This document shows, piece by piece, positions 1 through 64,000 of a DNA stretch of 64,000 nt. The notes under the pieces were generated by a model. That model worked only from the letters and a program-made list of their open reading frames with translations. It did not search any database and was not told the origin of the DNA. Within the stretch, counting starts at the first letter, position 1, and the number at the start of each line of letters is the position of its first letter. The translations under genes were made by a program, and so were the position numbers. The stretch comes from Jatrophihabitans telluris (GTDB lineage Bacteria > Actinomycetota > Actinomycetes > Mycobacteriales > Jatrophihabitantaceae). The stretch lies in assembly GCF_023516435.1 (NCBI RefSeq), contig NZ_CP097332.1, forward strand, positions 620,001 through 684,000, read 5' to 3'.

Positions 1-201
1 ACGGCAGGCGGGGAACGCGACGCGCAGGCAGTGCTCGACGACCTTGGCTCGCAGGTCGGTCAGGTCAGCGCGGGCAACGACGGAGACCGCCCAGGGCGGC
101 AGCGCCAGTTCGTAAAGGTTGTCGTACCCGAGCGCCTCCGCGTTCGAATCACCGGTCAACAATCTGGAAACCTCATATTCAGCGGACGATCGCTGGGCCA
201 T
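1..201 (-). CDS. Hypothetical protein, N-terminal part (cut by window edge)
   Basis: An open frame starts at an ATG (199-201) and runs off the window edge without a stop, giving 67 residues. It begins MAQRSSAEYEVSRLL and contains the stretch WAVSVVARADLTDLRAK. The ATG lies five bases after the stop of the upstream asparaginase-like gene, so the two are probably co-transcribed. I do not recognise the family from this fragment. The tight spacing and the high third-position GC support a real gene. Confidence 0.5.
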   Translation of the reverse strand, partial: MAQRSSAEYEVSRLLTGDSNAEALGYDNLYELALPPWAVSVVARADLTDLRAKVVEHCLRVAFPACR

Positions 202-206
202 GATGC

Positions 207-1211
207 TCAACCCACCTCAGACCGTTGATCGAACAGCGACCGGATCTCTGCCTCCGCCATCGAGTTGGCGATAGCAGCCCAAAGCAGTACGCGCGCTTTC
301 CTCGGATCCAGCCACCCCGCGCTGATCACCCCACGGCGGTGCAGGTCGACCTCGGACCCCGCGAAGGCGTAGGTATGTCGGAGGACGGGTCCCGAGCCTG
401 CGCGGCTTGCGAGAACGACCGGGACCATGTCGACCGCAGCGGAGATCCGGTCCAATGCGTCGACTGGTACGTGACCCGCGCCGAAGCCGGCGATGACAAG
501 ACCGTCAGCACCGTGACTCACCGCGCTGCTGATAAGACGACCCGAGTTCCCGAGTGTCATCTCGATCAGTTCGATCTGAACACTCGTCACGACTGGGACC
601 TGGAGCGGTGGGGTTCTGCTCCGTCGACCGGCGAGGACGAGGTGGTTTTCCGCAATGCGCCCGAGCGGTCCGAAGGGATGTGACGTAAAGGCGTGCGCGG
701 CGATGCTGTCCACCTTGCGGACTCGCGAGGCCGCGTGTACCTCGTCGTTCATCACCACGGTGACGCCCTGATCTCGGACGAGTGGGCTGGCCGCTACTAC
801 GATCGAGGCCAGCAGATTGGCGGGCCCGTCGGAGCCGGGGTGGCTCGGCCCACGCATAGCTCCCGTAACGACCAGCGGTTCCGAACGATCCCAGAGCAGG
901 TCGAGAAGATAGGCGACCTCCTCGATCGTGTCGGTGCCTTGTAGCAGAACCACGCCGTCAGCACCGTCGGCTACTTCGGCACGCGCCCACGTCAGCGCGT
1001 TGAGCACGGTCTCGAAGCTGAGCGATGCCCCGGCGGACCGGCCCAAGGTCGTGGCCCGAAGGTCTGCGACAGCCGTCGCGGTCGGCACCGCTGCCACCAG
1101 GTCTTCCGCGCCCAGGCTCGGGATCAAGCCGGGTGAGCCGCGCTCCCGTTCCATCGTGACAGTTCCGCCGAGAGAGCCGACCGCTACCAACGGCAAGGAC
1201 GAATTCGTCAT
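207..1211 (-). CDS. L-asparaginase/glutaminase-family amidohydrolase
   Basis: This 334-residue protein belongs to the type I/II asparaginase family, which hydrolyses the side-chain amide of asparagine or similar substrates. The first catalytic Thr is in the N-terminal SLGGTVTM motif (T17), the second motif is QGTDT (T93-D94), and a conserved Lys (K166, in RVRKVDS) completes the usual set. The frame is open further upstream, but that extension overlaps the next gene and is low-complexity Arg/Ser. The ATG at 1211 puts the first beta strand at the usual distance. No signal peptide is seen, so it is probably cytoplasmic. It is the downstream partner of the BadI-like gene on the same strand. Its real substrate may be a pathway amide rather than asparagine. 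Confidence 0.85.
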   Translation of the reverse strand: MTNSSLPLVAVGSLGGTVTMERERGSPGLIPSLGAEDLVAAVPTATAVADLRATTLGRSAGASLSFETVLNALTWARAEVADGADGVVLLQGTDTIEEVAYLLDLLWDRSEPLVVTGAMRGPSHPGSDGPANLLASIVVAASPLVRDQGVTVVMNDEVHAASRVRKVDSIAAHAFTSHPFGPLGRIAENHLVLAGRRSRTPPLQVPVVTSVQIELIEMTLGNSGRLISSAVSHGADGLVIAGFGAGHVPVDALDRISAAVDMVPVVLASRAGSGPVLRHTYAFAGSEVDLHRRGVISAGWLDPRKARVLLWAAIANSMAEAEIRSLFDQRSEVG

Positions 1212-1269
1212 TGCTTCTGAGGGCCTGTGTGGTAGATCCGTTCGCGGGACGTCCAGGACATCGGTTGTC

Positions 1270-2061
1270 TCAGTGGTTGAACGTCGTGGTGTCGGGTGCT
1301 CGCTTCTCTCGGAACGAGGCCCCGAGTTCCGCGGACTCGGCCGTGCGCATGTAGAACGGCATGAGCATTTCAGTGGCGATCCTGGAGACCGCTTCAACAC
1401 CGCCGGTTCGCACCGCGAACGAAGCCTTGACCGCTCGGAGCGCGTGCGAACCCCGGTCGGCAACGGCGAGTGCGTAGGCTCGCACCTCCTCGGCGAAGGT
1501 CGCGTCCGGAACCACCTTGTTCACAAGGCCCATTGCCAGCGCGCTCGAGGCAGTGATCTTCTCGTTGAGGAACCAGATCTCTTTGGCGCGTTTCCGTCCG
1601 ACCAGGTCCTCCAAGCACCACGTTCCGTAGCCCGCGTCGTAGCTGCCCATCGCCGGCCCAACCTGCCGAAAGACTGCGGACTCCTTGGCAATGGTCAAGT
1701 CACAGACCACGTGGAGCACGTGCCCCCCGCCCACCGCGTAACCGTTCACGGCGGCAATAACCGGCTTGGGATGGCGCTCGATCTGTGCGTAGACGTCGAC
1801 GACTGGGATGAAGCCGGGGTAGCCGAAGCTGTCCTCGAGGTCAGTTTTCTCGCCGCCGATGCAGAAGAAGCGATCTCCGGCGCCGGTGATGACCACGACC
1901 CGCGTACGCGTTTCCCGTCGATTTGACTCGAGCGCGGCATGGATCTCTCGCAACATCGTCGTGTTGAACATGTTCCCGTGCTCGGGCCGGTTCATCGTGA
2001 TGGTGAAGAGCGGCCCGTCCTCTGAACAGGTAATCGTCTCGTAGTCGTCAGCGGGCGCCAT
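1270..2061 (-). CDS. BadI/MenB-type crotonase (probable ring-opening beta-ketoacyl-CoA hydrolase)
   Basis: This 263-residue crotonase-superfamily protein falls in the MenB/BadI branch rather than among ordinary hydratases. It has the CIGGE oxyanion-loop motif (67-71), the GGGH motif (111-114) and the diagnostic segment VGPAMGSYDAGYGT (134-147), whose Asp (D142) corresponds to the catalytic Asp of MenB and BadI. The two catalytic Glu residues of enoyl-CoA hydratases are absent. BadI hydrolyses 2-ketocyclohexanecarboxyl-CoA to pimeloyl-CoA; MenB closes a ring in menaquinone synthesis. The surrounding acyl-CoA catabolic genes, and no visible men genes, favour ring opening. It is probably co-transcribed with the genes on either side. 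Confidence 0.8.
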   Translation of the reverse strand: MAPADDYETITCSEDGPLFTITMNRPEHGNMFNTTMLREIHAALESNRRETRTRVVVITGAGDRFFCIGGEKTDLEDSFGYPGFIPVVDVYAQIERHPKPVIAAVNGYAVGGGHVLHVVCDLTIAKESAVFRQVGPAMGSYDAGYGTWCLEDLVGRKRAKEIWFLNEKITASSALAMGLVNKVVPDATFAEEVRAYALAVADRGSHALRAVKASFAVRTGGVEAVSRIATEMLMPFYMRTAESAELGASFREKRAPDTTTFNH

Positions 2062-2099
2062 ATGGACAGCCTCTCAGATGAGTCGTGTGGAGCAGAAGA

Positions 2100-2942
2100 T
2101 CAGTTCTGGTAGCGCCGTATGACCGCGGACATGTCCAGGTGGCCGTGTTTCGGGACGGCGTCGGCGTACAGCTCGCGCGACAGCGCCGTGACCGGCAAAG
2201 CGCTTCCGTTGCGGTGGAATAGGTCTATCGCGAGATCGAGATCTTTGACGACGCCAGTCATTGCAAAGGAGACCGAATCGAACTTCTCGTGCAGGAAGCC
2301 GTCTTCGCGCCTTTTCATGTAGGGCGAGATCCGAGTGAGCATCGCGAAGGCGTCCGACTTGTCAATCCCGGCCGCGACCGCCGCGACCATCATCTCCGCC
2401 GTCGCGGCCGAAACGATGGCGAGCATGCTGTTGTGCAGCAATTTGAGCCGGGCTGCGGCGCCGACGGGACCTACGATTCGGGCTTCGCCCAGTGCGGCGA
2501 GGACCGGCCGCGCGCTCTCCATTGCGGCTTCGGTGCAGCCCAGGATTATGTCGAGGCTGCCCGCCAGCACCGCGCCCGTGCTGCCGAGCAGGGGTGAATC
2601 GATCAGCTGCGAGCCGGAGAGGCTGAGGGTTTCGTCCAGCTCGGTCAGCACGTCAGGGCCGGCGGTGCTCGTCTCCAGAAAGACCTGATGGTCAGCGGCC
2701 TGCACCAAACCGTCAGGGCCCAGGAACACCTGCCGCAACGCCGTCGGGTCGAAGAGGCTCGTTACGACAACGTCTGCGCCCTCGATCGCCTTTGCCGCGG
2801 TGTCGCAGACCGTTCCCACGCCGATTTCCTCCGCGCGGCTCCTCGTCCGGTTCCACAGCGTCAGCTCGAACCCGCCGACCTCGGTCAACCTTCGGGCGAT
2901 CGCAGCCCCCATCAAGCCAGTTCCGATAATCGCTACTCGCAT
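2100..2942 (-). CDS. NAD(P)-dependent 3-hydroxyisobutyrate dehydrogenase-family oxidoreductase
   Basis: A 280-residue beta-hydroxyacid dehydrogenase. The N-terminal Rossmann fold carries GTGLMG (7-12). The substrate loop LLGSTGAVLAGSL and a later KLLHN segment with the family's catalytic Lys are present. The all-helical C-terminal domain has the expected length. An AGGAGG ribosome site lies about six bases before the ATG. It is divergent from the GntR regulator across 129 bp that contain a palindrome. It probably oxidises a hydroxy acid or reduces a semialdehyde in the same pathway; the exact substrate cannot be read from sequence. Confidence 0.8.
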   Translation of the reverse strand: MRVAIIGTGLMGAAIARRLTEVGGFELTLWNRTRSRAEEIGVGTVCDTAAKAIEGADVVVTSLFDPTALRQVFLGPDGLVQAADHQVFLETSTAGPDVLTELDETLSLSGSQLIDSPLLGSTGAVLAGSLDIILGCTEAAMESARPVLAALGEARIVGPVGAAARLKLLHNSMLAIVSAATAEMMVAAVAAGIDKSDAFAMLTRISPYMKRREDGFLHEKFDSVSFAMTGVVKDLDLAIDLFHRNGSALPVTALSRELYADAVPKHGHLDMSAVIRRYQN

Positions 2943-2957
2943 AACGCCTCCTAGATT

Positions 2958-2977
2958 CTCGATGATCTATGATCGAG
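2958..2977. promoter_or_regulatory. Candidate GntR operator (site 1)
   Basis: CTCGAT and ATCGAG flank an eight-base spacer, and inside lies GATC-TAT-GATC (2964-2974). The site sits in the divergent region between the dehydrogenase and the GntR/FCD regulator. The core ATCTATGAT recurs, on the other strand, at 5648-5656 in the second divergent region of this island. FCD-type regulators commonly bind short palindromes with a small odd spacer, so this is a good candidate for autoregulation and pathway control. Confidence 0.45.
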
Positions 2978-3071
2978 CACGTTAGGGCAAGTACCAGCAG
3001 TCGATGCCGGACGGTGGCTGAGTCCTCCCGAGGGATCAGGCGGGTATTCTCAGCTCTTCGTCGCGAGTGAA

Positions 3072-3794
3072 GTGGAGAATCGCTTGGCCGGCAGCTTGGC
3101 AGCCTCGTCCTCGGAGGAGGACCGCCCCTCCCAGTCCGTGACCCGCAACGCGATGCTCAGCTCGCAGGTACGCCAGATTCTGCTGGAAAAGATCCTTCAG
3201 GGTGACTACCAGCCCGGAGAGCGTCTCGTGGAAACACGCGTTGCCAGGGAACTGGGTGTGAGCCAGGGGACGGTCCGCGAGGGGCTGCGGGCCCTGGAGG
3301 GCTTGGGCTTTGTCGAATCCACACCGTACCGGGGCGTCAGGGTGCGGGGGTCTATGACCTATGAGGAGATGGCCGCGATCCATCCCGTGCGGGCCGTGCT
3401 CGAAGATCTCGCGGCCAAGACCGCCGTTCCCGCGTTGGCCCGTGATTCCTCCCCGCTGCGTGCTGAACTCGAGGCGATGCGGGAGGCGGCGCGAGCCAAC
3501 GACCCGCGTGCCTACAGCGACCACAACGCGACCTTTCACCGGGTCATCGTGGCTTCGTCGGGAAACACCCCGTTACTGACCGCATGGGAGTCACTCGGCG
3601 TGGAGGCTCGCCTGCTCGTCACGACCATGACGACGGTGCCGAACCTGACCGAGGCAGCGGAACGGCATGTCCCGATCCTCGAGGCCGTCGAGCGTGGCGA
3701 CATCGAGCTGGTCTCGGCCCTGTTACGCGAGCACCAGCACACGTATGAAGCACTGCCCCACAGCAACTCCGCCGCGATCAGTCGCGGTCCCTGA
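3072..3794 (+). CDS. GntR-family transcriptional regulator (FCD subfamily)
   Basis: This 240-residue protein has an N-terminal winged helix (about residues 30-95, including LVETRVARELGVSQGTVREG) followed by an FCD effector domain. The FCD metal-site residues are visible as Asp and His in DHNATFH, then His in ERHVPI and in REHQH. FCD regulators usually sense organic acids or acyl-CoA intermediates and repress catabolic operons. The start is the GTG at 3072; a later ATG at 3153 would also leave the DNA-binding domain intact. Its 3' end overlaps the converging enoyl-CoA hydratase gene by 17 bp. It is the only regulator inside the island and its probable switch. Confidence 0.85.
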   Translation: MENRLAGSLAASSSEEDRPSQSVTRNAMLSSQVRQILLEKILQGDYQPGERLVETRVARELGVSQGTVREGLRALEGLGFVESTPYRGVRVRGSMTYEEMAAIHPVRAVLEDLAAKTAVPALARDSSPLRAELEAMREAARANDPRAYSDHNATFHRVIVASSGNTPLLTAWESLGVEARLLVTTMTTVPNLTEAAERHVPILEAVERGDIELVSALLREHQHTYEALPHSNSAAISRGP

Positions 3795-4569
3795 CGGGGG
3801 CCTGCCCGAACAGCGGCGGCCGTTTTTCCAGAAATGCCCGCAGACCCTCCGCGGCGTCGGCCGACGTCCGCACCGCATTCGACAGTTCGAACTCCACCGA
3901 GAGCCCGGCATCCAGGGGAAGGTCGAGGCCTCGTCGTACGGCGGCCTTGATGGATCTGACTGCGGTTGCGCTTCGTCCGGCAATCTCTGCTGCGATCGAC
4001 GCAGCCTCCTGCTGAAGTTCCTCCGGCGCCACGACACGGCTCACGAGCCCCAGCCGCAACGCCTCGGCGGCATCAACGTCTCGACCGGTGAGCATGAGGT
4101 CGAGGGCAGGTCCAACTCCGATCAGTCGCGGGAGTCGCTGGGTTCCCCCGAACCCGGGCATGATGCCAAGGCGGATCTCCGGTTGCCCGAACCGCGCGCT
4201 CGTCGATGCGATTCGAAGGTCGGCGGACATCGCAAGCTCGCACCCCCCACCCAGGCAAAGCCCGTTGATCGCGGCGACGACCGGTACCGCCACTGACTCG
4301 ATTCGCCTCATGAGCTGACTGCCCAGGGCAGTGCGCTCCGATGCCCGGTCAGGCGGGGTCTCGGCAGCCTCCCGAATGTCTGCCCCAGCGACGAAGCACC
4401 GGTCACCGAGGGCTGACAGAACCACGCACCGCACCGTGGGGTCCCGGTCGAGCGCCTCGAACGCGGCAAGCAGTTCACCGAGCAAGGCGGTCGAGAGTGC
4501 GTTGACCGGGGGCCTGTCGACCAACACGGTAGCCACCGCTCCGTCCATGCCCACCCGCAACTGACTCAT
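3778..4569 (-). CDS. Enoyl-CoA hydratase/isomerase
   Basis: A 263-residue crotonase with both catalytic glutamates of true hydratases: E111 in LGGGCELAM and E131 in FGQPEIRLGIMPG. It should add water across the double bond of a 2-enoyl-CoA, the step after the acyl-CoA dehydrogenase encoded nearby. In a cyclohexanecarboxylate-type pathway it would fill the BadK role. It lies 27 bp downstream of the MDR oxidoreductase on the same strand. Confidence 0.88.
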   Translation of the reverse strand: MSQLRVGMDGAVATVLVDRPPVNALSTALLGELLAAFEALDRDPTVRCVVLSALGDRCFVAGADIREAAETPPDRASERTALGSQLMRRIESVAVPVVAAINGLCLGGGCELAMSADLRIASTSARFGQPEIRLGIMPGFGGTQRLPRLIGVGPALDLMLTGRDVDAAEALRLGLVSRVVAPEELQQEAASIAAEIAGRSATAVRSIKAAVRRGLDLPLDAGLSVEFELSNAVRTSADAAEGLRAFLEKRPPLFGQAPVRDRD

Positions 4570-4596
4570 CGTGCGCTCCTCATCGTCTTTGGCTGA

Positions 4597-5523
4597 TCAG
4601 TCCTCGGCCATCCGGAGAACGGCGCGGTCATTTCCCATCCGGCCCGCGAGAGCCTCGGCGATGCGAGCCGAGTCGCGCCAGTTCATCTCCTGCACCGGGG
4701 CCGTGCGTATGCGGCCCTCGCTCACCCAATTGATCAGGTTGCCGAGGTCGGCTCCAACAGGGGCTGCCGTGGCATCGACCACCAGGCGATAGCCCTGAAC
4801 AAGGCACCCGGCGGACACCAGATCGCTCGGGGCCAGGCCGGCCGAGGCATCCCCGAGATTTCCGACGATGACGACCCGGCCGAACGGCCGGCACGCGCCC
4901 ACCGCGACCTGTGTGGCCGACCCGCCCACCGTGTCGACGACGAGGTCGCAGGATGCCCTCACCGGTGAGGCGCCAGACAGAACCTCGTGGGCGCCGAGGT
5001 CGCGTACGCGCTGAGCGGCCTCGGCGCTACGGACAAGGGCAATGACACGGGCTCCCGCGAGCACCGCCAACTGGATCGCATACGAGGCGACTGCGCCACC
5101 GCCAATAACCAGGACGGTCGCGCCGAGGAGGTTCGGGCACGTTCGGACGGCCCGCAGTGCGGTCAGCCCGGCCACCGGTATGGTCGCGGCCTCTGCCGTA
5201 CTCACCGCGACGGGAACCCGGCTCACATCAGCCTGTCTGACGCTGACGAGCTCCGCCCAGCCACCACCAGGCAGCGACAGCGCGAGCACTCGCTCGCCCG
5301 GTGTCAGAGTCGAATCTGTCCCCGCCCGCTCGACAACCCCGACCACGTCCCATCCGAAGACGTGCCCGTCCGAGGCCTCGTTCAGCCGCGATCGTTCACC
5401 CCGATTGAGGGCAGAGGCCAACACCCTCAGGACGACGTGTGTGGGAGGCGGATCAGCCGGATCCGGTACCTCTCTGAGCTCGAGCTGCGCGGCCGACCCA
5501 CGGGAAACGGCAAGAGCAAGCAC
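4597..5523 (-). CDS. MDR-superfamily quinone oxidoreductase-like protein
   Basis: A 308-residue medium-chain dehydrogenase/reductase of the zinc-free quinone reductase/enoyl reductase type. The N-terminal GroES-like domain includes FGWDVVGVVERAG, and the Rossmann motif VLVIGGGAVAS lies near residues 135-145. No structural zinc cysteine cluster is seen. It probably uses NADPH to reduce an activated double bond or a quinone. It is first in a two-gene unit with the enoyl-CoA hydratase and is transcribed away from the 3-hydroxyacyl-CoA dehydrogenase. Confidence 0.75.
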   Translation of the reverse strand: MLALAVSRGSAAQLELREVPDPADPPPTHVVLRVLASALNRGERSRLNEASDGHVFGWDVVGVVERAGTDSTLTPGERVLALSLPGGGWAELVSVRQADVSRVPVAVSTAEAATIPVAGLTALRAVRTCPNLLGATVLVIGGGAVASYAIQLAVLAGARVIALVRSAEAAQRVRDLGAHEVLSGASPVRASCDLVVDTVGGSATQVAVGACRPFGRVVIVGNLGDASAGLAPSDLVSAGCLVQGYRLVVDATAAPVGADLGNLINWVSEGRIRTAPVQEMNWRDSARIAEALAGRMGNDRAVLRMAED

Positions 5524-5646
5524 TCCTACTCCAATCTCCGAACCCGCCAGGCGGCTTCGACCTCATTGAGTTCGCGGCGTTCCGCGGGGCGCTGGTTGAT
5601 GCGACGGAGCGTCTTGCCAGGGAACCACTCCAGTCCTACAGTGACG

Positions 5647-5657
5647 CATCATAGATG
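5647..5657. promoter_or_regulatory. Candidate GntR operator (site 2)
   Basis: CATC-ATA-GATG is a perfect palindrome with 4-base arms and a 3-base centre. It shares the nine-base core ATCTATGAT (opposite strand) with the site at 2964-2974. It lies in the 222-bp divergent gap between the MDR gene and the 3-hydroxyacyl-CoA dehydrogenase gene, where both promoters should be. No gene is seen in that gap. Confidence 0.42.
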
Positions 5658-5745
5658 ACCGATTATTGAGGATTCCGATGCGAGGTTCCCCGCGCGACCT
5701 GCCCGTTCGTCGCACGATCGGTGCGCGGTCGTCAGGGCACGGGCG

Positions 5746-6597
5746 ATGAAGGCAGTCATCGTCGGGGCCGGAACCATGGGACAGGGCATCGCCGAAGTCG
5801 GATTGTCGGCAGGGTGGGAGATCCACCTTGTCGACGTTGATCAAGAGATCCTGCAGGCCGCACGATCGGCGATCATGCGGCGCTTGGCGCGTCGGCCGGC
5901 CGACCGCGAGCCGGCATCGCAACCCAGCATCGACACGCTGTGTCTCGGCACGGATCTACGAACAGCCTGCCTGCGGGCCGATGTCGTGATCGAGACCGCA
6001 TCCGAGGACTTGGCGGTCAAGGTCGGCATACTCACCGCAGCCGCCGAGGCGACGACATCGGACGCCATCCTTGCCACGAATACGTCCGCCTTGAGCGTTA
6101 CCGAGATGGGGGCGGCAAGCGGTGCACCACACCGCCTGGTCGGTCTTCACTTCTTCAACCCGGTGCCGAGAATGCGCTTGGTTGAAGTAATCCGCGGTCT
6201 GGAGACCTCCGAAGCTGTGGTGGAGCGGGCGGCGAACTTCTGCCTCGAACTTGGTAAGGATCCCGTGATCCTGAATGACTCGCCTGCGTTCGTGGCAAGC
6301 CGAGTCAACGCGCTTATCGGCAACGAGGCTTTCACGATGTTGCAGGAAGGCGTCGCGTCTGCTGAAGACATCGACAAGGCGCTCCGTCTTGGCCTCAACC
6401 ATCCGATGGGACCCTTCGAGCTCGGCGATCTGGTTGGCTGGGACGTCCGTTACAAGGTGCTGCAGCACTTGCACGTAACGCTCGGAGACCGATTCCGACC
6501 GAATCCCCTGATGGTGAAATACGTGCAGGCCGGACGTCTGGGGCGCAAGACCGGCCGCGGTGTCTACGAGTATCCCGCGATCGATTCAAAAGGATAG
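5746..6597 (+). CDS. 3-hydroxyacyl-CoA dehydrogenase (3-hydroxybutyryl-CoA type)
   Basis: A 283-residue single-function enzyme of the PaaH/HBD type, which oxidises 3-hydroxyacyl-CoA to 3-ketoacyl-CoA with NAD. The Rossmann motif GAGTMGQG occupies residues 7-14. The catalytic His-Glu pair is in GLHFFNPVPRMRLVEV (H135, E147), with the conserved Ser in TNTSALS (S113). The family's C-terminal end LGRKTGRGVYEY is complete. It opens the rightward run that continues with the acyl-CoA dehydrogenase and ligase. Confidence 0.9.
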   Translation: MKAVIVGAGTMGQGIAEVGLSAGWEIHLVDVDQEILQAARSAIMRRLARRPADREPASQPSIDTLCLGTDLRTACLRADVVIETASEDLAVKVGILTAAAEATTSDAILATNTSALSVTEMGAASGAPHRLVGLHFFNPVPRMRLVEVIRGLETSEAVVERAANFCLELGKDPVILNDSPAFVASRVNALIGNEAFTMLQEGVASAEDIDKALRLGLNHPMGPFELGDLVGWDVRYKVLQHLHVTLGDRFRPNPLMVKYVQAGRLGRKTGRGVYEYPAIDSKG

Positions 6598-6674
6598 CCC
6601 GTTCACGACGGCAGACCGCCTCAGGTAGCTCGTGAGTCGAATCCTGGGGCGTCAATGGCAGAAGGGTTCAATCC

Positions 6675-7826
6675 GTGGATTTCACCGTATCGAACGAATG
6701 GCAAGTCCTGGTCGACACTCTTCGATCCTTCTGTGAGGACGAGGTCGATCCCTTGTGGCGGGAGATTGAGGAGTCGAACGCAATCCCCGAAGGACTTCTC
6801 GAAAAGGCTGGCCAACTCGGGCTGTTCGGCCTTTCCATTCCTGAGGAATATGGCGGCCTGGGCCTGCCCATGGTCGCGAAGGCTCTCGTCTATGAGCAGC
6901 TGGGGCGCACCCATGCTGGATTCACGTCGATCATCGGTACCCACTGCGGGATTGGCGTCTCAGTCATCGTCGCGGCCGGGTCGGAGGAGCAGAAGCAGCG
7001 ATATCTGCCTTCGTTGGCCTCTGGCGAGGTTATCGGGGCCTTTGCGTTGACAGAGCCCGAGGCCGGCTCCGATGCCGGAAACCTCAGGCTACGAGCGATC
7101 CGCGACGGCGAGGGATGGCGTCTCACCGGCACCAAGCACTACATCACGAACTCGAAGATTGCCGGCCTCTTCACGGTCTTCGCGAGAACCGGTGAGAGCG
7201 GGGGCAAGGGCATTTCCGCGTTCGTCGTCGAGGCCGGCGCGCCGGGCTTCGAGGTGGGCAGAGCCCAAACGACGATGGGCCTCCGCGGTTCGCACGTGGC
7301 CGAACTTTCGTTCGACGGGTGCTGGGTACCGGATGACCAGATGATCGGAGCACCCGGCACCGGCTACCAGGCCGCCCTCAGCACATTGGCGCAAGGACGG
7401 GTCGGCATCGCCGCGCGTTGTGTGGGGGCGGCGAGCCGGGCGACCGAGCTTGCCCTGACCTTCGCGACCCAGCGGGAGCAGTTCGGCAGCAAGATCGCCG
7501 AGTTCCAGATGATACAAGCGTATCTGGCGGAGATGGCAGCTGAGACCGAAGCGGCGAGGCACCTGGCCTATTACGCGGCGTGGCTGCTGGATCAGGGGGG
7601 CTCGGCCAGGCGCGAGGCGGCGATGGCCAAACTCATCGCAACGGAGACCTACGGTCGAGTCGTCGACAAGGCGGTCCAGATTCACGGCGGCATGGGGTAC
7701 TGCACGGAGACGGAGATCGAGCACTTCTATCGAGACGCCCGGATCACCCGCATCTATGAGGGCACCAGCGAGATCCAGAAGCTCGTCATAGCGAGAGACA
7801 TGATCAGAAAGGTGCGGGGACGGTGA
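6675..7826 (+). CDS. Acyl-CoA dehydrogenase
   Basis: A 383-residue FAD enzyme of standard length. The flavin and substrate signature FALTEPEAGSDAG is at 123-135. Near the end the segment IYEGTSEIQ carries the catalytic Glu (E362). It should introduce the alpha-beta double bond in an acyl-CoA and pass electrons to ETF. Start is a GTG with an AGAAGG-like ribosome site. Its stop overlaps the next start (GTGA), so translation with the CoA ligase is coupled. In the proposed alicyclic pathway this is the AliB-like step. Confidence 0.9.
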   Translation: MDFTVSNEWQVLVDTLRSFCEDEVDPLWREIEESNAIPEGLLEKAGQLGLFGLSIPEEYGGLGLPMVAKALVYEQLGRTHAGFTSIIGTHCGIGVSVIVAAGSEEQKQRYLPSLASGEVIGAFALTEPEAGSDAGNLRLRAIRDGEGWRLTGTKHYITNSKIAGLFTVFARTGESGGKGISAFVVEAGAPGFEVGRAQTTMGLRGSHVAELSFDGCWVPDDQMIGAPGTGYQAALSTLAQGRVGIAARCVGAASRATELALTFATQREQFGSKIAEFQMIQAYLAEMAAETEAARHLAYYAAWLLDQGGSARREAAMAKLIATETYGRVVDKAVQIHGGMGYCTETEIEHFYRDARITRIYEGTSEIQKLVIARDMIRKVRGR

Positions 7827-9829
7827 CCAGCGACGCAGCGATCGCCGGACCTCAGGAACGTGGTTTCGAGCGGGCAGATGTGGTGTGGCGCCCGTCGGCC
7901 CAGGTCGCCGGGTCGAGCAGGCTCAGCGCGCTCATGCGTGCGCACGGCATCGAGACCTTTCAGGAGTTGCATCAGCGATCGGTCAGTGACCCGGATTGGT
8001 TCTGGGACGCGGCCGTCAAAGACTTGGGCGTGGATTTCTATCAGCCCTATGAGCGGGTCCAGAACACGTCTCGCGGCCTTGCCTGGACCACCTGGTGGGA
8101 AGGCGCCAAGCTCAACGTGGTGCACTCCTGCCTGGACCGGTACGCCGGTACGCCGACGGATCTGAAGACGGCGCTGATCTGGGAGGGCGAATCAGGCGAG
8201 GTGCGTACGCGTACCTATGCCGAGCTCCGGCAGAGCGTCGACGACCTGGCGGCCGGAATGCGGGTGCTCGGCGTCGCCGTCGGCGATCGCGTCGGTGTCT
8301 TCATGCCGATGATCCCGGAGGTCGCAGTCGCGGTACTTGCGTGCGCCAAGATCGGCGCCGTCCTGGTGCCCGTCTTCAGCGGTTATGGCGCGGACGCGCT
8401 CGCGGCGCGGTTGCGGGACTGCGGCGCGTCGATGCTGATCTGCGCCGACGGGTTCTCCCGACGCGGGTCGACCGTGAACATGAAGGCCGTCGCCGACGCT
8501 GCGGCCGACGAATGCCCCGCCTTGGCGGCGGTGGTGACCGTGCCGCACGCGGGCCTTGCGCCTGGTCCACAGTCTGATCGAGACCATCAATGGTCGCAGG
8601 TCCTGGCGAGTGGTCACGCCGCACCCACCGTGACCGAACAGCTCGACCCCGAGGCAACCCTGATGATCATCTACACCTCAGGGACGACCGGGCCGCCGAA
8701 GGGCGCGGTTCATACGCACGGAGGCTTTCCCGTAAAAGGACTTTCCGATATGGCGTATGCCTTCGACGTCGGAGCATCGGACACCGTCTTCTGGTTCACC
8801 GACATCGGCTGGATGATGGGCGCATGGTTGATCTACGGATCTCTCATGGCCGGATCAACCATGGTCATGTACGAAGGGACCCCGGACACACCTACGCCCG
8901 ACCGGCTCTGGCAGCTCATCGAAGCCCACAAAGTGACTGTGTTCGGAGTGTCGCCCACCCTCATTCGCTCGCTGATGACCACCAACGCTGCCGGGCCCGC
9001 GGCCTATGACCTCTCGTCACTCCGCGTCGTTGGTGCGACGGGGGAGTTGTGGGACACCCAGTCCTGGATGTGGTGTTTCGACGAGGTGTGCGGCGGGCAG
9101 ATTCCGCTGATCAACTACGCCGGCGGCACCGAGCTGTCCGGCGGGATCCTGTGCGGAAACGTCCTGACACCATTGCGGCCCAAATCTTTCTCGGCCCCTA
9201 TGTTGGGCATGGCGGCCGATGTGGTCGATGAAGATGGCGTCCCGGTACGCAACGCTCTCGGCGAACTGGTTGTGCGGTCGGCAACGCCGGGGATGACCCG
9301 CGGATTCTGGCATGACGACGAGCGCTATCTCGACACGTACTGGTCTCGCTGGCCGGACGTGTGGGTTCATGGAGACTGGGGGTATATCGACGACACGGAC
9401 GGTCTCTGGTACCTGTTGGGTCGCTCGGACGACACGATCAAGGTCGCCGGGAAGCGCTTGGGTCCAGCCGAGGTGGAGACCGTGCTGAACAGCCACCCGA
9501 ATGTACTCATCTCGGCCGCCGTTGGCGTCTCGGATCCGGTGAAAGGGGAAAAGCTGATCTGCTTTGTCGTGGCTCGGGGCGCTCAGCCGCAAGACTTGTC
9601 ACTGTTGCCGGCTGAACTCGCCGACATGGTGGGCAGTGCTCTCGGCCGGCCACTGCGGCCCGCAGAGGTCTTCTTGGTGCCGGACCTTCCCCGCACGCGG
9701 AACTCCAAGATCGTTCGGAAGGCAATTCGACTCGCCTACGGTGGCGTATCCAACCTGGACCAGTCAGCGATCGAAAATCCGGACTCGCTGCAGGCAATCC
9801 GAGAGTGCGCTCGAGGTCGTGCTTCGTGA
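7823..9829 (+). CDS. AMP-forming acyl-CoA synthetase (acetyl/acetoacetyl-CoA synthetase-like)
   Basis: This 668-residue ANL-superfamily ligase has the long N-terminal extension (about 100 residues, PDWFWDAAVKDLGVDFYQP) typical of acetyl- and acetoacetyl-CoA synthetases. The P-loop YTSGTTGPPKG is at 284-294. The C-terminal hinge and lid carry the catalytic Lys in RTRNSKIVRK (K629). It activates a carboxylic acid with ATP and CoA. The neighbours suggest it activates the pathway's starting acid. It is translationally coupled on both sides by GTGA overlaps. Confidence 0.87.
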   Translation: MTSDAAIAGPQERGFERADVVWRPSAQVAGSSRLSALMRAHGIETFQELHQRSVSDPDWFWDAAVKDLGVDFYQPYERVQNTSRGLAWTTWWEGAKLNVVHSCLDRYAGTPTDLKTALIWEGESGEVRTRTYAELRQSVDDLAAGMRVLGVAVGDRVGVFMPMIPEVAVAVLACAKIGAVLVPVFSGYGADALAARLRDCGASMLICADGFSRRGSTVNMKAVADAAADECPALAAVVTVPHAGLAPGPQSDRDHQWSQVLASGHAAPTVTEQLDPEATLMIIYTSGTTGPPKGAVHTHGGFPVKGLSDMAYAFDVGASDTVFWFTDIGWMMGAWLIYGSLMAGSTMVMYEGTPDTPTPDRLWQLIEAHKVTVFGVSPTLIRSLMTTNAAGPAAYDLSSLRVVGATGELWDTQSWMWCFDEVCGGQIPLINYAGGTELSGGILCGNVLTPLRPKSFSAPMLGMAADVVDEDGVPVRNALGELVVRSATPGMTRGFWHDDERYLDTYWSRWPDVWVHGDWGYIDDTDGLWYLLGRSDDTIKVAGKRLGPAEVETVLNSHPNVLISAAVGVSDPVKGEKLICFVVARGAQPQDLSLLPAELADMVGSALGRPLRPAEVFLVPDLPRTRNSKIVRKAIRLAYGGVSNLDQSAIENPDSLQAIRECARGRAS

Positions 9830-10965
9830 AAGCCGCAATCGTGGGGATCGCGGAGCATGGGTTGGAAGGAGCCGGTACGCGTTCCGAACTTCAACTGCAG
9901 GCCGAGGCGGGGGCAATCGCACTCGAGGACGCCGGTCTGGTGGCAGCTGATGTGGACGCAATTTTCACGGCATCCAACGACATGAGCTGGATCCCATCGG
10001 TGCTGGTGGCCGAGTACCTCGGGATCGCAGCGAAGTACTCGGATTCCACCAATATCGGCGGATCATCGTTTGAGGCTCACATCGGGCACGCGACTGCGGC
10101 GATCGCAGCGGGCCTTTGTGAAATCGCGCTGATCACGTACGGAAGCAACCAGCGCAGCCGGCGGAGCCGGGCGCTGGGGGCAAGCGGCCCGGTGCGGCTA
10201 ACCCAACAATTCGAGGCGCCGTACGGGCTGCCCCTGCCAATCGGAGCGTATGCGCTTGCCGCCAGGCGCCACATGCATCTGTACGGCACGACCCAGGAAC
10301 AGCTGGCCCAGGTCGCGGTCTCAACGCGGGAGTGGGCCGCCCTCAACCCGTCGGCAAAGATGCAGGACCCTCTCTCTATCGAAGATGTGCTCGCGAGCCC
10401 GATGATCGTGGACCCGTTGCACCTCCTCGATTGCTGCCTCGTGACCGACGGTGCCGGCGCGGTCGTGGTGACGAAGGAGGGCGTTGCTCGCAACCTGCGA
10501 AGAGAACCCGTTTGGGTACTTGGCCATGGGACCGCCCACACCCACGCCACGATCAGCAACATGACTCACCTGACCCAGCCGTCGGCACGAGACAGCGGCG
10601 CCCGCGCTTTCGGGATGGCCGGTCTCAGACCCGACGAGATGGACGTGGTCGAGCTCTACGACTCCTTCACGATTACCCCCATCCTCACCCTTGAGATGCT
10701 CGGCTTCTGCTTGCCCGGGGAGGGCGGTCCCTTCATCGTCGACAGGGGAACAGGGCCGACCGGGACCTTTCCGATGAACACCAACGGCGGTGGTCTCTCG
10801 TTCGGTCACCCCGGCATGTTCGGCATCTTTCTGCTCATCGAGGCGGTTCGGCAGCTTCGCGGCGACGCGGGCAGGCGGCAGGTGACAGGAGCTCGCCATG
10901 CCGTAGCGCACGGCGTAGGTGGAGCCCTGAGCTCGTCGGCCACCGTCATACTAGGGCGAGGGTGA
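9826..10965 (+). CDS. Thiolase-fold protein, Ltp2/SCPx-like (probable retro-aldolase or acyltransferase)
   Basis: A 379-residue protein starting at the GTG that overlaps the ligase stop (GTGA). It has the two-domain thiolase fold and the late motif SFGHPGMFG. The nucleophilic Cys region reads TNIGGSSFEAH (Ser where thiolases have Cys, about 80-81), and the C-terminal Cys motif is AHGVGG (His in place of Cys). A conserved Tyr is in ELYDSF (Y278). Loss of both cysteines is typical of Ltp2-type aldolases that work with a DUF35 protein in steroid side-chain removal. The next gene is exactly such a DUF35 protein. Plain thiolase activity is therefore unlikely. Confidence 0.8.
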   Translation: MKAAIVGIAEHGLEGAGTRSELQLQAEAGAIALEDAGLVAADVDAIFTASNDMSWIPSVLVAEYLGIAAKYSDSTNIGGSSFEAHIGHATAAIAAGLCEIALITYGSNQRSRRSRALGASGPVRLTQQFEAPYGLPLPIGAYALAARRHMHLYGTTQEQLAQVAVSTREWAALNPSAKMQDPLSIEDVLASPMIVDPLHLLDCCLVTDGAGAVVVTKEGVARNLRREPVWVLGHGTAHTHATISNMTHLTQPSARDSGARAFGMAGLRPDEMDVVELYDSFTITPILTLEMLGFCLPGEGGPFIVDRGTGPTGTFPMNTNGGGLSFGHPGMFGIFLLIEAVRQLRGDAGRRQVTGARHAVAHGVGGALSSSATVILGRG

Positions 10966-10972
10966 GGTCGCA

Positions 10973-11410
10973 ATGGTCGACGAAACAAGGCCGTGGCCGC
11001 TTCCTGACGCTGACTCCGCGCCATTCTGGCAAGCGGCAAACCGAGGTGAGCTCCGGCTGCCTCGGTGTAGCCGGTGCGAGCGGTTCATCTTCTACCCGCG
11101 ATCGGTGTGCCCGCACTGCATGTCTCGCGCGCTGAAGTGGGAAGCCCTTTCCGGCGATGCCCACGTGTACTCCTACGCGATAGTGCACAAGTCGCCGCCG
11201 GGGTTCTCCAGTGAAGTCCCCTACGTCGTCGGGCTCGTCGACCTGGTCGAGGGGGTCAGAATGATGACGCGTCTTGTCGACTGTCCGGTCGAGGAGATCC
11301 GCATCGACATGGCGGTCAGCGTCACCTACCGCGATTTCGGCCACGAGTGGTTGATGCCGTGCTTCGCTCCGCAGCACGGGGTCACCGGCGCCGGCCAGCG
11401 CGCTCGATGA
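10973..11410 (+). CDS. DUF35 OB-fold zinc-ribbon protein, partner of the thiolase-like enzyme
   Basis: A 145-residue protein with a rubredoxin-like zinc ribbon (CSRC and CPHC, about residues 32-49) followed by an OB-fold domain (VYSYAIVHKSPPGF onwards). This architecture is the usual partner of SCPx/Ltp2 thiolase-fold enzymes, where it helps bind the acyl-CoA. A GAGGT ribosome site lies five bases before the ATG. It starts eight bases after its partner gene ends. Confidence 0.85.
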   Translation: MVDETRPWPLPDADSAPFWQAANRGELRLPRCSRCERFIFYPRSVCPHCMSRALKWEALSGDAHVYSYAIVHKSPPGFSSEVPYVVGLVDLVEGVRMMTRLVDCPVEEIRIDMAVSVTYRDFGHEWLMPCFAPQHGVTGAGQRAR

Positions 11411-11423
11411 GCGGTCGCGGCGG

Positions 11424-12872
11424 GTGGCGGTCAAGCCTTGCGGAGACGTGGCAGTCTCCAGAACCCGACGGCCGACCTTGACGGTCAGCCGCAACGCGAA
11501 GGTCGGTGTTCCGACCAGTCTCGCGTTGCTCGTTGCCGGAACGTTCTTCATGGAGAATTTTGACGGGACTGTCCTGGCAACGGCGGCCCCACGAATCGCT
11601 CGATCATTCGGAGTGCAATCGGCGCAGATCGGCGTCGCCATCACCGCCTACTTGCTGGCCGTGGCTGTGCTCATCCCGCTGAGTGGGTGGGCGACGGATC
11701 GCGTGGGTGCTCGTCGAACCTACGTCAGCGCGATAGTGGTGTTCTCCGTGGCTTCGGCGTTGTGCGCGGCGAGCGTCAGCCTGACGGAGCTCGTCGTCAT
11801 GCGCATCGCTCAGGGCGTCGGTGGCGCGATGATGGTTCCCGTCGGCAGACTTGTCGTCTTGCGAGCTATCGACAAGCGCGAAATGATCCGGACGATTGCG
11901 TACCTCACCTGGCCAGCGCTGGTAGCGCCGATCGTGGCTCCGGCGGTGGGAGGATTGCTCAGTACCTACGCCTCGTGGCGCTGGATTTTTCTCATCAACC
12001 TTCCCCTTGGTCTTCTCGCTTCGGCCTTGGCGCTGCGCCTGATCAAGCCTGCGCCCCCGACGCCGAGACCTCGATTGGACGCGCGGGGCTTCATCGGATC
12101 GGCGGTATCGCTGTGCGCAGTCGTATATCTGGTAACGCTTCTGGGCGCTGCCCATCCGCAGTGGTTCCCGATTGTCGGGCTTGCGTGTGGCGCTTTCGTA
12201 GTAGGCAGAGCAACCGTTGCGCACCTCCGATCGACACCCGATCCACTGCTCGCGCTGAGCATGCTCCACACGCGGACCTTCCGGACGGCCCACGCGGGTG
12301 GCTCGGTGTTCCGTGCCGTCGTCAACGGCGTTCCCTTCCTGCTGGCCTTGTTGTTCCAGGATCAGTTCGGGTGGAGTGCCGCCAAGGCCGGCGGGGTCGT
12401 GCTCGTCATGTTTGTCGGCAACCTGGCGATCAAGCCACTGACGACACCGTTGTTGTACAGACTTGGATTCCGCGTGGTCCTGGTCTTCACCACGCTTGCG
12501 GCCGGCACGTGCGTTGCGATGTGCGCCGCTCTCAGGGCGACTACCCCGCTTGCGGTCACGATCGTCGTCGTGCTGCTGGTGGGGGTATTTCGCTCGATCG
12601 GATTCACTGCGTACAACTCCATCGCTTTCGCAGACGTCGACTACGGCGCTATGACCCACGCGAATACCCTTGCCGCGACGATTCAACAGTTCGCCCAAGG
12701 CCTAGGCGTGGCTCTTGCTGTCCTCGCTCTGCGCTCGGGACAGGCACTCTTCGATGGAAGCGTTCCATACCGATTCGCCTTCCTTGTTCTGGCCATCCTG
12801 GTGACGCTGCCGCTCGTGGAGGCGGTACGCCTGTCGCCGTTCGCGGGCGACGGCCTGCGGTCACGTCAATGA
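11424..12872 (+). CDS. MFS transporter, DHA2 (EmrB/QacA-like) 14-helix family
   Basis: A 482-residue membrane protein with the family marks TVLATAAPRIA in helix 1, motif A GWATDRVGARRTY after helix 2, and the antiporter motif C region LVAPIVAPAVGG. These proteins export organic compounds using the proton gradient. The start is uncertain: GTG at 11424 or 11451. It follows the DUF35 gene closely, so it probably moves the pathway substrate or a toxic intermediate. Confidence 0.83.
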   Translation: MAVKPCGDVAVSRTRRPTLTVSRNAKVGVPTSLALLVAGTFFMENFDGTVLATAAPRIARSFGVQSAQIGVAITAYLLAVAVLIPLSGWATDRVGARRTYVSAIVVFSVASALCAASVSLTELVVMRIAQGVGGAMMVPVGRLVVLRAIDKREMIRTIAYLTWPALVAPIVAPAVGGLLSTYASWRWIFLINLPLGLLASALALRLIKPAPPTPRPRLDARGFIGSAVSLCAVVYLVTLLGAAHPQWFPIVGLACGAFVVGRATVAHLRSTPDPLLALSMLHTRTFRTAHAGGSVFRAVVNGVPFLLALLFQDQFGWSAAKAGGVVLVMFVGNLAIKPLTTPLLYRLGFRVVLVFTTLAAGTCVAMCAALRATTPLAVTIVVVLLVGVFRSIGFTAYNSIAFADVDYGAMTHANTLAATIQQFAQGLGVALAVLALRSGQALFDGSVPYRFAFLVLAILVTLPLVEAVRLSPFAGDGLRSRQ

Positions 12873-12966
12873 CCAGCCCGCGTTCAGCCTCAACACGGGG
12901 CAGCGTCCTCGGCGCCACGGCAACAGACGGGCGCACCACGACTTACCGAACGGAGATGATCAGTCA

Positions 12967-13782
12967 ATGACGCACGAGCCAGCAAGTGGTGATCGGCCAG
13001 TCAGCAGGGCACCGTCGAATCGAGTTGTCGTGATCAGCGGCGGAGGAGGCGGCATCGGACGAGCATGTTCGCTCCTGTACGCGAAGGAAGGGGCGACGGT
13101 CGCCGTTCTCGACATCAGCGCCGACGCCACCGCCGCGGTTGCCGCCGAGGTCGATCAAGCTGGAGGCCGTGGGCATGCATTCCCCGTCGATGTGTCGGAC
13201 GAGGCGGAGGTACAGCGGGTCGCCGACACCCTGCGGGAACGGTACGGCGCTGCAGACGTGATGATCCATGCTGCGATCCAGCGCATGCCGGGCCATCTGG
13301 ACGAGTTGCCGGCAGCGAGCTTTGATCGGTTGATCGCGGTTGGCCTGCGCGGGGGGTTCCTTCTGGGACGCACGTTCGGACGAGACATGATTGCGGCCGG
13401 CTCCGGGGTCCTCGTCTTCATCGGCTCGAACGCCGCCTACAGCCCGTATCCCTACACGGGCGCGTACAGCGCTTGCAAGGCAGCATTGTTGATGCTCGCG
13501 AAGAGTTTTGCCCTCGAGTGGGCCTCATCTGGCGTTCGGTCGGTGTCAGTGAGCCCGGGGATGGTACGGACGCCGATGACAGAGGAGCTCTACAGCCGGC
13601 CCGAGATCTTGGCGGGGCGCAGCGCAGCCGTGCCTCTGGGTCGGATCGCGACCGCTGAGGAGATTGCTCATGCCGTGCACTTTGTGGCGTCGAACGATGC
13701 GTCCTACATGACCGGCAGCGATCTGCTCGTCGATGGTGGGTTCGTCATGAGCAAGTTCATGCATGTGCCGGGGAGGGCGTGA
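12967..13782 (+). CDS. Short-chain dehydrogenase/reductase
   Basis: A 271-residue classical SDR. The glycine-rich cofactor motif SGGGGGIGR is at 24-32, and the catalytic triad is S154, Y167 and K171 (GAYSACK). The usual NAG after strand 4 reads HAA. The ending VDGGF is normal. In a cyclohexanecarboxylate-type pathway this would be the BadH-like 2-hydroxy- to 2-ketocyclohexanecarboxyl-CoA step that makes the BadI substrate. That assignment is inference from context; SDR specificity cannot be read directly. Confidence 0.82.
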   Translation: MTHEPASGDRPVSRAPSNRVVVISGGGGGIGRACSLLYAKEGATVAVLDISADATAAVAAEVDQAGGRGHAFPVDVSDEAEVQRVADTLRERYGAADVMIHAAIQRMPGHLDELPAASFDRLIAVGLRGGFLLGRTFGRDMIAAGSGVLVFIGSNAAYSPYPYTGAYSACKAALLMLAKSFALEWASSGVRSVSVSPGMVRTPMTEELYSRPEILAGRSAAVPLGRIATAEEIAHAVHFVASNDASYMTGSDLLVDGGFVMSKFMHVPGRA

Positions 13783-13846
13783 ATGCAGGTGTCGCAGTCG
13801 GCAGACCGCGCGCTTGGCAAACCTCGGGAAGGGAATGGGAGCTGGC

Positions 13847-15202
13847 ATGGATGAGCTAGGCGTCGCGGTGAACGGCGCGGTGGTGGTGAACAGGGGTGGC
13901 CGCGCACGGCTGAACATCGGCGTGTCAGGAGGTCGTATCGCCTGCTTGAGCAACGAAACGCTCAAAGCCGCGCGGACCATCGATGGAGCCGGCCTGCTGG
14001 CCCTACCGGGGATGGTGGACACCCACGTGCATCTTATGGACCCGGGTGCCACCGAACGTGAGGACTTTCCCGCCGGCACGTCGGCAGCCGCATCGCGCGG
14101 GGTCACCACGATCATCGAGCACACGCACGCGCGCCCGATTCGGCAGGTTGCGGATCTGCGCGAAAAGCTGGCCTATCTGGAGAACCGATCTTTCGTGGAC
14201 TACGGGCTTGCCGCTCACACCTGGCCGGACCAGCTCCACGAGATCCCGGCCCTGTGGTCGGCCGGCGTGGCGTTCTTCAAGATCTTCACGTGCACGACTC
14301 ACGGCGTCCCCGGACTCGACAACTCCGCGCTGCACAGAGCGTTCACCGAGATCGCGGCGGTCGACGCCCGCTGTCTGGTTCATTGTGAAGACGAATCGAT
14401 GACCGCTCACGCGGAAGAGGAGTTACGGGCGACGGGTCGGTCGGATGGCGCGGTCATCTGCGAGTGGCGCTCTCGTGAGGCTGAACTTGTCGCGGTCAAC
14501 GCGGTTTGCATGCTCGCCCGACTAACCGGAGTCACAGCGACGATCGCGCACGTCAGCAGTCCGGCGGTTGCTCAGGTGATCGCCCACGCTCGCGGTCTTG
14601 GTGCGAACATATTTGCGGAGGCGTGCCCACAGTATTTTCTCCTGCGGGAAGAGGAGATCCTGACCCACGGCGCACTTCGAAAATTCACCCCACCCGCCCG
14701 TACTCGGAGTCTTGCCGACGAAGCGGACATGTGGCGGCTGCTGAGGGACGAGACCCTGTCGCATGTGTCCAGTGATCATGCTCCCTCGACGGCTGCCCAG
14801 AAGGCAGCGGGCACAATCTGGGACGCACCGTTCGGACTCCCGGGTCTCGATACGACTTTGCCAGTGCTGTTGGACTCTGCACTCACTGGACGCATCTCGG
14901 TCGAAGACCTCGTCCGTAGTTACTCCTACACGCCGGCGGCCCGATACGGCCTGCGTGGAAAGGGTCGCCTAGCGGTGGGCGCGGACGCCGATGTCGTCTT
15001 GGTCGATCCAGCGGCTCGATGGACTCTGGCCAATGAGGATCTTCGTTCGAAGGCTGGGTGGAGCCCCTACGCAGGAAGGGAGTTCCGCGGAGAGGTCAAG
15101 TCAGTGCTTCTTCGTGGAATCGAGATCATGAGCGAGGGTGGACCCGTCGGACCCAAAGCTGGACGCTTCATTCCGGGCGCTGGCGCCCGTAGCCGCGATT
15201 GA
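13847..15202 (+). CDS. Cyclic amidohydrolase (dihydroorotase/allantoinase/hydantoinase family)
   Basis: A 451-residue TIM-barrel metallohydrolase with a complete binuclear metal site: DTHVH (H60, H62), the carboxylated Lys in AFFKIFTCT (K145), H179 in LVHCED, H235 in ATIAHVSS and D310 in SSDHAPS. Such enzymes open cyclic amides, imides or ureides. I chose the ATG at 13847, preceded by GGGAG; an upstream frame exists but is unlike the family. With no pyrimidine or purine genes nearby, the substrate is probably a nitrogen-containing ring of this catabolic pathway. Confidence 0.83.
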   Translation: MDELGVAVNGAVVVNRGGRARLNIGVSGGRIACLSNETLKAARTIDGAGLLALPGMVDTHVHLMDPGATEREDFPAGTSAAASRGVTTIIEHTHARPIRQVADLREKLAYLENRSFVDYGLAAHTWPDQLHEIPALWSAGVAFFKIFTCTTHGVPGLDNSALHRAFTEIAAVDARCLVHCEDESMTAHAEEELRATGRSDGAVICEWRSREAELVAVNAVCMLARLTGVTATIAHVSSPAVAQVIAHARGLGANIFAEACPQYFLLREEEILTHGALRKFTPPARTRSLADEADMWRLLRDETLSHVSSDHAPSTAAQKAAGTIWDAPFGLPGLDTTLPVLLDSALTGRISVEDLVRSYSYTPAARYGLRGKGRLAVGADADVVLVDPAARWTLANEDLRSKAGWSPYAGREFRGEVKSVLLRGIEIMSEGGPVGPKAGRFIPGAGARSRD

Positions 15203-15256
15203 GCGCCGGGGGGCGGAGCTACCAGTTTCCGGCGACGATCCAGGAGCGGAGAGAAG

Positions 15257-15559
15257 TTGATACCGACGCAGGATGCGCGCGGTGGGGCCGCCGACCCACC
15301 CGCGGCTAGAACCTCAGTTCACCGCCAGGTCATCAAGATCTGGTTGGCGGTCTATCCACTCATAACGATATTTCAGTTTGTGATCGGCCCGCACATATCG
15401 TCGTGGCCGTTACCGGTCAAGACTCTCCTACTGACGGTCGCCACCGTCCCCACCGTCCTCTACCTGGTGCTCCCGCTCGCCGGCCAGTTGGCACGGCGGT
15501 TTACGCGCCGACCGCTATCGCTTGCGCGACCGTGGGCCGGCGATGGCCACGAGAGCTGA
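15257..15559 (+). CDS. Small two-helix membrane protein
   Basis: A 100-residue protein with two hydrophobic segments (about 29-47 and 53-75; IWLAVYPLITIFQFVIGP and TLLLTVATVPTVLYLVLPL). It resembles the C-terminal membrane tail of antibiotic-biosynthesis-monooxygenase-like proteins (COG3224 type), but the enzymatic N-terminal domain is missing. Start is a TTG after a purine-rich ribosome site. It follows the amidohydrolase by 54 bp and may close the operon. Function unknown. Confidence 0.55.
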   Translation: MIPTQDARGGAADPPAARTSVHRQVIKIWLAVYPLITIFQFVIGPHISSWPLPVKTLLLTVATVPTVLYLVLPLAGQLARRFTRRPLSLARPWAGDGHES

Positions 15560-16135
15560 CGCGTGTGGACCAAGGGCCGTCGAGTGCCGGCGGAACGACG
15601 GAGGCATCGTCGGTGGCGGCGGGAAAGTCGCGGGTCTCGGGCATTGCCACAGCGCGACGTGCGAGTCAGACTGGGGCTCCTTTTCGCAGGCCCGCCCCGA
15701 AGGCCGGACCTACGTAGAACGAGTCGTTGCGGTAGGCCTTCATGGAGCGTTCAGACAGACGACCGATTCGTCCCGCGGTCGTGGGAGGTGGCGCCATGGA
15801 ACCAGATCTTGATGGTCCCGAAGCTTGGTGCCTTGATCCTTACGACTCGATCAGCGTCTGCCGCGTCGCACGAATCGTGCGGCGCAACGACAATCGCCGA
15901 CCCGATTGCCTCGACACTCGTGTAGCTTCGACCCTGCTCGGCGACGCGTCGGTCGTGGCGCGGTGGCGTTTACTGTTGAGCCGCCTCCACCTGATTTCTC
16001 GACGAGGCACTACTCGGTAGTTTCGCTCGGCTGAGTGCTCGGTTGCTTGCCGATGCCCAGCGTTGTCTGCGGCATCGTCTCGCCTCGCACCTGGCCACCT
16101 CGACCGCGATCGCGGCCTCCGGAAGGACGATGTTC
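15560..16135. other. Intergenic region, possible gene relic on minus strand
   Basis: No intact gene is supported in these 576 bases. On the minus strand a stop-bounded frame without a start codon (roughly 15998 down to 15763) encodes protein-like sequence including VVRIKAPSFGTIKIWFHGA. Just downstream a second short frame begins MKAYRNDSFYVGPAFGAG. GC at third positions of the first frame looks raised. This may be a decayed gene marking the edge of the catabolic island, or chance in GC-rich DNA. The plus-strand end must hold the promoter of the aldehyde dehydrogenase gene. Confidence 0.25.
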
Positions 16136-17596
16136 ATGGCTCTACTCGACGATGGCGCATGGCAGGGCAAGGTGTGGACCGGCACCTGGACGACCGGCGA
16201 CGGCGGCGTCTATGACGCTGTGGAACCGGCCACCGGCGGCGTGATCGGTTCGGTAGGCATGGCGACGGCCAAGGACGTTCATGAGGCAGCCGAGCGGGCG
16301 GTGAGCGCGCAGCGGGACTGGGCGGCGGCGCCGTTCGAGGAGCGAGCCCGGGTGCTGCGCCGCGCCGGTGAGATCCTCGAAGCCAACGCCGAGGAGATCC
16401 GGGGATGGCTGGCCCGCGAATCTGGTGCGATCCAGCCTTTCGGCGACTTCCAGGTCCACACCTCGGCGGCCGAATGCTACGAGGCGTCTGCGCTGCCCTC
16501 GCATCCCTACGGCGAGCTGCTGCGCAGCGGCGCGCCTCGGCTGTCCTTCGCTCGTCGAGTGCCCGCCGGGGTGGTCGGCGTCATCGCGCCGTTCAACGTG
16601 CCGACCATTCTGGCGATCCGGGCGATTGCACCGGCGCTTGCCTTGGGCAACGCTGTCATCCTCAAACCCGACCCGCGAACGGCGATCTCTGGCGGCGCCT
16701 TGTTCGCTCGAGTGTTCGCCGAGGCCGGACTCCCGGCCGGCGTCCTACACGTTCTTCCGGGAGGTGCGGCTGTCGGCGAGGCCCTCGTGATCGAGCCCGC
16801 CGTTCGGGTGATCGCCTTCACCGGTTCCACAAAGGCGGGTCGCGCTGTCGGTGCCCTCGCCGGGCAACACCTCAAACGCGCCCATCTGGAACTTGGTGGG
16901 AACTCCGCGCTCATCGTCATGCCCGATGTCGACGTGACCGCGGCCGCCTCCGTCGGGGCGTGGGGGACCTTTGCCCACCAGGGCCAGATCTGCATGGCCA
17001 CCTCTCGGCATCTCGTCCACGTCGACATCGCGGAGGAATACACCCAGATCCTGACGGAGAAGGTCGCGAACCTCCCGGTGGGCGACCCCTTCCGCGAACA
17101 GGTCGCGATGGGACCGCTCATCGATGCGCGGCAGCGTGACCGGGTGCACGGACTCGTGACCGCCTCGGCGCAACGAGGTGCGACTGTTCGCACCGGCGGC
17201 ACCTACGAGGGCTTGTTCTACCGGCCCACGGTGCTCGGCAACGTACCGGTCGACGTTCCCGCCTATACCGAGGAGATCTTCGGTCCGGTCGCCCCGGTCA
17301 CGCCGTTTTCCTCGACAGAGGAACTCCTCAGCATGGCCGCTGGCACCGAATACGGTCTTTCCCTGGGCATCCTGACCAGGGACGTGTACGCGGGCCTGGA
17401 ACTGGCCGAGCGCATCCCCTCCGGTCTCGTCCACATCAACGACCAGACCGTCAACGATGAAGCCGTCGCGCCCTTCGGTGGCGTCGGCGCCTCCGGCACC
17501 GGTTCTCGTCACGGCGGCCCGCAGGCCAACATCGAAGCCTTCACCGAGACTCAGTGGGTCACCCTTCGCGGGAGCCTGCCCACGTATCCATTCTGA
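16136..17596 (+). CDS. Aldehyde dehydrogenase (benzaldehyde/vanillin dehydrogenase type)
   Basis: A 486-residue NAD(P)-dependent enzyme. The catalytic Cys is in QGQICMATS and the general base Glu in LELGGNS. The opening residues and the segment PAGVVGVIAPFN match the aromatic aldehyde dehydrogenase group, which oxidises benzaldehyde- or vanillin-like aldehydes to acids. Two ATGs compete (16130 and 16136); GGAAGGA at 16121-16127 leaves a better gap for the second. It stands alone on the plus strand. Together with pobA at the far end it hints at aromatic acid catabolism in this organism. Confidence 0.87.
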   Translation: MALLDDGAWQGKVWTGTWTTGDGGVYDAVEPATGGVIGSVGMATAKDVHEAAERAVSAQRDWAAAPFEERARVLRRAGEILEANAEEIRGWLARESGAIQPFGDFQVHTSAAECYEASALPSHPYGELLRSGAPRLSFARRVPAGVVGVIAPFNVPTILAIRAIAPALALGNAVILKPDPRTAISGGALFARVFAEAGLPAGVLHVLPGGAAVGEALVIEPAVRVIAFTGSTKAGRAVGALAGQHLKRAHLELGGNSALIVMPDVDVTAAASVGAWGTFAHQGQICMATSRHLVHVDIAEEYTQILTEKVANLPVGDPFREQVAMGPLIDARQRDRVHGLVTASAQRGATVRTGGTYEGLFYRPTVLGNVPVDVPAYTEEIFGPVAPVTPFSSTEELLSMAAGTEYGLSLGILTRDVYAGLELAERIPSGLVHINDQTVNDEAVAPFGGVGASGTGSRHGGPQANIEAFTETQWVTLRGSLPTYPF

Positions 17597-17702
17597 TCGC
17601 CGGCGAGGCCGATCTTCGGACAGGTTGTCGTATCGGCGAGATGCCGTTCGTAGTGGAGTTGAAGGCAGTCATCAGGACGGCCCGGAATCGAGGAGAATTG
17701 AG

Positions 17703-18065
17703 ATGGCGCACTACCTGCTGAGCGTGCACGGACCGGCCGAGATGGGCGAGTTCGGCAACTACGGTTCGAAGGAGGAGATGGAGGCGGCCTTCGCCGCGAC
17801 AGGTGCCTTCAACGACAAGCTTCACGCCGATGGTTACTGGGTGTTCGCGGGCGGACTGCAGTCGGCTTCGACCGCGACCGTCGTCGACGGTCAGGGCGAC
17901 GAGCCGGTGCTGAGCGATGGGCCCTACCTGGAGACCAAGGAGGTCATCGGGGGCTTCTGGGTGATCGACGCGCCCGACCTCGACGTCGCGATCAGGCTTG
18001 CGGCAGAGGGCTCGAAGGCGTGCGGAGGAAAGGTCGAGGTCCGTCCGTTCCAGGGTCTGGCCTGA
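17703..18065 (+). CDS. YCII-domain (DGPF) protein
   Basis: A 120-residue ferredoxin-fold protein with the family core DGPYLETKEVIGGFWV. These small proteins often neighbour ECF sigma factors and their biochemical role is poorly known. A GAGGAG ribosome site precedes the ATG. No sigma factor is adjacent here. Confidence 0.8.
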   Translation: MAHYLLSVHGPAEMGEFGNYGSKEEMEAAFAATGAFNDKLHADGYWVFAGGLQSASTATVVDGQGDEPVLSDGPYLETKEVIGGFWVIDAPDLDVAIRLAAEGSKACGGKVEVRPFQGLA

Positions 18066-18190
18066 ACCGACCCTCGCGAGAAGAACTGCACAGAGCAGGG
18101 AGCGGCGGCCGCCCGTCAGTTATCGATTCGTGACTGGACAAAGCTTGGGCGGTGGGTCTAGGACGGACCTTGGCCGAGGTGGGGTGCGTT

Positions 18191-19858
18191 ATGCGAAGTG
18201 GCGCGGCGGGACGTCGGAGTGCGGTGGCGGTGGGGGCAGTCGCCCTACTCGTTTCGGCGATGGGGGTCCCCGCCGCGTCTGGCCAACAGGCTGGTCCCTC
18301 CTCTGCCGGGGTCGCCGCGGTGCGGCCGGCGGCGCGCGGGGAGCTGGATTGCAACAATCTGAGCCCGGTCCAGCGTTCGGTTCGGCCCACGCTGATCTGC
18401 GCCGACGTGCGAGGGATCGGCGCGGACAAGTTCGAGGAGAACGGTCGTTATGTCGGACACGACGAACCGACCATCAATTTCTATTCGCACAAGCGAGGTT
18501 CCGGCAACACGGTGACGTGGGTCGAGAAGCTGCCGGTGGAGCCGAAGCATCTGCCGACCGTGCACTCTCCTGGCCACGACATCACTCACAGCTTCGAGCT
18601 TGCGGCGACGAACTGGTTCAGCATGGCCTATTGCGACAACCAGTCCTACCCGCAGCTGCCCTGTACACCCGAGAGTGATCGAAACGCGCCACATGGAGCG
18701 TTCCCGGGCGGCGGCAGTGGCCTTCTGGAACTTCAGTTCTACCCGCCCGGGTTCGCCCCGATCATGGACGCGCAGAGTTGCGACAACACGCACTGGTGCG
18801 CGGCCATGACGCTGGACAGCTTGGAGTTCACGGCTGGATTCCAAGTGGGCAACCCGAATTGCACCGAGCCGGTGAACTTCGCCTTCGTCCAACGCGATGG
18901 GATACCGACCGGTCCGCCGAGCCCGCAATTGGCCGACGTCAGCACGTTCACCCCTACCGCGAAAACCTTGCTCATGCGATCAGGGGACACGCTGCGGGTA
19001 TCCATTCACGACGTCGCTGTCGGCCCAGGGCAACTGGCCATGCGGGCTCGGGTAGATGACCTGACGACCCATCAGAGCGGCTTCATGACGTCCTCGGCTC
19101 GGAACGGCTTCATGCACACCAGCATCGTCGACTGCTCGGGGACGCCCTACAACTTCGCCGGCGAGTACGACACGGCCGGTACCGCGAACATCCTGCCCTG
19201 GGGAATCGGGAACACGAACATCGCCAGTGACGTCGAGACCGGACACTTCATCCCGTGCACCGGACTCACCAACCCCGGGACCTTCACGTTCGGCGCGTTC
19301 ACCGACACGTTCTTCAACAACTGCAGCGGACCGTACGAGTCCAGCGCGCCCGCGGACGACCCGGCGGCCAATGATGATCCGCCCTGCTATCCCAAGGGCG
19401 ACACGCACGGCGGTTTGGCCGCTCCCGATGAGGTCACCGGCTGCGAGCCCGTGACCGGCCCGTTCCCGAACAACGCCGACCTGGACTTCGACGGAACGCC
19501 GTACTGGCCGGATTGGCCGATCAGTACGAGGCCGACGCGGTTCCCGTCAACCTTCCTCCAGCATCAGCCAACGACCTCCGGAGCGCGGTACTCCCAGGTC
19601 GAGATCCAGACCGACCTGCCGGCCTTCGAACCGTCCTGCCAGGCCGATGGCACCGGTTGCGCGATCCCGGCGCCCGGGGCCCCCGGACACTTCTACCCGT
19701 GGTGGACGCTGGCCCGCGTGGGTGGAGCGTGCGCGTGGGAGTTTGGGCAGATGCACAACGGGCTCAGCTTCGGCCAGGACGCCCAGTACAACCACCCCAA
19801 CCCGCAGTCGCCGTTCGAGTGGACCAGTGGGGTCATCGCCAATCCCCGGTGCGCCTGA
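18191..19858 (+). CDS. Secreted Cys-rich protein of uncharacterised actinobacterial family
   Basis: A 555-residue protein with a clear signal peptide when started at ATG 18191 (Arg-rich n-region, AVAVGAVALLVSAM, cleavage near ASG). The mature part has about 16 Cys and the motifs YPQLPCTPESD, SCDNTHWCAAMTLDS and FVQRDGIPTGPPSP. These match a family I recall as recurrent in Streptomyces-like genomes without known function. No catalytic signature is recognised. The Cys pairs suggest disulphides outside the cell. It converges with the ice-binding-like gene across 33 bp. Confidence 0.72.
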   Translation: MRSGAAGRRSAVAVGAVALLVSAMGVPAASGQQAGPSSAGVAAVRPAARGELDCNNLSPVQRSVRPTLICADVRGIGADKFEENGRYVGHDEPTINFYSHKRGSGNTVTWVEKLPVEPKHLPTVHSPGHDITHSFELAATNWFSMAYCDNQSYPQLPCTPESDRNAPHGAFPGGGSGLLELQFYPPGFAPIMDAQSCDNTHWCAAMTLDSLEFTAGFQVGNPNCTEPVNFAFVQRDGIPTGPPSPQLADVSTFTPTAKTLLMRSGDTLRVSIHDVAVGPGQLAMRARVDDLTTHQSGFMTSSARNGFMHTSIVDCSGTPYNFAGEYDTAGTANILPWGIGNTNIASDVETGHFIPCTGLTNPGTFTFGAFTDTFFNNCSGPYESSAPADDPAANDDPPCYPKGDTHGGLAAPDEVTGCEPVTGPFPNNADLDFDGTPYWPDWPISTRPTRFPSTFLQHQPTTSGARYSQVEIQTDLPAFEPSCQADGTGCAIPAPGAPGHFYPWWTLARVGGACAWEFGQMHNGLSFGQDAQYNHPNPQSPFEWTSGVIANPRCA

Positions 19859-19891
19859 ACCTGCACCGCACGCGTCCCCGGCCGGGCGTTC

Positions 19892-21166
19892 TCAATGGCG
19901 TCGGTCGGTTGTGGACCGGGTCCGCGCGGCGAGCAGGAGAAGGAGCCCGAGCAGAAGGGCTGCACCACCGATAGCTGTCAGTAGGGCGACCGAGCTTGGG
20001 CCGGTCTTGGGCAACACCGGCATCGGGTGGGACGTGGCCGGGTGTACAGACCTTGTCGCCGTCGCGTGAGCGCTCGTGGTGAATGGGGCGGCCGTACGTC
20101 GCGGCGTTGTTGCGGCGGCCGTGACAACGAAGGCCCTCGGCGCGGAGGTCGAGGGTGCGGAGTTCGGGCTGCCGCCGTAGACGGCAACCACCGTGCCGCC
20201 AGGCAAGGTCGTGCCGGCAGGAACAATGATCGTGGCGTGGCCGGTGGTGTCGACCGGTGCGCTACCGATCGCCACGCCATTGTCGTAGAAGCTCACCGTG
20301 CCCACCACCGGTCCGCCCGTGCTGATCACGTGGGCCCCGATGCTGACCGGGGTGCCCGCCTTGGCTGATGAAGGCACAGTCACGCTCGTGGTGGTGGAAG
20401 CTGCTCCCGCCGGCGGCGTGTCTGAGCAGTCTGGTGCGGTGAACACGTCGTTGTCCAAGGTGACCGAACCGGTCCCGGCGAGAGCACGGCCCTTCACATG
20501 CGTACTCGTCGTCACGGTCACGGATGTGGCGGCAAGGAGTGTGCCCTGAAACGTCGAGGCGGTGCCCAGGGTGGCCGAGCGTCCGACCTGCCAGTAGATG
20601 TGGCAAGCCTGGGCTCCGTTGATTGCAACGACATGGCTTGCGGTGGCGGTGATGAGCGTGGAGGCCACCTGAACGATGAACACCGAACTCGGATCACCGC
20701 GGCCGTCGAAGGTAACGGTGCCACTCAGGGCGAGAGGCCCGCTGGAGGTATAGACCCCGTCGTTCAAAGTCCTTCCGACCAGGTCACCCGCAACCGCCTG
20801 GGTACTCGCCCGTCCGGCCGCGTCGCGGTACGCATTGCTCACGTCGGACTGCGCCAGTCCGGCGACGGCGTCCGCGGAATGCCGAGCCCCGCCGGCGATT
20901 CCTGGTGGAAAGCCGGTGATGGCGGTGCCTGGGCTCACGCCGAGGTCGCCCGACAGCGTCGACGGCCCCGTGTTGGTGACGGTCTGACCAGCCAGTACCG
21001 AATACGACGCGGCGGTGCCGAGATCGATCGAGGGAGTCGCGGGCGAGGCGCCGGCCGGTGCCGCAGTACCGACCATCACGGCAAGTACCGGCGCCCCGGC
21101 CAGGGCGACCAGAAACCGACCGAGTCGGCGACCAGTACGGGATGGATGCGAGTATGAGGAGAACAT
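19892..21166 (-). CDS. Ice-binding-like (DUF3494) LPxTG-anchored surface protein
   Basis: A 424-residue secreted protein. After a signal peptide (about 1-42) comes a DUF3494 domain (IDLGTAASYSVLAGQTVTN to about 245), a beta-solenoid fold seen in ice-binding proteins and adhesins. Then follow an Ig-like repeat (about 258-350, with GTVSFYDNGVAIG), a Ser/Thr/Pro-rich wall-spanning region, and a sortase signal: LPKTG at 385-389, a hydrophobic helix and a basic tail. It is thus expected to be covalently attached to peptidoglycan. Ice binding itself is not shown; many mesophiles use the domain for adhesion. Confidence 0.85.
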   Translation of the reverse strand: MFSSYSHPSRTGRRLGRFLVALAGAPVLAVMVGTAAPAGASPATPSIDLGTAASYSVLAGQTVTNTGPSTLSGDLGVSPGTAITGFPPGIAGGARHSADAVAGLAQSDVSNAYRDAAGRASTQAVAGDLVGRTLNDGVYTSSGPLALSGTVTFDGRGDPSSVFIVQVASTLITATASHVVAINGAQACHIYWQVGRSATLGTASTFQGTLLAATSVTVTTSTHVKGRALAGTGSVTLDNDVFTAPDCSDTPPAGAASTTTSVTVPSSAKAGTPVSIGAHVISTGGPVVGTVSFYDNGVAIGSAPVDTTGHATIIVPAGTTLPGGTVVAVYGGSPNSAPSTSAPRAFVVTAAATTPRRTAAPFTTSAHATATRSVHPATSHPMPVLPKTGPSSVALLTAIGGAALLLGLLLLLAARTRSTTDRRH

Positions 21167-21374
21167 AGAGCCGCCTTCGAGGCGGGACAGTCAACTTGCG
21201 AAGCCGAGAGATTACCGCCGTAGGTCAATCCGAATGGGAGACCGCTACGGTGCCCGCGAACCTAGCGCGACTGTGTCACCGTGTAATCAGCAGATGACTC
21301 ACAGTAGCATAAATCCTAAACATTTTACTTACACGGCTCCGTCCGGCCGCGGCTGTTCTGGACCGAAAGGTGAG
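21167..21374 (-). promoter_or_regulatory. Long AT-richer leader of the DUF3494 gene
   Basis: The 208 bases upstream of the surface-protein gene contain an AT-rich block (about 21300-21335) and several inverted repeats: CCGCC-TTCGA-GGCGG (21171-21185) directly before the ATG, GACC...GGTC and ACCG...CGGT further up. No known riboswitch consensus was recognised. A structured 5' leader is possible. Confidence 0.3.
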
Positions 21375-21608
21375 TTATCCCGGCGGCTCGTTCTCGGCGT
21401 TGGCCTCCGCGTGCTCGTCACCGGCGGGGTGATCGGTTTCCCTTGGATCCGGAATGGCCTGCCCCGTCTGCCCAGTCTGGCCGGTGTGCTCAGCCTGCTC
21501 GGGAGCAGAGGAAGCCGGGGCGTTCGTGGTGTCCGAGCTGTCTGAGCTGTCCGAGGCATCGTCGTTGCGGCCGGACATCAGCGGCTTGTTGTTCGGGTCT
21601 GTACTCAT
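21375..21608 (-). CDS. Small acidic low-complexity protein
   Basis: A 77-residue frame rich in Asp, Ser, Glu and Pro, with short repeats (DASDSSDSSD, HTGQTGQTGQ). It is probably disordered and has no membrane segment or signal. A GAGG element precedes the ATG. I do not recognise a family. It could be a real small cytoplasmic protein or a fortuitous frame. Confidence 0.4.
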   Translation of the reverse strand: MSTDPNNKPLMSGRNDDASDSSDSSDTTNAPASSAPEQAEHTGQTGQTGQAIPDPRETDHPAGDEHAEANAENEPPG

Positions 21609-21734
21609 ACCTCAGTGTGCACCGCTCCGGACGCACTCGGTTCAGCGTCGACCGCGCGAGGGGGCCGAGCGCCGTATCCACGGAGGTAACGCCAGACCCT
21701 CCCTGCCACAGTCGCCGCGTCTTAGCGTGTGGAT

Positions 21735-22616
21735 ATGGACACCCTGACCCTGAACAACGACGTCACCATGCCCGCCCTCGGACTGGGGGTCTTTCAGACG
21801 CCACCGGACGAGACACGCGCAGCGGTGCAGGCCGCGCTGGAAACCGGCTACCGCCATGTCGACACCGCCGCGGCCTACGGCAACGAGCGTGAGGTCGGCG
21901 AGGCCATCCGGTCGTCCGCCCTCGACCGATCGGACGTATTCGTCGAGACGAAGATCTGGATCAGCGACTACGGCTACGAGCAGACCCTTCACGGTTTCGA
22001 GAAGAGCGCAGCCAAGCTCGGGGTGGATCACATCGATCTGCTGATCCTGCACCAGGCTCTGCCCACGGATTTCGACAAGACCCTCGAGGCCTACCGGGCG
22101 TTGGAGACGCTGCTCGCCGACGGCCGGGTGCGCGCCATCGGTGTCAGCAACTTCATGGTCGAGCACCTGACCAGACTGCTCGACCACGCGACGGTGGTTC
22201 CCGCGGTCAACCAGATCGAGGTCCACCCGTACTTCCAGCAGCGCGAGGTGCAGGCGTTCGGAGCCGAGCATGATGTCCTGACCCAGGCGTGGTCGCCCAT
22301 CGGCGGAATCACGTTCTACCGCGAGAGCGGGCACACCAGCACGCTCGAGGATCCGGTTGTAGTCGCAATCGCGCGGGCGCACACCAAGAGCCCGGCCCAG
22401 GTCATGCTGCGCTGGCACTTGCAGCAGGGCCGGTCGGTCATCCCGAAGTCGACCAAGCCGCAGCGCATCGCCGAGAACTTCGAGGTCTTCGATTTCGAGC
22501 TGGCTTCTGACGAACTCGCCGCCATCGACGCACTCGACAGTGGCAAGCGTGGTGGGCCAGAGCCTGAGGCCATCACTCTGGAAACGTTCGGCCGGCCCAT
22601 CCCCGAGGCTGATTGA
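21735..22616 (+). CDS. Aldo/keto reductase (2,5-diketo-D-gluconate reductase type)
   Basis: A 293-residue AKR with the full catalytic tetrad D43, Y48, K73 and H106 (HVDTAAAYGNE, ETKIW, ILHQ). The NADPH-binding C-terminal motif IPKSTKPQRIAEN is present. It reduces small aldehydes or ketones in the cytosol. An in-frame GTG lies two codons upstream (21729). It is followed by the kdp leader and reads in the same direction, but 229 bp and inverted repeats separate them. Confidence 0.88.
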   Translation: MDTLTLNNDVTMPALGLGVFQTPPDETRAAVQAALETGYRHVDTAAAYGNEREVGEAIRSSALDRSDVFVETKIWISDYGYEQTLHGFEKSAAKLGVDHIDLLILHQALPTDFDKTLEAYRALETLLADGRVRAIGVSNFMVEHLTRLLDHATVVPAVNQIEVHPYFQQREVQAFGAEHDVLTQAWSPIGGITFYRESGHTSTLEDPVVVAIARAHTKSPAQVMLRWHLQQGRSVIPKSTKPQRIAENFEVFDFELASDELAAIDALDSGKRGGPEPEAITLETFGRPIPEAD

Positions 22617-22723
22617 TCCTTCTTGCCCACTCGGCGAGCAGGGCCGCCGACCCCGACGGTGAGACCGTGATCGCCATGCCGAGAGTGGCACGTGTGGATT
22701 GCCCATGGTCGGCGTGATCGAAC

Positions 22724-22828
22724 CGTGAGGACGTCCGGCCCCACGCGTCCTCCTCACGCGCCCGGGCTTTGAATTCTGGAGCCCGGTAGAGCACTGCCGG
22801 GCCGGCTCGGAACTCCGTTCGAAGTTCC
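22724..22828 (+). promoter_or_regulatory. kdp leader with three inverted repeats
   Basis: Three potential hairpins precede the kdp genes: CGTGAGGA/TCCTCACG (22724-22758, with an alternative GAGGACG/CGTCCTC pairing inside), CCGGGCT/AGCCCGG (22762-22786) and GGAACT/AGTTCC (22809-22828). The first may end aldo/keto reductase transcription, though no T-run follows. The overlapping pairings in the first could allow switching. No c-di-AMP (ydaO) consensus was recognised. Confidence 0.35.
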
Positions 22829-22845
22829 AGTTTCGTGGAGTCACC

Positions 22846-22929
22846 GTGCACGACGTTGTGTTCCTCCTGCTCACCGCCGCCGTCTTCCTCCTGCTGGCTT
22901 TCATCGCGCGTGGGGCGGAACGATTGTGA
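22846..22929 (+). CDS. Short hydrophobic peptide upstream of kdpF
   Basis: A GTG-initiated frame encodes 27 residues: a single membrane helix ([16 protein letters not shown]) and a basic/acidic end RGAERL. GTGGAG lies a few bases upstream as ribosome site. Its last codons overlap the kdpF start as GTGA, so it looks translationally coupled to the operon. It is not KdpF, which follows with its own hallmark ending. It may be an extra small subunit or a leader peptide. Confidence 0.55.
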
Positions 22930-23015
22930 GTGCCGACAATGTGCTTGGCCTGGTGGCGTCGGTGTTGATGGTCGGCTATCTCGTGTTCGCCCTGCTGTTT
23001 CCGGAGCGCTTCTGA
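22926..23015 (+). CDS. kdpF: KdpF, small subunit of the K+-transporting ATPase
   Basis: A 29-residue one-helix peptide starting [10 protein letters not shown] and ending [13 protein letters not shown], which matches the KdpF pattern (E. coli ends GYLVYALINAEAF). KdpF stabilises the KdpABC complex in the membrane. Start is the GTG within GTGA, and the stop overlaps the kdpA ATG by one base (TGATG). Confidence 0.88.
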
Positions 23016-24675
23016 TGAGCACCGGTTCGGCGGGCCTCCTCTTCGTGGTTACGCTGGTCGCCGCGCTGGCGCTCGTGCACAGGCCGCTCGGTGACTACAT
23101 GGCGCGAGTGTTGACGGGCAACCGTCATCTGGCAGCCGAGCGGGCGGTGTACCGGGCCGGCGGAGTGGACGCCGACGCGGATCAGACGTGGGGGCGGTAC
23201 CTACGCTCGGTACTGGCCTTCAGTGGTGTATCCGTTGCCTTCCTCTATGCATTCCTCCGCGTACAGCACCATCTTTGGCCGCCGTACCAGATGCGGCCGA
23301 TGAGTCCCGATCAGTCCTGGAACACCGCGGCGAGCTTTGTCACCAACACCGACTGGCAGAGCTACTCCGGGGAGAACGCGCTGGGATACGTCGTGCAGAT
23401 GGCAGGCCTGGCCGTGCAGAATTTCCTGTCCGCCGCGGTCGGCATTGCGGTGGCGGTTGCGCTGGTGCGTGGCCTGGTCCGCAGCAGGACCGACCGTGTC
23501 GGAAACTTCTGGGTCGACCTGACCCGGATCTGCCTGCGCATCCTGCTGCCGATCTCGATCGTGTTCGCAATCGTGTTCGTCGGCGCCGGGGTGGTGCAGA
23601 ACTTCCATGCGTACTCCGAGATTCACACTCTGGCGGGCGGCACCCAACCACTGCCTGGCGGCCCGGTCGCCAGCCAGGAGATCATCAAGGAACTCGGTAC
23701 GAACGGCGGCGGGTTCTATAACGCCAACAGCGCACACCCGTTCGAGAATCCGACCAGCTGGACGAACTGGCTGCAGATCTTTCTGCTGCTGTGTATAGCG
23801 TTCTCGCTACCGCGGACCTTCGGTCGGATCGTCGGCGACAAGCGGCAGGGCCACGCGGTGGTAGCGGTGATGGCGCTGCTGGCGGTGCTCAGCCTGGGGT
23901 TGAATCTTGCTGCCCAGACGACGCACCACGGCACGGTCCCAACGGCCGTGGGCGCGGCGACCGAGGGCACCGAGACCAGGTTCGGAGTGCCGGACTCGGC
24001 GGCGTTCGCGACGGGAACGACGCTGACATCGACCGGAGCCGTAGACAGCTTCCACGACAGCTACACAAGTCTGGCCGGAGGGACGCTGCTGTTGAACATG
24101 ATGCTGGGCGAGATCGCTCCCGGAGGTACGGGGTCGGGGCTCTATGGAATCCTCGTCCTCGCGATGCTGTCCGTGTTCATCGCCGGTCTGATGGTGGGAC
24201 GAACACCTGAATATCTGGGAAAGAAACTCGGTGCACGCGAGATGAAGTTCGCCTCGCTCTACATTGTGACCACGCCCTTGGTGGCCCTCGTCGGGACAGC
24301 TATCGCGACGGCGTTGCCCGGCCAGCGGGCAGCCATGCTGAACACCGGCCCCCATGGCCTTTCGGAGGTGCTGTACGCATTCACCTCGGCCGCAAACAAC
24401 AACGGCAGCGCGTTTGCCGGCATCTCGGTGAACACCGTTTGGTACAACACGGCTCTTGGGCTCGCGATGCTGTTAGGACGCTTCCTGCCCATCGTGTTCG
24501 TCCTGGGCCTGGCGGGCTCGCTCGCGCGGCAAAAACCCATTCCGGCCTCGGAGGGCACGCTGCCCACCCACCGGCCGCTGTTCGTCGGCCTGCTCACTGG
24601 CGTCACGGTGATCGTCGTCGCCCTGACCTACTTCCCAGCGCTGGCGCTCGGACCGCTTGCAGAAGGACTGCACTG

Positions 24676-24676
<1 letters not shown>
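23015..24676 (+). CDS. kdpA: KdpA, K+-binding channel-like subunit
   Basis: A 553-residue polytopic membrane protein related to the SKT K+ channel superfamily. The filter-like loops are visible as [35 protein letters not shown], the region around [15 protein letters not shown], and [12 protein letters not shown]. It binds and conducts K+ in the high-affinity Kdp pump. Start is ATG in TGATG after kdpF. Its stop shares one base with the kdpB ATG. Confidence 0.95.
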
Positions 24677-26853
<2,177 letters not shown>

Positions 26854-26858
26854 CCTTG

Positions 26859-27782
26859 ATGCGTTCACACCTCCGCTCGTTTCGCACACTGGCGGCCTCC
26901 CTGCGGATGCTGCTGATCTTCACGGTGATCGTGGGTGTCGCCTACCCGCTTCTCGTCACCGCGATTGCTCAGCTGCCCGGTCTCAGGGGCCCGGCCGACG
27001 GCTCGCGCATTTCTGCCGACGGCAGAGTGGTCGGGTCGAAACTGCTCGGGCAGAACTTCACCGACGGCACCGGACGCCCACTTCCGCAGTACTTCCAACC
27101 TCGGCCATCAGCATCCGGTGCCAGCGGGTATGACCCGACCACCTCCGGCGCCAGCAACCTCGGCCCCGAATCGGTCGTCGACGTCTTGCCGGACCCAGCG
27201 GGGAAGGCTGACACCGGCAAGCTCAGCCTGCTCACGCAGGTCTGTTCGCGCAGCGTTGCGATCGGAAGGCTCTACGGTGTCGATGGGTCACGCCCCTTCT
27301 GCACGCCCGACGGGGTCGGTGCCGTCCTGGCCGTCTTCTGGTCCGGCCCGGGCTACTTCGGCACTGTCACCCGGGTGGTCAGCCTGAACCAGACGGGCGC
27401 GGCAACCCCGTTCATCAGCACGTTCCGTGGGGTCAAGGTCGAGTTGGCGCAGTTCGGACAGGACTACTCACGAGGCCAGGTCGTCCCGGTCCGCGGCCCT
27501 GCGCCGGCGACACCAGCGGTCCCCGCCGACGCCGTCACGGCCTCCGGGTCCGGGCTCGATCCTGAGATCAGTCCGGCCTACGCAGCGTTGCAGGAAGCTA
27601 CGGTGGCCAGTGCTCGCCGGCTCACGATCGGTCAGGTCGATCAAGTCGTGCGGAAATACATCAAGGGTCGTGATCTCGGCTTCCTCGGCGAGCCGCGAGT
27701 GAACGTACTGCAGGTCAACCTCGCGCTCGACGCCGAGTACCCGGTGGGCGAGCACACCGCGCGGGGTACTGCGGTGGGCTAG
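26859..27782 (+). CDS. kdpC: KdpC, enlarged
   Basis: A 307-residue protein with one N-terminal membrane helix (about 17-37) and the KdpC marks GSKLLGQNF (59-67), YFQPRPSASG and TASGSGLDPEISPAYA (228-241). The C-terminal part ends in the usual VNVLQVNLALD. Compared with E. coli KdpC (190 residues) it carries about 115 extra residues between roughly 105 and 221, with two Cys. KdpC assists ATP binding by KdpB. No kdpD or kdpE sensor genes follow in this window. Confidence 0.92.
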   Translation: MRSHLRSFRTLAASLRMLLIFTVIVGVAYPLLVTAIAQLPGLRGPADGSRISADGRVVGSKLLGQNFTDGTGRPLPQYFQPRPSASGASGYDPTTSGASNLGPESVVDVLPDPAGKADTGKLSLLTQVCSRSVAIGRLYGVDGSRPFCTPDGVGAVLAVFWSGPGYFGTVTRVVSLNQTGAATPFISTFRGVKVELAQFGQDYSRGQVVPVRGPAPATPAVPADAVTASGSGLDPEISPAYAALQEATVASARRLTIGQVDQVVRKYIKGRDLGFLGEPRVNVLQVNLALDAEYPVGEHTARGTAVG

Positions 27783-28075
27783 TGGGCGGCGCTGGCTTCC
27801 AGACGTACTCGACCCTTCACGGTAGGTGTGTGGTTGAGGTTGCCGTAGGCGACGTCGTATTCGGGTCTGTGGAGATATAGGCGCACGTTTGGGATTCCGG
27901 CGGCAATGGTCTCGTCAGCCAAGGCGTAGCGGGGCTGGTGTTCGCGCGTGGCGCATACAACGCATACCGGCGAGCATTCGACGAGATCGGGCAGAACGAT
28001 CTCCAGCTGGGCGCAGACTTCGAATGCATGACTGAGCCTCGACGGGCAGCCGGAGCAACGGTCGGCGATCGGGTG
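27779..28075 (-). pseudogene. Start-less Cys-rich open frame downstream of the VOC gene
   Basis: After the TAG stop of the VOC gene, the same frame stays open for 98 codons to a TAG at 27779-27781. It encodes a protein-like sequence with Cys pairs (CSGC; CSPVCVVC) and the stretch AGIPNVRLYLHRPEYD. No ATG, GTG or TTG is available before the Cys motifs. It could be a decayed small gene, a gene using a CTG start, or read-through. No other gene is seen in 27783-28075. Confidence 0.3.
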
Positions 28076-28504
28076 CTAGGGCGTGATGGTCACGCCTCCC
28101 CATTCCTCCGGCGCGACGTCGGCGATAGTCTGCGAGAACGTCCATTGATGGGCCCACGGATCCTGCACGGTGCATTGCCGTTCCCCGAAGGGGAGGTCGG
28201 TGGGTTCCATGATGATCACCGCGCCGCGGGCCGCCGCTCGGTCACGCTGAGCGTGGACGTCCGTTACCCGGACGGTAACCGAGTGCGTGATCACGGCTGG
28301 CTCCGGCGGCCGCCGGTTTCCTCCGGTGTCGGCGACGATCACTGCACCTTCACCGACCGATAGCTGCGCGCGATGGTCTTCTCCGATACGGACGCGCTCG
28401 ACGAATCCGAAGGCGTCGGTCAACCAGGCCACGGCGGCCCGGACGTCGGGATAGCTCAACACGGGAATGACCGTCGCCGCAGGTATGGACCGGTTCGGCT
28501 TCAT
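28076..28504 (-). CDS. VOC/glyoxalase-superfamily protein
   Basis: A 142-residue vicinal-oxygen-chelate protein with paired beta-alpha-beta-beta-beta units. It starts MKPNRSIPAATVIPVLSY and ends in the common FSQTIADVAPEEWGG tail of the PhnB-like group. Metal-ligand residues are not certain, so it may bind a small molecule, such as an antibiotic, rather than catalyse. It ends in an amber stop beyond which the frame remains open. Confidence 0.8.
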   Translation of the reverse strand: MKPNRSIPAATVIPVLSYPDVRAAVAWLTDAFGFVERVRIGEDHRAQLSVGEGAVIVADTGGNRRPPEPAVITHSVTVRVTDVHAQRDRAAARGAVIIMEPTDLPFGERQCTVQDPWAHQWTFSQTIADVAPEEWGGVTITP

Positions 28505-28571
28505 GCCCCGATCTAACCGACGATCGCCCCGACTGACAATGATCGCCGTCCGGCCAGGCAGACTGCAGGTC

Positions 28572-29102
28572 ATGCGTCCGTGGGTGTGGTTCTCGGCGAC
28601 TCTAGCGCCGATCTTGTTGATCGGCGGCTGGACCGTGGCCCAGTCCCGCCAGCCGAGCGGCTACGACCCGGTGCGCGACACGATCAGCGCGCTCGCCGCC
28701 CACCACGCGACCGATGCCTGGATCATGACCGCGGGCCTGGCCGGCCTGGGCGCGTGCCACCTGATCACAGCTTTTGGCTGGGGGGACTGCGGCCCCGTCG
28801 CCCGCGCGGTCCTGGGGCTCGGCGGCGCCGCGACGCTCGTCGTGGCGGCGTCGCCACAACCGGCCGCCGCCCACGTACCGGCGGCAGCGATCGGCTTTCT
28901 GGCGTTGGCGATCTGGCCCGCGTTCACACCTCGCGGCTTCGGCGCGGCTCGCTGGCTCTCGCTGGCGCTGGTGTTCCTGCTGGGCTGGTTCGCGACCACA
29001 TTGGCGCTCGGGTCGCTGGTCGGTCTCAGCGAACGGGTGCTCGCCGGAACGCAGGCCCTCACGCCGGTCGGCCTCCTGATCGCCCGCCGTCTCAGGTCGT
29101 GA
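28572..29102 (+). CDS. DUF998 membrane protein
   Basis: A 176-residue protein with about six hydrophobic helices and the family start GYDPVRDTISALAAH after helix 1. Its function is unknown. I chose the ATG at 28572, which puts the first helix at the N-terminus; upstream ATGs would overlap the divergent VOC gene. Its 3' end overlaps the converging TetR gene by 11 bp. Confidence 0.75.
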   Translation: MRPWVWFSATLAPILLIGGWTVAQSRQPSGYDPVRDTISALAAHHATDAWIMTAGLAGLGACHLITAFGWGDCGPVARAVLGLGGAATLVVAASPQPAAAHVPAAAIGFLALAIWPAFTPRGFGAARWLSLALVFLLGWFATTLALGSLVGLSERVLAGTQALTPVGLLIARRLRS

Positions 29103-29691
29103 GAGTTGCCGGAACCAGCATGGCAAGCACGCGGCGAGACAACGGGCCGAGGCGACGCGCTCGGGCCGGATCGACACCGCTCTGCGACAGGTGCGCATTG
29201 CCGACGGCCGCGCACAGCATGAGATAGGCGATGTCCTTCGATCGTGCGGCGGTCATGGACTCATCGACGCTGGTGAGCGCTCTGCTCATCGTGGTGAGGA
29301 TGTCGTCGTAGCCGTCGAGAAACATCTTGCGCAGCGCATCATCGCGGCGCGCTTCCTCGAAGAGGGCGAGCAGGACGGCTTGGTCCTCGCCTGGTTCGTA
29401 GAACGAGGCGTCGAACAGGTAGCGCATCACCGCCTGTACCCGAGCGGCGTCGTCCGGTGCGTCGTGAACCTTGTCGAACTCGGCCTGGTCCGCTGTGCTG
29501 ATCCATTCGGTCAGCGCAAGGACCTGGTCATGGCGATTGCCGAGATAGTGCCGGACATGACCGCGGGCCAGTCCGGCCTCTGCCGCCACGTCCTCCAGCG
29601 ATGTACCGGCGAACCCCATCCGCGCGATGCATCGAGCGAAGGCGGCCAGCACCTGTTCCCTTCGCGCTGCCGCCAAGCTGGTACGCCCCAT
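29092..29691 (-). CDS. TetR-family transcriptional regulator
   Basis: A 199-residue protein with an N-terminal TetR helix-turn-helix (about 8-55; TSLEDVAAEAGLARGHVRHYLGNR) and a C-terminal ligand domain of the BetI-like type. GGAAGGAG precedes the ATG at 29691. It is divergent from the ABC importer operon across 183 bp that include a perfect palindrome. It is likely an autorepressor and the local repressor of that operon. Confidence 0.85.
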   Translation of the reverse strand: MGRTSLAAARREQVLAAFARCIARMGFAGTSLEDVAAEAGLARGHVRHYLGNRHDQVLALTEWISTADQAEFDKVHDAPDDAARVQAVMRYLFDASFYEPGEDQAVLLALFEEARRDDALRKMFLDGYDDILTTMSRALTSVDESMTAARSKDIAYLMLCAAVGNAHLSQSGVDPARARRLGPLSRRVLAMLVPATLTT

Positions 29692-29765
29692 CGTGCGTCT
29701 CCTTCCAGTTGCGTCGCGCATCCCGCCCAGGCCGAACGGACGTCACTGAGATTAGCGATATTTTT

Positions 29766-29783
29766 TTAGTCTGTATTGACTAA
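29766..29783. promoter_or_regulatory. Candidate TetR operator overlapping a promoter
   Basis: TTAGTC-TGTATT-GACTAA is a perfect inverted repeat with 6-base arms in the divergent TetR/ABC region, next to a run of seven T. TTGACT at 29776-29781 overlaps the right arm and could be the -35 of the rightward operon, with TACACA at 29798-29803 as a weak -10. Placement suits TetR-type repression. Confidence 0.5.
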
Positions 29784-29874
29784 CTATCGGTCGACGGTAC
29801 ACACTCGTGCAACTCAACCGAACGCGCGTCCGGCGGTGCCGGTGGCGACGGGTTCCCAACCACAGGGAGATCGC

Positions 29875-31548
29875 GTGAACCGTCTCGAGTCATCCGAGGT
29901 CCGCACCGGTTCGGCCGGTCGCCTCGGGGTCGGCCTGATCATGCTCGCGCTGACCGTGGGGGTAAGTGCGTGCGGGGGTAGCGGCAACGCCGCCAGCTCG
30001 ACCAAGGCCACGCCCGCCACGCTCACCATCACCACGCCGCCGGCAGCGGGCGACATCGACAAGGTCAACTGGGCGCTGCCGAAGGGCGAACCGTCGACGC
30101 TGGATCCGGTGAAGACGGGGGACTACTCTCCCAACACCGTCGTCCTCAACATGTGCGAGCCGCTCATGGCCTTGCAGCCCGACTTCAGCGTCAAGCCCGG
30201 CCTGGCCGAAAACGTGACTCAGCCGGACAGCAAGACGATGGTGTTCACGATTCGCAGGGGCGTGACGTTCTGGGACGGCACCCCGCTCACCGCAGCGGAC
30301 GTGGCCTTCAGCCTGCAACGGAATCTCGATCCTCGAAACACACCGGTCGGCGGGGCGCTCTTTCGCAGTGTTGCGGCCATCAAGGCAACCGGCCCTCTTC
30401 AGGTGACGGTCACCTTCGTCCGGCACGACGCCCAGTTCCTGAACACGATGGCCAGCGTTTCCAGCGCCATCAGTGAAAAGGCCTTCGTCGAGCGGGCCGG
30501 CAAGAACTACGGATCACCGCGGGCGGGAGTGATGTGCACCGGGCCGTTCAAGTTCGGCAAATGGGCCGCGGGCGATCGCATCGTCCTTGCTCGCAACGAC
30601 CAGTACTGGTCGACGAAGGCAAAGGCCAAGGAGTTCGACTTCGTCTTCTTCACCGACGACAGCACGCTCACCAGCGCGCTGCTCGCCGGGCAGATCGACG
30701 GAACCTACGAGGCGCCGCTGGGCAGCATCGACACCTTGCGCAAGGCCTCGGGCGGCAAGCTCTACTACGGACCCTCGACCCAGTCACTCAGCATCGGCCC
30801 GGTGTCGGCGACCGGACCGGCCGCCGATCCACGGGTGCGTCGCGCGCTCGACCTGGCGATCGACAAGCCCAGCCTGATCAAGAATGTGCTGCACGGCGCG
30901 GGTAGCCCGTTGCGTACGTTCACACCCCAGCTGACCTGGGCAGGCGATCCGGCAAAGGCCGTCTATGACCAGGGTTACCAAGGCCTGCCCGACAACGCGG
31001 CGGCGAACCTGGCGCAGGCCAAGTCCCTGATCGCCCAAGCCGCGCCCGCGACGAAGAACCTGACGATGGTCATCCCGTCCGGTGATCAGCTGAGCCTGCA
31101 GACGGCGACGATCGTGCAGGCCGATGCTCACCAGATCGGACTCACCATCTCGATCAAGCAGATGCAGCCCACGTCGTTCAGTGAACTGTTCTACGACCCG
31201 ACCAAGCGTGCCGGTATCGATCTGATCGTCGCCAGCGGCTACATCGAGGTGCCAGGGGCCTACTATTACGCCCCCGGCTTCGTTCTCAAGGACGGCCCGT
31301 TCAACTGGACCGGCTGGAGCGACCCTCAGGTGTCCAAGCTGATGACGGACGGCCAGCAGGCCACCGACCCGCAGGTAGCCGCCAAGGACTTCGTTGCCGC
31401 GCAGGCCATCTTCGGCCCCGCGGACCTGCAGATCAGCCTGGCCTCGCTCAACGAACTGCTCTACCTGAACAACAAGATCACCGGTGCGCCCGCTTCGTTC
31501 GCCTACATCAGCTCGGCGTGGGCCGCCTCGGTGGGCAAGTCGCAGTGA
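29875..31548 (+). CDS. ABC transporter substrate-binding lipoprotein (family 5, peptide/nickel type)
   Basis: A 557-residue lipoprotein. The signal peptide ends in the lipobox VSAC with C33 as the lipid anchor. The mature part is an SBP_bac_5 protein (segment MVFTIRRGVTFWDGTPLTAADV). It captures peptides or other small organic molecules outside the membrane and delivers them to the permeases encoded next. Start is GTG 29875 with AGGGAG five bases upstream. The stop overlaps the next start (GTGA). Confidence 0.9.
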   Translation: MNRLESSEVRTGSAGRLGVGLIMLALTVGVSACGGSGNAASSTKATPATLTITTPPAAGDIDKVNWALPKGEPSTLDPVKTGDYSPNTVVLNMCEPLMALQPDFSVKPGLAENVTQPDSKTMVFTIRRGVTFWDGTPLTAADVAFSLQRNLDPRNTPVGGALFRSVAAIKATGPLQVTVTFVRHDAQFLNTMASVSSAISEKAFVERAGKNYGSPRAGVMCTGPFKFGKWAAGDRIVLARNDQYWSTKAKAKEFDFVFFTDDSTLTSALLAGQIDGTYEAPLGSIDTLRKASGGKLYYGPSTQSLSIGPVSATGPAADPRVRRALDLAIDKPSLIKNVLHGAGSPLRTFTPQLTWAGDPAKAVYDQGYQGLPDNAAANLAQAKSLIAQAAPATKNLTMVIPSGDQLSLQTATIVQADAHQIGLTISIKQMQPTSFSELFYDPTKRAGIDLIVASGYIEVPGAYYYAPGFVLKDGPFNWTGWSDPQVSKLMTDGQQATDPQVAAKDFVAAQAIFGPADLQISLASLNELLYLNNKITGAPASFAYISSAWAASVGKSQ

Positions 31549-32498
31549 TCTCGCCGGTCCTGGGGTTCATCCTGCGCCGCCTGGCCGCGCTCGTGGTGAC
31601 GCTGTTCGTCTCCAGCGTGCTGCTCTACGGCGTGCTGTATCTGAGCCCCGGGGACCCGGCTGCCCTGATCGCCGGCGGGCACAACCCGAGCCAGAGCACG
31701 CTCGCCGCGATCAGGGCCGAATACCACCTGAGCGATCCGTTCTGGTCCCGGTACTGGCGGTGGTTGTCCGGCCTGCTGCAGTGGAAGCTCGGACGCTCGA
31801 TCGGGTTCGACGACCAGGTCTCCCACCTGATCTCCTCGCGTGCGACCAACACTCTGTTCCTCGTCGGGTACGCGACGGTCCTGATCCTGCCCATCGGCAT
31901 CGCGGCCGGAACCCTGTCCGCGCTGAGAGGAAGGGTGCTCGGCAACATCGTGACGACGGTGACCAGCCTCCTGATGGCTGTGCCGACTTTCGTCGCCGCG
32001 ATCGTGCTGATCTGGGTCTTCGCGACGAAGCTGACCTGGTTTCCGATCTTCGGTTCGGGATCGGGATTCCTCGACCGGGTGCGGCACCTGACCCTACCGG
32101 CGGTCGCCCTGGCGTGCTCCTACGTCGCCTACCTCAGTCGCGTGACCCGGTCGGCGGTATCGGCCGAACTGCGCTCCGAGCACGTCGACACCGCCCGCTC
32201 GCGCGGTATCCCGATGCGACTGGTGGTCCGCCGCCACGTCCTGCGCAACGCCGCCGCGCCCGTACTGACCGTGTCCGGCCTGACCGTGGCCGGACTCGTC
32301 GCCGGGACGGTCGTCGCCGAGCAGGCCTTCGGCGTCAGCGGTATCGGCTCCCTGCTCGTCCTGGCCGCGCAGAAGCAGGACTTCGTGGTGGTTCAGGACA
32401 TCTCGCTGCTGATGGTGTCGGCGTTCGTCGTCGTCAACACGATCGTCGATCTGCTGAACGTGGGCCTGGACCCGCGGCTGGCCCGGACGGGGCGGTGA
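31545..32498 (+). CDS. ABC transporter permease (DppB-like)
   Basis: A 317-residue inner-membrane permease with six helices, the family opening FILRRLAALVVTLF and the ATPase-coupling EAA-like loop HVDTARSRGIPMRLVV. It forms half of the channel with the following permease. GTG start within the GTGA overlap. Confidence 0.9.
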   Translation: MISPVLGFILRRLAALVVTLFVSSVLLYGVLYLSPGDPAALIAGGHNPSQSTLAAIRAEYHLSDPFWSRYWRWLSGLLQWKLGRSIGFDDQVSHLISSRATNTLFLVGYATVLILPIGIAAGTLSALRGRVLGNIVTTVTSLLMAVPTFVAAIVLIWVFATKLTWFPIFGSGSGFLDRVRHLTLPAVALACSYVAYLSRVTRSAVSAELRSEHVDTARSRGIPMRLVVRRHVLRNAAAPVLTVSGLTVAGLVAGTVVAEQAFGVSGIGSLLVLAAQKQDFVVVQDISLLMVSAFVVVNTIVDLLNVGLDPRLARTGR

Positions 32499-32503
32499 GG
32501 CAG

Positions 32504-33442
32504 ATGCCCGACTCGAATCAGGCCGCCGGCGCTCACGGCGAGGTGGCTCTGCTCCCCCCGACGAGCGGGCTGGACCTGCCGGTCGCGGCCGTCGTCCGCC
32601 GGCGTGGCTACGGTCCCCTCCGCGCGCTGGCCGCGCTGGGTCCCGTCGCCGTCATCGCGATGGTGGTCTGCGCGCTCCTGGTGCTGACCGCCGTGCTTGC
32701 ACCGCTGATCGCGCCCCACGACCCGACCGCGCTGGACGTGAACAGCATCTTCGGACCGCCGTCCGCGCAGCACCTGCTCGGCACCGACGACACCGGACGT
32801 GACCTGCTGTCGCGTCTGATCTACGGGGCGCGGGCCAGCCTGGCCGGCCCTGTGTCGGTGATCGGGTTGTCGGCGATCTTCGGTACCACGCTGGGTGTCC
32901 TGTGCGCCTGGTGGCGCGGGCCGTTCGACGCGGTGGTCTCCCGCGTGTTCGACCTGCTCTTCGCGTTCCCGGGGATCGTATTGGCGATCCTGGCCTCGAC
33001 GATCTTCGGAGCCGGATTCCTCGCGCCCGTCATCGCGATCTCGATCTCCTACCTCCCGGTCATCGGCCGGGTCATCCGCGCTGCGGCGCTGAAAGAACGC
33101 GGGCTGCCCTACATCGAAGCCCTGCAGCTCAACGGGGTTTCCAGCCCCGCGATCTGCCTGCGCCACCTGGTGCCGAACCTCCTGCCGCTACTACTGGTGC
33201 AGTGCACGGTCGGGTTCGGCTACGCGATGCTCGACCTCGCGGCCATCGCGTTCCTCGGACTCGGGCTGCAGCCGCCGGTGGCCGACTGGGGACTGATGGT
33301 CGCCAACGGAAAACCCTCGATCCTGGGCGGGCACCCCGAGCAGTCCCTCTACGCCGCCATCGTCATCGTTCTCGCCGTGGTCGCGGTGAATCTGGTCGGC
33401 GAACGGCTGGCCCTGCGCTTCGAGAGCGGAGATCACGCATGA
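32504..33442 (+). CDS. ABC transporter permease (DppC-like)
   Basis: A 312-residue permease with the DppC/OppC mark HLLGTDDTGRDLLSRLIYGAR and a coupling loop ALKERGLPYIEALQLNG. I chose ATG 32504, preceded by GGTGAGG; a GTG at 32495 overlapping the previous stop is also possible. Its end overlaps the next gene as ATGA. Confidence 0.9.
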   Translation: MPDSNQAAGAHGEVALLPPTSGLDLPVAAVVRRRGYGPLRALAALGPVAVIAMVVCALLVLTAVLAPLIAPHDPTALDVNSIFGPPSAQHLLGTDDTGRDLLSRLIYGARASLAGPVSVIGLSAIFGTTLGVLCAWWRGPFDAVVSRVFDLLFAFPGIVLAILASTIFGAGFLAPVIAISISYLPVIGRVIRAAALKERGLPYIEALQLNGVSSPAICLRHLVPNLLPLLLVQCTVGFGYAMLDLAAIAFLGLGLQPPVADWGLMVANGKPSILGGHPEQSLYAAIVIVLAVVAVNLVGERLALRFESGDHA

Positions 33443-34434
33443 CAACCGTGCCGGTACCGCCGTTGCTCGAGGTCCGTGACCTGCGGCTCGACCTGGCGAT
33501 GACCAAAGGACTCCAGCGTCGGATCCTGCGCGGCGTCAGTTTCGAGCTGCGGGCCGGGGAGGCGCTCGGCGTGGTGGGGGAATCCGGTTCCGGTAAGTCG
33601 ATGACGGCGCGGGCGATCACCCGGCTGCTTCCGAACAACGCCACTGTGCACGGCAGGATCACCTTCAACGGAGCCTCGGTACTGGACATGTCCGGCTCTC
33701 AGCTCCGACGCCTGCGCAGCCAGTCGATCGCCATGATCTTCCAGGACCCGCGTGCGCATATCAATCCGGTTCGGACGGTGGGCGATTTCCTCTGTGAGGG
33801 GTTGATCTCCACTCGCCATACCTCGCGCAGGGTGGCCGAGGCCACGGTCCGCCAACTGCTGGCGGACGTGCAGATTCCCGACGCGGACCGGCGCATGCGG
33901 CAGCGTCCCTATGAGCTCTCCGGCGGCCTGCTGCAGCGCGTGATGATCGCCGCGGCGCTGGCGATCGAGCCCGCGCTGCTGATCGCCGACGAGCCCACCA
34001 CGGCGCTGGACGTCACTACGCAGGAAGAGGTGATGGCGATCCTGGCCGAACTGTGCCGGGTTCGTTCGTTGGCTCTGCTGTTCATCACCCACGACCTCGA
34101 ACTCGCCGGTGCCGTCTGCGACCGGACGGCGGTGATGTACGCGGGGCGGGTGGTGGAGTCGGCACCGACGCGACAGCTGCACGCCGATCCTCGCCACCCG
34201 TATACGCAGGCGCTGCTGGCCGCACAGCCGGCCAAGGCCGAGCGCGGGTCGCGGCTGCCCACCGTCGCGGGCGCCCCGATCTCGGCCTGGGAAGTGGGTG
34301 ACGGGTGTTCGTTCCAACCCCGTTGCCCCATCGCTTCCCAAGCGTGCCGCACCGACGACCCGCGGACCCGGGAAGTGCTCGGCAGCGATGTCGCCTGCCA
34401 CCACGCCGAGCAGAGCAAGGGGGCGGTGGCGTGA
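33439..34434 (+). CDS. ABC transporter ATP-binding protein (DppD/OppD-like)
   Basis: A 331-residue ATPase with Walker A GESGSGKS, signature ELSGGLLQR (variant of LSGGQ), Walker B LLIADEPTTALD and the His switch FITHDLE. A C-terminal Cys-bearing oligopeptide-transporter extension is present (CSFQPRCPIASQAC). It powers import together with the next ATPase. Confidence 0.92.
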   Translation: MTTVPVPPLLEVRDLRLDLAMTKGLQRRILRGVSFELRAGEALGVVGESGSGKSMTARAITRLLPNNATVHGRITFNGASVLDMSGSQLRRLRSQSIAMIFQDPRAHINPVRTVGDFLCEGLISTRHTSRRVAEATVRQLLADVQIPDADRRMRQRPYELSGGLLQRVMIAAALAIEPALLIADEPTTALDVTTQEEVMAILAELCRVRSLALLFITHDLELAGAVCDRTAVMYAGRVVESAPTRQLHADPRHPYTQALLAAQPAKAERGSRLPTVAGAPISAWEVGDGCSFQPRCPIASQACRTDDPRTREVLGSDVACHHAEQSKGAVA

Positions 34435-35249
34435 GCGACGTTCCGATCCTCCAGGTCGCCGAGCTGGTCAAGATCTACGGCGGACGGCGTGGCCCGCGCG
34501 GGGGCGGTCTCGTCGCCGTCGACGACGTGTCCTTCACGCTCGAATCGCGGGGATGCCTTGCTGTCGTGGGGGAATCAGGCTCAGGTAAGACCACGACCGC
34601 ACGCATCATCGCCGGACTCGAGCAGGCCAGTTCCGGCCGGGTCTCGGTCGACGGACAGCCTTGGAACATCGGGAGGCTGACCACTCGCGAGCGACGGCGC
34701 CGGGCGCGGGTGGTCCAGATGGTGTTCCAGGACCCGTACCAGTCCTTGGACCGGCGCCAGACGGTCGGAGCCTGCCTGCACGAGACGCTGCGCCTGCACT
34801 TCGATCTGTCGTCGGCCGAGCGCGCGTCCAGGGTGGCCGAGCTGCTCGAGCTGGTCGGGCTCACCGCCGACCACGCACGCGTCCGGCCGAGAATGCTCTC
34901 CGGGGGGCAGCGGCAACGGGTGGCGATTGCGCGGGCCCTGGCGCCGCAACCACGCTTGCTCATTCTCGACGAAGCCGTCGCGGCGTTGGACGTCTCGATC
35001 CAGGCGCAGATCCTGAACCTGCTCACGGACGCTCGGGAGAAGACCGGGGTGGCGATGTTGTTCATCTCGCACGACCTGGGCGTCGTACGTCAGGTGGCCG
35101 ACTCCGTCGTGGTCATGAAGGACGGGCACGTGGTGGAACACGGGCCGGCCGACCGTATCTTCGGCAAACCTGAACATGCCTATACGCAAAGGCTTCTGAA
35201 CTCCACGCCGCGGCCGGGCTGGCGTCCGGTGGCCCGCGCCGCGACCTGA
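34431..35249 (+). CDS. ABC transporter ATP-binding protein (DppF/OppF-like)
   Basis: A 272-residue ATPase with Walker A GESGSGKT, signature LSGGQRQR and Walker B LLILDEAVAALD, where Ala replaces the usual Pro of DEP. The C-terminal extension is short compared with OppF. Start GTG overlaps the previous stop (GTGA). Last of the five transporter genes. Confidence 0.9.
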   Translation: MSDVPILQVAELVKIYGGRRGPRGGGLVAVDDVSFTLESRGCLAVVGESGSGKTTTARIIAGLEQASSGRVSVDGQPWNIGRLTTRERRRRARVVQMVFQDPYQSLDRRQTVGACLHETLRLHFDLSSAERASRVAELLELVGLTADHARVRPRMLSGGQRQRVAIARALAPQPRLLILDEAVAALDVSIQAQILNLLTDAREKTGVAMLFISHDLGVVRQVADSVVVMKDGHVVEHGPADRIFGKPEHAYTQRLLNSTPRPGWRPVARAAT

Positions 35250-35315
35250 ACATCCCCAGCGTGGCCGGCACTCGGTCCCGCAGTCCCCACCTCTTTGAGC
35301 CACTTGGAGCACCGC

Positions 35316-35777
35316 ATGCAATTGCTCGAACCCACCCTCACCTTCGCCTTCGAAGCCCGGGTGGAGATTGCCGAATCCCTGCGGATCGGGCGCGGCCCCG
35401 GGGAGGAGGTCTGGTTCACGCCCATCACCGGGGGCACCGTGTCCGGGCCCCGGCTGAGCGGCGTGGTGTTGCCATACGGCGGTGACTGGTCAACGACCCG
35501 CCCGACCGGGACGACGCTGGACGCCCGCTACCTCCTGCGCGCCGACGACGGGGCCGTGATCGAGATCCACAATCGCGGTGTCTTCCAGTCCAGCAAGGAG
35601 GTCGAAACGCGCTTGGTCAAGGGAGATCCGGTGGCCGAGTCCGAGTACTACTACCGTACCTCGCCGGTGTTCCAGACCGACGCCGAAAGCCACTCCTGGC
35701 TGACCTCTCGGGTCTTCGTCGGGATGGCCCGGGACGAGGCCGGCGTGGTCTGCATCCGATTCTTCGTACTCGACTGA
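35316..35777 (+). CDS. DUF3237 (UPF0311) family protein
   Basis: A 153-residue protein with the family features GGTVSGPRLSG and a tail VYYRTSPVF-like segment (YYYRTSPVFQTDAE). DUF3237 proteins are all-beta and of unknown activity, often encoded near catabolic or degradative genes. GGAG lies before the ATG at 35316. It starts 66 bp after the transporter ATPase, likely in the same operon. Confidence 0.8.
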   Translation: MQLLEPTLTFAFEARVEIAESLRIGRGPGEEVWFTPITGGTVSGPRLSGVVLPYGGDWSTTRPTGTTLDARYLLRADDGAVIEIHNRGVFQSSKEVETRLVKGDPVAESEYYYRTSPVFQTDAESHSWLTSRVFVGMARDEAGVVCIRFFVLD

Positions 35778-35786
35778 GGTACGGAC

Positions 35787-37523
35787 ATGCAGATTCAAAG
35801 AATCGGCCCCGGAGAGCGCAGTGAGCGCTGCCGGGAGTTCATGATCCCGATGCGCGACGGCGTCCGCTTGGCCACCGACGTCTACCTGCCCGACGACGAC
35901 GGCACCGCGCCTGGCCCGACCGTGCTCACCAGATTGCCCTACGACAAGAGCGGCGACTACACGTTCATGGCCGACGTGGCCGCGTACTTCACCGCCCGGG
36001 GTTACCGCGTCGTTGTTCAGGACGTCCGCGGCAAATTCCGATCCGAGGGCGAGACCTTGTTGTTCGTGAACGAGGCGGAGGACGGGTACGACACCATCGA
36101 CTGGATCACCAAGCAGGCTTGGTCCGATGGCGTCGTGGGCATGTGGGGCGATTCCTACTACGGCTTCACCCAATGGGCCGCGGTCTCGATGGCCCATCCG
36201 GCGTTGCGGGCCATCGTGCCGAGGGTCACCGGCACGCGCCTGGGTGAGCTCGCCGAGGAGATCCCCGGCACTCATACTCGCGAAGTCGAGATGGGTGTGC
36301 ACCGTTTGTACGCCCTCACCATGTTCCACGACCGCGACATCCTGCACTGGGACATGGACTGGAACACCCTTCCGTACCACGACACGGTCGAGAAGTTCTT
36401 CGCCGCCGTCGGCAGCCGCTCGGCCTCCTACGACCTGTGGTACCGCAACCCGGTTCGGCTGCGTCGATTCCGGCATGGCAGCCCGTTCGCCGCGCCTGCG
36501 GTGCCGGTGCTGATGACCATCGGCTGGTGGGACAACTGCGCCCCGTGGCAATGGCAGGACCACGCTCGCATCCAGCAGAGCCCGCACTGGTCATTGAACG
36601 AGTACCTGCTCATCGAGGCCATCGACCACGAGAACAATTCCCACTTCGAACGGCCGTGGCTGCGTGCTGCGGGTGAGCCCGCGACGGACGAGCACCTCGG
36701 CATGATGGCTCGCTACCTGGACCCGGCCGTGGAGTTCTTCGACATCTTCCTCCGTGGCCTGGGTAGTCCGCATGATCTGCCCAGGGTGCGCTGGCAGCTG
36801 GCCAATGCCGATCCGGCGCTGCGGAGCGCCGATACCTGGCCACCGCCGGAGGTGACCGCCGTGACGTTCTATCCGGCTAACGCGGCAGCCGCCGTGTCCG
36901 GTACGCGCAGCGGTGACCTCGCCGACTCGCCGCCGGCCCGCAGTGAGATCGCGACGTGGAAGCACGATCCCAGCGACCCGGTTGTCTCGCCGATGCCCGA
37001 CGCCTTCGCGTTCCTGGCCTACTACCCCGACGAGCGATCGTCAGCGGCACGCCCTGACGTCCTGACCTTCACCGCGACGGCCCGCACCGAGGCGCTCGAC
37101 CTCGTCGGCGCGGCGAGCCTGCGCGTGCGTATCGAGTCCGATGGACCGGAGGCGGATGTCTTTGCCCGGCTGTTGGACGTTGCCCCCGACGGAGCGGTCC
37201 ACCTCATCGCCCGCGGCCAGCTCACGGTCCTCGCGGCCGGCTACGGGTCCGACGTGGCGATCGACCTCGGCCAGCTCGGCTATCGGCTGCCCGCCGGCCA
37301 TGCGTTACGGCTGGCCATCGCCAGTAGCGACGCCCCCGAGTTCGTGCCAGCCTGGGGATTCGGCGGCAATCGCTGGGCTCAGTCCACCGCCGTGGTCAGC
37401 ACCCAGACCCTGCCGCTCGGTGGCCTGAACGGGATCGCGCTGACCGTGCACGTCCAACTGCCCACGCCGTCCACCGTCGATCCGGGCACGCCGGGATCCT
37501 CTGCAGATACGGAGCAATCATGA
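35787..37523 (+). CDS. CocE/NonD-family (S15) alpha/beta hydrolase
   Basis: A 578-residue hydrolase of the cocaine-esterase/X-prolyl peptidase group. The nucleophile is S123 in WGDSYYG, an Asp is in GWWDN and a candidate His in IDHENN. A C-terminal jelly-roll domain follows (from about residue 390; VGAASLRVRIES). These enzymes cleave ester or amide bonds. It lacks a signal peptide, so it should act on material brought in by the adjacent importer. It overlaps the amidase gene as ATGA. Confidence 0.85.
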   Translation: MQIQRIGPGERSERCREFMIPMRDGVRLATDVYLPDDDGTAPGPTVLTRLPYDKSGDYTFMADVAAYFTARGYRVVVQDVRGKFRSEGETLLFVNEAEDGYDTIDWITKQAWSDGVVGMWGDSYYGFTQWAAVSMAHPALRAIVPRVTGTRLGELAEEIPGTHTREVEMGVHRLYALTMFHDRDILHWDMDWNTLPYHDTVEKFFAAVGSRSASYDLWYRNPVRLRRFRHGSPFAAPAVPVLMTIGWWDNCAPWQWQDHARIQQSPHWSLNEYLLIEAIDHENNSHFERPWLRAAGEPATDEHLGMMARYLDPAVEFFDIFLRGLGSPHDLPRVRWQLANADPALRSADTWPPPEVTAVTFYPANAAAAVSGTRSGDLADSPPARSEIATWKHDPSDPVVSPMPDAFAFLAYYPDERSSAARPDVLTFTATARTEALDLVGAASLRVRIESDGPEADVFARLLDVAPDGAVHLIARGQLTVLAAGYGSDVAIDLGQLGYRLPAGHALRLAIASSDAPEFVPAWGFGGNRWAQSTAVVSTQTLPLGGLNGIALTVHVQLPTPSTVDPGTPGSSADTEQS

Positions 37524-38965
37524 CTGCCGCGCACCTCGCACCCGATACCACCGCGCTGTGGAGCCGGTCGGCAACGTCGCTGGCCGAATCGATTCGCTCC
37601 GGGGAGGTGTCGAGCCGAGCGGTCGTCCAGGCCTGCCTCGACCGGGTCGCGGACGTCAATCCCGCGGTGAACGCGGCGACTGTGGTGTTCACCGAGCAAG
37701 CGCTGCAGGCGGCCGACGATGCCGACCGGGCCGTCCGGAGTGGGGCCGAGCTAGGACCGTTGCACGGCGTCCCGATCTCGGTCAAGGAGAACGTCGACCT
37801 GGCCTGGTCGGCGACCACTCACGGTCTAGCGCTGTTCAAGGACGCGATCCCGGACAGCGACGCCGTCGACGTCCGGCGATTGCGGGAAGCCGGCGCCATC
37901 CCGCTCATCCGCACGAACATGCCCGACATGGGAATGCGCTGGCATACCGACAACGCCCTGCACGGAGCGACGGTCAACCCGTGGGATCCCGCCCGGACTC
38001 CAGGTGGATCCTCGGGCGGCGAAGGCGTCGCCGTGGCCACCGGCATGACGCCGCTGGGACTGGGCAATGACTACGGCGGTTCCATCCGGCTGCCCGCACA
38101 CGCCAACGGTGTCTGCGGCCTGAAACCCACGCCGGGCCGGATCCCGCTGTGGCGGCCGGGCCCGGGTGTCTTTCCCCTTACGGCACAGCTGTTTTCCGTC
38201 GAAGGCCCGCTCGGTCGCACTGTCGACGATGTGGCGCTCGGGTACGAGATCATGCGCGGGCCGTGCGAGATCGACCCGTTGACCGTTCCGGTGGCGAAAG
38301 ATCCCTATGCCGGCGCGCCGCGCCGAGTGGCGGTCGTGACTGATCCCGGTGGCCTCGGCACGGCCCCACGCATTACCGCCGCTGTGAGACGAGCCGCCGA
38401 CGCCCTCGCCGACGCGGGGTGGGAGGTCGAGGAGGTCGAGCCACCGCACATCGCGGAGGCGGCGCTGCTGTGGCGAGAACTGGTCGTGGCCGACCTGCTG
38501 GAATTCCTGTTCAATCCGGCCGCCGGACTCGTCGAACACTTCTCCGACGGTGCTCGCGACTACACCGATCAGTTCGTCGCCCATACCCGACGCTTGACCC
38601 TGGGCGATTTCGGTGCCGCCGTGAGCCGACGCAATGAGATCCGCTCGGCCTGGAGTTCGTTCCAGGCCAGCCACCCGGTGATTCTGGCTCCGGTGATCAC
38701 CGAGCTTCCGTTCGCGGTCGGCGCCGATCTGGCCGGCCCGGACGCGGTCGACGAGATCTGCCACGCCCATCGTCTGCTGGTCGCGGTGAGCTGCCTGGGC
38801 ATGCCTGCCCTGGCGTTGCCGGTCGGCACGCAGTCGGAGGCGATGCCTGATGGCGTGCAGTTGATCGGCCCGCTCTTCGGCGAGGCATTGTGCGTAGCCG
38901 CGGGCCGCGAACTCGAGCGCGCGTGTGGCGCGATGACTCCCATAGACCCCAGACCCGCACGGTGA
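37520..38965 (+). CDS. Amidase-signature family hydrolase
   Basis: A 481-residue amidase with the Ser-cisSer-Lys triad: K89 in ISVKENVD, the Ser pair in PGGSSGGEG (164-165) and the nucleophile S188 in YGGSIRLPA. It splits a carboxamide to acid and ammonia or amine. Translation is coupled to the preceding hydrolase. The operon logic is import, then ester/amide cleavage in two steps. Confidence 0.9.
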   Translation: MTAAHLAPDTTALWSRSATSLAESIRSGEVSSRAVVQACLDRVADVNPAVNAATVVFTEQALQAADDADRAVRSGAELGPLHGVPISVKENVDLAWSATTHGLALFKDAIPDSDAVDVRRLREAGAIPLIRTNMPDMGMRWHTDNALHGATVNPWDPARTPGGSSGGEGVAVATGMTPLGLGNDYGGSIRLPAHANGVCGLKPTPGRIPLWRPGPGVFPLTAQLFSVEGPLGRTVDDVALGYEIMRGPCEIDPLTVPVAKDPYAGAPRRVAVVTDPGGLGTAPRITAAVRRAADALADAGWEVEEVEPPHIAEAALLWRELVVADLLEFLFNPAAGLVEHFSDGARDYTDQFVAHTRRLTLGDFGAAVSRRNEIRSAWSSFQASHPVILAPVITELPFAVGADLAGPDAVDEICHAHRLLVAVSCLGMPALALPVGTQSEAMPDGVQLIGPLFGEALCVAAGRELERACGAMTPIDPRPAR

Positions 38966-39030
38966 TCGGCGGTCAACCGAACGCGGCAGCGTAGCCGTGA
39001 GCATCAGCACGAAATGACCCGGAGGTGGGT

Positions 39031-39056
39031 GCAACCATTGCTGGTGCCAGACGTCT
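39031..39056 (+). promoter_or_regulatory. Candidate ECF-type promoter of the sigma factor gene
   Basis: GCAACC (39031-39036), a 15-base spacer and CGTCT (39052-39056) resemble the -35 and -10 of ECF sigma-dependent promoters in actinobacteria. The position about 55 bases upstream of the sigma gene start suggests autoregulation. Confidence 0.35.
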
Positions 39057-39110
39057 CTGCTTATGAGGACACCGACAGAGGGCTCATCGGTGCAGGCGGA
39101 GGTGACGGGG

Positions 39111-39677
39111 ATGGCCGGGACCGTGAGGGTGACCATGACCGACAGGCCGGAGGATGATGCCGCGGCGCTCGCCGAGCGTGTGACGGCCTCCGACGGCGTG
39201 GCTGAGTTGTACCGGTCGCATCGATTGGGCATGGTCAGGCTCGCCCTGCTGCTCGTCGACGATCTCGATACCGCCGAGGACGTTGTGCAAGACGCGTTCG
39301 CGTCGCTGCACCGCCGCTGGAACTACCTTGGATCGCCCGACGCGGCCATCGGCTATCTGCGGGTCTCGGTTCTGAACGGATCGAGATCCGTCCTGCGTCG
39401 CAGGCGAACCGTGCGGCTGAACCCGTCGCCGGACGAGGCCCGCGCCGTGGCCGAGGGCGCCGACGCCCCGACCCTGCTGGCCGATGAACATCGCGAGGTA
39501 CTGGCAGCGATCCGGAGCCTTCCCCGACGCCAACGGGAGGTGATCGTCCTGCGCTACTGGGCGGCGATGACCGAGCCGGCTGTCGCTGAGGCGCTCGGCA
39601 TCTCCCTCGGAGCAGTGAAGTCCAACGCATCTCGTGGTCGCGACGCGATCGCCGCTCGGATAGGAGGAACCCGATGA
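39111..39677 (+). CDS. SigE-family ECF RNA polymerase sigma factor
   Basis: A 188-residue sigma factor. Region 2 includes LYRSHRLGMVRLALLLVDDLDTAEDVVQDAF (split across helices), and region 4 includes LPRRQREVIVLRYW and ALGISLGAVKSNASRG. It directs transcription of a specific regulon. The ATG at 39111 has GGAGGTG six bases upstream; the earlier ATG at 39063 lacks one. It overlaps the next gene as ATGA, which marks its likely regulator. Confidence 0.88.
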   Translation: MAGTVRVTMTDRPEDDAAALAERVTASDGVAELYRSHRLGMVRLALLLVDDLDTAEDVVQDAFASLHRRWNYLGSPDAAIGYLRVSVLNGSRSVLRRRRTVRLNPSPDEARAVAEGADAPTLLADEHREVLAAIRSLPRRQREVIVLRYWAAMTEPAVAEALGISLGAVKSNASRGRDAIAARIGGTR

Positions 39678-40741
39678 GTCCCAACGGCACCCGGGGCCCG
39701 CAAGCCTCCGACGATCTCGATGCGCTGATCCGCTCGGCGCTGACCGCCCGCGCGGATCAGGTTGTGGAGACGATGCTGCGCCCGGCCGCCCCACCCCAGC
39801 TGACGGACAATCGATCGGCGACGATCCTGCGCTGGCCCTGGGCAGGCCCGGTACTGGCCGCGGCCGCAGTGGCGGCACTCGCGGTCGGCACCTCGACGAT
39901 CGTCCACCGGGCCGATGGCCATCACGCACCCCCGGCATCACCCAGTGGAACGCCGATGCCGCACCAGCCGGTTCCGACGTTCGGCCCGACGCCGGTTCCG
40001 ACATCGTCGCCGACCCGCAGCGCTACGCCCAGCGGCACCGGTTCGAGCAGTCGTCCCAGCACTGGTCCATCGGCCAGTACGTCGCCGGCACCGAGCGGGT
40101 CGAGCGGGTCCAGCGGTAGTGGCAGCACCACGTTCGAGCTCGGCTACCAGCCGTTGTGGCCGTTCGCCGACGGCAGCCAGGTCGCTGCCTGGCAGTCGGC
40201 GCACCAGACCAACGGCTCCCAGCCCTGGCACCTGGACGCGGGCGAGACCGCGCTGTTCTTCACCCGCAACTACCTCGGGTTCACCGAGCTGACCCGGGTC
40301 ACGATAACAAGAGTGGACGACACCGGGGCCCACGTCGGGGTCGGGTATCTCGACCCGAACGGGACCACGCACACGTCCGCCGTGCTGCACCTGCTGCGAT
40401 TCGGGACCACGTCTCAGGCGCCGTGGGAGGTCGTCGGAAGCGACGACACGACGCTGTCCCTTGAGCAGCCGGCGTACGGCTCGAGCGTGAGCTCACCCGT
40501 TGCGGTCGGCGGCCACATCACCGGTGTGGACGAGGCGATCCGGGTCTCGGTCCGCTCGCTCGCGAGCGGCGGAGCAACGGCGCCGGTCCTGGCCTCCGTG
40601 CCCGCCGGCGGCAACCACTCGCCGTGGTCCACCGGCCCGATCGACCTGCGACTGCACGGCACGCTGACCATCGTCGCCTCGACCGGCGGCCACCTGCAGC
40701 AGGTGGAGCGCTTCGCGATCCAGGGAGTCACCGCGAACTGA
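39674..40741 (+). CDS. Membrane-anchored partner of the sigma factor (putative anti-sigma)
   Basis: A 355-residue protein: an N-terminal cytoplasmic stretch (1-52), one membrane helix (about 53-72), a long Pro/Ser/Thr-rich outer linker (about 80-150), then an outer domain ending in a region that looks like the Gmad2 Ig-like fold (from about 275: SSVSSPVAVGGHITG). No zinc-type HxxxCxxC anti-sigma motif is seen. Overlap with the sigma gene argues for a regulatory link, but direct anti-sigma function is inference. Confidence 0.6.
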   Translation: MSPNGTRGPQASDDLDALIRSALTARADQVVETMLRPAAPPQLTDNRSATILRWPWAGPVLAAAAVAALAVGTSTIVHRADGHHAPPASPSGTPMPHQPVPTFGPTPVPTSSPTRSATPSGTGSSSRPSTGPSASTSPAPSGSSGSSGSGSTTFELGYQPLWPFADGSQVAAWQSAHQTNGSQPWHLDAGETALFFTRNYLGFTELTRVTITRVDDTGAHVGVGYLDPNGTTHTSAVLHLLRFGTTSQAPWEVVGSDDTTLSLEQPAYGSSVSSPVAVGGHITGVDEAIRVSVRSLASGGATAPVLASVPAGGNHSPWSTGPIDLRLHGTLTIVASTGGHLQQVERFAIQGVTAN

Positions 40742-40772
40742 CCGACTACCCCTGGAGACACCTAACAAAGAA

Positions 40773-40801
40773 TTGACACGCCCGGCGACCCCGTGTAAAT
40801 T
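40773..40801 (+). promoter_or_regulatory. Near-consensus housekeeping promoter
   Basis: TTGACA (40773-40778) and TAAATT (40796-40801) are separated by exactly 17 bases, close to the primary sigma consensus. It lies in the gap before the secreted propeller protein, about 55 bases ahead of its start. Confidence 0.6.
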
Positions 40802-40855
40802 CCGTGTTCACCGTTGCCGTCAAGGCGCGGTCGACGACGATTCGGGGGAGTCATC

Positions 40856-42562
40856 GTGTTGTGCAGGACCAGACGACGGCGCAGCGTGGCGGTATTGGCC
40901 GTGGCGACGATGGCGCTTATCGCGGAGACGGTATCGGCCTCCAGCCATGCCCAGGCAGCCGGAACACCGAAGCCGTCCCCGGTCGCGGCACGCACGGCCG
41001 CAGCGGTCACCTCCGCTGCCCTGCCCACAGCGCAACTGGACGGCGTCGCGTTCGCCCAGAAGATCGTCGGTAACCGCGTCTTCGCCGGCGGCCGCTTCAG
41101 CCACGCCCGCCCGGCCGGCGCCGCCCCTGGGACTCACCAGGTCCTTCGCCGAAACCTGCTGTCCTACAACCTCACGACGGGCGTCCTGGATTCCGGCTTC
41201 GCGCCGACGGTCAACGGCACGATCCGCGTCATCGCGGTGTCGCCCGACCACCGGCGGCTCTACATCGGCGGCGACTTCACGTCCGTCAACGGAGTGAAGC
41301 GATCACGGATCGCGGCTCTGGACGTCCGGACCGGAGCTTTGATCCGGACCTTCGCTCCGAAGCTGAGTGCCCGGGTCGCGGCGATCATCGCCACCCCGAC
41401 GGTCGTGTACACCGGTGGCAGCTTCCGGCTGGCCAACGGCGTGCCCCGCAAGCGGCTGGCCGCCTTCACCGCACGCACCGGCACCCTTACGAAATGGGCG
41501 CCCGCCGCTGACCAATCCGTCACCTCCATGCTGCTGTCGCGATCCGGGCGGCACCTCAACGTCATCCTCGGCGGTCACTTCACCAAGATGAACGGCAAGG
41601 TGCACTGGGGTCTGGCGGCAGTGGACTCCGGTGCCGGCAAGTCCGTTGCCGGCTGGCGTGGCGGCGCGCCGGTCAAGGTCGGTGGCCTGCACTCGGCGGT
41701 CACCAGCCTGAGCACCGACGGCCACCTGGTGTTCGCGACCACGTACATGTATCTGAGCGGGGCCAACCTCGAAGGCGCTTTCGCAGTCGATCCGGCAACC
41801 GGAAAACTGCGCTGGGTCGAGAGCTGCCGGGGCGACGTCTACGGCAGTTTCCCCCAGTGGGGACAGCTTTTTCTCGTCGGCCACCCACACGATTGTTCGG
41901 CCGTGAACGGCTACCCGCAATCCACGCCGGTCCACTACCAGCGCGCGGTCGCCTTCACCCTGCAGGCGACGGGCGTCATCGGCCCCGACACCGCGACCGG
42001 CACCGCGCCCTGGGTGCGTAAGTGGGTCGGAACGCCCAGCCCTTCGTTGGTGAACTGGTTTCCCGACATCTCGATCGGCCACGCGACCGGTCTGAACCAG
42101 GGCGCGTGGAGCGTCACCGGCAACTCCGGCTACCTCGTGCTCGGCGGGGAGTTCCTGACCGTGAACGGCGTCGGCCAGCAGGGCCTGGTGCGCTTCGGGG
42201 TCCCCCGGGTCAACGGTGCGCTCGCCGGCGACGGTCCCATGGTCAGCGGCGCCAAGCTGACGCCGACGGTCACGGGCGGAAGCGCAGGTACGCCGATCAC
42301 CCTCACCTGGACCGCCAACTGGGACCAGGACGACAAGACCCTCACCTACCGCCTCGTCCGCGTCGGCTCGACCCAGACCGGGCCAGTGACCGTGACCTGC
42401 GCCGCCGAGACGGCGGACTCGGAGTTCTGGCATCGGCCGGTCATGTCGTGCACCGACTCGGCGAGCACGGCGTCGGGCACATACAGCTACCGGCTCTATG
42501 TCTTCGACCGCGACGGCCACACCGTGGTCAGCGCCGATACCGTGCCGAAGACCATCGCCTGA
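40856..42562 (+). CDS. Secreted beta-propeller-like (delta-60 repeat) protein
   Basis: A 568-residue exported protein. The Arg-rich n-region and hydrophobic stretch form a signal peptide when started at GTG 40856, which has GGGGGAG five bases upstream. The mature part has repeats around a G-G-x-F core: FAGGRF, YIGGDFTSVNG, YTGGSFRLANG, ILGGHFTKMNG and VLGGEFLTVNG. This recurs in large actinobacterial exoproteins. A Fn3/Ig-like C-terminal domain (about 470-568) follows. Function outside the cell is unknown; the fold suggests binding. Confidence 0.78.
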   Translation: MLCRTRRRRSVAVLAVATMALIAETVSASSHAQAAGTPKPSPVAARTAAAVTSAALPTAQLDGVAFAQKIVGNRVFAGGRFSHARPAGAAPGTHQVLRRNLLSYNLTTGVLDSGFAPTVNGTIRVIAVSPDHRRLYIGGDFTSVNGVKRSRIAALDVRTGALIRTFAPKLSARVAAIIATPTVVYTGGSFRLANGVPRKRLAAFTARTGTLTKWAPAADQSVTSMLLSRSGRHLNVILGGHFTKMNGKVHWGLAAVDSGAGKSVAGWRGGAPVKVGGLHSAVTSLSTDGHLVFATTYMYLSGANLEGAFAVDPATGKLRWVESCRGDVYGSFPQWGQLFLVGHPHDCSAVNGYPQSTPVHYQRAVAFTLQATGVIGPDTATGTAPWVRKWVGTPSPSLVNWFPDISIGHATGLNQGAWSVTGNSGYLVLGGEFLTVNGVGQQGLVRFGVPRVNGALAGDGPMVSGAKLTPTVTGGSAGTPITLTWTANWDQDDKTLTYRLVRVGSTQTGPVTVTCAAETADSEFWHRPVMSCTDSASTASGTYSYRLYVFDRDGHTVVSADTVPKTIA

Positions 42563-42563
42563 G

Positions 42564-44279
42564 TCAAGCCGAACTCGCCGTCGACTCGCGTGCCGCTTGG
42601 GCCTGGGGCAGGCGGCGGAAGGCAAGCACGGCGATGTCGTCCTCCGAATCGGCCTGGCTGAGCGCAGAGATCAACCGATCAAGACGCTCGTCAAGAGCTC
42701 CTTCGACCGGGGCGTTGTCGGCCAGCCGGTCCAAACCCTGACTGAGCGGCTCGCCGCGACGTTCGACGAGCCCGTCGGTGTAGGCGATCAGCGTTGCTCC
42801 GTAGGGCAGCGTCATCTGGGTGGTCTGGTACGTGCTCACTCGGACACCGAGGGGCAGCCCGACGCTGGTGGTGATGAACCGGGCCTCGGATTCGGTGACG
42901 AGCAGCGGACCAAGGTGCCCCGCGTTGGCCAGCGTGATGACACCGGTGCTCAGATCGCCCACACCGACGAGGGCCGTGGCGATGTGCCCGTCGCGCAGCA
43001 CGTTGACCTCCCTCGAGCACAGCCCGAGCGCTACCTCGGGGGGATGGCCCTCTACCAGGTAGGCGCGCAACGTGAACCGGATTCGGCCCATGAGGGCGGC
43101 CGCTTCGACGCCACGACCGGACACGTCACCAACCACGAAGGCGAACCGGTTCTCGTCCAGACCGATCAGGCTGTACCAGTCGCCGCCCACCTCGACGCCA
43201 CGTGCGCCGGCCACGTATCGAGAGGCGATCTCCAGGCCAGAGATGGCCGGATTGCTCTGCGGCAAAAGGGCGTGCTGCAGAGTCTCCGAGATCGAGCGCT
43301 GAACGCCGTAGAGCTCGTCGAGCTGTTCGTACAACGCGATGATCGTGTTGGCGTCGGCCTCGGCCCTACTGCGTCGCCGGACGAGCGCCGCGGTGATCAG
43401 CGCCGTGATCAGGGTCAGCAGCAAGCCGCCGACGAGCAGGATCCAGGGCAGTTCAACGCCCAACGTCCCCCCGAGATGGGTGGACGGTGAGGTCGCGAGG
43501 GTGATGAACGTATTGCCGAACGGGATCGTCTCGACGACCACAGTTCCGCGCAGCGGCAGGCGTCGAACGTCGACGTCGGTCGTCTGCATGTCTGCCGTCG
43601 CGGTCGACTTGCCGAGGTACGTGGCGAAGTGCAGGTCGGAGAAGGCGGACGTACTTTCCACCGGCACGCGGCGGTTGGCCGGGATGCCGCGCTCGGCGAC
43701 GACGACATAGCTGGGCCGGCCTTGGGTCCCCAGCGCATAGGCGATCCGCTTCTGACCGGCGACGGAGATCCCCTCCACCACGAACGTCGCACTCGTACTG
43801 GCCTTCGAGCGCATCGCTCGGGCCGTGTCGCCGGCGGGGTCGAGAGCCGGCGTGACGCCGACGGACGCGACCGGACCGGACGAGGCATCGCCCGATCGCC
43901 ACAACTGCGCCGCGATGAACAGCGACTTCGGGCCGATGTAGCTGGACATGAAGTTGCGGAACGCGGCGGGATCGCCGTTGCTGGCCGCACCGATCGCGGC
44001 CGCCGTCTTCAGGGGTGCCTCAATCCCGATGATGGCCGAGGACACCACGGCGGCGGCCTGTCGGGTCTGCACCTCGAGCAGGCGGTGTTCACTGTTGCTG
44101 TCGAGTCGTCGCGCCGTGAGCGAGGCCGAGACGGTCAGGACCAGACCGACGGCCGTCACGAGGCAGAACACCCAGCTCGCGCGGCTCAGCGGTCCGCGGG
44201 CGCGGCTCAGCGGTCCGCGGGCGGCACCGCTGCTGGCCGCACCGACGCTGGCGTCCGTCGTCCTCGGTGCGGCACTCAT
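42564..44279 (-). CDS. Membrane-bound SpoIIE-type PP2C phosphatase with extracellular sensor
   Basis: A 571-residue protein: helix 1 (about 36-57), an extracytoplasmic CHASE-like sensor (about 58-270), helix 2 (about 275-298), a coiled linker and a SpoIIE/RsbU phosphatase domain (about 345-560). The phosphatase metal motifs are GVEVGGDWYS, VVGDVSGRG and YTDGLVERRG. It should dephosphorylate an anti-sigma antagonist in response to an outside signal. The likely partner is the STAS protein encoded just to the right. It is divergent from the kinase gene. Confidence 0.9.
   Translation of the reverse strand: MSAAPRTTDASVGAASSGAARGPLSRARGPLSRASWVFCLVTAVGLVLTVSASLTARRLDSNSEHRLLEVQTRQAAAVVSSAIIGIEAPLKTAAAIGAASNGDPAAFRNFMSSYIGPKSLFIAAQLWRSGDASSGPVASVGVTPALDPAGDTARAMRSKASTSATFVVEGISVAGQKRIAYALGTQGRPSYVVVAERGIPANRRVPVESTSAFSDLHFATYLGKSTATADMQTTDVDVRRLPLRGTVVVETIPFGNTFITLATSPSTHLGGTLGVELPWILLVGGLLLTLITALITAALVRRRSRAEADANTIIALYEQLDELYGVQRSISETLQHALLPQSNPAISGLEIASRYVAGARGVEVGGDWYSLIGLDENRFAFVVGDVSGRGVEAAALMGRIRFTLRAYLVEGHPPEVALGLCSREVNVLRDGHIATALVGVGDLSTGVITLANAGHLGPLLVTESEARFITTSVGLPLGVRVSTYQTTQMTLPYGATLIAYTDGLVERRGEPLSQGLDRLADNAPVEGALDERLDRLISALSQADSEDDIAVLAFRRLPQAQAARESTASSA
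44180..44221. repeat. Perfect 21-bp tandem duplication inside the SpoIIE gene
   Basis: Two identical 21-base units (44180-44200, 44201-44221) duplicate seven residues (RGPLSRA) in the N-terminal cytoplasmic tail of the phosphatase. Frame is kept. It looks like a recent slip or a variable-number site. Confidence 0.9.
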
Positions 44280-44437
44280 GAAACCGAGTATGGCGGACGC
44301 GCCACGCGGTGTCCGATTCGGCGCCCCGCGACCGACAGGCGGCAGGTTTGGGTGGACAATTGCCCTCTGGGCTGATTTGCTGACGCGCGAGACAGCGTCC
44401 TCGCCGTGCGGTCGGACTGTTTCAAGGGGGCACGGGT

Positions 44438-44896
44438 GTGCTAGACGCGATCAAGGCCGCCGACCTGCCCCACCAACTCCTCCATCCGACCGTCGTCCTG
44501 GCGCTTCCTGAAGACGCATCTGCGGTCCGACTAGCGCGCGCCGCCGTGCGTGGTGCGGCCCACCCGATGCTGTCAGCGCCGCGCCTCGCCGATGCCGTCC
44601 TGCTCACCTCGGAACTGGTCACCAACGCCCTGCTGTACGCGGGGCCACCGGTCGCGGTCCACATTCACGCCGAGTCGCACCGTGTCTCGGTCGCGGTCGG
44701 CGACCACACACCGCCGGCGCGGATCGACCGCAGTCCGCTGACCACGGCCAGTGTCGGCGGCCGCGGATTGGCGATAGTTGCCAGCCTTGCCAACGTTTGC
44801 GGGCTTTACGCACCGGTCGGCGCGACGGGAAAATTCGTCTGGTTCGTGGTCGAGGACGACTCGCCTTCGCGCGATGTCCCGACGAACAGAAGCTAG
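44438..44896 (+). CDS. RsbW/SpoIIAB-type anti-sigma histidine-kinase-like ATPase
   Basis: A 152-residue HATPase_c protein with the N box TSELVTNALLYAG and the G box GRGLAIV. These Ser/Thr kinases bind a sigma factor or phosphorylate STAS antagonists. GTG start after AAGGGGG. It sits between the divergent SpoIIE phosphatase and the STAS gene, completing a partner-switching set. No alternative sigma factor is adjacent. Confidence 0.88.
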   Translation: MLDAIKAADLPHQLLHPTVVLALPEDASAVRLARAAVRGAAHPMLSAPRLADAVLLTSELVTNALLYAGPPVAVHIHAESHRVSVAVGDHTPPARIDRSPLTTASVGGRGLAIVASLANVCGLYAPVGATGKFVWFVVEDDSPSRDVPTNRS

Positions 44897-44935
44897 AGTG
44901 ATCCCGCCCACCGACGCCACCTCCGGGGAGTTGTC

Positions 44936-45262
44936 ATGAGCCTGGACGTAGACCTGTCTGCGGTCGATGGTCAGCAAGCATTGGTGCTGCGCGGGGACCT
45001 GGATCTGGAGACCCGGAGCGTCGTTCTGGCGCGCGGCAACCAGGCCCTGCAAGAGCTCTCGCCCGGCGAACGCCTCGTCGTCGACCTGGCGAACGTGGGC
45101 TTCGTCGATTCGAGCGGGCTTGGTGTCCTCGTCGCCCTGTCCAACGAAGGTGCCGCCCGGGGTTGTCCGGTCGTCATGCGCCGCCCCAGCGCGGCGGTGT
45201 CGAAACTGTTCGAGCTGACCGGCCTCGACAAGGCCTTCGAGATCGAGCCTGCGCGTCCCTGA
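44936..45262 (+). CDS. STAS-domain anti-sigma factor antagonist
   Basis: A 108-residue SpoIIAA/RsbV-like protein. The phosphorylation site is the Ser in FVDSSGLGVL. When dephosphorylated it binds the kinase and frees its target. GGGGAG precedes the ATG. It lies 39 bp after the kinase gene. Confidence 0.92.
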   Translation: MSLDVDLSAVDGQQALVLRGDLDLETRSVVLARGNQALQELSPGERLVVDLANVGFVDSSGLGVLVALSNEGAARGCPVVMRRPSAAVSKLFELTGLDKAFEIEPARP

Positions 45263-45263
45263 C

Positions 45264-46025
45264 GTGGCAGAGCGCGTGTGGTTCCCCAGCACGATCGGGC
45301 CGCGGCTGGCCGGCCTGGTCGACCTGCCCGATGGTCCGGTTCGGGGCTGGGGCGTATTTTCCCACGGCTTCACCCTCGGCAAGGACAGTCCCGCGGCCTC
45401 TCGGATCTGCAAGCAGCTGGCCAGCGAAGGTGTCGGGATGCTCCGCTTCGACAACCTCGGGCTCGGTGACTCCGAAGGCGACTGGGGCGACGGGTCGTTC
45501 TCGCACAAGGTCGCCGACACCGTCCAAGCGGCGCGGTTCATGAGCGATTCAGGGCGCACGGTGAGGCTGTTGGTGGGCCATTCCTTCGGTGGCGCAACGG
45601 TTATCGCCGCCGCGCGCCAGGTGGAGTCGGTGCGGGCCGTGGCGAGCATCGGTGCCCCGTACGAGCCCGCGCACGTCGCGCGCAACTACGACGCCCTGGT
45701 CGACCGGATCGTCGCCGAGGGTGAGGCGCCCTTCCTGATCGGCGGCAAGGCGCTCACGCTTCGGCGGCACTTCATCGAGGACGTCCAGGCGGTCGACCTG
45801 CATGAGGAGATTCGCTCGCTCGGGCGGGCCTTGCTGGTAATGCACTCGCCGACGGACAACACGGTCGGAATCGCCAACGCGAGTGAGATCTTCCGGGCGG
45901 CCCGGCATCCGCGCAGTTTCGTGTCGTTGGAGGGCGCCGACCATCTGCTGACCGCCGGAACCCAGGCCAAGCGCGCCGCCCGCATCATCAGCGCCTGGGC
46001 CGACCCGTACCTGAGCGAGGTGTGA
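45264..46025 (+). CDS. Alpha/beta hydrolase (BAAT/OsmC-associated type)
   Basis: A 253-residue hydrolase with nucleophile motif GHSFGG, an Asp in HSPTDNTV and a His in GADHLL. It starts MAERVWFPSTIGPRLAG, as do hydrolases often fused to or paired with OsmC; no OsmC gene is adjacent. GTG start one base after the STAS stop, so it may be co-expressed with the regulatory genes. Confidence 0.82.
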   Translation: MAERVWFPSTIGPRLAGLVDLPDGPVRGWGVFSHGFTLGKDSPAASRICKQLASEGVGMLRFDNLGLGDSEGDWGDGSFSHKVADTVQAARFMSDSGRTVRLLVGHSFGGATVIAAARQVESVRAVASIGAPYEPAHVARNYDALVDRIVAEGEAPFLIGGKALTLRRHFIEDVQAVDLHEEIRSLGRALLVMHSPTDNTVGIANASEIFRAARHPRSFVSLEGADHLLTAGTQAKRAARIISAWADPYLSEV

Positions 46026-46040
46026 GGGACCGGGCCCCTC
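46024..46040. terminator. Possible bidirectional terminator hairpin
   Basis: GAGGG and CCCTC flank seven bases between two converging genes. No T-run follows on either side, so the call is weak and rests on position. Confidence 0.25.
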
Positions 46041-46043
46041 GGC

Positions 46044-47189
46044 TCATTGGGCCGCCGCGCTTGGCTCCATGTTGTCGAGCAGTGGCGGCGGAGCGAGCGG
46101 GCCCGTGAGCCGACGGGACAGCCACGCGAACGCGATCGGTTCCTCGGCCCGCCACACCTCGAAGTTGTGTCCGCCGTGATGCAGGGTCAATGTGCTGACC
46201 GATAGTGGTGATACGGCTTCGGCGACGAGGTCCCGCGCGTCCCGGGCGGTCTGCGGGTCCTGTCGGCTGGCGATCAACAGCAGCGCAATGTCTGGGGGCG
46301 GCAGGTTCTTCGCGCGCCACAGCGGTGTGTTGAGGTTGCGCAGTTGGGTGCTGTTGCCGAACAGTTCACCGGTTTGATGGTCGTGCGCGGGACGGCCGTA
46401 GCCGGCCAGGGACACGGCCGAGGAGAAGTAGTCGGGATGACGCATGGCGAGGTTCGTCGCGCAGAAGCCACCGCTGGAATAGCCCATGAGGGCCCACGCG
46501 GACGACTCGGAGTTGGCTCGATAGGCCCGCGTGATGGCCGATCGGACGTCGACGGTCAGATAGTGGTCGACCGCCGGGCCTCCGACGACATCGACGCACT
46601 GGGTGTCGCGGCCACCGGCGACGTCCTGAGTCGGCATTACCGCGATGAGCGGCACCGAACGCCCGGCTTTGATCTCGGCGTCGAGCTTGGCGGCGACGGC
46701 GAGGGAGTGGGTCCAGGTCTGGGGTGTTCCGGGCGAGCCCGCGATCAGCTCGACGACCGGGAAGGTGCGGTTCTGGTAGGCGGCCATGCCGTACTGGGCG
46801 GGCAGGTACACGAGTGCCCGATAGGTGCCGATACCCCGGCTGGTACTCGGTATCGCCAGAGAAACCACGGTGCCGTGCCCGCGCCGCCGGTCTTCGGCCA
46901 GCCGGGCGACGAGTGCGCCGTCCTGATTGCCGGGCGCCGCCGATAGCTGGCGAAGCGTGTGTCGTTCCCCGAGGAGCTCGCGCCACGACGTGTAGAAATT
47001 GCCGGCATCGTTGACCAGAATGGCTACCAACGCGATTGCGGACAACTGCGAGCCGAACAGCAGGACAGTGCGCAACACGTACCGGGGGCCGCGAGCTCGG
47101 AGACGGTTCCAGAACAGGACAAGCGCGACCGGAAACAGTGTCGCGATCAGCACTGCCAGCATCACCGTCGGCCGCCCCGTCAAGGCCAT
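46044..47189 (-). CDS. Membrane-anchored esterase (esterase D / antigen-85-like fold)
   Basis: A 381-residue protein with two N-terminal membrane helices (about 8-28 and 40-60) and a hydrolase domain (about 105-370). The nucleophile is S238 in GYSSGG and the His is in LHHGGHNFEVW. The fold class includes mycolyltransferases and S-formylglutathione hydrolases; true mycolyl transfer is not implied. The enzyme domain is probably outside the membrane. Confidence 0.78.
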   Translation of the reverse strand: MALTGRPTVMLAVLIATLFPVALVLFWNRLRARGPRYVLRTVLLFGSQLSAIALVAILVNDAGNFYTSWRELLGERHTLRQLSAAPGNQDGALVARLAEDRRRGHGTVVSLAIPSTSRGIGTYRALVYLPAQYGMAAYQNRTFPVVELIAGSPGTPQTWTHSLAVAAKLDAEIKAGRSVPLIAVMPTQDVAGGRDTQCVDVVGGPAVDHYLTVDVRSAITRAYRANSESSAWALMGYSSGGFCATNLAMRHPDYFSSAVSLAGYGRPAHDHQTGELFGNSTQLRNLNTPLWRAKNLPPPDIALLLIASRQDPQTARDARDLVAEAVSPLSVSTLTLHHGGHNFEVWRAEEPIAFAWLSRRLTGPLAPPPLLDNMEPSAAAQ

Positions 47190-47402
47190 TCCCGCCGCTC
47201 CCTCCTCACTCGGCTGTGGTCGTTGCGGACGGCGACGCTGCTGATGGCAAGGTCGGCAGCGCGCGCCACAACGGAATCGCTGCCCAGCGTGGCACAGTGA
47301 TCTGACAGGTCGCAGAGATTTCCGGTCGAGGCTCTCAGTCCTTACTCATGCCGGGCGTCCTGACCCGCTGACGCAGGCGGAGTCGGCGCTCGTCAGCCCC
47401 GG

Positions 47403-48227
47403 CTATCCCTCGTCCGTGACGTTCCGACTTTCGCCCTCGCGGCCGGTGTCCCGCGACGCCGCCATCGTGAGCTGGGCGATCGCGTCGAGAATCTCCGCCC
47501 GGCGCGCCTCGTCGAAGATGAGGGCTCGCGAGACGTCGGTCAGGTGCTGACCGTTGTCGCTCGAGTAGCGGCGCAGCAGAACGAACGCGTCGTCGACGGA
47601 AACGCCGAAATGGCCGCGTAGGTAGCCTTTGGCCTGTTCGACAACGGTCCGACCGATCAAGGCGTTTCGTACCTGCGGCATGACCACCCAGGGAGTGGGT
47701 GCGTGCTCCTGGACGATCGCCACGGTGGCGATGTGGGCCAGCGCCTGGCCGACGGCCTGGTCGGCAGGGTTGAGATCGCCGACCCGGGTGCCGAACAGGC
47801 CGAGGGCGCCGAGAACCAAACCCGCGGCGCGTAGCGGCAGGGCGTGGACCGAGGCGAAGCCCGCCTCGGTCGCGGCCGTGACGAAGCGTGGCCAACGGTC
47901 CCGTTCGTTCGCGAGGTCGGCCACGCTGACCGGTTCGCCCGTCGCGTAGCACTCCAGGCACGGACCCTGCTCGGCCTGCAGCTGGAAGAGCTCGACGTGG
48001 CGGGTCTCCTCGGTCGTCGCCGTCATGAGATGAAGCCGGTGGCTGGGATCGGCCAGGAGCAGGCCGGCCGAACTCACGTCCAGCAGTCGAACGGACCGCT
48101 CACTCAAGTCGGTCAGCAACTCGACGAGGTCGAAGTCGTGCATGAGGCTGTCGACCAGGGTGACGACGGCATCCAGCACTTGTCCCTCGCGGTGATCATT
48201 GGGCGCGCCGGTTCCTTCACTCGTCAT
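47403..48227 (-). CDS. GAF-ANTAR transcription antiterminator-like regulator
   Basis: A 274-residue cytoplasmic protein: a GAF sensor domain (about 20-175; EQGPCLECYATGEPV) and a C-terminal ANTAR RNA-binding domain (about 200-255; LIGRTVVEQAKGYL and AFVLLRRYS). ANTAR proteins bind paired hairpins in nascent RNA to prevent termination. GGGAGG lies six bases before the ATG at 48227; an earlier frame start lacks one. It is 25 bp downstream of a second GAF-ANTAR gene. Confidence 0.88.
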   Translation of the reverse strand: MTSEGTGAPNDHREGQVLDAVVTLVDSLMHDFDLVELLTDLSERSVRLLDVSSAGLLLADPSHRLHLMTATTEETRHVELFQLQAEQGPCLECYATGEPVSVADLANERDRWPRFVTAATEAGFASVHALPLRAAGLVLGALGLFGTRVGDLNPADQAVGQALAHIATVAIVQEHAPTPWVVMPQVRNALIGRTVVEQAKGYLRGHFGVSVDDAFVLLRRYSSDNGQHLTDVSRALIFDEARRAEILDAIAQLTMAASRDTGREGESRNVTDEG

Positions 48228-48252
48228 CGGCGACCTCCCGTCAGCAAGCCCG

Positions 48253-48963
48253 TCATCGGTCGCCCTCCAGTCGAAGATCGCGATCGAGGATCGAACGGGC
48301 GACCTCCGTCGCGCTGACGTTGGTCGCATAAGCGTGCGCGCGCAGCCGGACGAGCGCCTCACCCGCACCGATCCCGAGCTGCGCCATCAGCATGCCGGTG
48401 GCCTGGCTGATCTCGACGCGGGTGAGAGAGGCGAGTTCGGTCCACGATTCGATGTCGGGGTCATTGATGAGCGTCTGGAGGTTGCCGGCCAGCAGATCGA
48501 GCATCGGCATCTCCGCCAGTTCCGCGGCGATGAGGACACCGGCGAGGTGGTCGGCGGCGAGGCCGCCCGGCCGGCGACGGTACAGATCGAGCGCACCGAC
48601 GAACTCACCCGCGAGGACCACCGGCACCGCGTAGACACTGCGCACGTCCTGCTCCAGCATGGCCGGCCCGTAGCCCGGCCAACGGTGCTCGTCGAGGCGG
48701 GCCAGATCGGGAACCAGCACCGGCCCCTGCTGCGCGACCGAATCCAGGCACGGACCCTCACCGAAGGTGAACTGCAACTCGTCGTAGATCCGCGCGCGGG
48801 GGCTACTCGCTCCGAGGGTGGCCGAGTTGGCGCCGTCGAAGATGATCGAGATCGCGGCCTCGTCCACCTCGAAGGCACCCACGCACTCCGTGCACAGGCT
48901 GTCTGCCGCGGCCGTACCCCGCTGCCGACCGATCGCCTCAGCCAGACGCTGCTGAATCTCCAT
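48253..48963 (-). CDS. GAF-ANTAR regulator (second copy)
   Basis: A 236-residue protein of the same architecture: GAF (about 15-155; FGEGPCLDSVAQQGPV) and ANTAR (about 165-225; ISQATGMLMAQLGI). The two are diverged paralogues that could form a heterodimer or bind different signals. Probably an operon with the gene below it. Confidence 0.86.
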   Translation of the reverse strand: MEIQQRLAEAIGRQRGTAAADSLCTECVGAFEVDEAAISIIFDGANSATLGASSPRARIYDELQFTFGEGPCLDSVAQQGPVLVPDLARLDEHRWPGYGPAMLEQDVRSVYAVPVVLAGEFVGALDLYRRRPGGLAADHLAGVLIAAELAEMPMLDLLAGNLQTLINDPDIESWTELASLTRVEISQATGMLMAQLGIGAGEALVRLRAHAYATNVSATEVARSILDRDLRLEGDR

Positions 48964-49070
48964 CAGCCGCAGCGCTCGAAATGGCGGGTGGCGTCACTCG
49001 TTCGCCGTCGTGCGGTCGCGGACATAGCGCTATCGTCCTCCGCCAAGGCCCGCGGCGCGAGTCCGGTGAC

Positions 49071-50696
49071 TCACGGCCGGTGGCGAACTCGATCGCGCAC
49101 GGCTCGGCCGTCGGGGTCATAGACCCCCCGGTACACCGGAACTGCCCACAGGCGGTGCAGACGGCTCAGCCGCTCCGGCACGTGGGGCCGTAGCCGCCCT
49201 GGCGGCCGCGGACCCTTCCGACCGTGGTCGTACCAATCCTGAAGGGCCTCCGCACTGCTGCGCATGGCCTTGAACGCCTGTTCGAGATCGACGATGTCGT
49301 CGAGTGGATCGCCGGCCGCGCGGTCAAGATGCTCGCGCCACAGGCCCAGCCTCAGATCGCGGGCGAAGACCCGCGCACCGTCGCCCTGCCCGGCCGGGTC
49401 CAACGGCTGGCGGGGATCGCGCTCGGAGTCCAGCACCGCACAGGACAGCTCGCTGTCGTGCGTCCACGAACGCCGATTGAGGTTGTCCGAGCCGATCATG
49501 GCCCACACGTCGTCGATCACCACGACCTTGGCGTGGACGTAGACCGGGGTGCCGGAGGTGTTCTCCACGTCGTAGATGGCGAATCGATCCTTGCCGGCCA
49601 GCCGGCAGACCTTGATCGCCTGTTCGCGTCCGACCAGGCTGGGCCAGCGGGACGCGCCCTCCTTGTCGGGATAACGCGGCACCACGGCGATCAGGTGCAG
49701 TTCGGGCTTGCGGCGTAACTCATCGGCCAGCAGATCGGCGACGAACGGCGCCCACAGATACTGGTCCTCGATGTAGATCAGCCGTTGGGCACGCGAGAAC
49801 ACCTTGCGGTAGGCGTGGGCGATGCTGCGTTCACCCAGCGGAGCAAAGGGATATCTCCGCAGCCGCGCCGGGTACGTGCGCAGCACCTGCACCGCCTGCG
49901 TGCCGGTGGCCGGCGGGTCGGGCAGGCGGTCCGGCAGATCGCGCCCCACCAGCTTGCCGGCGTGGTAGGCCCGGTCGATCAGCATCCGTAGCGGACTGGA
50001 CAGGTCGAGCACCGTGCTGCCGTACCACCGCTCTCGAAAGGAATGTTCGATGTCGCCCACGGCCGGCCCCCGGATCGCGGCCTGCACGTCATGCCAGGGC
50101 GGACGGGGTCCGTAGACCTTCGGAAAGTCCATCACCTGCGGATCTCCGCGGTGGTCGTGATCGTCCCTGCGACTCAGACCGAGGTCGATCCCGCCGACGA
50201 AGGCGACGTCGCGAGCCGGCTGGTTCGGGTGCCGGATGACCACGTACTTCTGGTGGTGCGATCCGGCCCGGCGGGTGCGGGAATCGAGCAGGACTTCGCC
50301 GCCGGAGTCCGAGACCGTGCGCACCAGTTCAGCGTTGGCACCTTCGCTCTGATCCAGCCAGCCGGGTTGGGATCGCCAGATCAGACCGAACACCTTCGTC
50401 CCCGACGCCGCAACCCGCGCCAGAACCGTGCCGACCTCGGAGCCCTCGCCGTCCAGCCGCTCGTCGGTGTCACCACGAAAGTCGACCAGGTAGATCTGGT
50501 CCTCGGGGCCGGCCGCGGTCAGGGCCTCGTGCAACCGGGCGAAGTAGCTCGCGCCGTCGACGAGCGGCTCGACGCGGTTGCCGGTCGTCCAGGCCCGGAT
50601 GTCGGAGGCCGAATTGCGCCGCTCGTCCGCGGTGAGGAACCACTGCGACACGCTCGCGTCGTCCCCACCGCTGCCCTGCGATCCGGGCGGGCTCAT
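49071..50696 (-). CDS. Phospholipase D-superfamily protein A
   Basis: A 541-residue protein with two HKD motifs: GSHHQKYVVIRH (H148, K150) and VHAKVVVIDD followed by GSDNLNRRSW (H388, K390). No signal peptide is seen, so it may act on membranes from inside or on other phosphodiesters. It is strongly similar in motif order and end (GPRPPGRLRP) to the protein encoded at 56880-58481. Divergent from the hydroxyacid oxidase gene. Confidence 0.88.
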   Translation of the reverse strand: MSPPGSQGSGGDDASVSQWFLTADERRNSASDIRAWTTGNRVEPLVDGASYFARLHEALTAAGPEDQIYLVDFRGDTDERLDGEGSEVGTVLARVAASGTKVFGLIWRSQPGWLDQSEGANAELVRTVSDSGGEVLLDSRTRRAGSHHQKYVVIRHPNQPARDVAFVGGIDLGLSRRDDHDHRGDPQVMDFPKVYGPRPPWHDVQAAIRGPAVGDIEHSFRERWYGSTVLDLSSPLRMLIDRAYHAGKLVGRDLPDRLPDPPATGTQAVQVLRTYPARLRRYPFAPLGERSIAHAYRKVFSRAQRLIYIEDQYLWAPFVADLLADELRRKPELHLIAVVPRYPDKEGASRWPSLVGREQAIKVCRLAGKDRFAIYDVENTSGTPVYVHAKVVVIDDVWAMIGSDNLNRRSWTHDSELSCAVLDSERDPRQPLDPAGQGDGARVFARDLRLGLWREHLDRAAGDPLDDIVDLEQAFKAMRSSAEALQDWYDHGRKGPRPPGRLRPHVPERLSRLHRLWAVPVYRGVYDPDGRAVRDRVRHRP

Positions 50697-50879
50697 GACG
50701 TGGCCGGCGTCGCGCGAGGCACGGAGGTCCGCTGGATCAGTAGGGCACAGTTCACCGGACGTAGCCCCCGATCGGTGCGGATGGTCGACTGGGTGGAATG
50801 TACGGCCACCGGGTCAAGTCCTCAACGGCGACGGTCGGTCTCAGCCGCTCGCCGCGCGCACCGGCCCTGCCGGCACTCG

Positions 50880-51944
50880 ATGCCGAGGAGGTCGACCTAC
50901 ACTGACCACGTGCTGCCGCCGCGGTCTGTCAGCCTCGTCGACCGGGCGAGGGAGTCGTTGCCGGCCGAGGTGTTCGCCTACTACGCCGCCGGTGCGGGGG
51001 CCCAGCAGACACTGGCCGAGCAGGAACAGGCCTGGCGCGAGATCGGGCTGCGGCCTCGCGTCCTTCAGGACGTTTCCCTCGTGTCGACGGAGGTGAGCCT
51101 GCTCGGTGACACGGTGGCCTCGCCCATTCTGATCGCTCCGACCGCGCTGCACGGATTGGCTCATCCGGACGGAGAGCTCGCCACCGCTCGGGGGGCCCGC
51201 AAGGCCGGATGCCGGTACGTCGTCTCGATGCGGGCCAGCCGGCGGCTGAGCTCGATCGCCGAGGAATCGGGACCGTTCTGGCAACAGGTCTATGTACTCA
51301 ACGATCGGGGCATCTCCGACGAGGTAGCCCGGCGCGCGGCCCAAGTCGGCGCAACGGCCCTGGTCGTGACGGTGGATACCCCGATCGTCGCGCGCAAGCC
51401 GGCCGAGATCCCCGCCCTGGCCTGGGCGACGGGACTGCTCGACGTCCTCGACGGCCGGGACCCGGCCGACCCTCGGCTGCAGCAGGCTCGCGACCTGGGT
51501 CCGCCGGATCTGCGTCGGTTGCACGAGGTCTCGGGTCTTCCCGTGGTGGCCAAGGGCGTACTGCGCGGTGACCAGGCCCTCAAATGCCGCGATGCCGGGG
51601 CCGCCGCGGTGGTGGTTTCGACGCACGGTGGGCGGCAGCTCGACGGCACGATCACGGTCCCGGCCGCACTGGCCGAGGTCGTCCGGACGGTGGGCGGAGA
51701 GGTCGAGGTGTACGCCGACGGCGGGGTGCGCACCGGCGGCGATGTCGTGCGAGCCCTTGCTCTGGGTGCGCGCGCCGTCCTCATCGGCCGCCCGGTGTTG
51801 TGGGCGCTGGCAGTGGGCGGAGCAGCGGGCGTGCACGAGTACCTCAGGGACTTCACGGCTGATCTGTCCGAGACGCTCGCCCTGGCGGGCTGCCGTTCGG
51901 CCGCCGACGTCGGCGCGGACCTCGTCGAGGGGCCGGCCTCATGA
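50880..51944 (+). CDS. FMN-dependent alpha-hydroxy acid oxidase/dehydrogenase
   Basis: A 354-residue TIM-barrel flavoprotein of the glycolate oxidase/lactate oxidase/cytochrome b2 family. The start region AYYAAGAGAQQTL, K225 in VVAKGVL, the catalytic H249 in STHGGRQLDG (usually SNHGGRQ) and the phosphate site ADGGVRTGGDV are present. It oxidises a 2-hydroxy acid to a 2-oxo acid. The start is unsure (ATG 50880 or GTG 50910), as neither has a good ribosome site. Confidence 0.83.
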   Translation: MPRRSTYTDHVLPPRSVSLVDRARESLPAEVFAYYAAGAGAQQTLAEQEQAWREIGLRPRVLQDVSLVSTEVSLLGDTVASPILIAPTALHGLAHPDGELATARGARKAGCRYVVSMRASRRLSSIAEESGPFWQQVYVLNDRGISDEVARRAAQVGATALVVTVDTPIVARKPAEIPALAWATGLLDVLDGRDPADPRLQQARDLGPPDLRRLHEVSGLPVVAKGVLRGDQALKCRDAGAAAVVVSTHGGRQLDGTITVPAALAEVVRTVGGEVEVYADGGVRTGGDVVRALALGARAVLIGRPVLWALAVGGAAGVHEYLRDFTADLSETLALAGCRSAADVGADLVEGPAS

Positions 51945-51988
51945 CCGAAGTCGGCGGCCCCGGTCGCCCGGATGCGAAGGAGGCTCCG

Positions 51989-54232
51989 ATGGCCACCGGT
52001 TCGTCGCAGGTCGATGAGTTGCTCGCTCAGCTGAGCTGGGCCGAGAAGGCGGGCCAGCTCATCCAGTACTTCTATTTCCGGCTGCCCGAAGGCGCCGATA
52101 CCGAGCCTGCGCTGGGATTGGACCCGGATCGCCAGCCCGCGATGGTCGAGGAGAAGCTGCGCCGCGGAGAGGCGGGATCGTTGTTGTTCGTCACCGACCC
52201 CGGTGAGATCAATCGCCTGCAGCGTCTGGCCGTCGAGGGCAATCGGCTCGCCATTCCGGTGCTGTTCGGCTTCGACGTCATCCACGGGCTGCGGACGATT
52301 CTGCCCGTCCCGTTGGCGATGGCGGCCTCGTGGGACCTCGAGCTGATCGAGACGGCGCAGGCCGTGGCCGCGCGTGAGGCCCGTGCGGTGGGTATCCACT
52401 GGACCTTTGCGCCGATGGTCGATGTCGCCCGCGACCCGCGCTGGGGGCGGATGGTCGAGGGCGCCGGAGAGGACCCGTTCCTCGGCGCCGCGGTGGCCGC
52501 GGCTCAGGTCCGGGGATTTCAGGGCGACCGGCTCGGTGCCCCCGATCGCGTCATCGCGGGGCCGAAACACCTTGCAGGCTATGGCGCCGCGCTCGGCGGC
52601 CGCGATTACGACGAGGTCAACCTGTCCGACCCCGAACTGTGGAACGTGTACTTCCCACCCTTCCAGGCCGCGGTGGCCGCCGGTGCGGGCAACGTGATGA
52701 CGGCGTACATGAGCCTGAACGGGATTCCCGCGACCGCGAGCCGCTGGTTGATCCAGGAGGTCCTGCGTGAGACGTGGGGCTTCGACGGGTTCGTGGTCAG
52801 CGATGCCAACGCGGTCAGGAACCTGGTGACGCACGGATTCTCGGCCGACCTGACCGAGGCCGGTGCCCGCGCCGTCAGCGCCGGGACCGACCTGGAGATG
52901 GCGATGATGGACCCCGCCTATGGCCGGCTCCCTTCCGCGGTCGAGTCGGGCCAGGCCGGTGCGCAGACGGTGGATACTGCCGTCCGCCGCATCCTGCAGG
53001 CCAAGTTCGACCTGGGCCTGTTCGATCAGCCCTATGTGGATGAGGTCCGCGCCCGTGAGGTGCTGGCCGACCCCACCCATCGCGACGTCGCCCGCCAGGC
53101 CGCGGAACGCTCGGCGGTCCTGCTGCGCAATGAGGGCGACCTGTTGCCGCTCGATGCGACCTCGCTGGATTCGATCGCCGTGCTCGGCCCGCTGGCCGAC
53201 TCCAGGCGCGACACGCTTGGACCGTGGGTGTTCGACTACGACCTCGATGAGACGGTCAGTGTGCTGGACGGCATCCGCGCCCTGGTCGGTGACCGGGTGC
53301 GCGTCGAGCACGCCGCCGCGATACCGGTCGTGCAGCGCACGTACCCGTCGCTGTTCGACATGTTCGGCGGCAACACGCCCTCCGATGCTCCGGACTTCGA
53401 TCCCCAGGTGGCCTTTGCGAAGGCGGTGGAGCTCGCCCGCGACGCCGACGTAGCGGTGGTCGTCGTGGGTGAGTGGCAGAACATGATCGGCGAAGCCGCC
53501 TCCCGGTCCTCGCTGGAACTGCCCGGGCAGCAACTGGAACTCGTCCAGGCGGTGGTCGGGACGGGCACACCGGTCGTGTTGCTGGTGATGAACGGACGAC
53601 CACTCGATCTGCGCTGGCCCGTCGAGAACGTACCGGCCGTGATGGACGTCTGGTACCCGGGCACGCAGGGCGGCGCGGCGGTCGCGAATCTGTTGTTCGG
53701 CGCCGCCAGCCCGGGTGGCAAGCTGCCCTTCACCTGGCCACGAACAGTGGGCCAGATTCCCATGATCTACGCCCACACGCGTTCGCACGAGCCGGACAAC
53801 CAGGCCCGACGCTACTGGGACGAGGCGAGCACCCCGCTGTTCCCGTTCGGCTTCGGGTTGAGCTACGGCCGGTTCTCCTACGCCGGGCTGCGGGTCGATC
53901 GTCCGGTGATCGGCCTCGAGGACACCGTGACCATCAGCGTTGAGCTGACCAACGCCGGTGAGAGGGACGCCGACGAGGTGGCGCAGCTGTACCTGCACCA
54001 GCGGCACGGCACGGCGGTACGCGGGGTGCGCGAGCTGAAGGGCTTCGCCCGGTCGACCCTGGCCGCGGGACAGACCCGCACGGTGCAGTTTCGGATCGGC
54101 CCGGAGCAACGGCGGTACTGGAACGCCGCGGTTCGGGACTGGGTGAACGAGGCATCGACCTTCGACGTCTGGGTCGGTGGCGATTCGACGGCGGAGCTGT
54201 GCACCCAATTCCGCGTCGAGTCCTCGTCGTGA
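51989..54232 (+). CDS. Glycoside hydrolase family 3 (beta-glucosidase type)
   Basis: A 747-residue enzyme with the GH3 N-terminal barrel, the nucleophile D272 in GFVVSDANAV, the C-terminal alpha/beta domain and a Fn3-like cap (from about 640; ISVELTNAGERDADEVAQLYL). It removes terminal beta-linked sugars. No signal peptide, so it is cytoplasmic. I prefer ATG 51989, which has AAGGAGG five bases upstream; the ATG at 51941 overlapping the previous stop has none. Confidence 0.88.
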   Translation: MATGSSQVDELLAQLSWAEKAGQLIQYFYFRLPEGADTEPALGLDPDRQPAMVEEKLRRGEAGSLLFVTDPGEINRLQRLAVEGNRLAIPVLFGFDVIHGLRTILPVPLAMAASWDLELIETAQAVAAREARAVGIHWTFAPMVDVARDPRWGRMVEGAGEDPFLGAAVAAAQVRGFQGDRLGAPDRVIAGPKHLAGYGAALGGRDYDEVNLSDPELWNVYFPPFQAAVAAGAGNVMTAYMSLNGIPATASRWLIQEVLRETWGFDGFVVSDANAVRNLVTHGFSADLTEAGARAVSAGTDLEMAMMDPAYGRLPSAVESGQAGAQTVDTAVRRILQAKFDLGLFDQPYVDEVRAREVLADPTHRDVARQAAERSAVLLRNEGDLLPLDATSLDSIAVLGPLADSRRDTLGPWVFDYDLDETVSVLDGIRALVGDRVRVEHAAAIPVVQRTYPSLFDMFGGNTPSDAPDFDPQVAFAKAVELARDADVAVVVVGEWQNMIGEAASRSSLELPGQQLELVQAVVGTGTPVVLLVMNGRPLDLRWPVENVPAVMDVWYPGTQGGAAVANLLFGAASPGGKLPFTWPRTVGQIPMIYAHTRSHEPDNQARRYWDEASTPLFPFGFGLSYGRFSYAGLRVDRPVIGLEDTVTISVELTNAGERDADEVAQLYLHQRHGTAVRGVRELKGFARSTLAAGQTRTVQFRIGPEQRRYWNAAVRDWVNEASTFDVWVGGDSTAELCTQFRVESSS

Positions 54233-54330
54233 ACCGGAGCCGGACGTGACATCGGCGCGGGTCTACGGCACGCTCGTGGCGACGGCCTCCACCGGTTGAG
54301 TCCGGTCGCCGAACTGGGGATCATGCGGGG

Positions 54331-55035
54331 ATGACCTATCCGGTACCTGCCTACGACGACGCCGGCGGCCCGTCGGGCTACACCTACGCCGGTCTCGTCG
54401 TCCAGGGTGCGGCCGAGATCGAGGCGGCCCGAACTGACGCCGCGCTTCGCCGGATCCGTTTCAGCGGCTGGATCGCGCCCCCGGACAACGGCTGGATCGT
54501 CGTGGTCGCCGGCCAGGGCGATGCGACGATCGCCGCCGGGCGCCGCGGCGTGCTGGAGGTCGGCGGCTGGCTCTCGGCCGAGCTTCAGACCACGGTTTTC
54601 GCCTTCCGGGTACTGGCTGATCGCCAGCTCGCGATCGCCGCGTGGGCGGGCGGAACCGAGGTCGGTCGCTACCTCTCGGACCCGTCCTACGCCAGCGCCG
54701 GGGACAGCCTCGACGACGAACCCGTAGGCGTCGAGTACGCATCGGCATTCGCCGAGGCGGCCGGGCGCCCGACCGCCTCGGCCGAACTCGCAGATCTGCT
54801 CGGTGACCGGCTCGATCCAGACAGTGTCGTCGAATCCGAACGACTGGCTGACAGCCTGCGACTGCTGGGCTTTCCGCAGTGGCTGGTGTCGGTGTCCTCG
54901 CTGCCACGCGACATCCCGGCGGGTCCGTCCGCCCGCAGCTTGACCAGGCTGGGTGCGGGCGTCGGTGGTCTGGCCGGGCGCCCCGTCGCCGGTGCCGTCG
55001 GCATCCTCCGGCGCTGGCGTCCGCCCCGCGCCTGA
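54331..55035 (+). CDS. Hypothetical protein
   Basis: A 234-residue protein that I do not recognise. It is rich in Ala, Gly and Asp, with a beta-strand-like N-terminal half (GWIVVVAGQGDATIAAG) and a helical C-terminal half. There is no signal or membrane helix. Its ATG lies 98 bp after the GH3 gene, and it converges with the third PLD gene across 29 bp. Confidence 0.6.
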   Translation: MTYPVPAYDDAGGPSGYTYAGLVVQGAAEIEAARTDAALRRIRFSGWIAPPDNGWIVVVAGQGDATIAAGRRGVLEVGGWLSAELQTTVFAFRVLADRQLAIAAWAGGTEVGRYLSDPSYASAGDSLDDEPVGVEYASAFAEAAGRPTASAELADLLGDRLDPDSVVESERLADSLRLLGFPQWLVSVSSLPRDIPAGPSARSLTRLGAGVGGLAGRPVAGAVGILRRWRPPRA

Positions 55036-55064
55036 CCGACGGTCATCGCCGCAATCGCCGCTGC

Positions 55065-56684
55065 TCAGTCCTCGGCTGCCCTCGGCACCGCCAGCTGATC
55101 CCAGTCGTGCAGAAAGATCGGTTGGAAATAGCCGGCCAGGCCGGGGCTGGAAAGGATCACGCCGGCGTCGCGGTTGGCTGTCGTCCCCGCGCTGGACCAG
55201 TTCTGGCTGGAGACGAGCACGGTCGCGCCGTCGACGAGGATCCCTTTGTTGTGAACGTTGTTCTGGATCCGAACCGATCTGGCCACGTCCAGGCCGGCGG
55301 TGATGAGCTTCTCCAGATAACCCTGAACCTCGTACTGGGACATGATGATCCGGACGTCGACGCCGGCCTGCTGCCGTGCGATCACCGCAGCGATCAGGTC
55401 GGTGAAGGCAGCCGGAGCGCCGGTGATGTCCGCCGGCAGCTCGATGTACTGGAACTGCATGTACAAGCTCGTCGTCGCCGAGTGGATGAGTGCCGTGACG
55501 TGCTCGGCGTAGCTGCCGGGATCCGGTGTGAGCAGCGGTTGAATGGTCATCTCCTGGGTCACCGTCGTCGGCCCCCAGAACTGCAGGAACGAAGGGGTGC
55601 TCGCCGCCGGAGCCAGGACCGCCGGCGAAACCGCCGCCGCTGCCGCCGCGGCCGGAGCGAGCTGGTGCGCCTGCGCAACGGTCAGATCGTTGAGCAGATA
55701 AGCCTCGAAGACGGCGGCCAGAGCCGGTGAGTCGATGACGACATGCCAGTCCCGGTCGCGGGTTCGAGCTTGCGCGGCGTCGGCCGCAACGCCGACCGGG
55801 TCGATGTCGGGCTGGTTGGAGTTGTTCCAGTTCCCGCTCGACAGCCACACCCGCCGGCCATCGGCCACGGCGACCTTGATGTGGTAGGCCGAGGGGAATT
55901 CCCACGCCGCGGCGCGGGGATCCATCCGGTCCAGGGCCCAGGCCTGGATGAGCCCGTCCTGCAGCGCGGCCACGAGCGTCCTGACGGTGTCCTCATCCGT
56001 CTGGTCGGCCGTCGGGTTCTCCGCGGGATGGTCCAGGACCAGTCGCACGGTCTTGCCGGCCAGTGCGGCGGTGAAGGCGTCGAGAATGTGCTTGGACGTC
56101 CAGTCGTACAGACCGATGGTGACTCCGTTCTGAACCGAGGCGAGAAAGGCCTTCAGCACCGGCCATCCCGCGTCCGGACTGGCACATGCGGTTACCGTGA
56201 CCGCCCCGGTCAGGGCATCGAGAGTGACCCCGTCGGGCGCGCTGTAGGGCACCTGCGGCTTGGCCGCCAGCGCCACCGCGGCCGGAACGTCGGCCGCAGG
56301 CGGTGCGCCTGCCGCAGGCGGTGGTGGGGCTGCCTGGTCATGACGAGGCGAGATCTCATCGAGGAAGCGAGGCAGCGCGCCGGTGGGCGGGTCGACCGCG
56401 GTGAGGGGCACCACGGATTCGGGGTCCTCGAGTTCGGCGCGCTTGCGGGGCGAGGCCTGCCGCACGTCGAGCACTATCCCGTCCAGGGAGCGCGGGAGCA
56501 GCGCCCCGCCTACCGGCGCGGCCGATTTCGCGGTCACGGTCACCACGATCGCGGGCTCGGGTGGATCCACCGGCCAGCCGTGCCGGAACTTCCAACCGGG
56601 ACGCACGCTCAGCACGCCCGGCAGCGCCAGCCGGTCGTGGTGTGTTTCGATGATCTGGGCTACCCGGCTCAATGACTCGACCAT
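55065..56684 (-). CDS. Phospholipase D-like (PLDc_2) protein C
   Basis: A 539-residue protein with two HxK sites: AYHIKVAVADG...SSGNW (H268, K270) and VHNKGILVDG...SSQNW (H478, K480). A Pro/Ala-rich linker (about 115-145) and a poly-Ala segment (about 345-360) separate the domains. It is not closely related to the other two PLD proteins; the N-terminal 100 residues look like a separate domain. AAGGAGG precedes ATG 56684, rather than the GTG one codon before. Confidence 0.82.
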   Translation of the reverse strand: MVESLSRVAQIIETHHDRLALPGVLSVRPGWKFRHGWPVDPPEPAIVVTVTAKSAAPVGGALLPRSLDGIVLDVRQASPRKRAELEDPESVVPLTAVDPPTGALPRFLDEISPRHDQAAPPPPAAGAPPAADVPAAVALAAKPQVPYSAPDGVTLDALTGAVTVTACASPDAGWPVLKAFLASVQNGVTIGLYDWTSKHILDAFTAALAGKTVRLVLDHPAENPTADQTDEDTVRTLVAALQDGLIQAWALDRMDPRAAAWEFPSAYHIKVAVADGRRVWLSSGNWNNSNQPDIDPVGVAADAAQARTRDRDWHVVIDSPALAAVFEAYLLNDLTVAQAHQLAPAAAAAAAVSPAVLAPAASTPSFLQFWGPTTVTQEMTIQPLLTPDPGSYAEHVTALIHSATTSLYMQFQYIELPADITGAPAAFTDLIAAVIARQQAGVDVRIIMSQYEVQGYLEKLITAGLDVARSVRIQNNVHNKGILVDGATVLVSSQNWSSAGTTANRDAGVILSSPGLAGYFQPIFLHDWDQLAVPRAAED

Positions 56685-56879
56685 CACAACGCCTCCTTGA
56701 CCCCGCGATCACCCTAGGCCGGTCGGGTGAGGGGTGAACAGCATCAGGATGACGTCCGGAGGAACTCGCGGTGCCGGTCAATCGGTCTGACCCGGCGGTG
56801 GTAGAACGGTCAGCAACTGTCGGCGCCCTTTCGTGGAGCGCCATTCCGGCCCCGGCCGGGTCTCAGCTTCGGAGGCGCG

Positions 56880-58481
56880 ATGGACGACACGGTGGATCGC
56901 TGGTTTCTCAGTCGGTCCGAGCGCGGCAACGATCACACCCGCCTCTACCGGGACCGGCCCGAGGACCGCGCCTGGACCGCCGGCAACGACGTGGTCCCTC
57001 TCGTCCACGGTGGTCGGTACTTCCCCGAACTGCTGCGGCGGGTCAACGCGATGCGGGCGGGGGATCTGCTGTTGTTCACCGATTGGCGCGGGGACCCCGA
57101 CCAGTTGCTCGATGGACCGGACAGCGCGGTGGGTACGGTGCTGTGCCGCGCCGCCGAGCGTGGCGTCATCGTCAAGGGCCTGGTGTGGCGCTCGCATCTG
57201 GACCGGTTGTCGTTCAGCGAGCAGGAGAACCGGCACCTCGGCGAAGAGATCAACCGCGCCGGTGGTGAGGTCGCCCGCGACATGCGGGTCAGATCAGGAG
57301 GATCGCACCATCAGAAGTTCGTGGTGTTGCGCCACGCTGATCGTCCTGAGCTGGACGTTGCCTTCGTGGGCGGAATCGATCTGTGTCACAGCCGGAACGA
57401 CGACGTGGACCATCACGGAGACGTCCAGCGTCAGCCGATGGCGGCGGTCTACGGTGATCGCCCGCCGTGGCATGACCTCCAGGTGGCGATCTACGGACCT
57501 GCGGTCTCCGACGTCGAGGATGTGTTCCGCGAACGCTGGGAGGATCCCTCGCCCCTGAACCGCAATCCCCTGAGCCGCCTGGCCGATCGCCTTCGCGGCG
57601 AGGACGTCGATCCGAGTCCGCTGCCCCCGAAGCTGCCACCACCGCCCGTGCGGGGCAACCGCACCGTGCAACTGTTGCGGACCTATCCGCGCAAGCGGCC
57701 GGAGTTTCCCTTCGCGCCCGAGGGGGAGCGCACCGTCGCCCGCGGTTATGACAAGGCGGTGCGGCTGGCTCGCAGCCTCGTCTACGTCGAGGACCAGTAC
57801 TTCTGGAACGCCGGGATCGTCGCCTGTTTCACCGAGGCGCTGACGGCGAATCCGTCGCTGCACCTCATCGTGGTGCTGCCGCTGTACCCCGATCAGGACG
57901 GCCGGTTCTCCGAGCCGCCGAACCTCGTGGGCCGCCAGCACGCGGTGGCGGCCGTGCGGGCGGCGGGCGGCCCGCGCGTGGGCATCTACGGCATCGAGAA
58001 CCATGCCGGCACGCCGGTTTACGTCCACGCCAAGGTGGGAATCATCGACGACGTGTGGGCCAGCGTCGGGTCCGACAACATCAATCGCCGCTCCTGGACG
58101 CACGATTCAGAGCTCGCCTGCGCGGTCATCGACGAGACGCAGGACACTCGCGAGCCCAGGACCATAGACGGATTCGCCTGTGGGGCAAGGAGATTTGCTC
58201 GCGATCTGCGCCTGGAGCTGGCCGCCGAACACCTTGACCGGGCGCCCGACGGCGTGGACGACCTCAGCGATCCGGACGTCGCTTTCGCCGCCTTCGCCGA
58301 CACCGCCGCCGCACTGGATCGCTGGCACGAGGCGGGGAAACGAGGTCCCCGACCACCGGGACGGCTTCGGAACTATCCCGCTCCGGACCTCTCACGCCGG
58401 ACCCTGGCCTGGGCCACCCCGTTGTACCGGGTGATCTATGACCCGGACGGCCGGCCGCGCGGGCGAGGTTCCGTCGGCTGA
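56880..58481 (+). CDS. Phospholipase D-superfamily protein B
   Basis: A 533-residue paralogue of protein A with HKD motifs GSHHQKFVVLRH (H144, K146) and VHAKVGIIDD followed by GSDNINRRSW. The end is the same GPRPPGRLRN type. CGGAGG precedes the ATG. A and B probably arose by duplication and flank about 6 kb of other genes. The substrate is unknown. Confidence 0.88.
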   Translation: MDDTVDRWFLSRSERGNDHTRLYRDRPEDRAWTAGNDVVPLVHGGRYFPELLRRVNAMRAGDLLLFTDWRGDPDQLLDGPDSAVGTVLCRAAERGVIVKGLVWRSHLDRLSFSEQENRHLGEEINRAGGEVARDMRVRSGGSHHQKFVVLRHADRPELDVAFVGGIDLCHSRNDDVDHHGDVQRQPMAAVYGDRPPWHDLQVAIYGPAVSDVEDVFRERWEDPSPLNRNPLSRLADRLRGEDVDPSPLPPKLPPPPVRGNRTVQLLRTYPRKRPEFPFAPEGERTVARGYDKAVRLARSLVYVEDQYFWNAGIVACFTEALTANPSLHLIVVLPLYPDQDGRFSEPPNLVGRQHAVAAVRAAGGPRVGIYGIENHAGTPVYVHAKVGIIDDVWASVGSDNINRRSWTHDSELACAVIDETQDTREPRTIDGFACGARRFARDLRLELAAEHLDRAPDGVDDLSDPDVAFAAFADTAAALDRWHEAGKRGPRPPGRLRNYPAPDLSRRTLAWATPLYRVIYDPDGRPRGRGSVG

Positions 58482-58493
58482 GCGACAGTGGGC

Positions 58494-59345
58494 TCAGCGC
58501 GCGACGGCCAGCCAGTCGTCCGCGGCGCGGTCATGGCGGATGAGCCCCATGGTTTCGAAGCGGTCCAGCCAGCCACCCATCGGCCACCATCCCCAGCGAT
58601 CGCGGAAGATTCGGCCGTTTCGCAGGATGTCGGCCAGGTGATCGACCGGAGGGTTCTGGCTGGCGTGGTGCTGGTGGTATGCGGGTGCGCCGCCGACCCA
58701 GGTCAGTCCGACGGCGCGCGCTCGGGCGAGCTGGCCGAAGTCGGTGTCCTCGGCGCCGTATCCGAGATAGGCCTCGCAGAATCCGCCGATCAGTTGCCAG
58801 GTCCGCGACGACACCGCGAAGGACAGTGACCAGAACAGGGCCGGATCCGCGCCCGCGATGAGTTCGGCCGGGCCGGGGACGGGCCGCGCTGGATGCGGCT
58901 CGGCCAAGGCCGCGAGATCCTCTTCCAGGTAACCCGTCGCCGGCGGTGGGGGCAGGTAACCGACCGTCCCCGAGTACAGCGTGGGAAGCGTTTCGCCTTG
59001 TACACATGAGCTGTAGCGCTCCACCAGGGCGTCGCCCGGAATGCAGTCGACGTCGAGGAAGATCAGCGTGCTCGCACCGAGCTCGATCGCCCGCCGAGCC
59101 CCGGCGTTGCGTGCGTGTCCCAACGGCAGGCCTGACCCGGGCACGTCGACGTGCACTACTTCGGTCGGCAGTCGTGGTGCTCGCTCGTCGTCATCGACGA
59201 CAGCAGCGATCTGAGGATCACCCATGCTCACGACGAGATGCAGGTCAGGCTGCCGGTGGGAGCGGCGCAGTCCTTGCCGTTGGCGCGTCAGGTGATCGTG
59301 ACGGCCCGCGGCGATGGTGATGACCGCGGTGCCGGCGTCGATCAC
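58494..59345 (-). CDS. Family 2 (GT-A) glycosyltransferase
   Basis: A 283-residue GT-A enzyme with the metal-binding DxD in IFLDVDC (98-100) and the C-terminal motif GYGAEDTDFG (195-204) shared with GT7/chondroitin-synthase-like domains. It uses a nucleotide sugar. GTG start overlaps the stop of the gene above (GTGA). Last gene of a four-glycosyltransferase operon. Confidence 0.83.
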   Translation of the reverse strand: MIDAGTAVITIAAGRHDHLTRQRQGLRRSHRQPDLHLVVSMGDPQIAAVVDDDERAPRLPTEVVHVDVPGSGLPLGHARNAGARRAIELGASTLIFLDVDCIPGDALVERYSSCVQGETLPTLYSGTVGYLPPPPATGYLEEDLAALAEPHPARPVPGPAELIAGADPALFWSLSFAVSSRTWQLIGGFCEAYLGYGAEDTDFGQLARARAVGLTWVGGAPAYHQHHASQNPPVDHLADILRNGRIFRDRWGWWPMGGWLDRFETMGLIRHDRAADDWLAVAR

Positions 59346-60313
59346 GGCGCTCCCGCCGCGGCGAGGTCCAGCACCAGGTCGGCAACCCCGCGAGGGCCGC
59401 CTCCGGAGCGCCAGCGCTGCCAATTGTCCCGGCCGCCGAGGCAGGACTCCAGCAGGCGCGGCCATTCGTGGGCGGCCACCGGGCCGTAGTGGACCGTGGC
59501 GATCCCGGCCTTCTGCATCGCCGCGGCGGTGGACCGCTGTTCGTCGTGTGGCCGAGCTCCGGGCAGCACCAGTGTCGGGCGTCGGGCGTAGGCGAGGTCG
59601 GCCAGGGCGCCCAACCCCGCGTGCGTAACGACCACGTCGGCATCGGCCAAGGCGGTCCAGGGATCGCGCAGCCGTCCGTCCTGGCCCAGATGGATCAGCT
59701 CCCAACCGGGAACGAGCCCATCCGGAAGGGGCATGGCGCCACCCTGGCCGTGCAGCAGCAGGACCCGCTGACCGGGCGGCGTCGTGCGCGGCGGGCGGGG
59801 ACGGTCGTGAAAGCGCGACAGTGCCCCGGCGTGATGCACCTTGTGGCGGTGGGGTTCCAGCCCGCGGGCGAGCTCGCTGAACTCGGCCGGCCACGGCGCG
59901 ACGATCGCGCTCGAGAGCTGGAAGCCCAGCTGGTGGGCGGCGTCGGTGCGATCACCGGGTAGGACCATCGAGACGACCGGAACGCCGAAAAGCCTGGACA
60001 GCGTGACGATCTCTACCGATACGTCGACGATCATGCAGTCCGGGCGGGCCGTGCCCAACCACTGCGACAGCTGCAGCATCCGGGCGTTGAGCCCCGCGTC
60101 GCGTAGCGGTACCCAGTGCAGCGCCCCATTGGCGTCCGGGGCGATCGGGTGCTCGGCGTCGTCGTCGCGTTCGAGCTGGATCCACTCGCCGGGCCAGCTC
60201 GGTTCGGGTGCGAGCGAGGACAGCGCTGTGACCGGCTCGGGCAGGTAGCGGGCAATGCTCAGTGCGCGATTCAGATGCCCGCGCCCGACGTGGTGGATGT
60301 AGTAGCCGATCAT
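59342..60313 (-). CDS. MurG-like (GT-B) glycosyltransferase
   Basis: A 323-residue GT-B protein. It opens MIGYYIHHVGRGHLNRA with the Gly-His acceptor loop, and the donor domain has VTHAGLGALADLAYARRPTLV and the PHDEQ segment typical of GT1/GT28 enzymes. Its ATG overlaps the previous stop (ATGA). Confidence 0.82.
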   Translation of the reverse strand: MIGYYIHHVGRGHLNRALSIARYLPEPVTALSSLAPEPSWPGEWIQLERDDDAEHPIAPDANGALHWVPLRDAGLNARMLQLSQWLGTARPDCMIVDVSVEIVTLSRLFGVPVVSMVLPGDRTDAAHQLGFQLSSAIVAPWPAEFSELARGLEPHRHKVHHAGALSRFHDRPRPPRTTPPGQRVLLLHGQGGAMPLPDGLVPGWELIHLGQDGRLRDPWTALADADVVVTHAGLGALADLAYARRPTLVLPGARPHDEQRSTAAAMQKAGIATVHYGPVAAHEWPRLLESCLGGRDNWQRWRSGGGPRGVADLVLDLAAAGAP

Positions 60314-61374
60314 GCGGCCAGCCTCGAGGTCAGGCGCGTGTAGAGGCCCTCGTAGCGATCAAGCATGCGCTCCACCGAGCAGAAGCTCTCCGCACGGGCC
60401 CGCGCCGCGGTGCGCGACAGGCTCATGGCCGTCACGGCCGCTTCGGCCAGGGCGTCGACGTCATCGGCGGGAACCAGCACGCCGCTGTCCGGGCCGACCA
60501 CTTCGGGTAGTCCTCCGCGGGCGAACGCCGCCACCGGCGTGCCGCACGCGAGAGCCTCGGCCGCGACCAGGCCGTAGGGCTCGTCCCAGCGCGGACTGAC
60601 GATGCACGCGCCGGAGCGCCCGAGAAGGTCGGCCAGCTCGGCCGAGCGCAGATGTCCCAGATAAGTGATGCCGTCCCCGAGCAGTGGAGCGATCGCGGTC
60701 TCGAAGTACTCGGGGTACGGGCAGGCGCCGACGATCGTGAGCGGCAGCCCGGCGCGTCTGGCGGCCGCGATCGCCAGCTCGGGTCCCTTCTCCGGGACCA
60801 CCCGCCCGGACCAGACGAGCGCGTTGCCGCCAGGGCCAACGGGCCAGCGAGCGAGATCGACGCCGTTGTGGATGACCTCGGCCTCCGGCACGACATGACG
60901 CCAGGAGCGCGCGGTGTGGTGGCTGACCGCGACGAACGTGCCCGGGTCGGCCGAGATCTGAATCGCCGATTCCAGCCAGGGAATCGGCGGAGTGTGCAAC
61001 GTCGTGATCATCGGGACCGGCACCGCGGGTGCCATCGCCACCGGCAGGTGGTGCAGGCTGTTGTTGTGCACCACGTCGAACTGGCCCTCGGCGGTGTCGA
61101 TCAGTCGCATCATGACACTGAGGTAAGCGTGGTGCTCATCGAGGAAGGCCTTGGGCGCGGCGCTCGGATCGCGAGAGGCAGCCACGCTGATCTCCGGCCA
61201 GCGGGACCGCACGGAAGCGACCGACAAGGCTCGGTCAGCCGCTTCGGCGAACAGGGTCACTTGGTGCCCGCGTCGGCGCAGCCCTTCGGCCAGCGACCAG
61301 GTGTGTGCCTCCAGGCCGCCGGCGAACGGTTGCCGGATCGGAAAGCGCGCCGAGGCGATGATGGCGATCCGCAT
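60310..61374 (-). CDS. Family 4 glycosyltransferase
   Basis: A 354-residue GT-B enzyme with the N-terminal loop FAGGLEAHTWSLAEGLRRRG and the EX7E donor motif (SPRWDEPYGLVAAEALACG). The ATG at 61374 starts the first strand at once; a GTG at 61386 overlapping the previous stop would add four residues. Confidence 0.87.
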   Translation of the reverse strand: MRIAIIASARFPIRQPFAGGLEAHTWSLAEGLRRRGHQVTLFAEAADRALSVASVRSRWPEISVAASRDPSAAPKAFLDEHHAYLSVMMRLIDTAEGQFDVVHNNSLHHLPVAMAPAVPVPMITTLHTPPIPWLESAIQISADPGTFVAVSHHTARSWRHVVPEAEVIHNGVDLARWPVGPGGNALVWSGRVVPEKGPELAIAAARRAGLPLTIVGACPYPEYFETAIAPLLGDGITYLGHLRSAELADLLGRSGACIVSPRWDEPYGLVAAEALACGTPVAAFARGGLPEVVGPDSGVLVPADDVDALAEAAVTAMSLSRTAARARAESFCSVERMLDRYEGLYTRLTSRLAA

Positions 61375-61382
61375 GCCCGCGG

Positions 61383-62606
61383 TCACAGCAGGGACCGGTA
61401 CAGCGCATCGTGGAACGAGGCGATGGCCGCGCGCTCGCCGGCCCGCTGCGACCGATCCGCCTGCCACACCGGACGATGCCGGTAGGCCCAGCGCACCGCC
61501 TCGCGAAGGGACCCGGCGTCCAGGCCGGTCTCGTCGCCGTGATAGCTCAGGCAAGGCCGTTGCTCGGCGTAGAAACCGCAATCGGGCGCGAGCACCGTTG
61601 TACCCAGGTCGTAGCAGGTCTCCAGCCAGCCGGAATGGGTACCGAAGCGGTAGGGCAGCACGGACAGGTCCAGCCCGGCCAGGTACGCGAAGAGGTCACG
61701 GTCGGTGAAGTAGTCGTGGACGGACACCTCTACGCCCGGACGGGCAACCCGCAGCCACGCCGCGAGCGCCGGCTCGTGGCGCAGTCCCGTGGTCTCGTAG
61801 ACGTCGCGATGGACGTCGACGCGAAGGCGTAGCTCAGGCAGTTCCTCGGTCAGCGGGGCGATCGCTTGCAGGGCAGCGAGCGGATCCATGCTGGCGCGGA
61901 TGCTCTTGGCGTGCACGCCGACCACGAACGGGCCCGATTCCTTCGGTAGCCGTGGGGAAATTCCGTCCAGAGGCACTACGTGGGGGTGGCTGATGACCTG
62001 AGCCTGACGTCCCCACCGCCGCAGGATCCGCGCGGCCGCCCCGGGGGTCAGCGTGATCAACGCCGCGGCCGCCGGGATCAGCACGTCGAGCTGGGCGTCG
62101 TGGGCCTGCGGGGTCCGGTGGTGCGGGTTGCGAAGGTCGTGAACGGTGTACACGAGCGGTTTCCCATTACGGGAAAGGGCATCCACGATCGACTCGAGCT
62201 CGCTGGGGGACAGGGCGTCGAAGCCGAACTGGATGTGGAACACGTCGAACTCGCCGGCGTGGTCGTCGATCCAGCCCGGTGACAGCATCGCCGGGGGCCA
62301 CCATTGGGAGTCCACACTGCGGGCCACCTTCGGTGGCGGATCAGCCAGCCGCATGACGGCTTCCGGCACGTCCTGCTCGTCGAGCTCGGAGGGCGGCGAC
62401 AGATGGCGGACGTAGACATGTCCGGCAGGCACCGACGCCACTCGAATCGGTCCGGTGGCGGGTGTGCTGCTCGGCACCGCGCTCGCGTGATCGATGCGCG
62501 CGGGATCGATGAGGGGCAGGCGAGTGGCGGTCACAAACTCGGCCGGCGGCCGGGATGGCTGGCCGCGCCGAGCGGTCGGTGGAGCTGGGGTGGTGCGGAC
62601 ATGCAT
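61383..62606 (-). CDS. Family 4-like glycosyltransferase (divergent)
   Basis: A 407-residue GT-B-like protein. The first about 50 residues are Pro/Ala-rich and probably disordered. The core starts near IRVASVPAGHVYVRHL, with VYTVHDLRNPHH and a late FGTHSGWLETCYDLG donor-site region in place of the standard EX7E. First gene of the operon. The ATG has AGAGG almost touching it, so the true start may be internal. Confidence 0.75.
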   Translation of the reverse strand: MHVRTTPAPPTARRGQPSRPPAEFVTATRLPLIDPARIDHASAVPSSTPATGPIRVASVPAGHVYVRHLSPPSELDEQDVPEAVMRLADPPPKVARSVDSQWWPPAMLSPGWIDDHAGEFDVFHIQFGFDALSPSELESIVDALSRNGKPLVYTVHDLRNPHHRTPQAHDAQLDVLIPAAAALITLTPGAAARILRRWGRQAQVISHPHVVPLDGISPRLPKESGPFVVGVHAKSIRASMDPLAALQAIAPLTEELPELRLRVDVHRDVYETTGLRHEPALAAWLRVARPGVEVSVHDYFTDRDLFAYLAGLDLSVLPYRFGTHSGWLETCYDLGTTVLAPDCGFYAEQRPCLSYHGDETGLDAGSLREAVRWAYRHRPVWQADRSQRAGERAAIASFHDALYRSLL

Positions 62607-62640
62607 ACCTCTTGGCGGTGGCGGTGGCGGTGGGATTGCT

Positions 62641-62657
62641 CAGCCCGGAGCGGGCTG
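62641..62657 (-). promoter_or_regulatory. Strong hairpin in the glycosyltransferase leader
   Basis: CAGCCCG and CGGGCTG flank a three-base loop about 35 bases before the first glycosyltransferase start. On the minus strand it follows the short leader frame. Without a T-run it is not a classical terminator, but it could attenuate or shield. A triple GGCGGT repeat lies just downstream of it (about 62613-62631). Confidence 0.4.
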
Positions 62658-62695
62658 GGCGTTGAGTGAGCTAGGTGGGCGGAGGTCACCGAGGG

Positions 62696-62755
62696 TCACG
62701 GCGCCACCAGGCGAAAGTCAGCGGACAACAGGCGAGCGGCGCTCAGCGAAGGCAT
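62696..62755 (-). CDS. Possible leader peptide of the glycosyltransferase operon
   Basis: An ATG preceded by GGGAG at good spacing opens a 19-residue frame (MPSLSAARLLSADFRLVAP) that ends about 90 bases before the first glycosyltransferase gene. It is rich in Leu, Ser and Ala. With the hairpin between, it fits a leader-peptide control, but a chance frame cannot be excluded. Nothing else is seen in 62607-62916. Confidence 0.3.
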   Translation of the reverse strand: MPSLSAARLLSADFRLVAP

Positions 62756-62916
62756 CTGTGCTCCCGGCACGGGGGCGAGGCACTTTCTCTGCCTGCTTAC
62801 TTGCACGGTAACCCATCCACGCGATGAACGCGAAGACGCCGACAGCCGCGCGGGCACGCTAGGCACGGGCTGGCCCGGATGCGACACTGACCTTCCACTC
62901 AGCGGAAGGCGTACCC

Positions 62917-63681
62917 GTGGCCGGCAACACGTCCATCTCCGGCTCGACCGTCACGTCGCGGGCCCTGGCGGTGCTGGCGGCCTTCGACGGCGAGCATCGC
63001 GCCCTGAGTCTGACCGAGTTGGGTCGGCGAGCGGGACTGCCGATTCCGACGGCGTACCGGCTGATCTCGGAGTTGACCGCGTGGGGCGCGCTGGTGCGGC
63101 GCCCCGACGGCGCCTACGTGATCGGCCGGCGGATCTGGGATCTCGGCCTGCTGGCTCCGGTGCAGTCCGGTCTTCGCCAGATCGCCGCTCCTTTCCTGCA
63201 GGATCTCTACCTCGCCACGGTGGCCACGGTGCATCTGGCCGAGCGGGACGGGCTGTCGGTGCTCTATCTCGACCGGCTCTCCGGCCGGGCGTCGGTGCCG
63301 GTGGTCAGCCACGTCGGCGCGCGCCTGCCCCTGCACGCGACCGGGGTCGGCAAGGTCCTGCTGGCCTATGCCCCCGCGGAGATTCAGGCGCAGGTACTGG
63401 GAAAACTGACCCGCGTGACTCCGTACACGATCACCCAGCCGGGTCGCCTGTGCGAGCAGTTGCGCCGAGTCCGTCGCGAGGGATTCGCCCAGACTTCGGA
63501 GGAGATGAGCCTGGGGGCGTGTTCGGTCGCGGTGCCCATCAGTACCTCGCCGGGTCAGGTCGTTGCGGCCCTCGGCATCGTTGTGCCGAGCTTGAAGCGG
63601 GACCGTCCGCGCCTCGTCGCCGCCCTGCAGGTCGCCGCTCAGGGCATCGGGCGCAGTCTGGCCGCAGCTTCCGCTCAGTGA
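62917..63681 (+). CDS. IclR-family transcriptional regulator
   Basis: A 254-residue regulator: winged helix (about 10-70; LSLTELGRRAGLPIPTAYRLISEL, in two helices) and the IclR effector domain (about 80-250; LPLHATGVGKVLLAY and SLGACSVAVPI). GTG start. The next gene, 45 bp away, is pobA, so it is probably the PobR/PcaU-type regulator of 4-hydroxybenzoate or protocatechuate catabolism. Confidence 0.88.
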   Translation: MAGNTSISGSTVTSRALAVLAAFDGEHRALSLTELGRRAGLPIPTAYRLISELTAWGALVRRPDGAYVIGRRIWDLGLLAPVQSGLRQIAAPFLQDLYLATVATVHLAERDGLSVLYLDRLSGRASVPVVSHVGARLPLHATGVGKVLLAYAPAEIQAQVLGKLTRVTPYTITQPGRLCEQLRRVRREGFAQTSEEMSLGACSVAVPISTSPGQVVAALGIVVPSLKRDRPRLVAALQVAAQGIGRSLAAASAQ

Positions 63682-63726
63682 AAGACAGGGGTGGTTCGGG
63701 CCGCCGAGGTGGCGTTCACTGCTCCC

Positions 63727-64000
63727 ATGCGTACTCAGGTCGCGATCGTCGGTGCGGGTCCCGCCGGTCTGTTGCTGTCCCATCTGCTCGCGGCGGACGG
63801 TATCGACTCCGTCATCGTCGAAAGCCGCTCCCGGGCCTACGTCGAAGCGCGGATCCGCGCCGGAATCCTGGAAAGTTCCACGGTCCAGCTGCTGGACTCG
63901 GTGGGGCTGGGAGCGCGGCTGCACCGCGAGGGGGACGAGCATCGCGGCATCTACCTGCAGTGGCCAGGCGAGCGGCACCATCTGGATTTCGTCGACCTGA
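63727..64000 (+). CDS. pobA: 4-hydroxybenzoate 3-monooxygenase, N-terminal part (cut by window edge)
   Basis: The first 91 residues of a flavoprotein hydroxylase. It begins MRTQVAIVGAGPAGLLLSHL with the FAD motif GAGPAG (9-14), followed by RAYVEARIRAGILE and LHREGDEHRGI, both characteristic of PobA. The enzyme converts 4-hydroxybenzoate to protocatechuate with NAD(P)H and oxygen. The gene continues past the window. Confidence 0.88.
   Translation, partial: MRTQVAIVGAGPAGLLLSHLLAADGIDSVIVESRSRAYVEARIRAGILESSTVQLLDSVGLGARLHREGDEHRGIYLQWPGERHHLDFVDL

Follow-up and report, generated by a model that had tools for sequence, protein, structure and literature searches.

Among the closest known systems to the gene pair analyzed here are two side-chain aldolases in which a thiolase-fold protein is paired with a DUF35 partner, CtSal-CtShy(DUF35) for bile acids and TcLtp2-ChsH2(DUF35) for cholesterol. 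Mutants support CtSal Tyr302 and TcLtp2 Tyr294 as the catalytic bases, modelling places the substrate hydroxyl at CtSal Gly89, and the CtSal C304S mutant is inactive (PMC12329534). In ibuprofen degradation, IpfDE was assigned to the removal of the acyl-CoA group (PMC6063337, PMC9195938). We compared these systems with a locus in a window of Jatrophihabitans telluris DNA (the whole 64,000-nt stretch analyzed).

The gene pair, its operon and related loci

The window encodes a thiolase-fold protein of 379 aa (THL; 9826..10965, plus strand, GTG start) followed by a DUF35 partner of 145 aa (10973..11410, plus strand, ATG start) with a ChsH2-type zinc ribbon (C32-x2-C35-x10-C46-x2-C49) and an OB fold. 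Pfam matches were Thiolase_C_1 for THL (204 bits) and OB_ChsH2_C (85.5 bits) and zf-ChsH2 (48.2 bits) for the partner. The adjacent pair described in an earlier sequence-only reading is real, with 7 intervening bases. THL passed the curated cut-off of NCBIfam NF004811/PRK06158 (502 vs. 421 bits), a model labelled 'acetyl-CoA acetyltransferase'.

The start of THL overlaps by 4 bases the stop of an ACS/acetoacetyl-CoA-synthetase-like acyl-CoA ligase (7823..9829, plus strand), whose own start overlaps by 4 bases an acyl-CoA dehydrogenase (6675..7826, plus strand); a 3-hydroxyacyl-CoA dehydrogenase (3HCDH; 5746..6597, plus strand) lies 77 bp before the latter. Further upstream are a GntR/FCD regulator (3072..3794, plus strand; the minus-strand ORF 3036-3539 is its shadow) and, on the minus strand, a 3-hydroxyisobutyrate-dehydrogenase-like protein (2100..2942) and a crotonase of MenB/BadI type (GSYDAGYG; 1270..2061), which may belong to the THL pathway. 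The last two are common to the window and one related locus, L032. The nearest candidate hydratase in the window is an enoyl-CoA hydratase of the crotonase type (3778..4569, minus strand), for which no counterpart was found in L032. This crotonase could stand in for the missing MaoC hydratase: no MaoC gene was found near the window, and the closest of 5 places in the genome was approximately 157 kb from THL.

With both window copies left out, a DUF35 was detected in 94 related loci; it was directly adjacent in 92 of them and separated from the THL homologue by 151 and 170 bp in the remaining two, whereas 15 of 109 loci gave no DUF35 match, and 14 of these were only 3.5-4.7 kb long. From 138 loci with a THL at least 40% identical, the 54 with a THL at least 50% identical and at least 6.5 kb of sequence on both sides were used to count neighbours. 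DUF35 was near the THL homologue in all 54 loci and a CoA-activating enzyme in 37. Acyl-CoA dehydrogenase was near in 24 loci and far in 8, MaoC hydratase near in 16 and far in 2, and 3HCDH near in 2 and far in 1; the far zone was shorter than the near zone. MaoC genes were detected by BLAST with six query sequences, which may miss some, and two of the label queries came from the counted loci L053 and L071 and matched themselves. A hydratase lay near in 23 loci, and 16 of these also had a short-chain dehydrogenase (SDR) or 3HCDH gene. Louvain grouping of neighbour genes served only to choose the proteins to annotate.

Active-site residues, conservation and phylogenetic position

When aligned with 7yvy (Cys), SCP2 6hsj (Cys), CtSal (Gly89) and TcLtp2 (Gly), the nucleophile column of THL was occupied by Gly79 (codon 10060..10062, plus strand). 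The Ser assigned to this position by the sequence-only reading was one column off, the residue being the second G of NIGGSS and not Ser80. The same reading had both catalytic Cys missing, and indeed none was present at any of the three thiolase Cys places. The second Cys of 3-ketoacyl-CoA thiolases (CxG or HDCF) is replaced by His362 and Ser280, respectively. A replacement of this Cys by His thus holds for the CxG place of classical thiolases, whereas the SCP2/DUF35 subfamily carries its second Cys in HDCF, where THL has Tyr278-Asp-Ser280-Phe (YDSF; Tyr278-Asp279-Ser280 codons, 10657..10665, plus strand); in addition, His362 varies among the relatives (of the residues listed for 109 rows, 61 are His, 28 Asn, 13 Ser, 4 Gln and 1 Cys). 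Of the thiolase His pair, the HDxF His is replaced by Tyr278, and the GHP motif is kept, as described earlier (Gly327-His328-Pro329; His328 codon, 10807..10809, plus strand). Tyr278 aligned with CtSal Tyr302 and TcLtp2 Tyr294, Ser280 with CtSal Cys304 and TcLtp2 His296, and His328 with CtSal Gln352 and TcLtp2 Tyr344. The loop 327-329 carrying His328 was modelled at pLDDT <50.

Without the 3 rows that came from the window itself, the first alignment of 112 rows left 109 relatives, of which 109 had Gly79, 108 had Tyr278 (the other being a gap) and 105 had His328. A larger set, formed by 89 new loci and the earlier rows with identical sequences removed, had 250 rows; without 2 window copies and 11 near-copies, it held 237 relatives, of which 130 reached 45% identity and 107 fell below. 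Before that removal, the corresponding numbers were 139 and 111. All three residues were present in 130 of the 130 distinct closer relatives, and position 280 was Ser or Ala in 129. Below 45% identity, 21 of the 107 distinct rows showed the signature G/Y/P/N of Cys-less subfamilies, including NF006180, without the GHP His. The 250 rows comprised 25 Cys/His, 4 Cys/Tyr, 7 non-Cys/His, 211 non-Cys/Tyr and 3 other combinations (Fisher test, P = 6e-24). As independent evidence, this covariation of Cys loss with the His-to-Tyr change was rejected: in an independent-pairs test on a tree of the 87 of 250 rows left after thinning at 62% identity, there were 2 changes of Cys state and no significant independent pairs, so that the association of Cys with His goes back to essentially a single event.

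In a tree of 47 chosen rows, the thiolases with Cys were split from the window clade, Sal and Ltp2/IpfD with 100/100 support (100/98 in a wider tree of 70 chosen rows). The Ltp2 rows and the Sal rows each formed their own 100/100 clade, with THL outside both. The branching order of the window clade, Sal and Ltp2 varied: the first tree, that of 70 rows, favoured a bracketing by Sal and Ltp2 (88/89), and AU tests did not settle the order. Because the tree with Sal and Ltp2 together and the window clade outside was not rejected (p-AU 0.46, 0.10 and 0.34), the window clade cannot be taken as firmly bracketed by proven aldolases. In two of these tests, one with L158 and L029 on the side of Sal and Ltp2, the split was Sal and Ltp2 vs. 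the window clade and the thiolases, which is not equal to placing the window clade inside the thiolases.

Proposed reaction and its alternatives

We consider it probable that THL and its DUF35 partner act as a retro-aldolase on a non-steroid acyl-CoA, with an active site of variant Tyr/His type. The two proteins would form a complex like those of Sal with Shy and of Ltp2 with ChsH2, and would cleave a non-steroid 3-hydroxyacyl-CoA to acetyl- or propionyl-CoA and a ketone or aldehyde. By analogy with CtSal and TcLtp2, the backbone amide of Gly79 would hold the beta-hydroxyl, and Tyr278 would take its proton, after which the C-C bond would break. Since CtSal C304S is inactive, YDSF presumably could not work in the way of Sal and His328 would have to take over; as the putative general acid, it would protonate the thioester enolate in place of Ltp2 Tyr344 and Sal Cys304. 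The acid used as substrate probably has a tertiary or branched beta-carbon, or one within a ring, which would make normal thiolysis impossible; perhaps it is alicyclic.

The sequence-only reading had suggested an aldolase for a non-steroid branched hydroxyacyl-CoA, in the layout of Ltp2-DUF35 but with no other steroid gene. The first suggestion is still the best reading, given Gly79, Tyr278, the adjacent DUF35, the nearest folds and the 100/100 branch, although not as part of the Ltp2 group. Similarly, the layout agrees with Ltp2 in the adjacent ChsH2-type DUF35, the Gly and the Tyr base, but not in Tyr344 or in clade. The sequence-only reading had named a position outside the Ltp2 group as a refutation. 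THL does lie outside it, which speaks against membership of that group but leaves the aldolase idea standing, since the wider branch without Cys also holds Sal and IpfD. A steroid side-chain aldolase of Ltp2 or Sal type is very improbable here: despite 34-36% identity and the same DUF35 layout, membership of either group is excluded by the separate clades and by the missing second catalytic residue (Ltp2 Tyr344, Sal Cys304). The absence of steroid genes was borne out by Pfam, which recognised none among the 33 window ORFs scanned, and by HsaA, the sole steroid marker searched genome-wide (2 matches, 28 and 23 bits vs. a cut-off of 450). Steroid-named NCBIfam models matched 2 of 16 scanned ORFs, far under their cut-offs.

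The distance of the nearest MaoC gene and the lack of an L032 counterpart for the crotonase 3778..4569 count against an aldolase. So does the 3HCDH in the operons of both the window and L032, since a 3HCDH normally feeds a thiolase. This enzyme could instead make a 3-ketoacyl-CoA for a lyase independent of Cys, in which CoA or water attacks directly and no covalent acyl-enzyme is formed. The GHP His kept as in thiolases is consistent with such a lyase, as are the SDR genes, which could do the oxidation of 3HCDH and lie near THL in 27 of the 54 loci, and, in Martelella, a short gene annotated as 3HCDH family that directly precedes THL. We regard this lyase as unlikely, with 3HCDH itself near in only 2 of 54 loci, the HDxF His changed to Tyr, and the same Gly of CtSal argued by Rolfe et al. 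to exclude thiolytic cleavage (PMC12329534). Less likely again, the pocket might run a different enolate reaction (malonyl-CoA-like decarboxylation or synthetic aldol addition), or THL might be a partner that binds acyl-CoA without catalysis. Among the near folds, TbSLP (Z 48.9) is a very slow malonyl-CoA decarboxylase (PMC12329534), and some related subfamilies, such as NF006180, have lost the GHP His; against this, the three residues are invariant in the 130 closer relatives, and a genome protein search found one protein of the THL kind, with its own DUF35.

More tentatively, and with somewhat less than even confidence, we extend the retro-aldolase reading to NF004811 as a whole. Its members in Actinomycetota, Chloroflexota, Bacillota and Pseudomonadota might be widespread retro-aldolases of non-steroid acyl-CoAs that use a third arrangement of the active site (base Tyr278, acid GHP His328) and are mislabelled as acetyl-CoA acetyltransferase; the window pair might release acetyl-CoA from a tertiary hydroxyacyl-CoA derived from an alicyclic or branched acid. 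(1-hydroxycyclohexan-1-yl)acetyl-CoA lyase (EC 4.1.3.35) is an orphan enzyme and a candidate for such an activity. In literature that covered few subscription papers, no paper on PRK06158/NF004811 was found, and titles and abstract openings named no cyclohexylacetate lyase or non-steroid thiolase-fold aldolase. If the reading is true, proteins annotated as acetyl-CoA acetyltransferase in several phyla are a family of C-C lyases, thiolase-fold aldolases extend beyond steroids and ibuprofen, and gene candidates become available for orphan lyases that take acetyl-CoA off tertiary alcohols. Within the DUF35-linked superfamily, two columns would then tell likely aldolases (Gly/Tyr) from thiolases (Cys/His).

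Comparison with known systems

Two DUF35-linked thiolases with established functions, BbsB (residues read from its sequence) and archaeal AACT, share with THL the fold, the DUF35 partner and the GHP motif (GHA in AACT), but have both the nucleophile Cys and the HDxF His in place. The nearest folds to THL were Sal, 4u4e, TbSLP and Ltp2, in that order. 4U4E, a 'putative thiolase' of Sphaerobacter thermophilus (Z 49.0, 53% identity), belongs to the clade of THL and has its signature (YDSF, HPGM), and differs in being deposited as a thiolase; no paper naming 4U4E with thiolase was found in the same literature. It is a structure already at hand for designing tests of the aldolase reading.

CtSal-CtShy (PDB 9MYR, PMC12329534) was the best structural match (Z 50.7, 2.1 A, 369 residues, 35% identity). 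THL shares with it the Gly at the nucleophile column, the catalytic Tyr of YDxY/F and the DUF35 partner, whereas the essential acid Cys304 is Ser280 in THL, Gln352 is His328, the clade is another and the DUF35 is not fused to MaoC. TcLtp2-ChsH2 (PDB 6OK1; Z 48.3, 34% identity) likewise has the Gly column, the Tyr base (YDHF) and a partner of ChsH2 type with a C4 zinc ribbon, but has His296 in place of Ser280 and Tyr344 in place of His328, and no steroid genes were recognised in the window. IpfD of pIBU218, identified by the gene order ipfABDEF because its record calls the protein hypothetical, resembles THL in being non-steroid, in the Gly column, in an adjacent DUF35-type OB-fold gene and in a motif (YDAF) with neither Cys nor His at the third position; it differs in having no GHP His (Tyr-type, as Ltp2) and is 33% identical. 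Its best match was also NF004811 (287 bits, below the cut-off). We read the acyl-CoA removal by IpfDE as retro-aldol chemistry, and by that analogy IpfDE is a non-steroid precedent for THL.

Active-site residues, family placement, and fold

When THL, the thiolase-fold protein (379 aa; GTG start; 9826-10965), was aligned with the Pyrococcus thiolase 7yvy, the nucleophile-loop Cys fell on Gly79 in a gap-free stretch, and the Ser that the sequence-only reading had placed at the nucleophile position was the neighboring next residue. The same column was occupied by Gly in the bile-acid side-chain aldolase CtSal (Gly89) and in the cholesterol side-chain aldolase TcLtp2. SCP2-type thiolases carry their second Cys within HDCF, and the corresponding THL motif was Tyr278-Asp-Ser280-Phe. 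Our own numbering of the 9myr alignment, set against the residue numbers in PMC12329534, equated Tyr278 with CtSal Tyr302 and TcLtp2 Tyr294, Ser280 with CtSal Cys304 and TcLtp2 His296, and the GHP-motif His328 with CtSal Gln352 and TcLtp2 Tyr344. CtSal Tyr302 and TcLtp2 Tyr294 are described there as catalytic bases, backed by mutants.

Gly79 was present in all 109 related rows, Tyr278 in 108 (one gap), and His328 in 105, with position 280 being Ser (73), Ala (31), Cys (3), or His (1). A wider set, cleared of window copies and near-copies (139 and 111 relatives before thinning), gave the pattern G/Y/x/H in all 130 relatives at least 45% identical to THL (x = Ser in 92, Ala in 37, and His in 1); the 107 relatives below 45% identity comprised C/H/C/H thiolases (21), G/Y/P/N (21), G/Y/H/Y (Ltp2 type, 12), G/Y/A/H (10), G/Y/C/Q (Sal type, 3), and smaller groups. 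BbsB and the archaeal acetoacetyl-CoA thiolase, which have DUF35 partners and known thiolase function, keep the Cys, the HDxF His, and the GH(P/A) His.

Other motif combinations were also observed. Four DUF35-superfamily thiolase-like proteins (L189, L191, L193, and L194) had Gly at the nucleophile column with HDAYSG and GHP kept, and are possibly intermediate between Cys thiolases and the Gly/Tyr group. NF006180 (PRK08313) proteins (L238-L247), with Gly, YVPFSW, and NPIG in place of GHP, may be non-catalytic partners. Two thiolase-like sequences (L180 and L267) retained the nucleophile Cys and had YNSF instead of HDxF.

THL scored over the cut-off of NF004811 (PRK06158, "acetyl-CoA acetyltransferase"; 502 bits, cut-off 421) and far under those of PRK07855 (252 bits, cut-off 469), which Ltp2-type rows exceeded, and of the BbsB model (134 bits, cut-off 750). 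NF004811 was also the best model for IpfD of the ibuprofen pathway, under the cut-off. A 100/100 branch of the 47-row tree parted the Cys thiolases from the window clade (99/97), Sal (100/100), and Ltp2 plus IpfD (82/88); in the 70-row tree this split had 100/98 support and the window clade was joined to Sal (88/89). AU tests left more than one order of the window clade, Sal, and Ltp2 groups standing: trees joining Sal and Ltp2 with the window clade outside were not rejected (p-AU 0.46, 0.10, and 0.34). Cys loss took only two changes in the 87-row tree, and its co-occurrence with Tyr is therefore mainly shared descent.

The AlphaFold2 model of THL had a mean pLDDT of 87.4 and a pTM of 0.90, with the His328 loop (residues 327-329) under 50. 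VIA-align ranked Sal highest (Z 50.7), followed by the Sphaerobacter thermophilus "putative thiolase" 4u4e (49.0), TbSLP (48.9), Ltp2 (48.3), archaeal thiolases (47.3 and 46.4), BbsB (43.7), SCP2 thiolases (40-43.5), and classical thiolases (approximately 35); 4u4e, Sal, and Ltp2 were the first Foldseek entries. Fold resemblance is by itself no proof of function.

The THL family more probably works like Sal, Ltp2, and IpfD than like a thiolase. The Ltp2-type aldolase of the sequence-only reading survives in this broader sense, but THL belongs to neither the Ltp2 nor the Sal group. Since CtSal C304S is inactive (PMC12329534), analogy suggests that Ser280 cannot do the job of Cys304; the natural candidate for the second catalytic role is then His328, which every one of the 130 close relatives keeps. 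The proposed Tyr278/His328 pair would be a third acid-base arrangement in the thiolase fold.

Gene neighborhoods of relatives

A DUF35 was detected in 94 related loci, and in 92 of these it directly adjoined THL (73 downstream and 19 upstream; 94 of 96 if the window's own two copies are counted); a match was missing in 15 of 109 loci, 14 of them short. Neighbors were counted in the 54 loci with enough flank as near (within 5 kb) vs. far (beyond 5 kb; a zone of between 1.5 and roughly 5 kb on each side, and thus shorter than the near one): acyl-CoA dehydrogenase (ACAD), 24 vs. 8 loci; MaoC, 16 vs. 2; AMP ligase, 11 vs. 3; NDP ligase, 18 vs. 3; CaiB, 12 vs. 7; SDR, 27 vs. 15; crotonase, 8 vs. 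11; 3-hydroxyacyl-CoA dehydrogenase (3HCDH), 2 vs. 1; and ALDH, 0 vs. 3. Some CoA-activating enzyme was near THL in 37 of the 54 loci and a hydratase in 23, of which 16 also had an SDR or 3HCDH.

Plasmid loci carried MaoC, ligase, THL, and DUF35 (Polaromonas JS666); NDP ligase, MaoC, ACAD, THL, and DUF35 (Sulfitobacter); and two MaoC, CaiB, DUF35, and THL (Achromobacter). The Martelella plasmid differed: a short 3HCDH-family gene preceded THL, and the annotation of this stretch included no MaoC. Its NF004811-type pair (L149, 11468-16070) lay next to tcuAB, which are tricarballylate genes, and TRAP transporter genes were near, so that the substrate context is a different one. On the ibuprofen plasmid pIBU218 (L153), another Ltp2-type pair of thiolase-like and OB-fold genes (938-2502; NF005892, 583 bits, over the cut-off) was found with a crotonase and CaiB, approximately 11 kb from ipfDE and near an IS6100.

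Local pathway and distribution

The closest relative was L032, a 21-kb locus of an uncultured bacterium (THL 76% identical), which shared with the window a MenB/BadI-like crotonase, a HIBADH-like protein, a GntR/FCD regulator, 3HCDH, ACAD, ligase, THL, and DUF35. Counterparts of the second crotonase, the ADH, and the MFS, SDR, hydantoinase-like, and ALDH genes that lie downstream in the window were not found in these 21 kb. The window crotonase at 1270-2061 (GSYDAGYG) scored best with MenB and BadI, below both cut-offs, and probably acts on a C-C bond within its own pathway. Plasmid clusters around its homologues in Ancylobacter, Celeribacter, and Burkholderia multivorans held CoA activation, a second crotonase, SDR, ACAD, and 3HCDH, a content that resembles the ali/bad alicyclic-acid pathway. 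Because of this resemblance, our guess by analogy, and the weakest part of the argument, is an alicyclic or branched acid as substrate.

A protein search of the genome found one THL-type protein; the NF004811 model gave six matches, of which THL alone was among the matches listed, and matches to the steroid marker HsaA were below the cut-off. No close homologue was found in any of eight congeners, and the cluster is therefore patchy; one of the eight had a 39% identical protein, IpfD-like in motifs and tree place.

Elsewhere in the window, 19892-21166 encoded an ice-binding-like domain and a bacterial Ig-like domain with a weak LPXTG-type anchor, and 22835-27782 held Kdp potassium ATPase genes (KdpA, P-type ATPase, and KdpC). 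The long ORF at 18152-19858 (+ strand, 568 aa) had no Pfam or NCBIfam match and may not be a real gene.

The gene pair and known systems

The DUF35 protein (145 aa; 10973-11410, 7 bases after THL) matched both ChsH2 domains in Pfam. Its ribbon, C-x2-C-x10-C-x2-C, was of the C4 type, as in TcChsH2 and unlike the C3H1 type of CtShy (types as defined in PMC12329534). The acyl-CoA ligase stop overlapped the THL start by 4 bases, the ACAD stop contained the ligase start, and 3HCDH lay 77 bp upstream of ACAD. Given these overlaps, the short spacing, and the common strand, the five genes from 3HCDH to DUF35 are probably co-transcribed.

The ChsH1/H2-Ltp2 order is activation, dehydrogenation, MaoC hydration, and DUF35 lyase. 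The same order is given for Shy-Sal in PMC12329534. The window differed from both in having no MaoC near, a crotonase in its place, and 3HCDH inside the operon.
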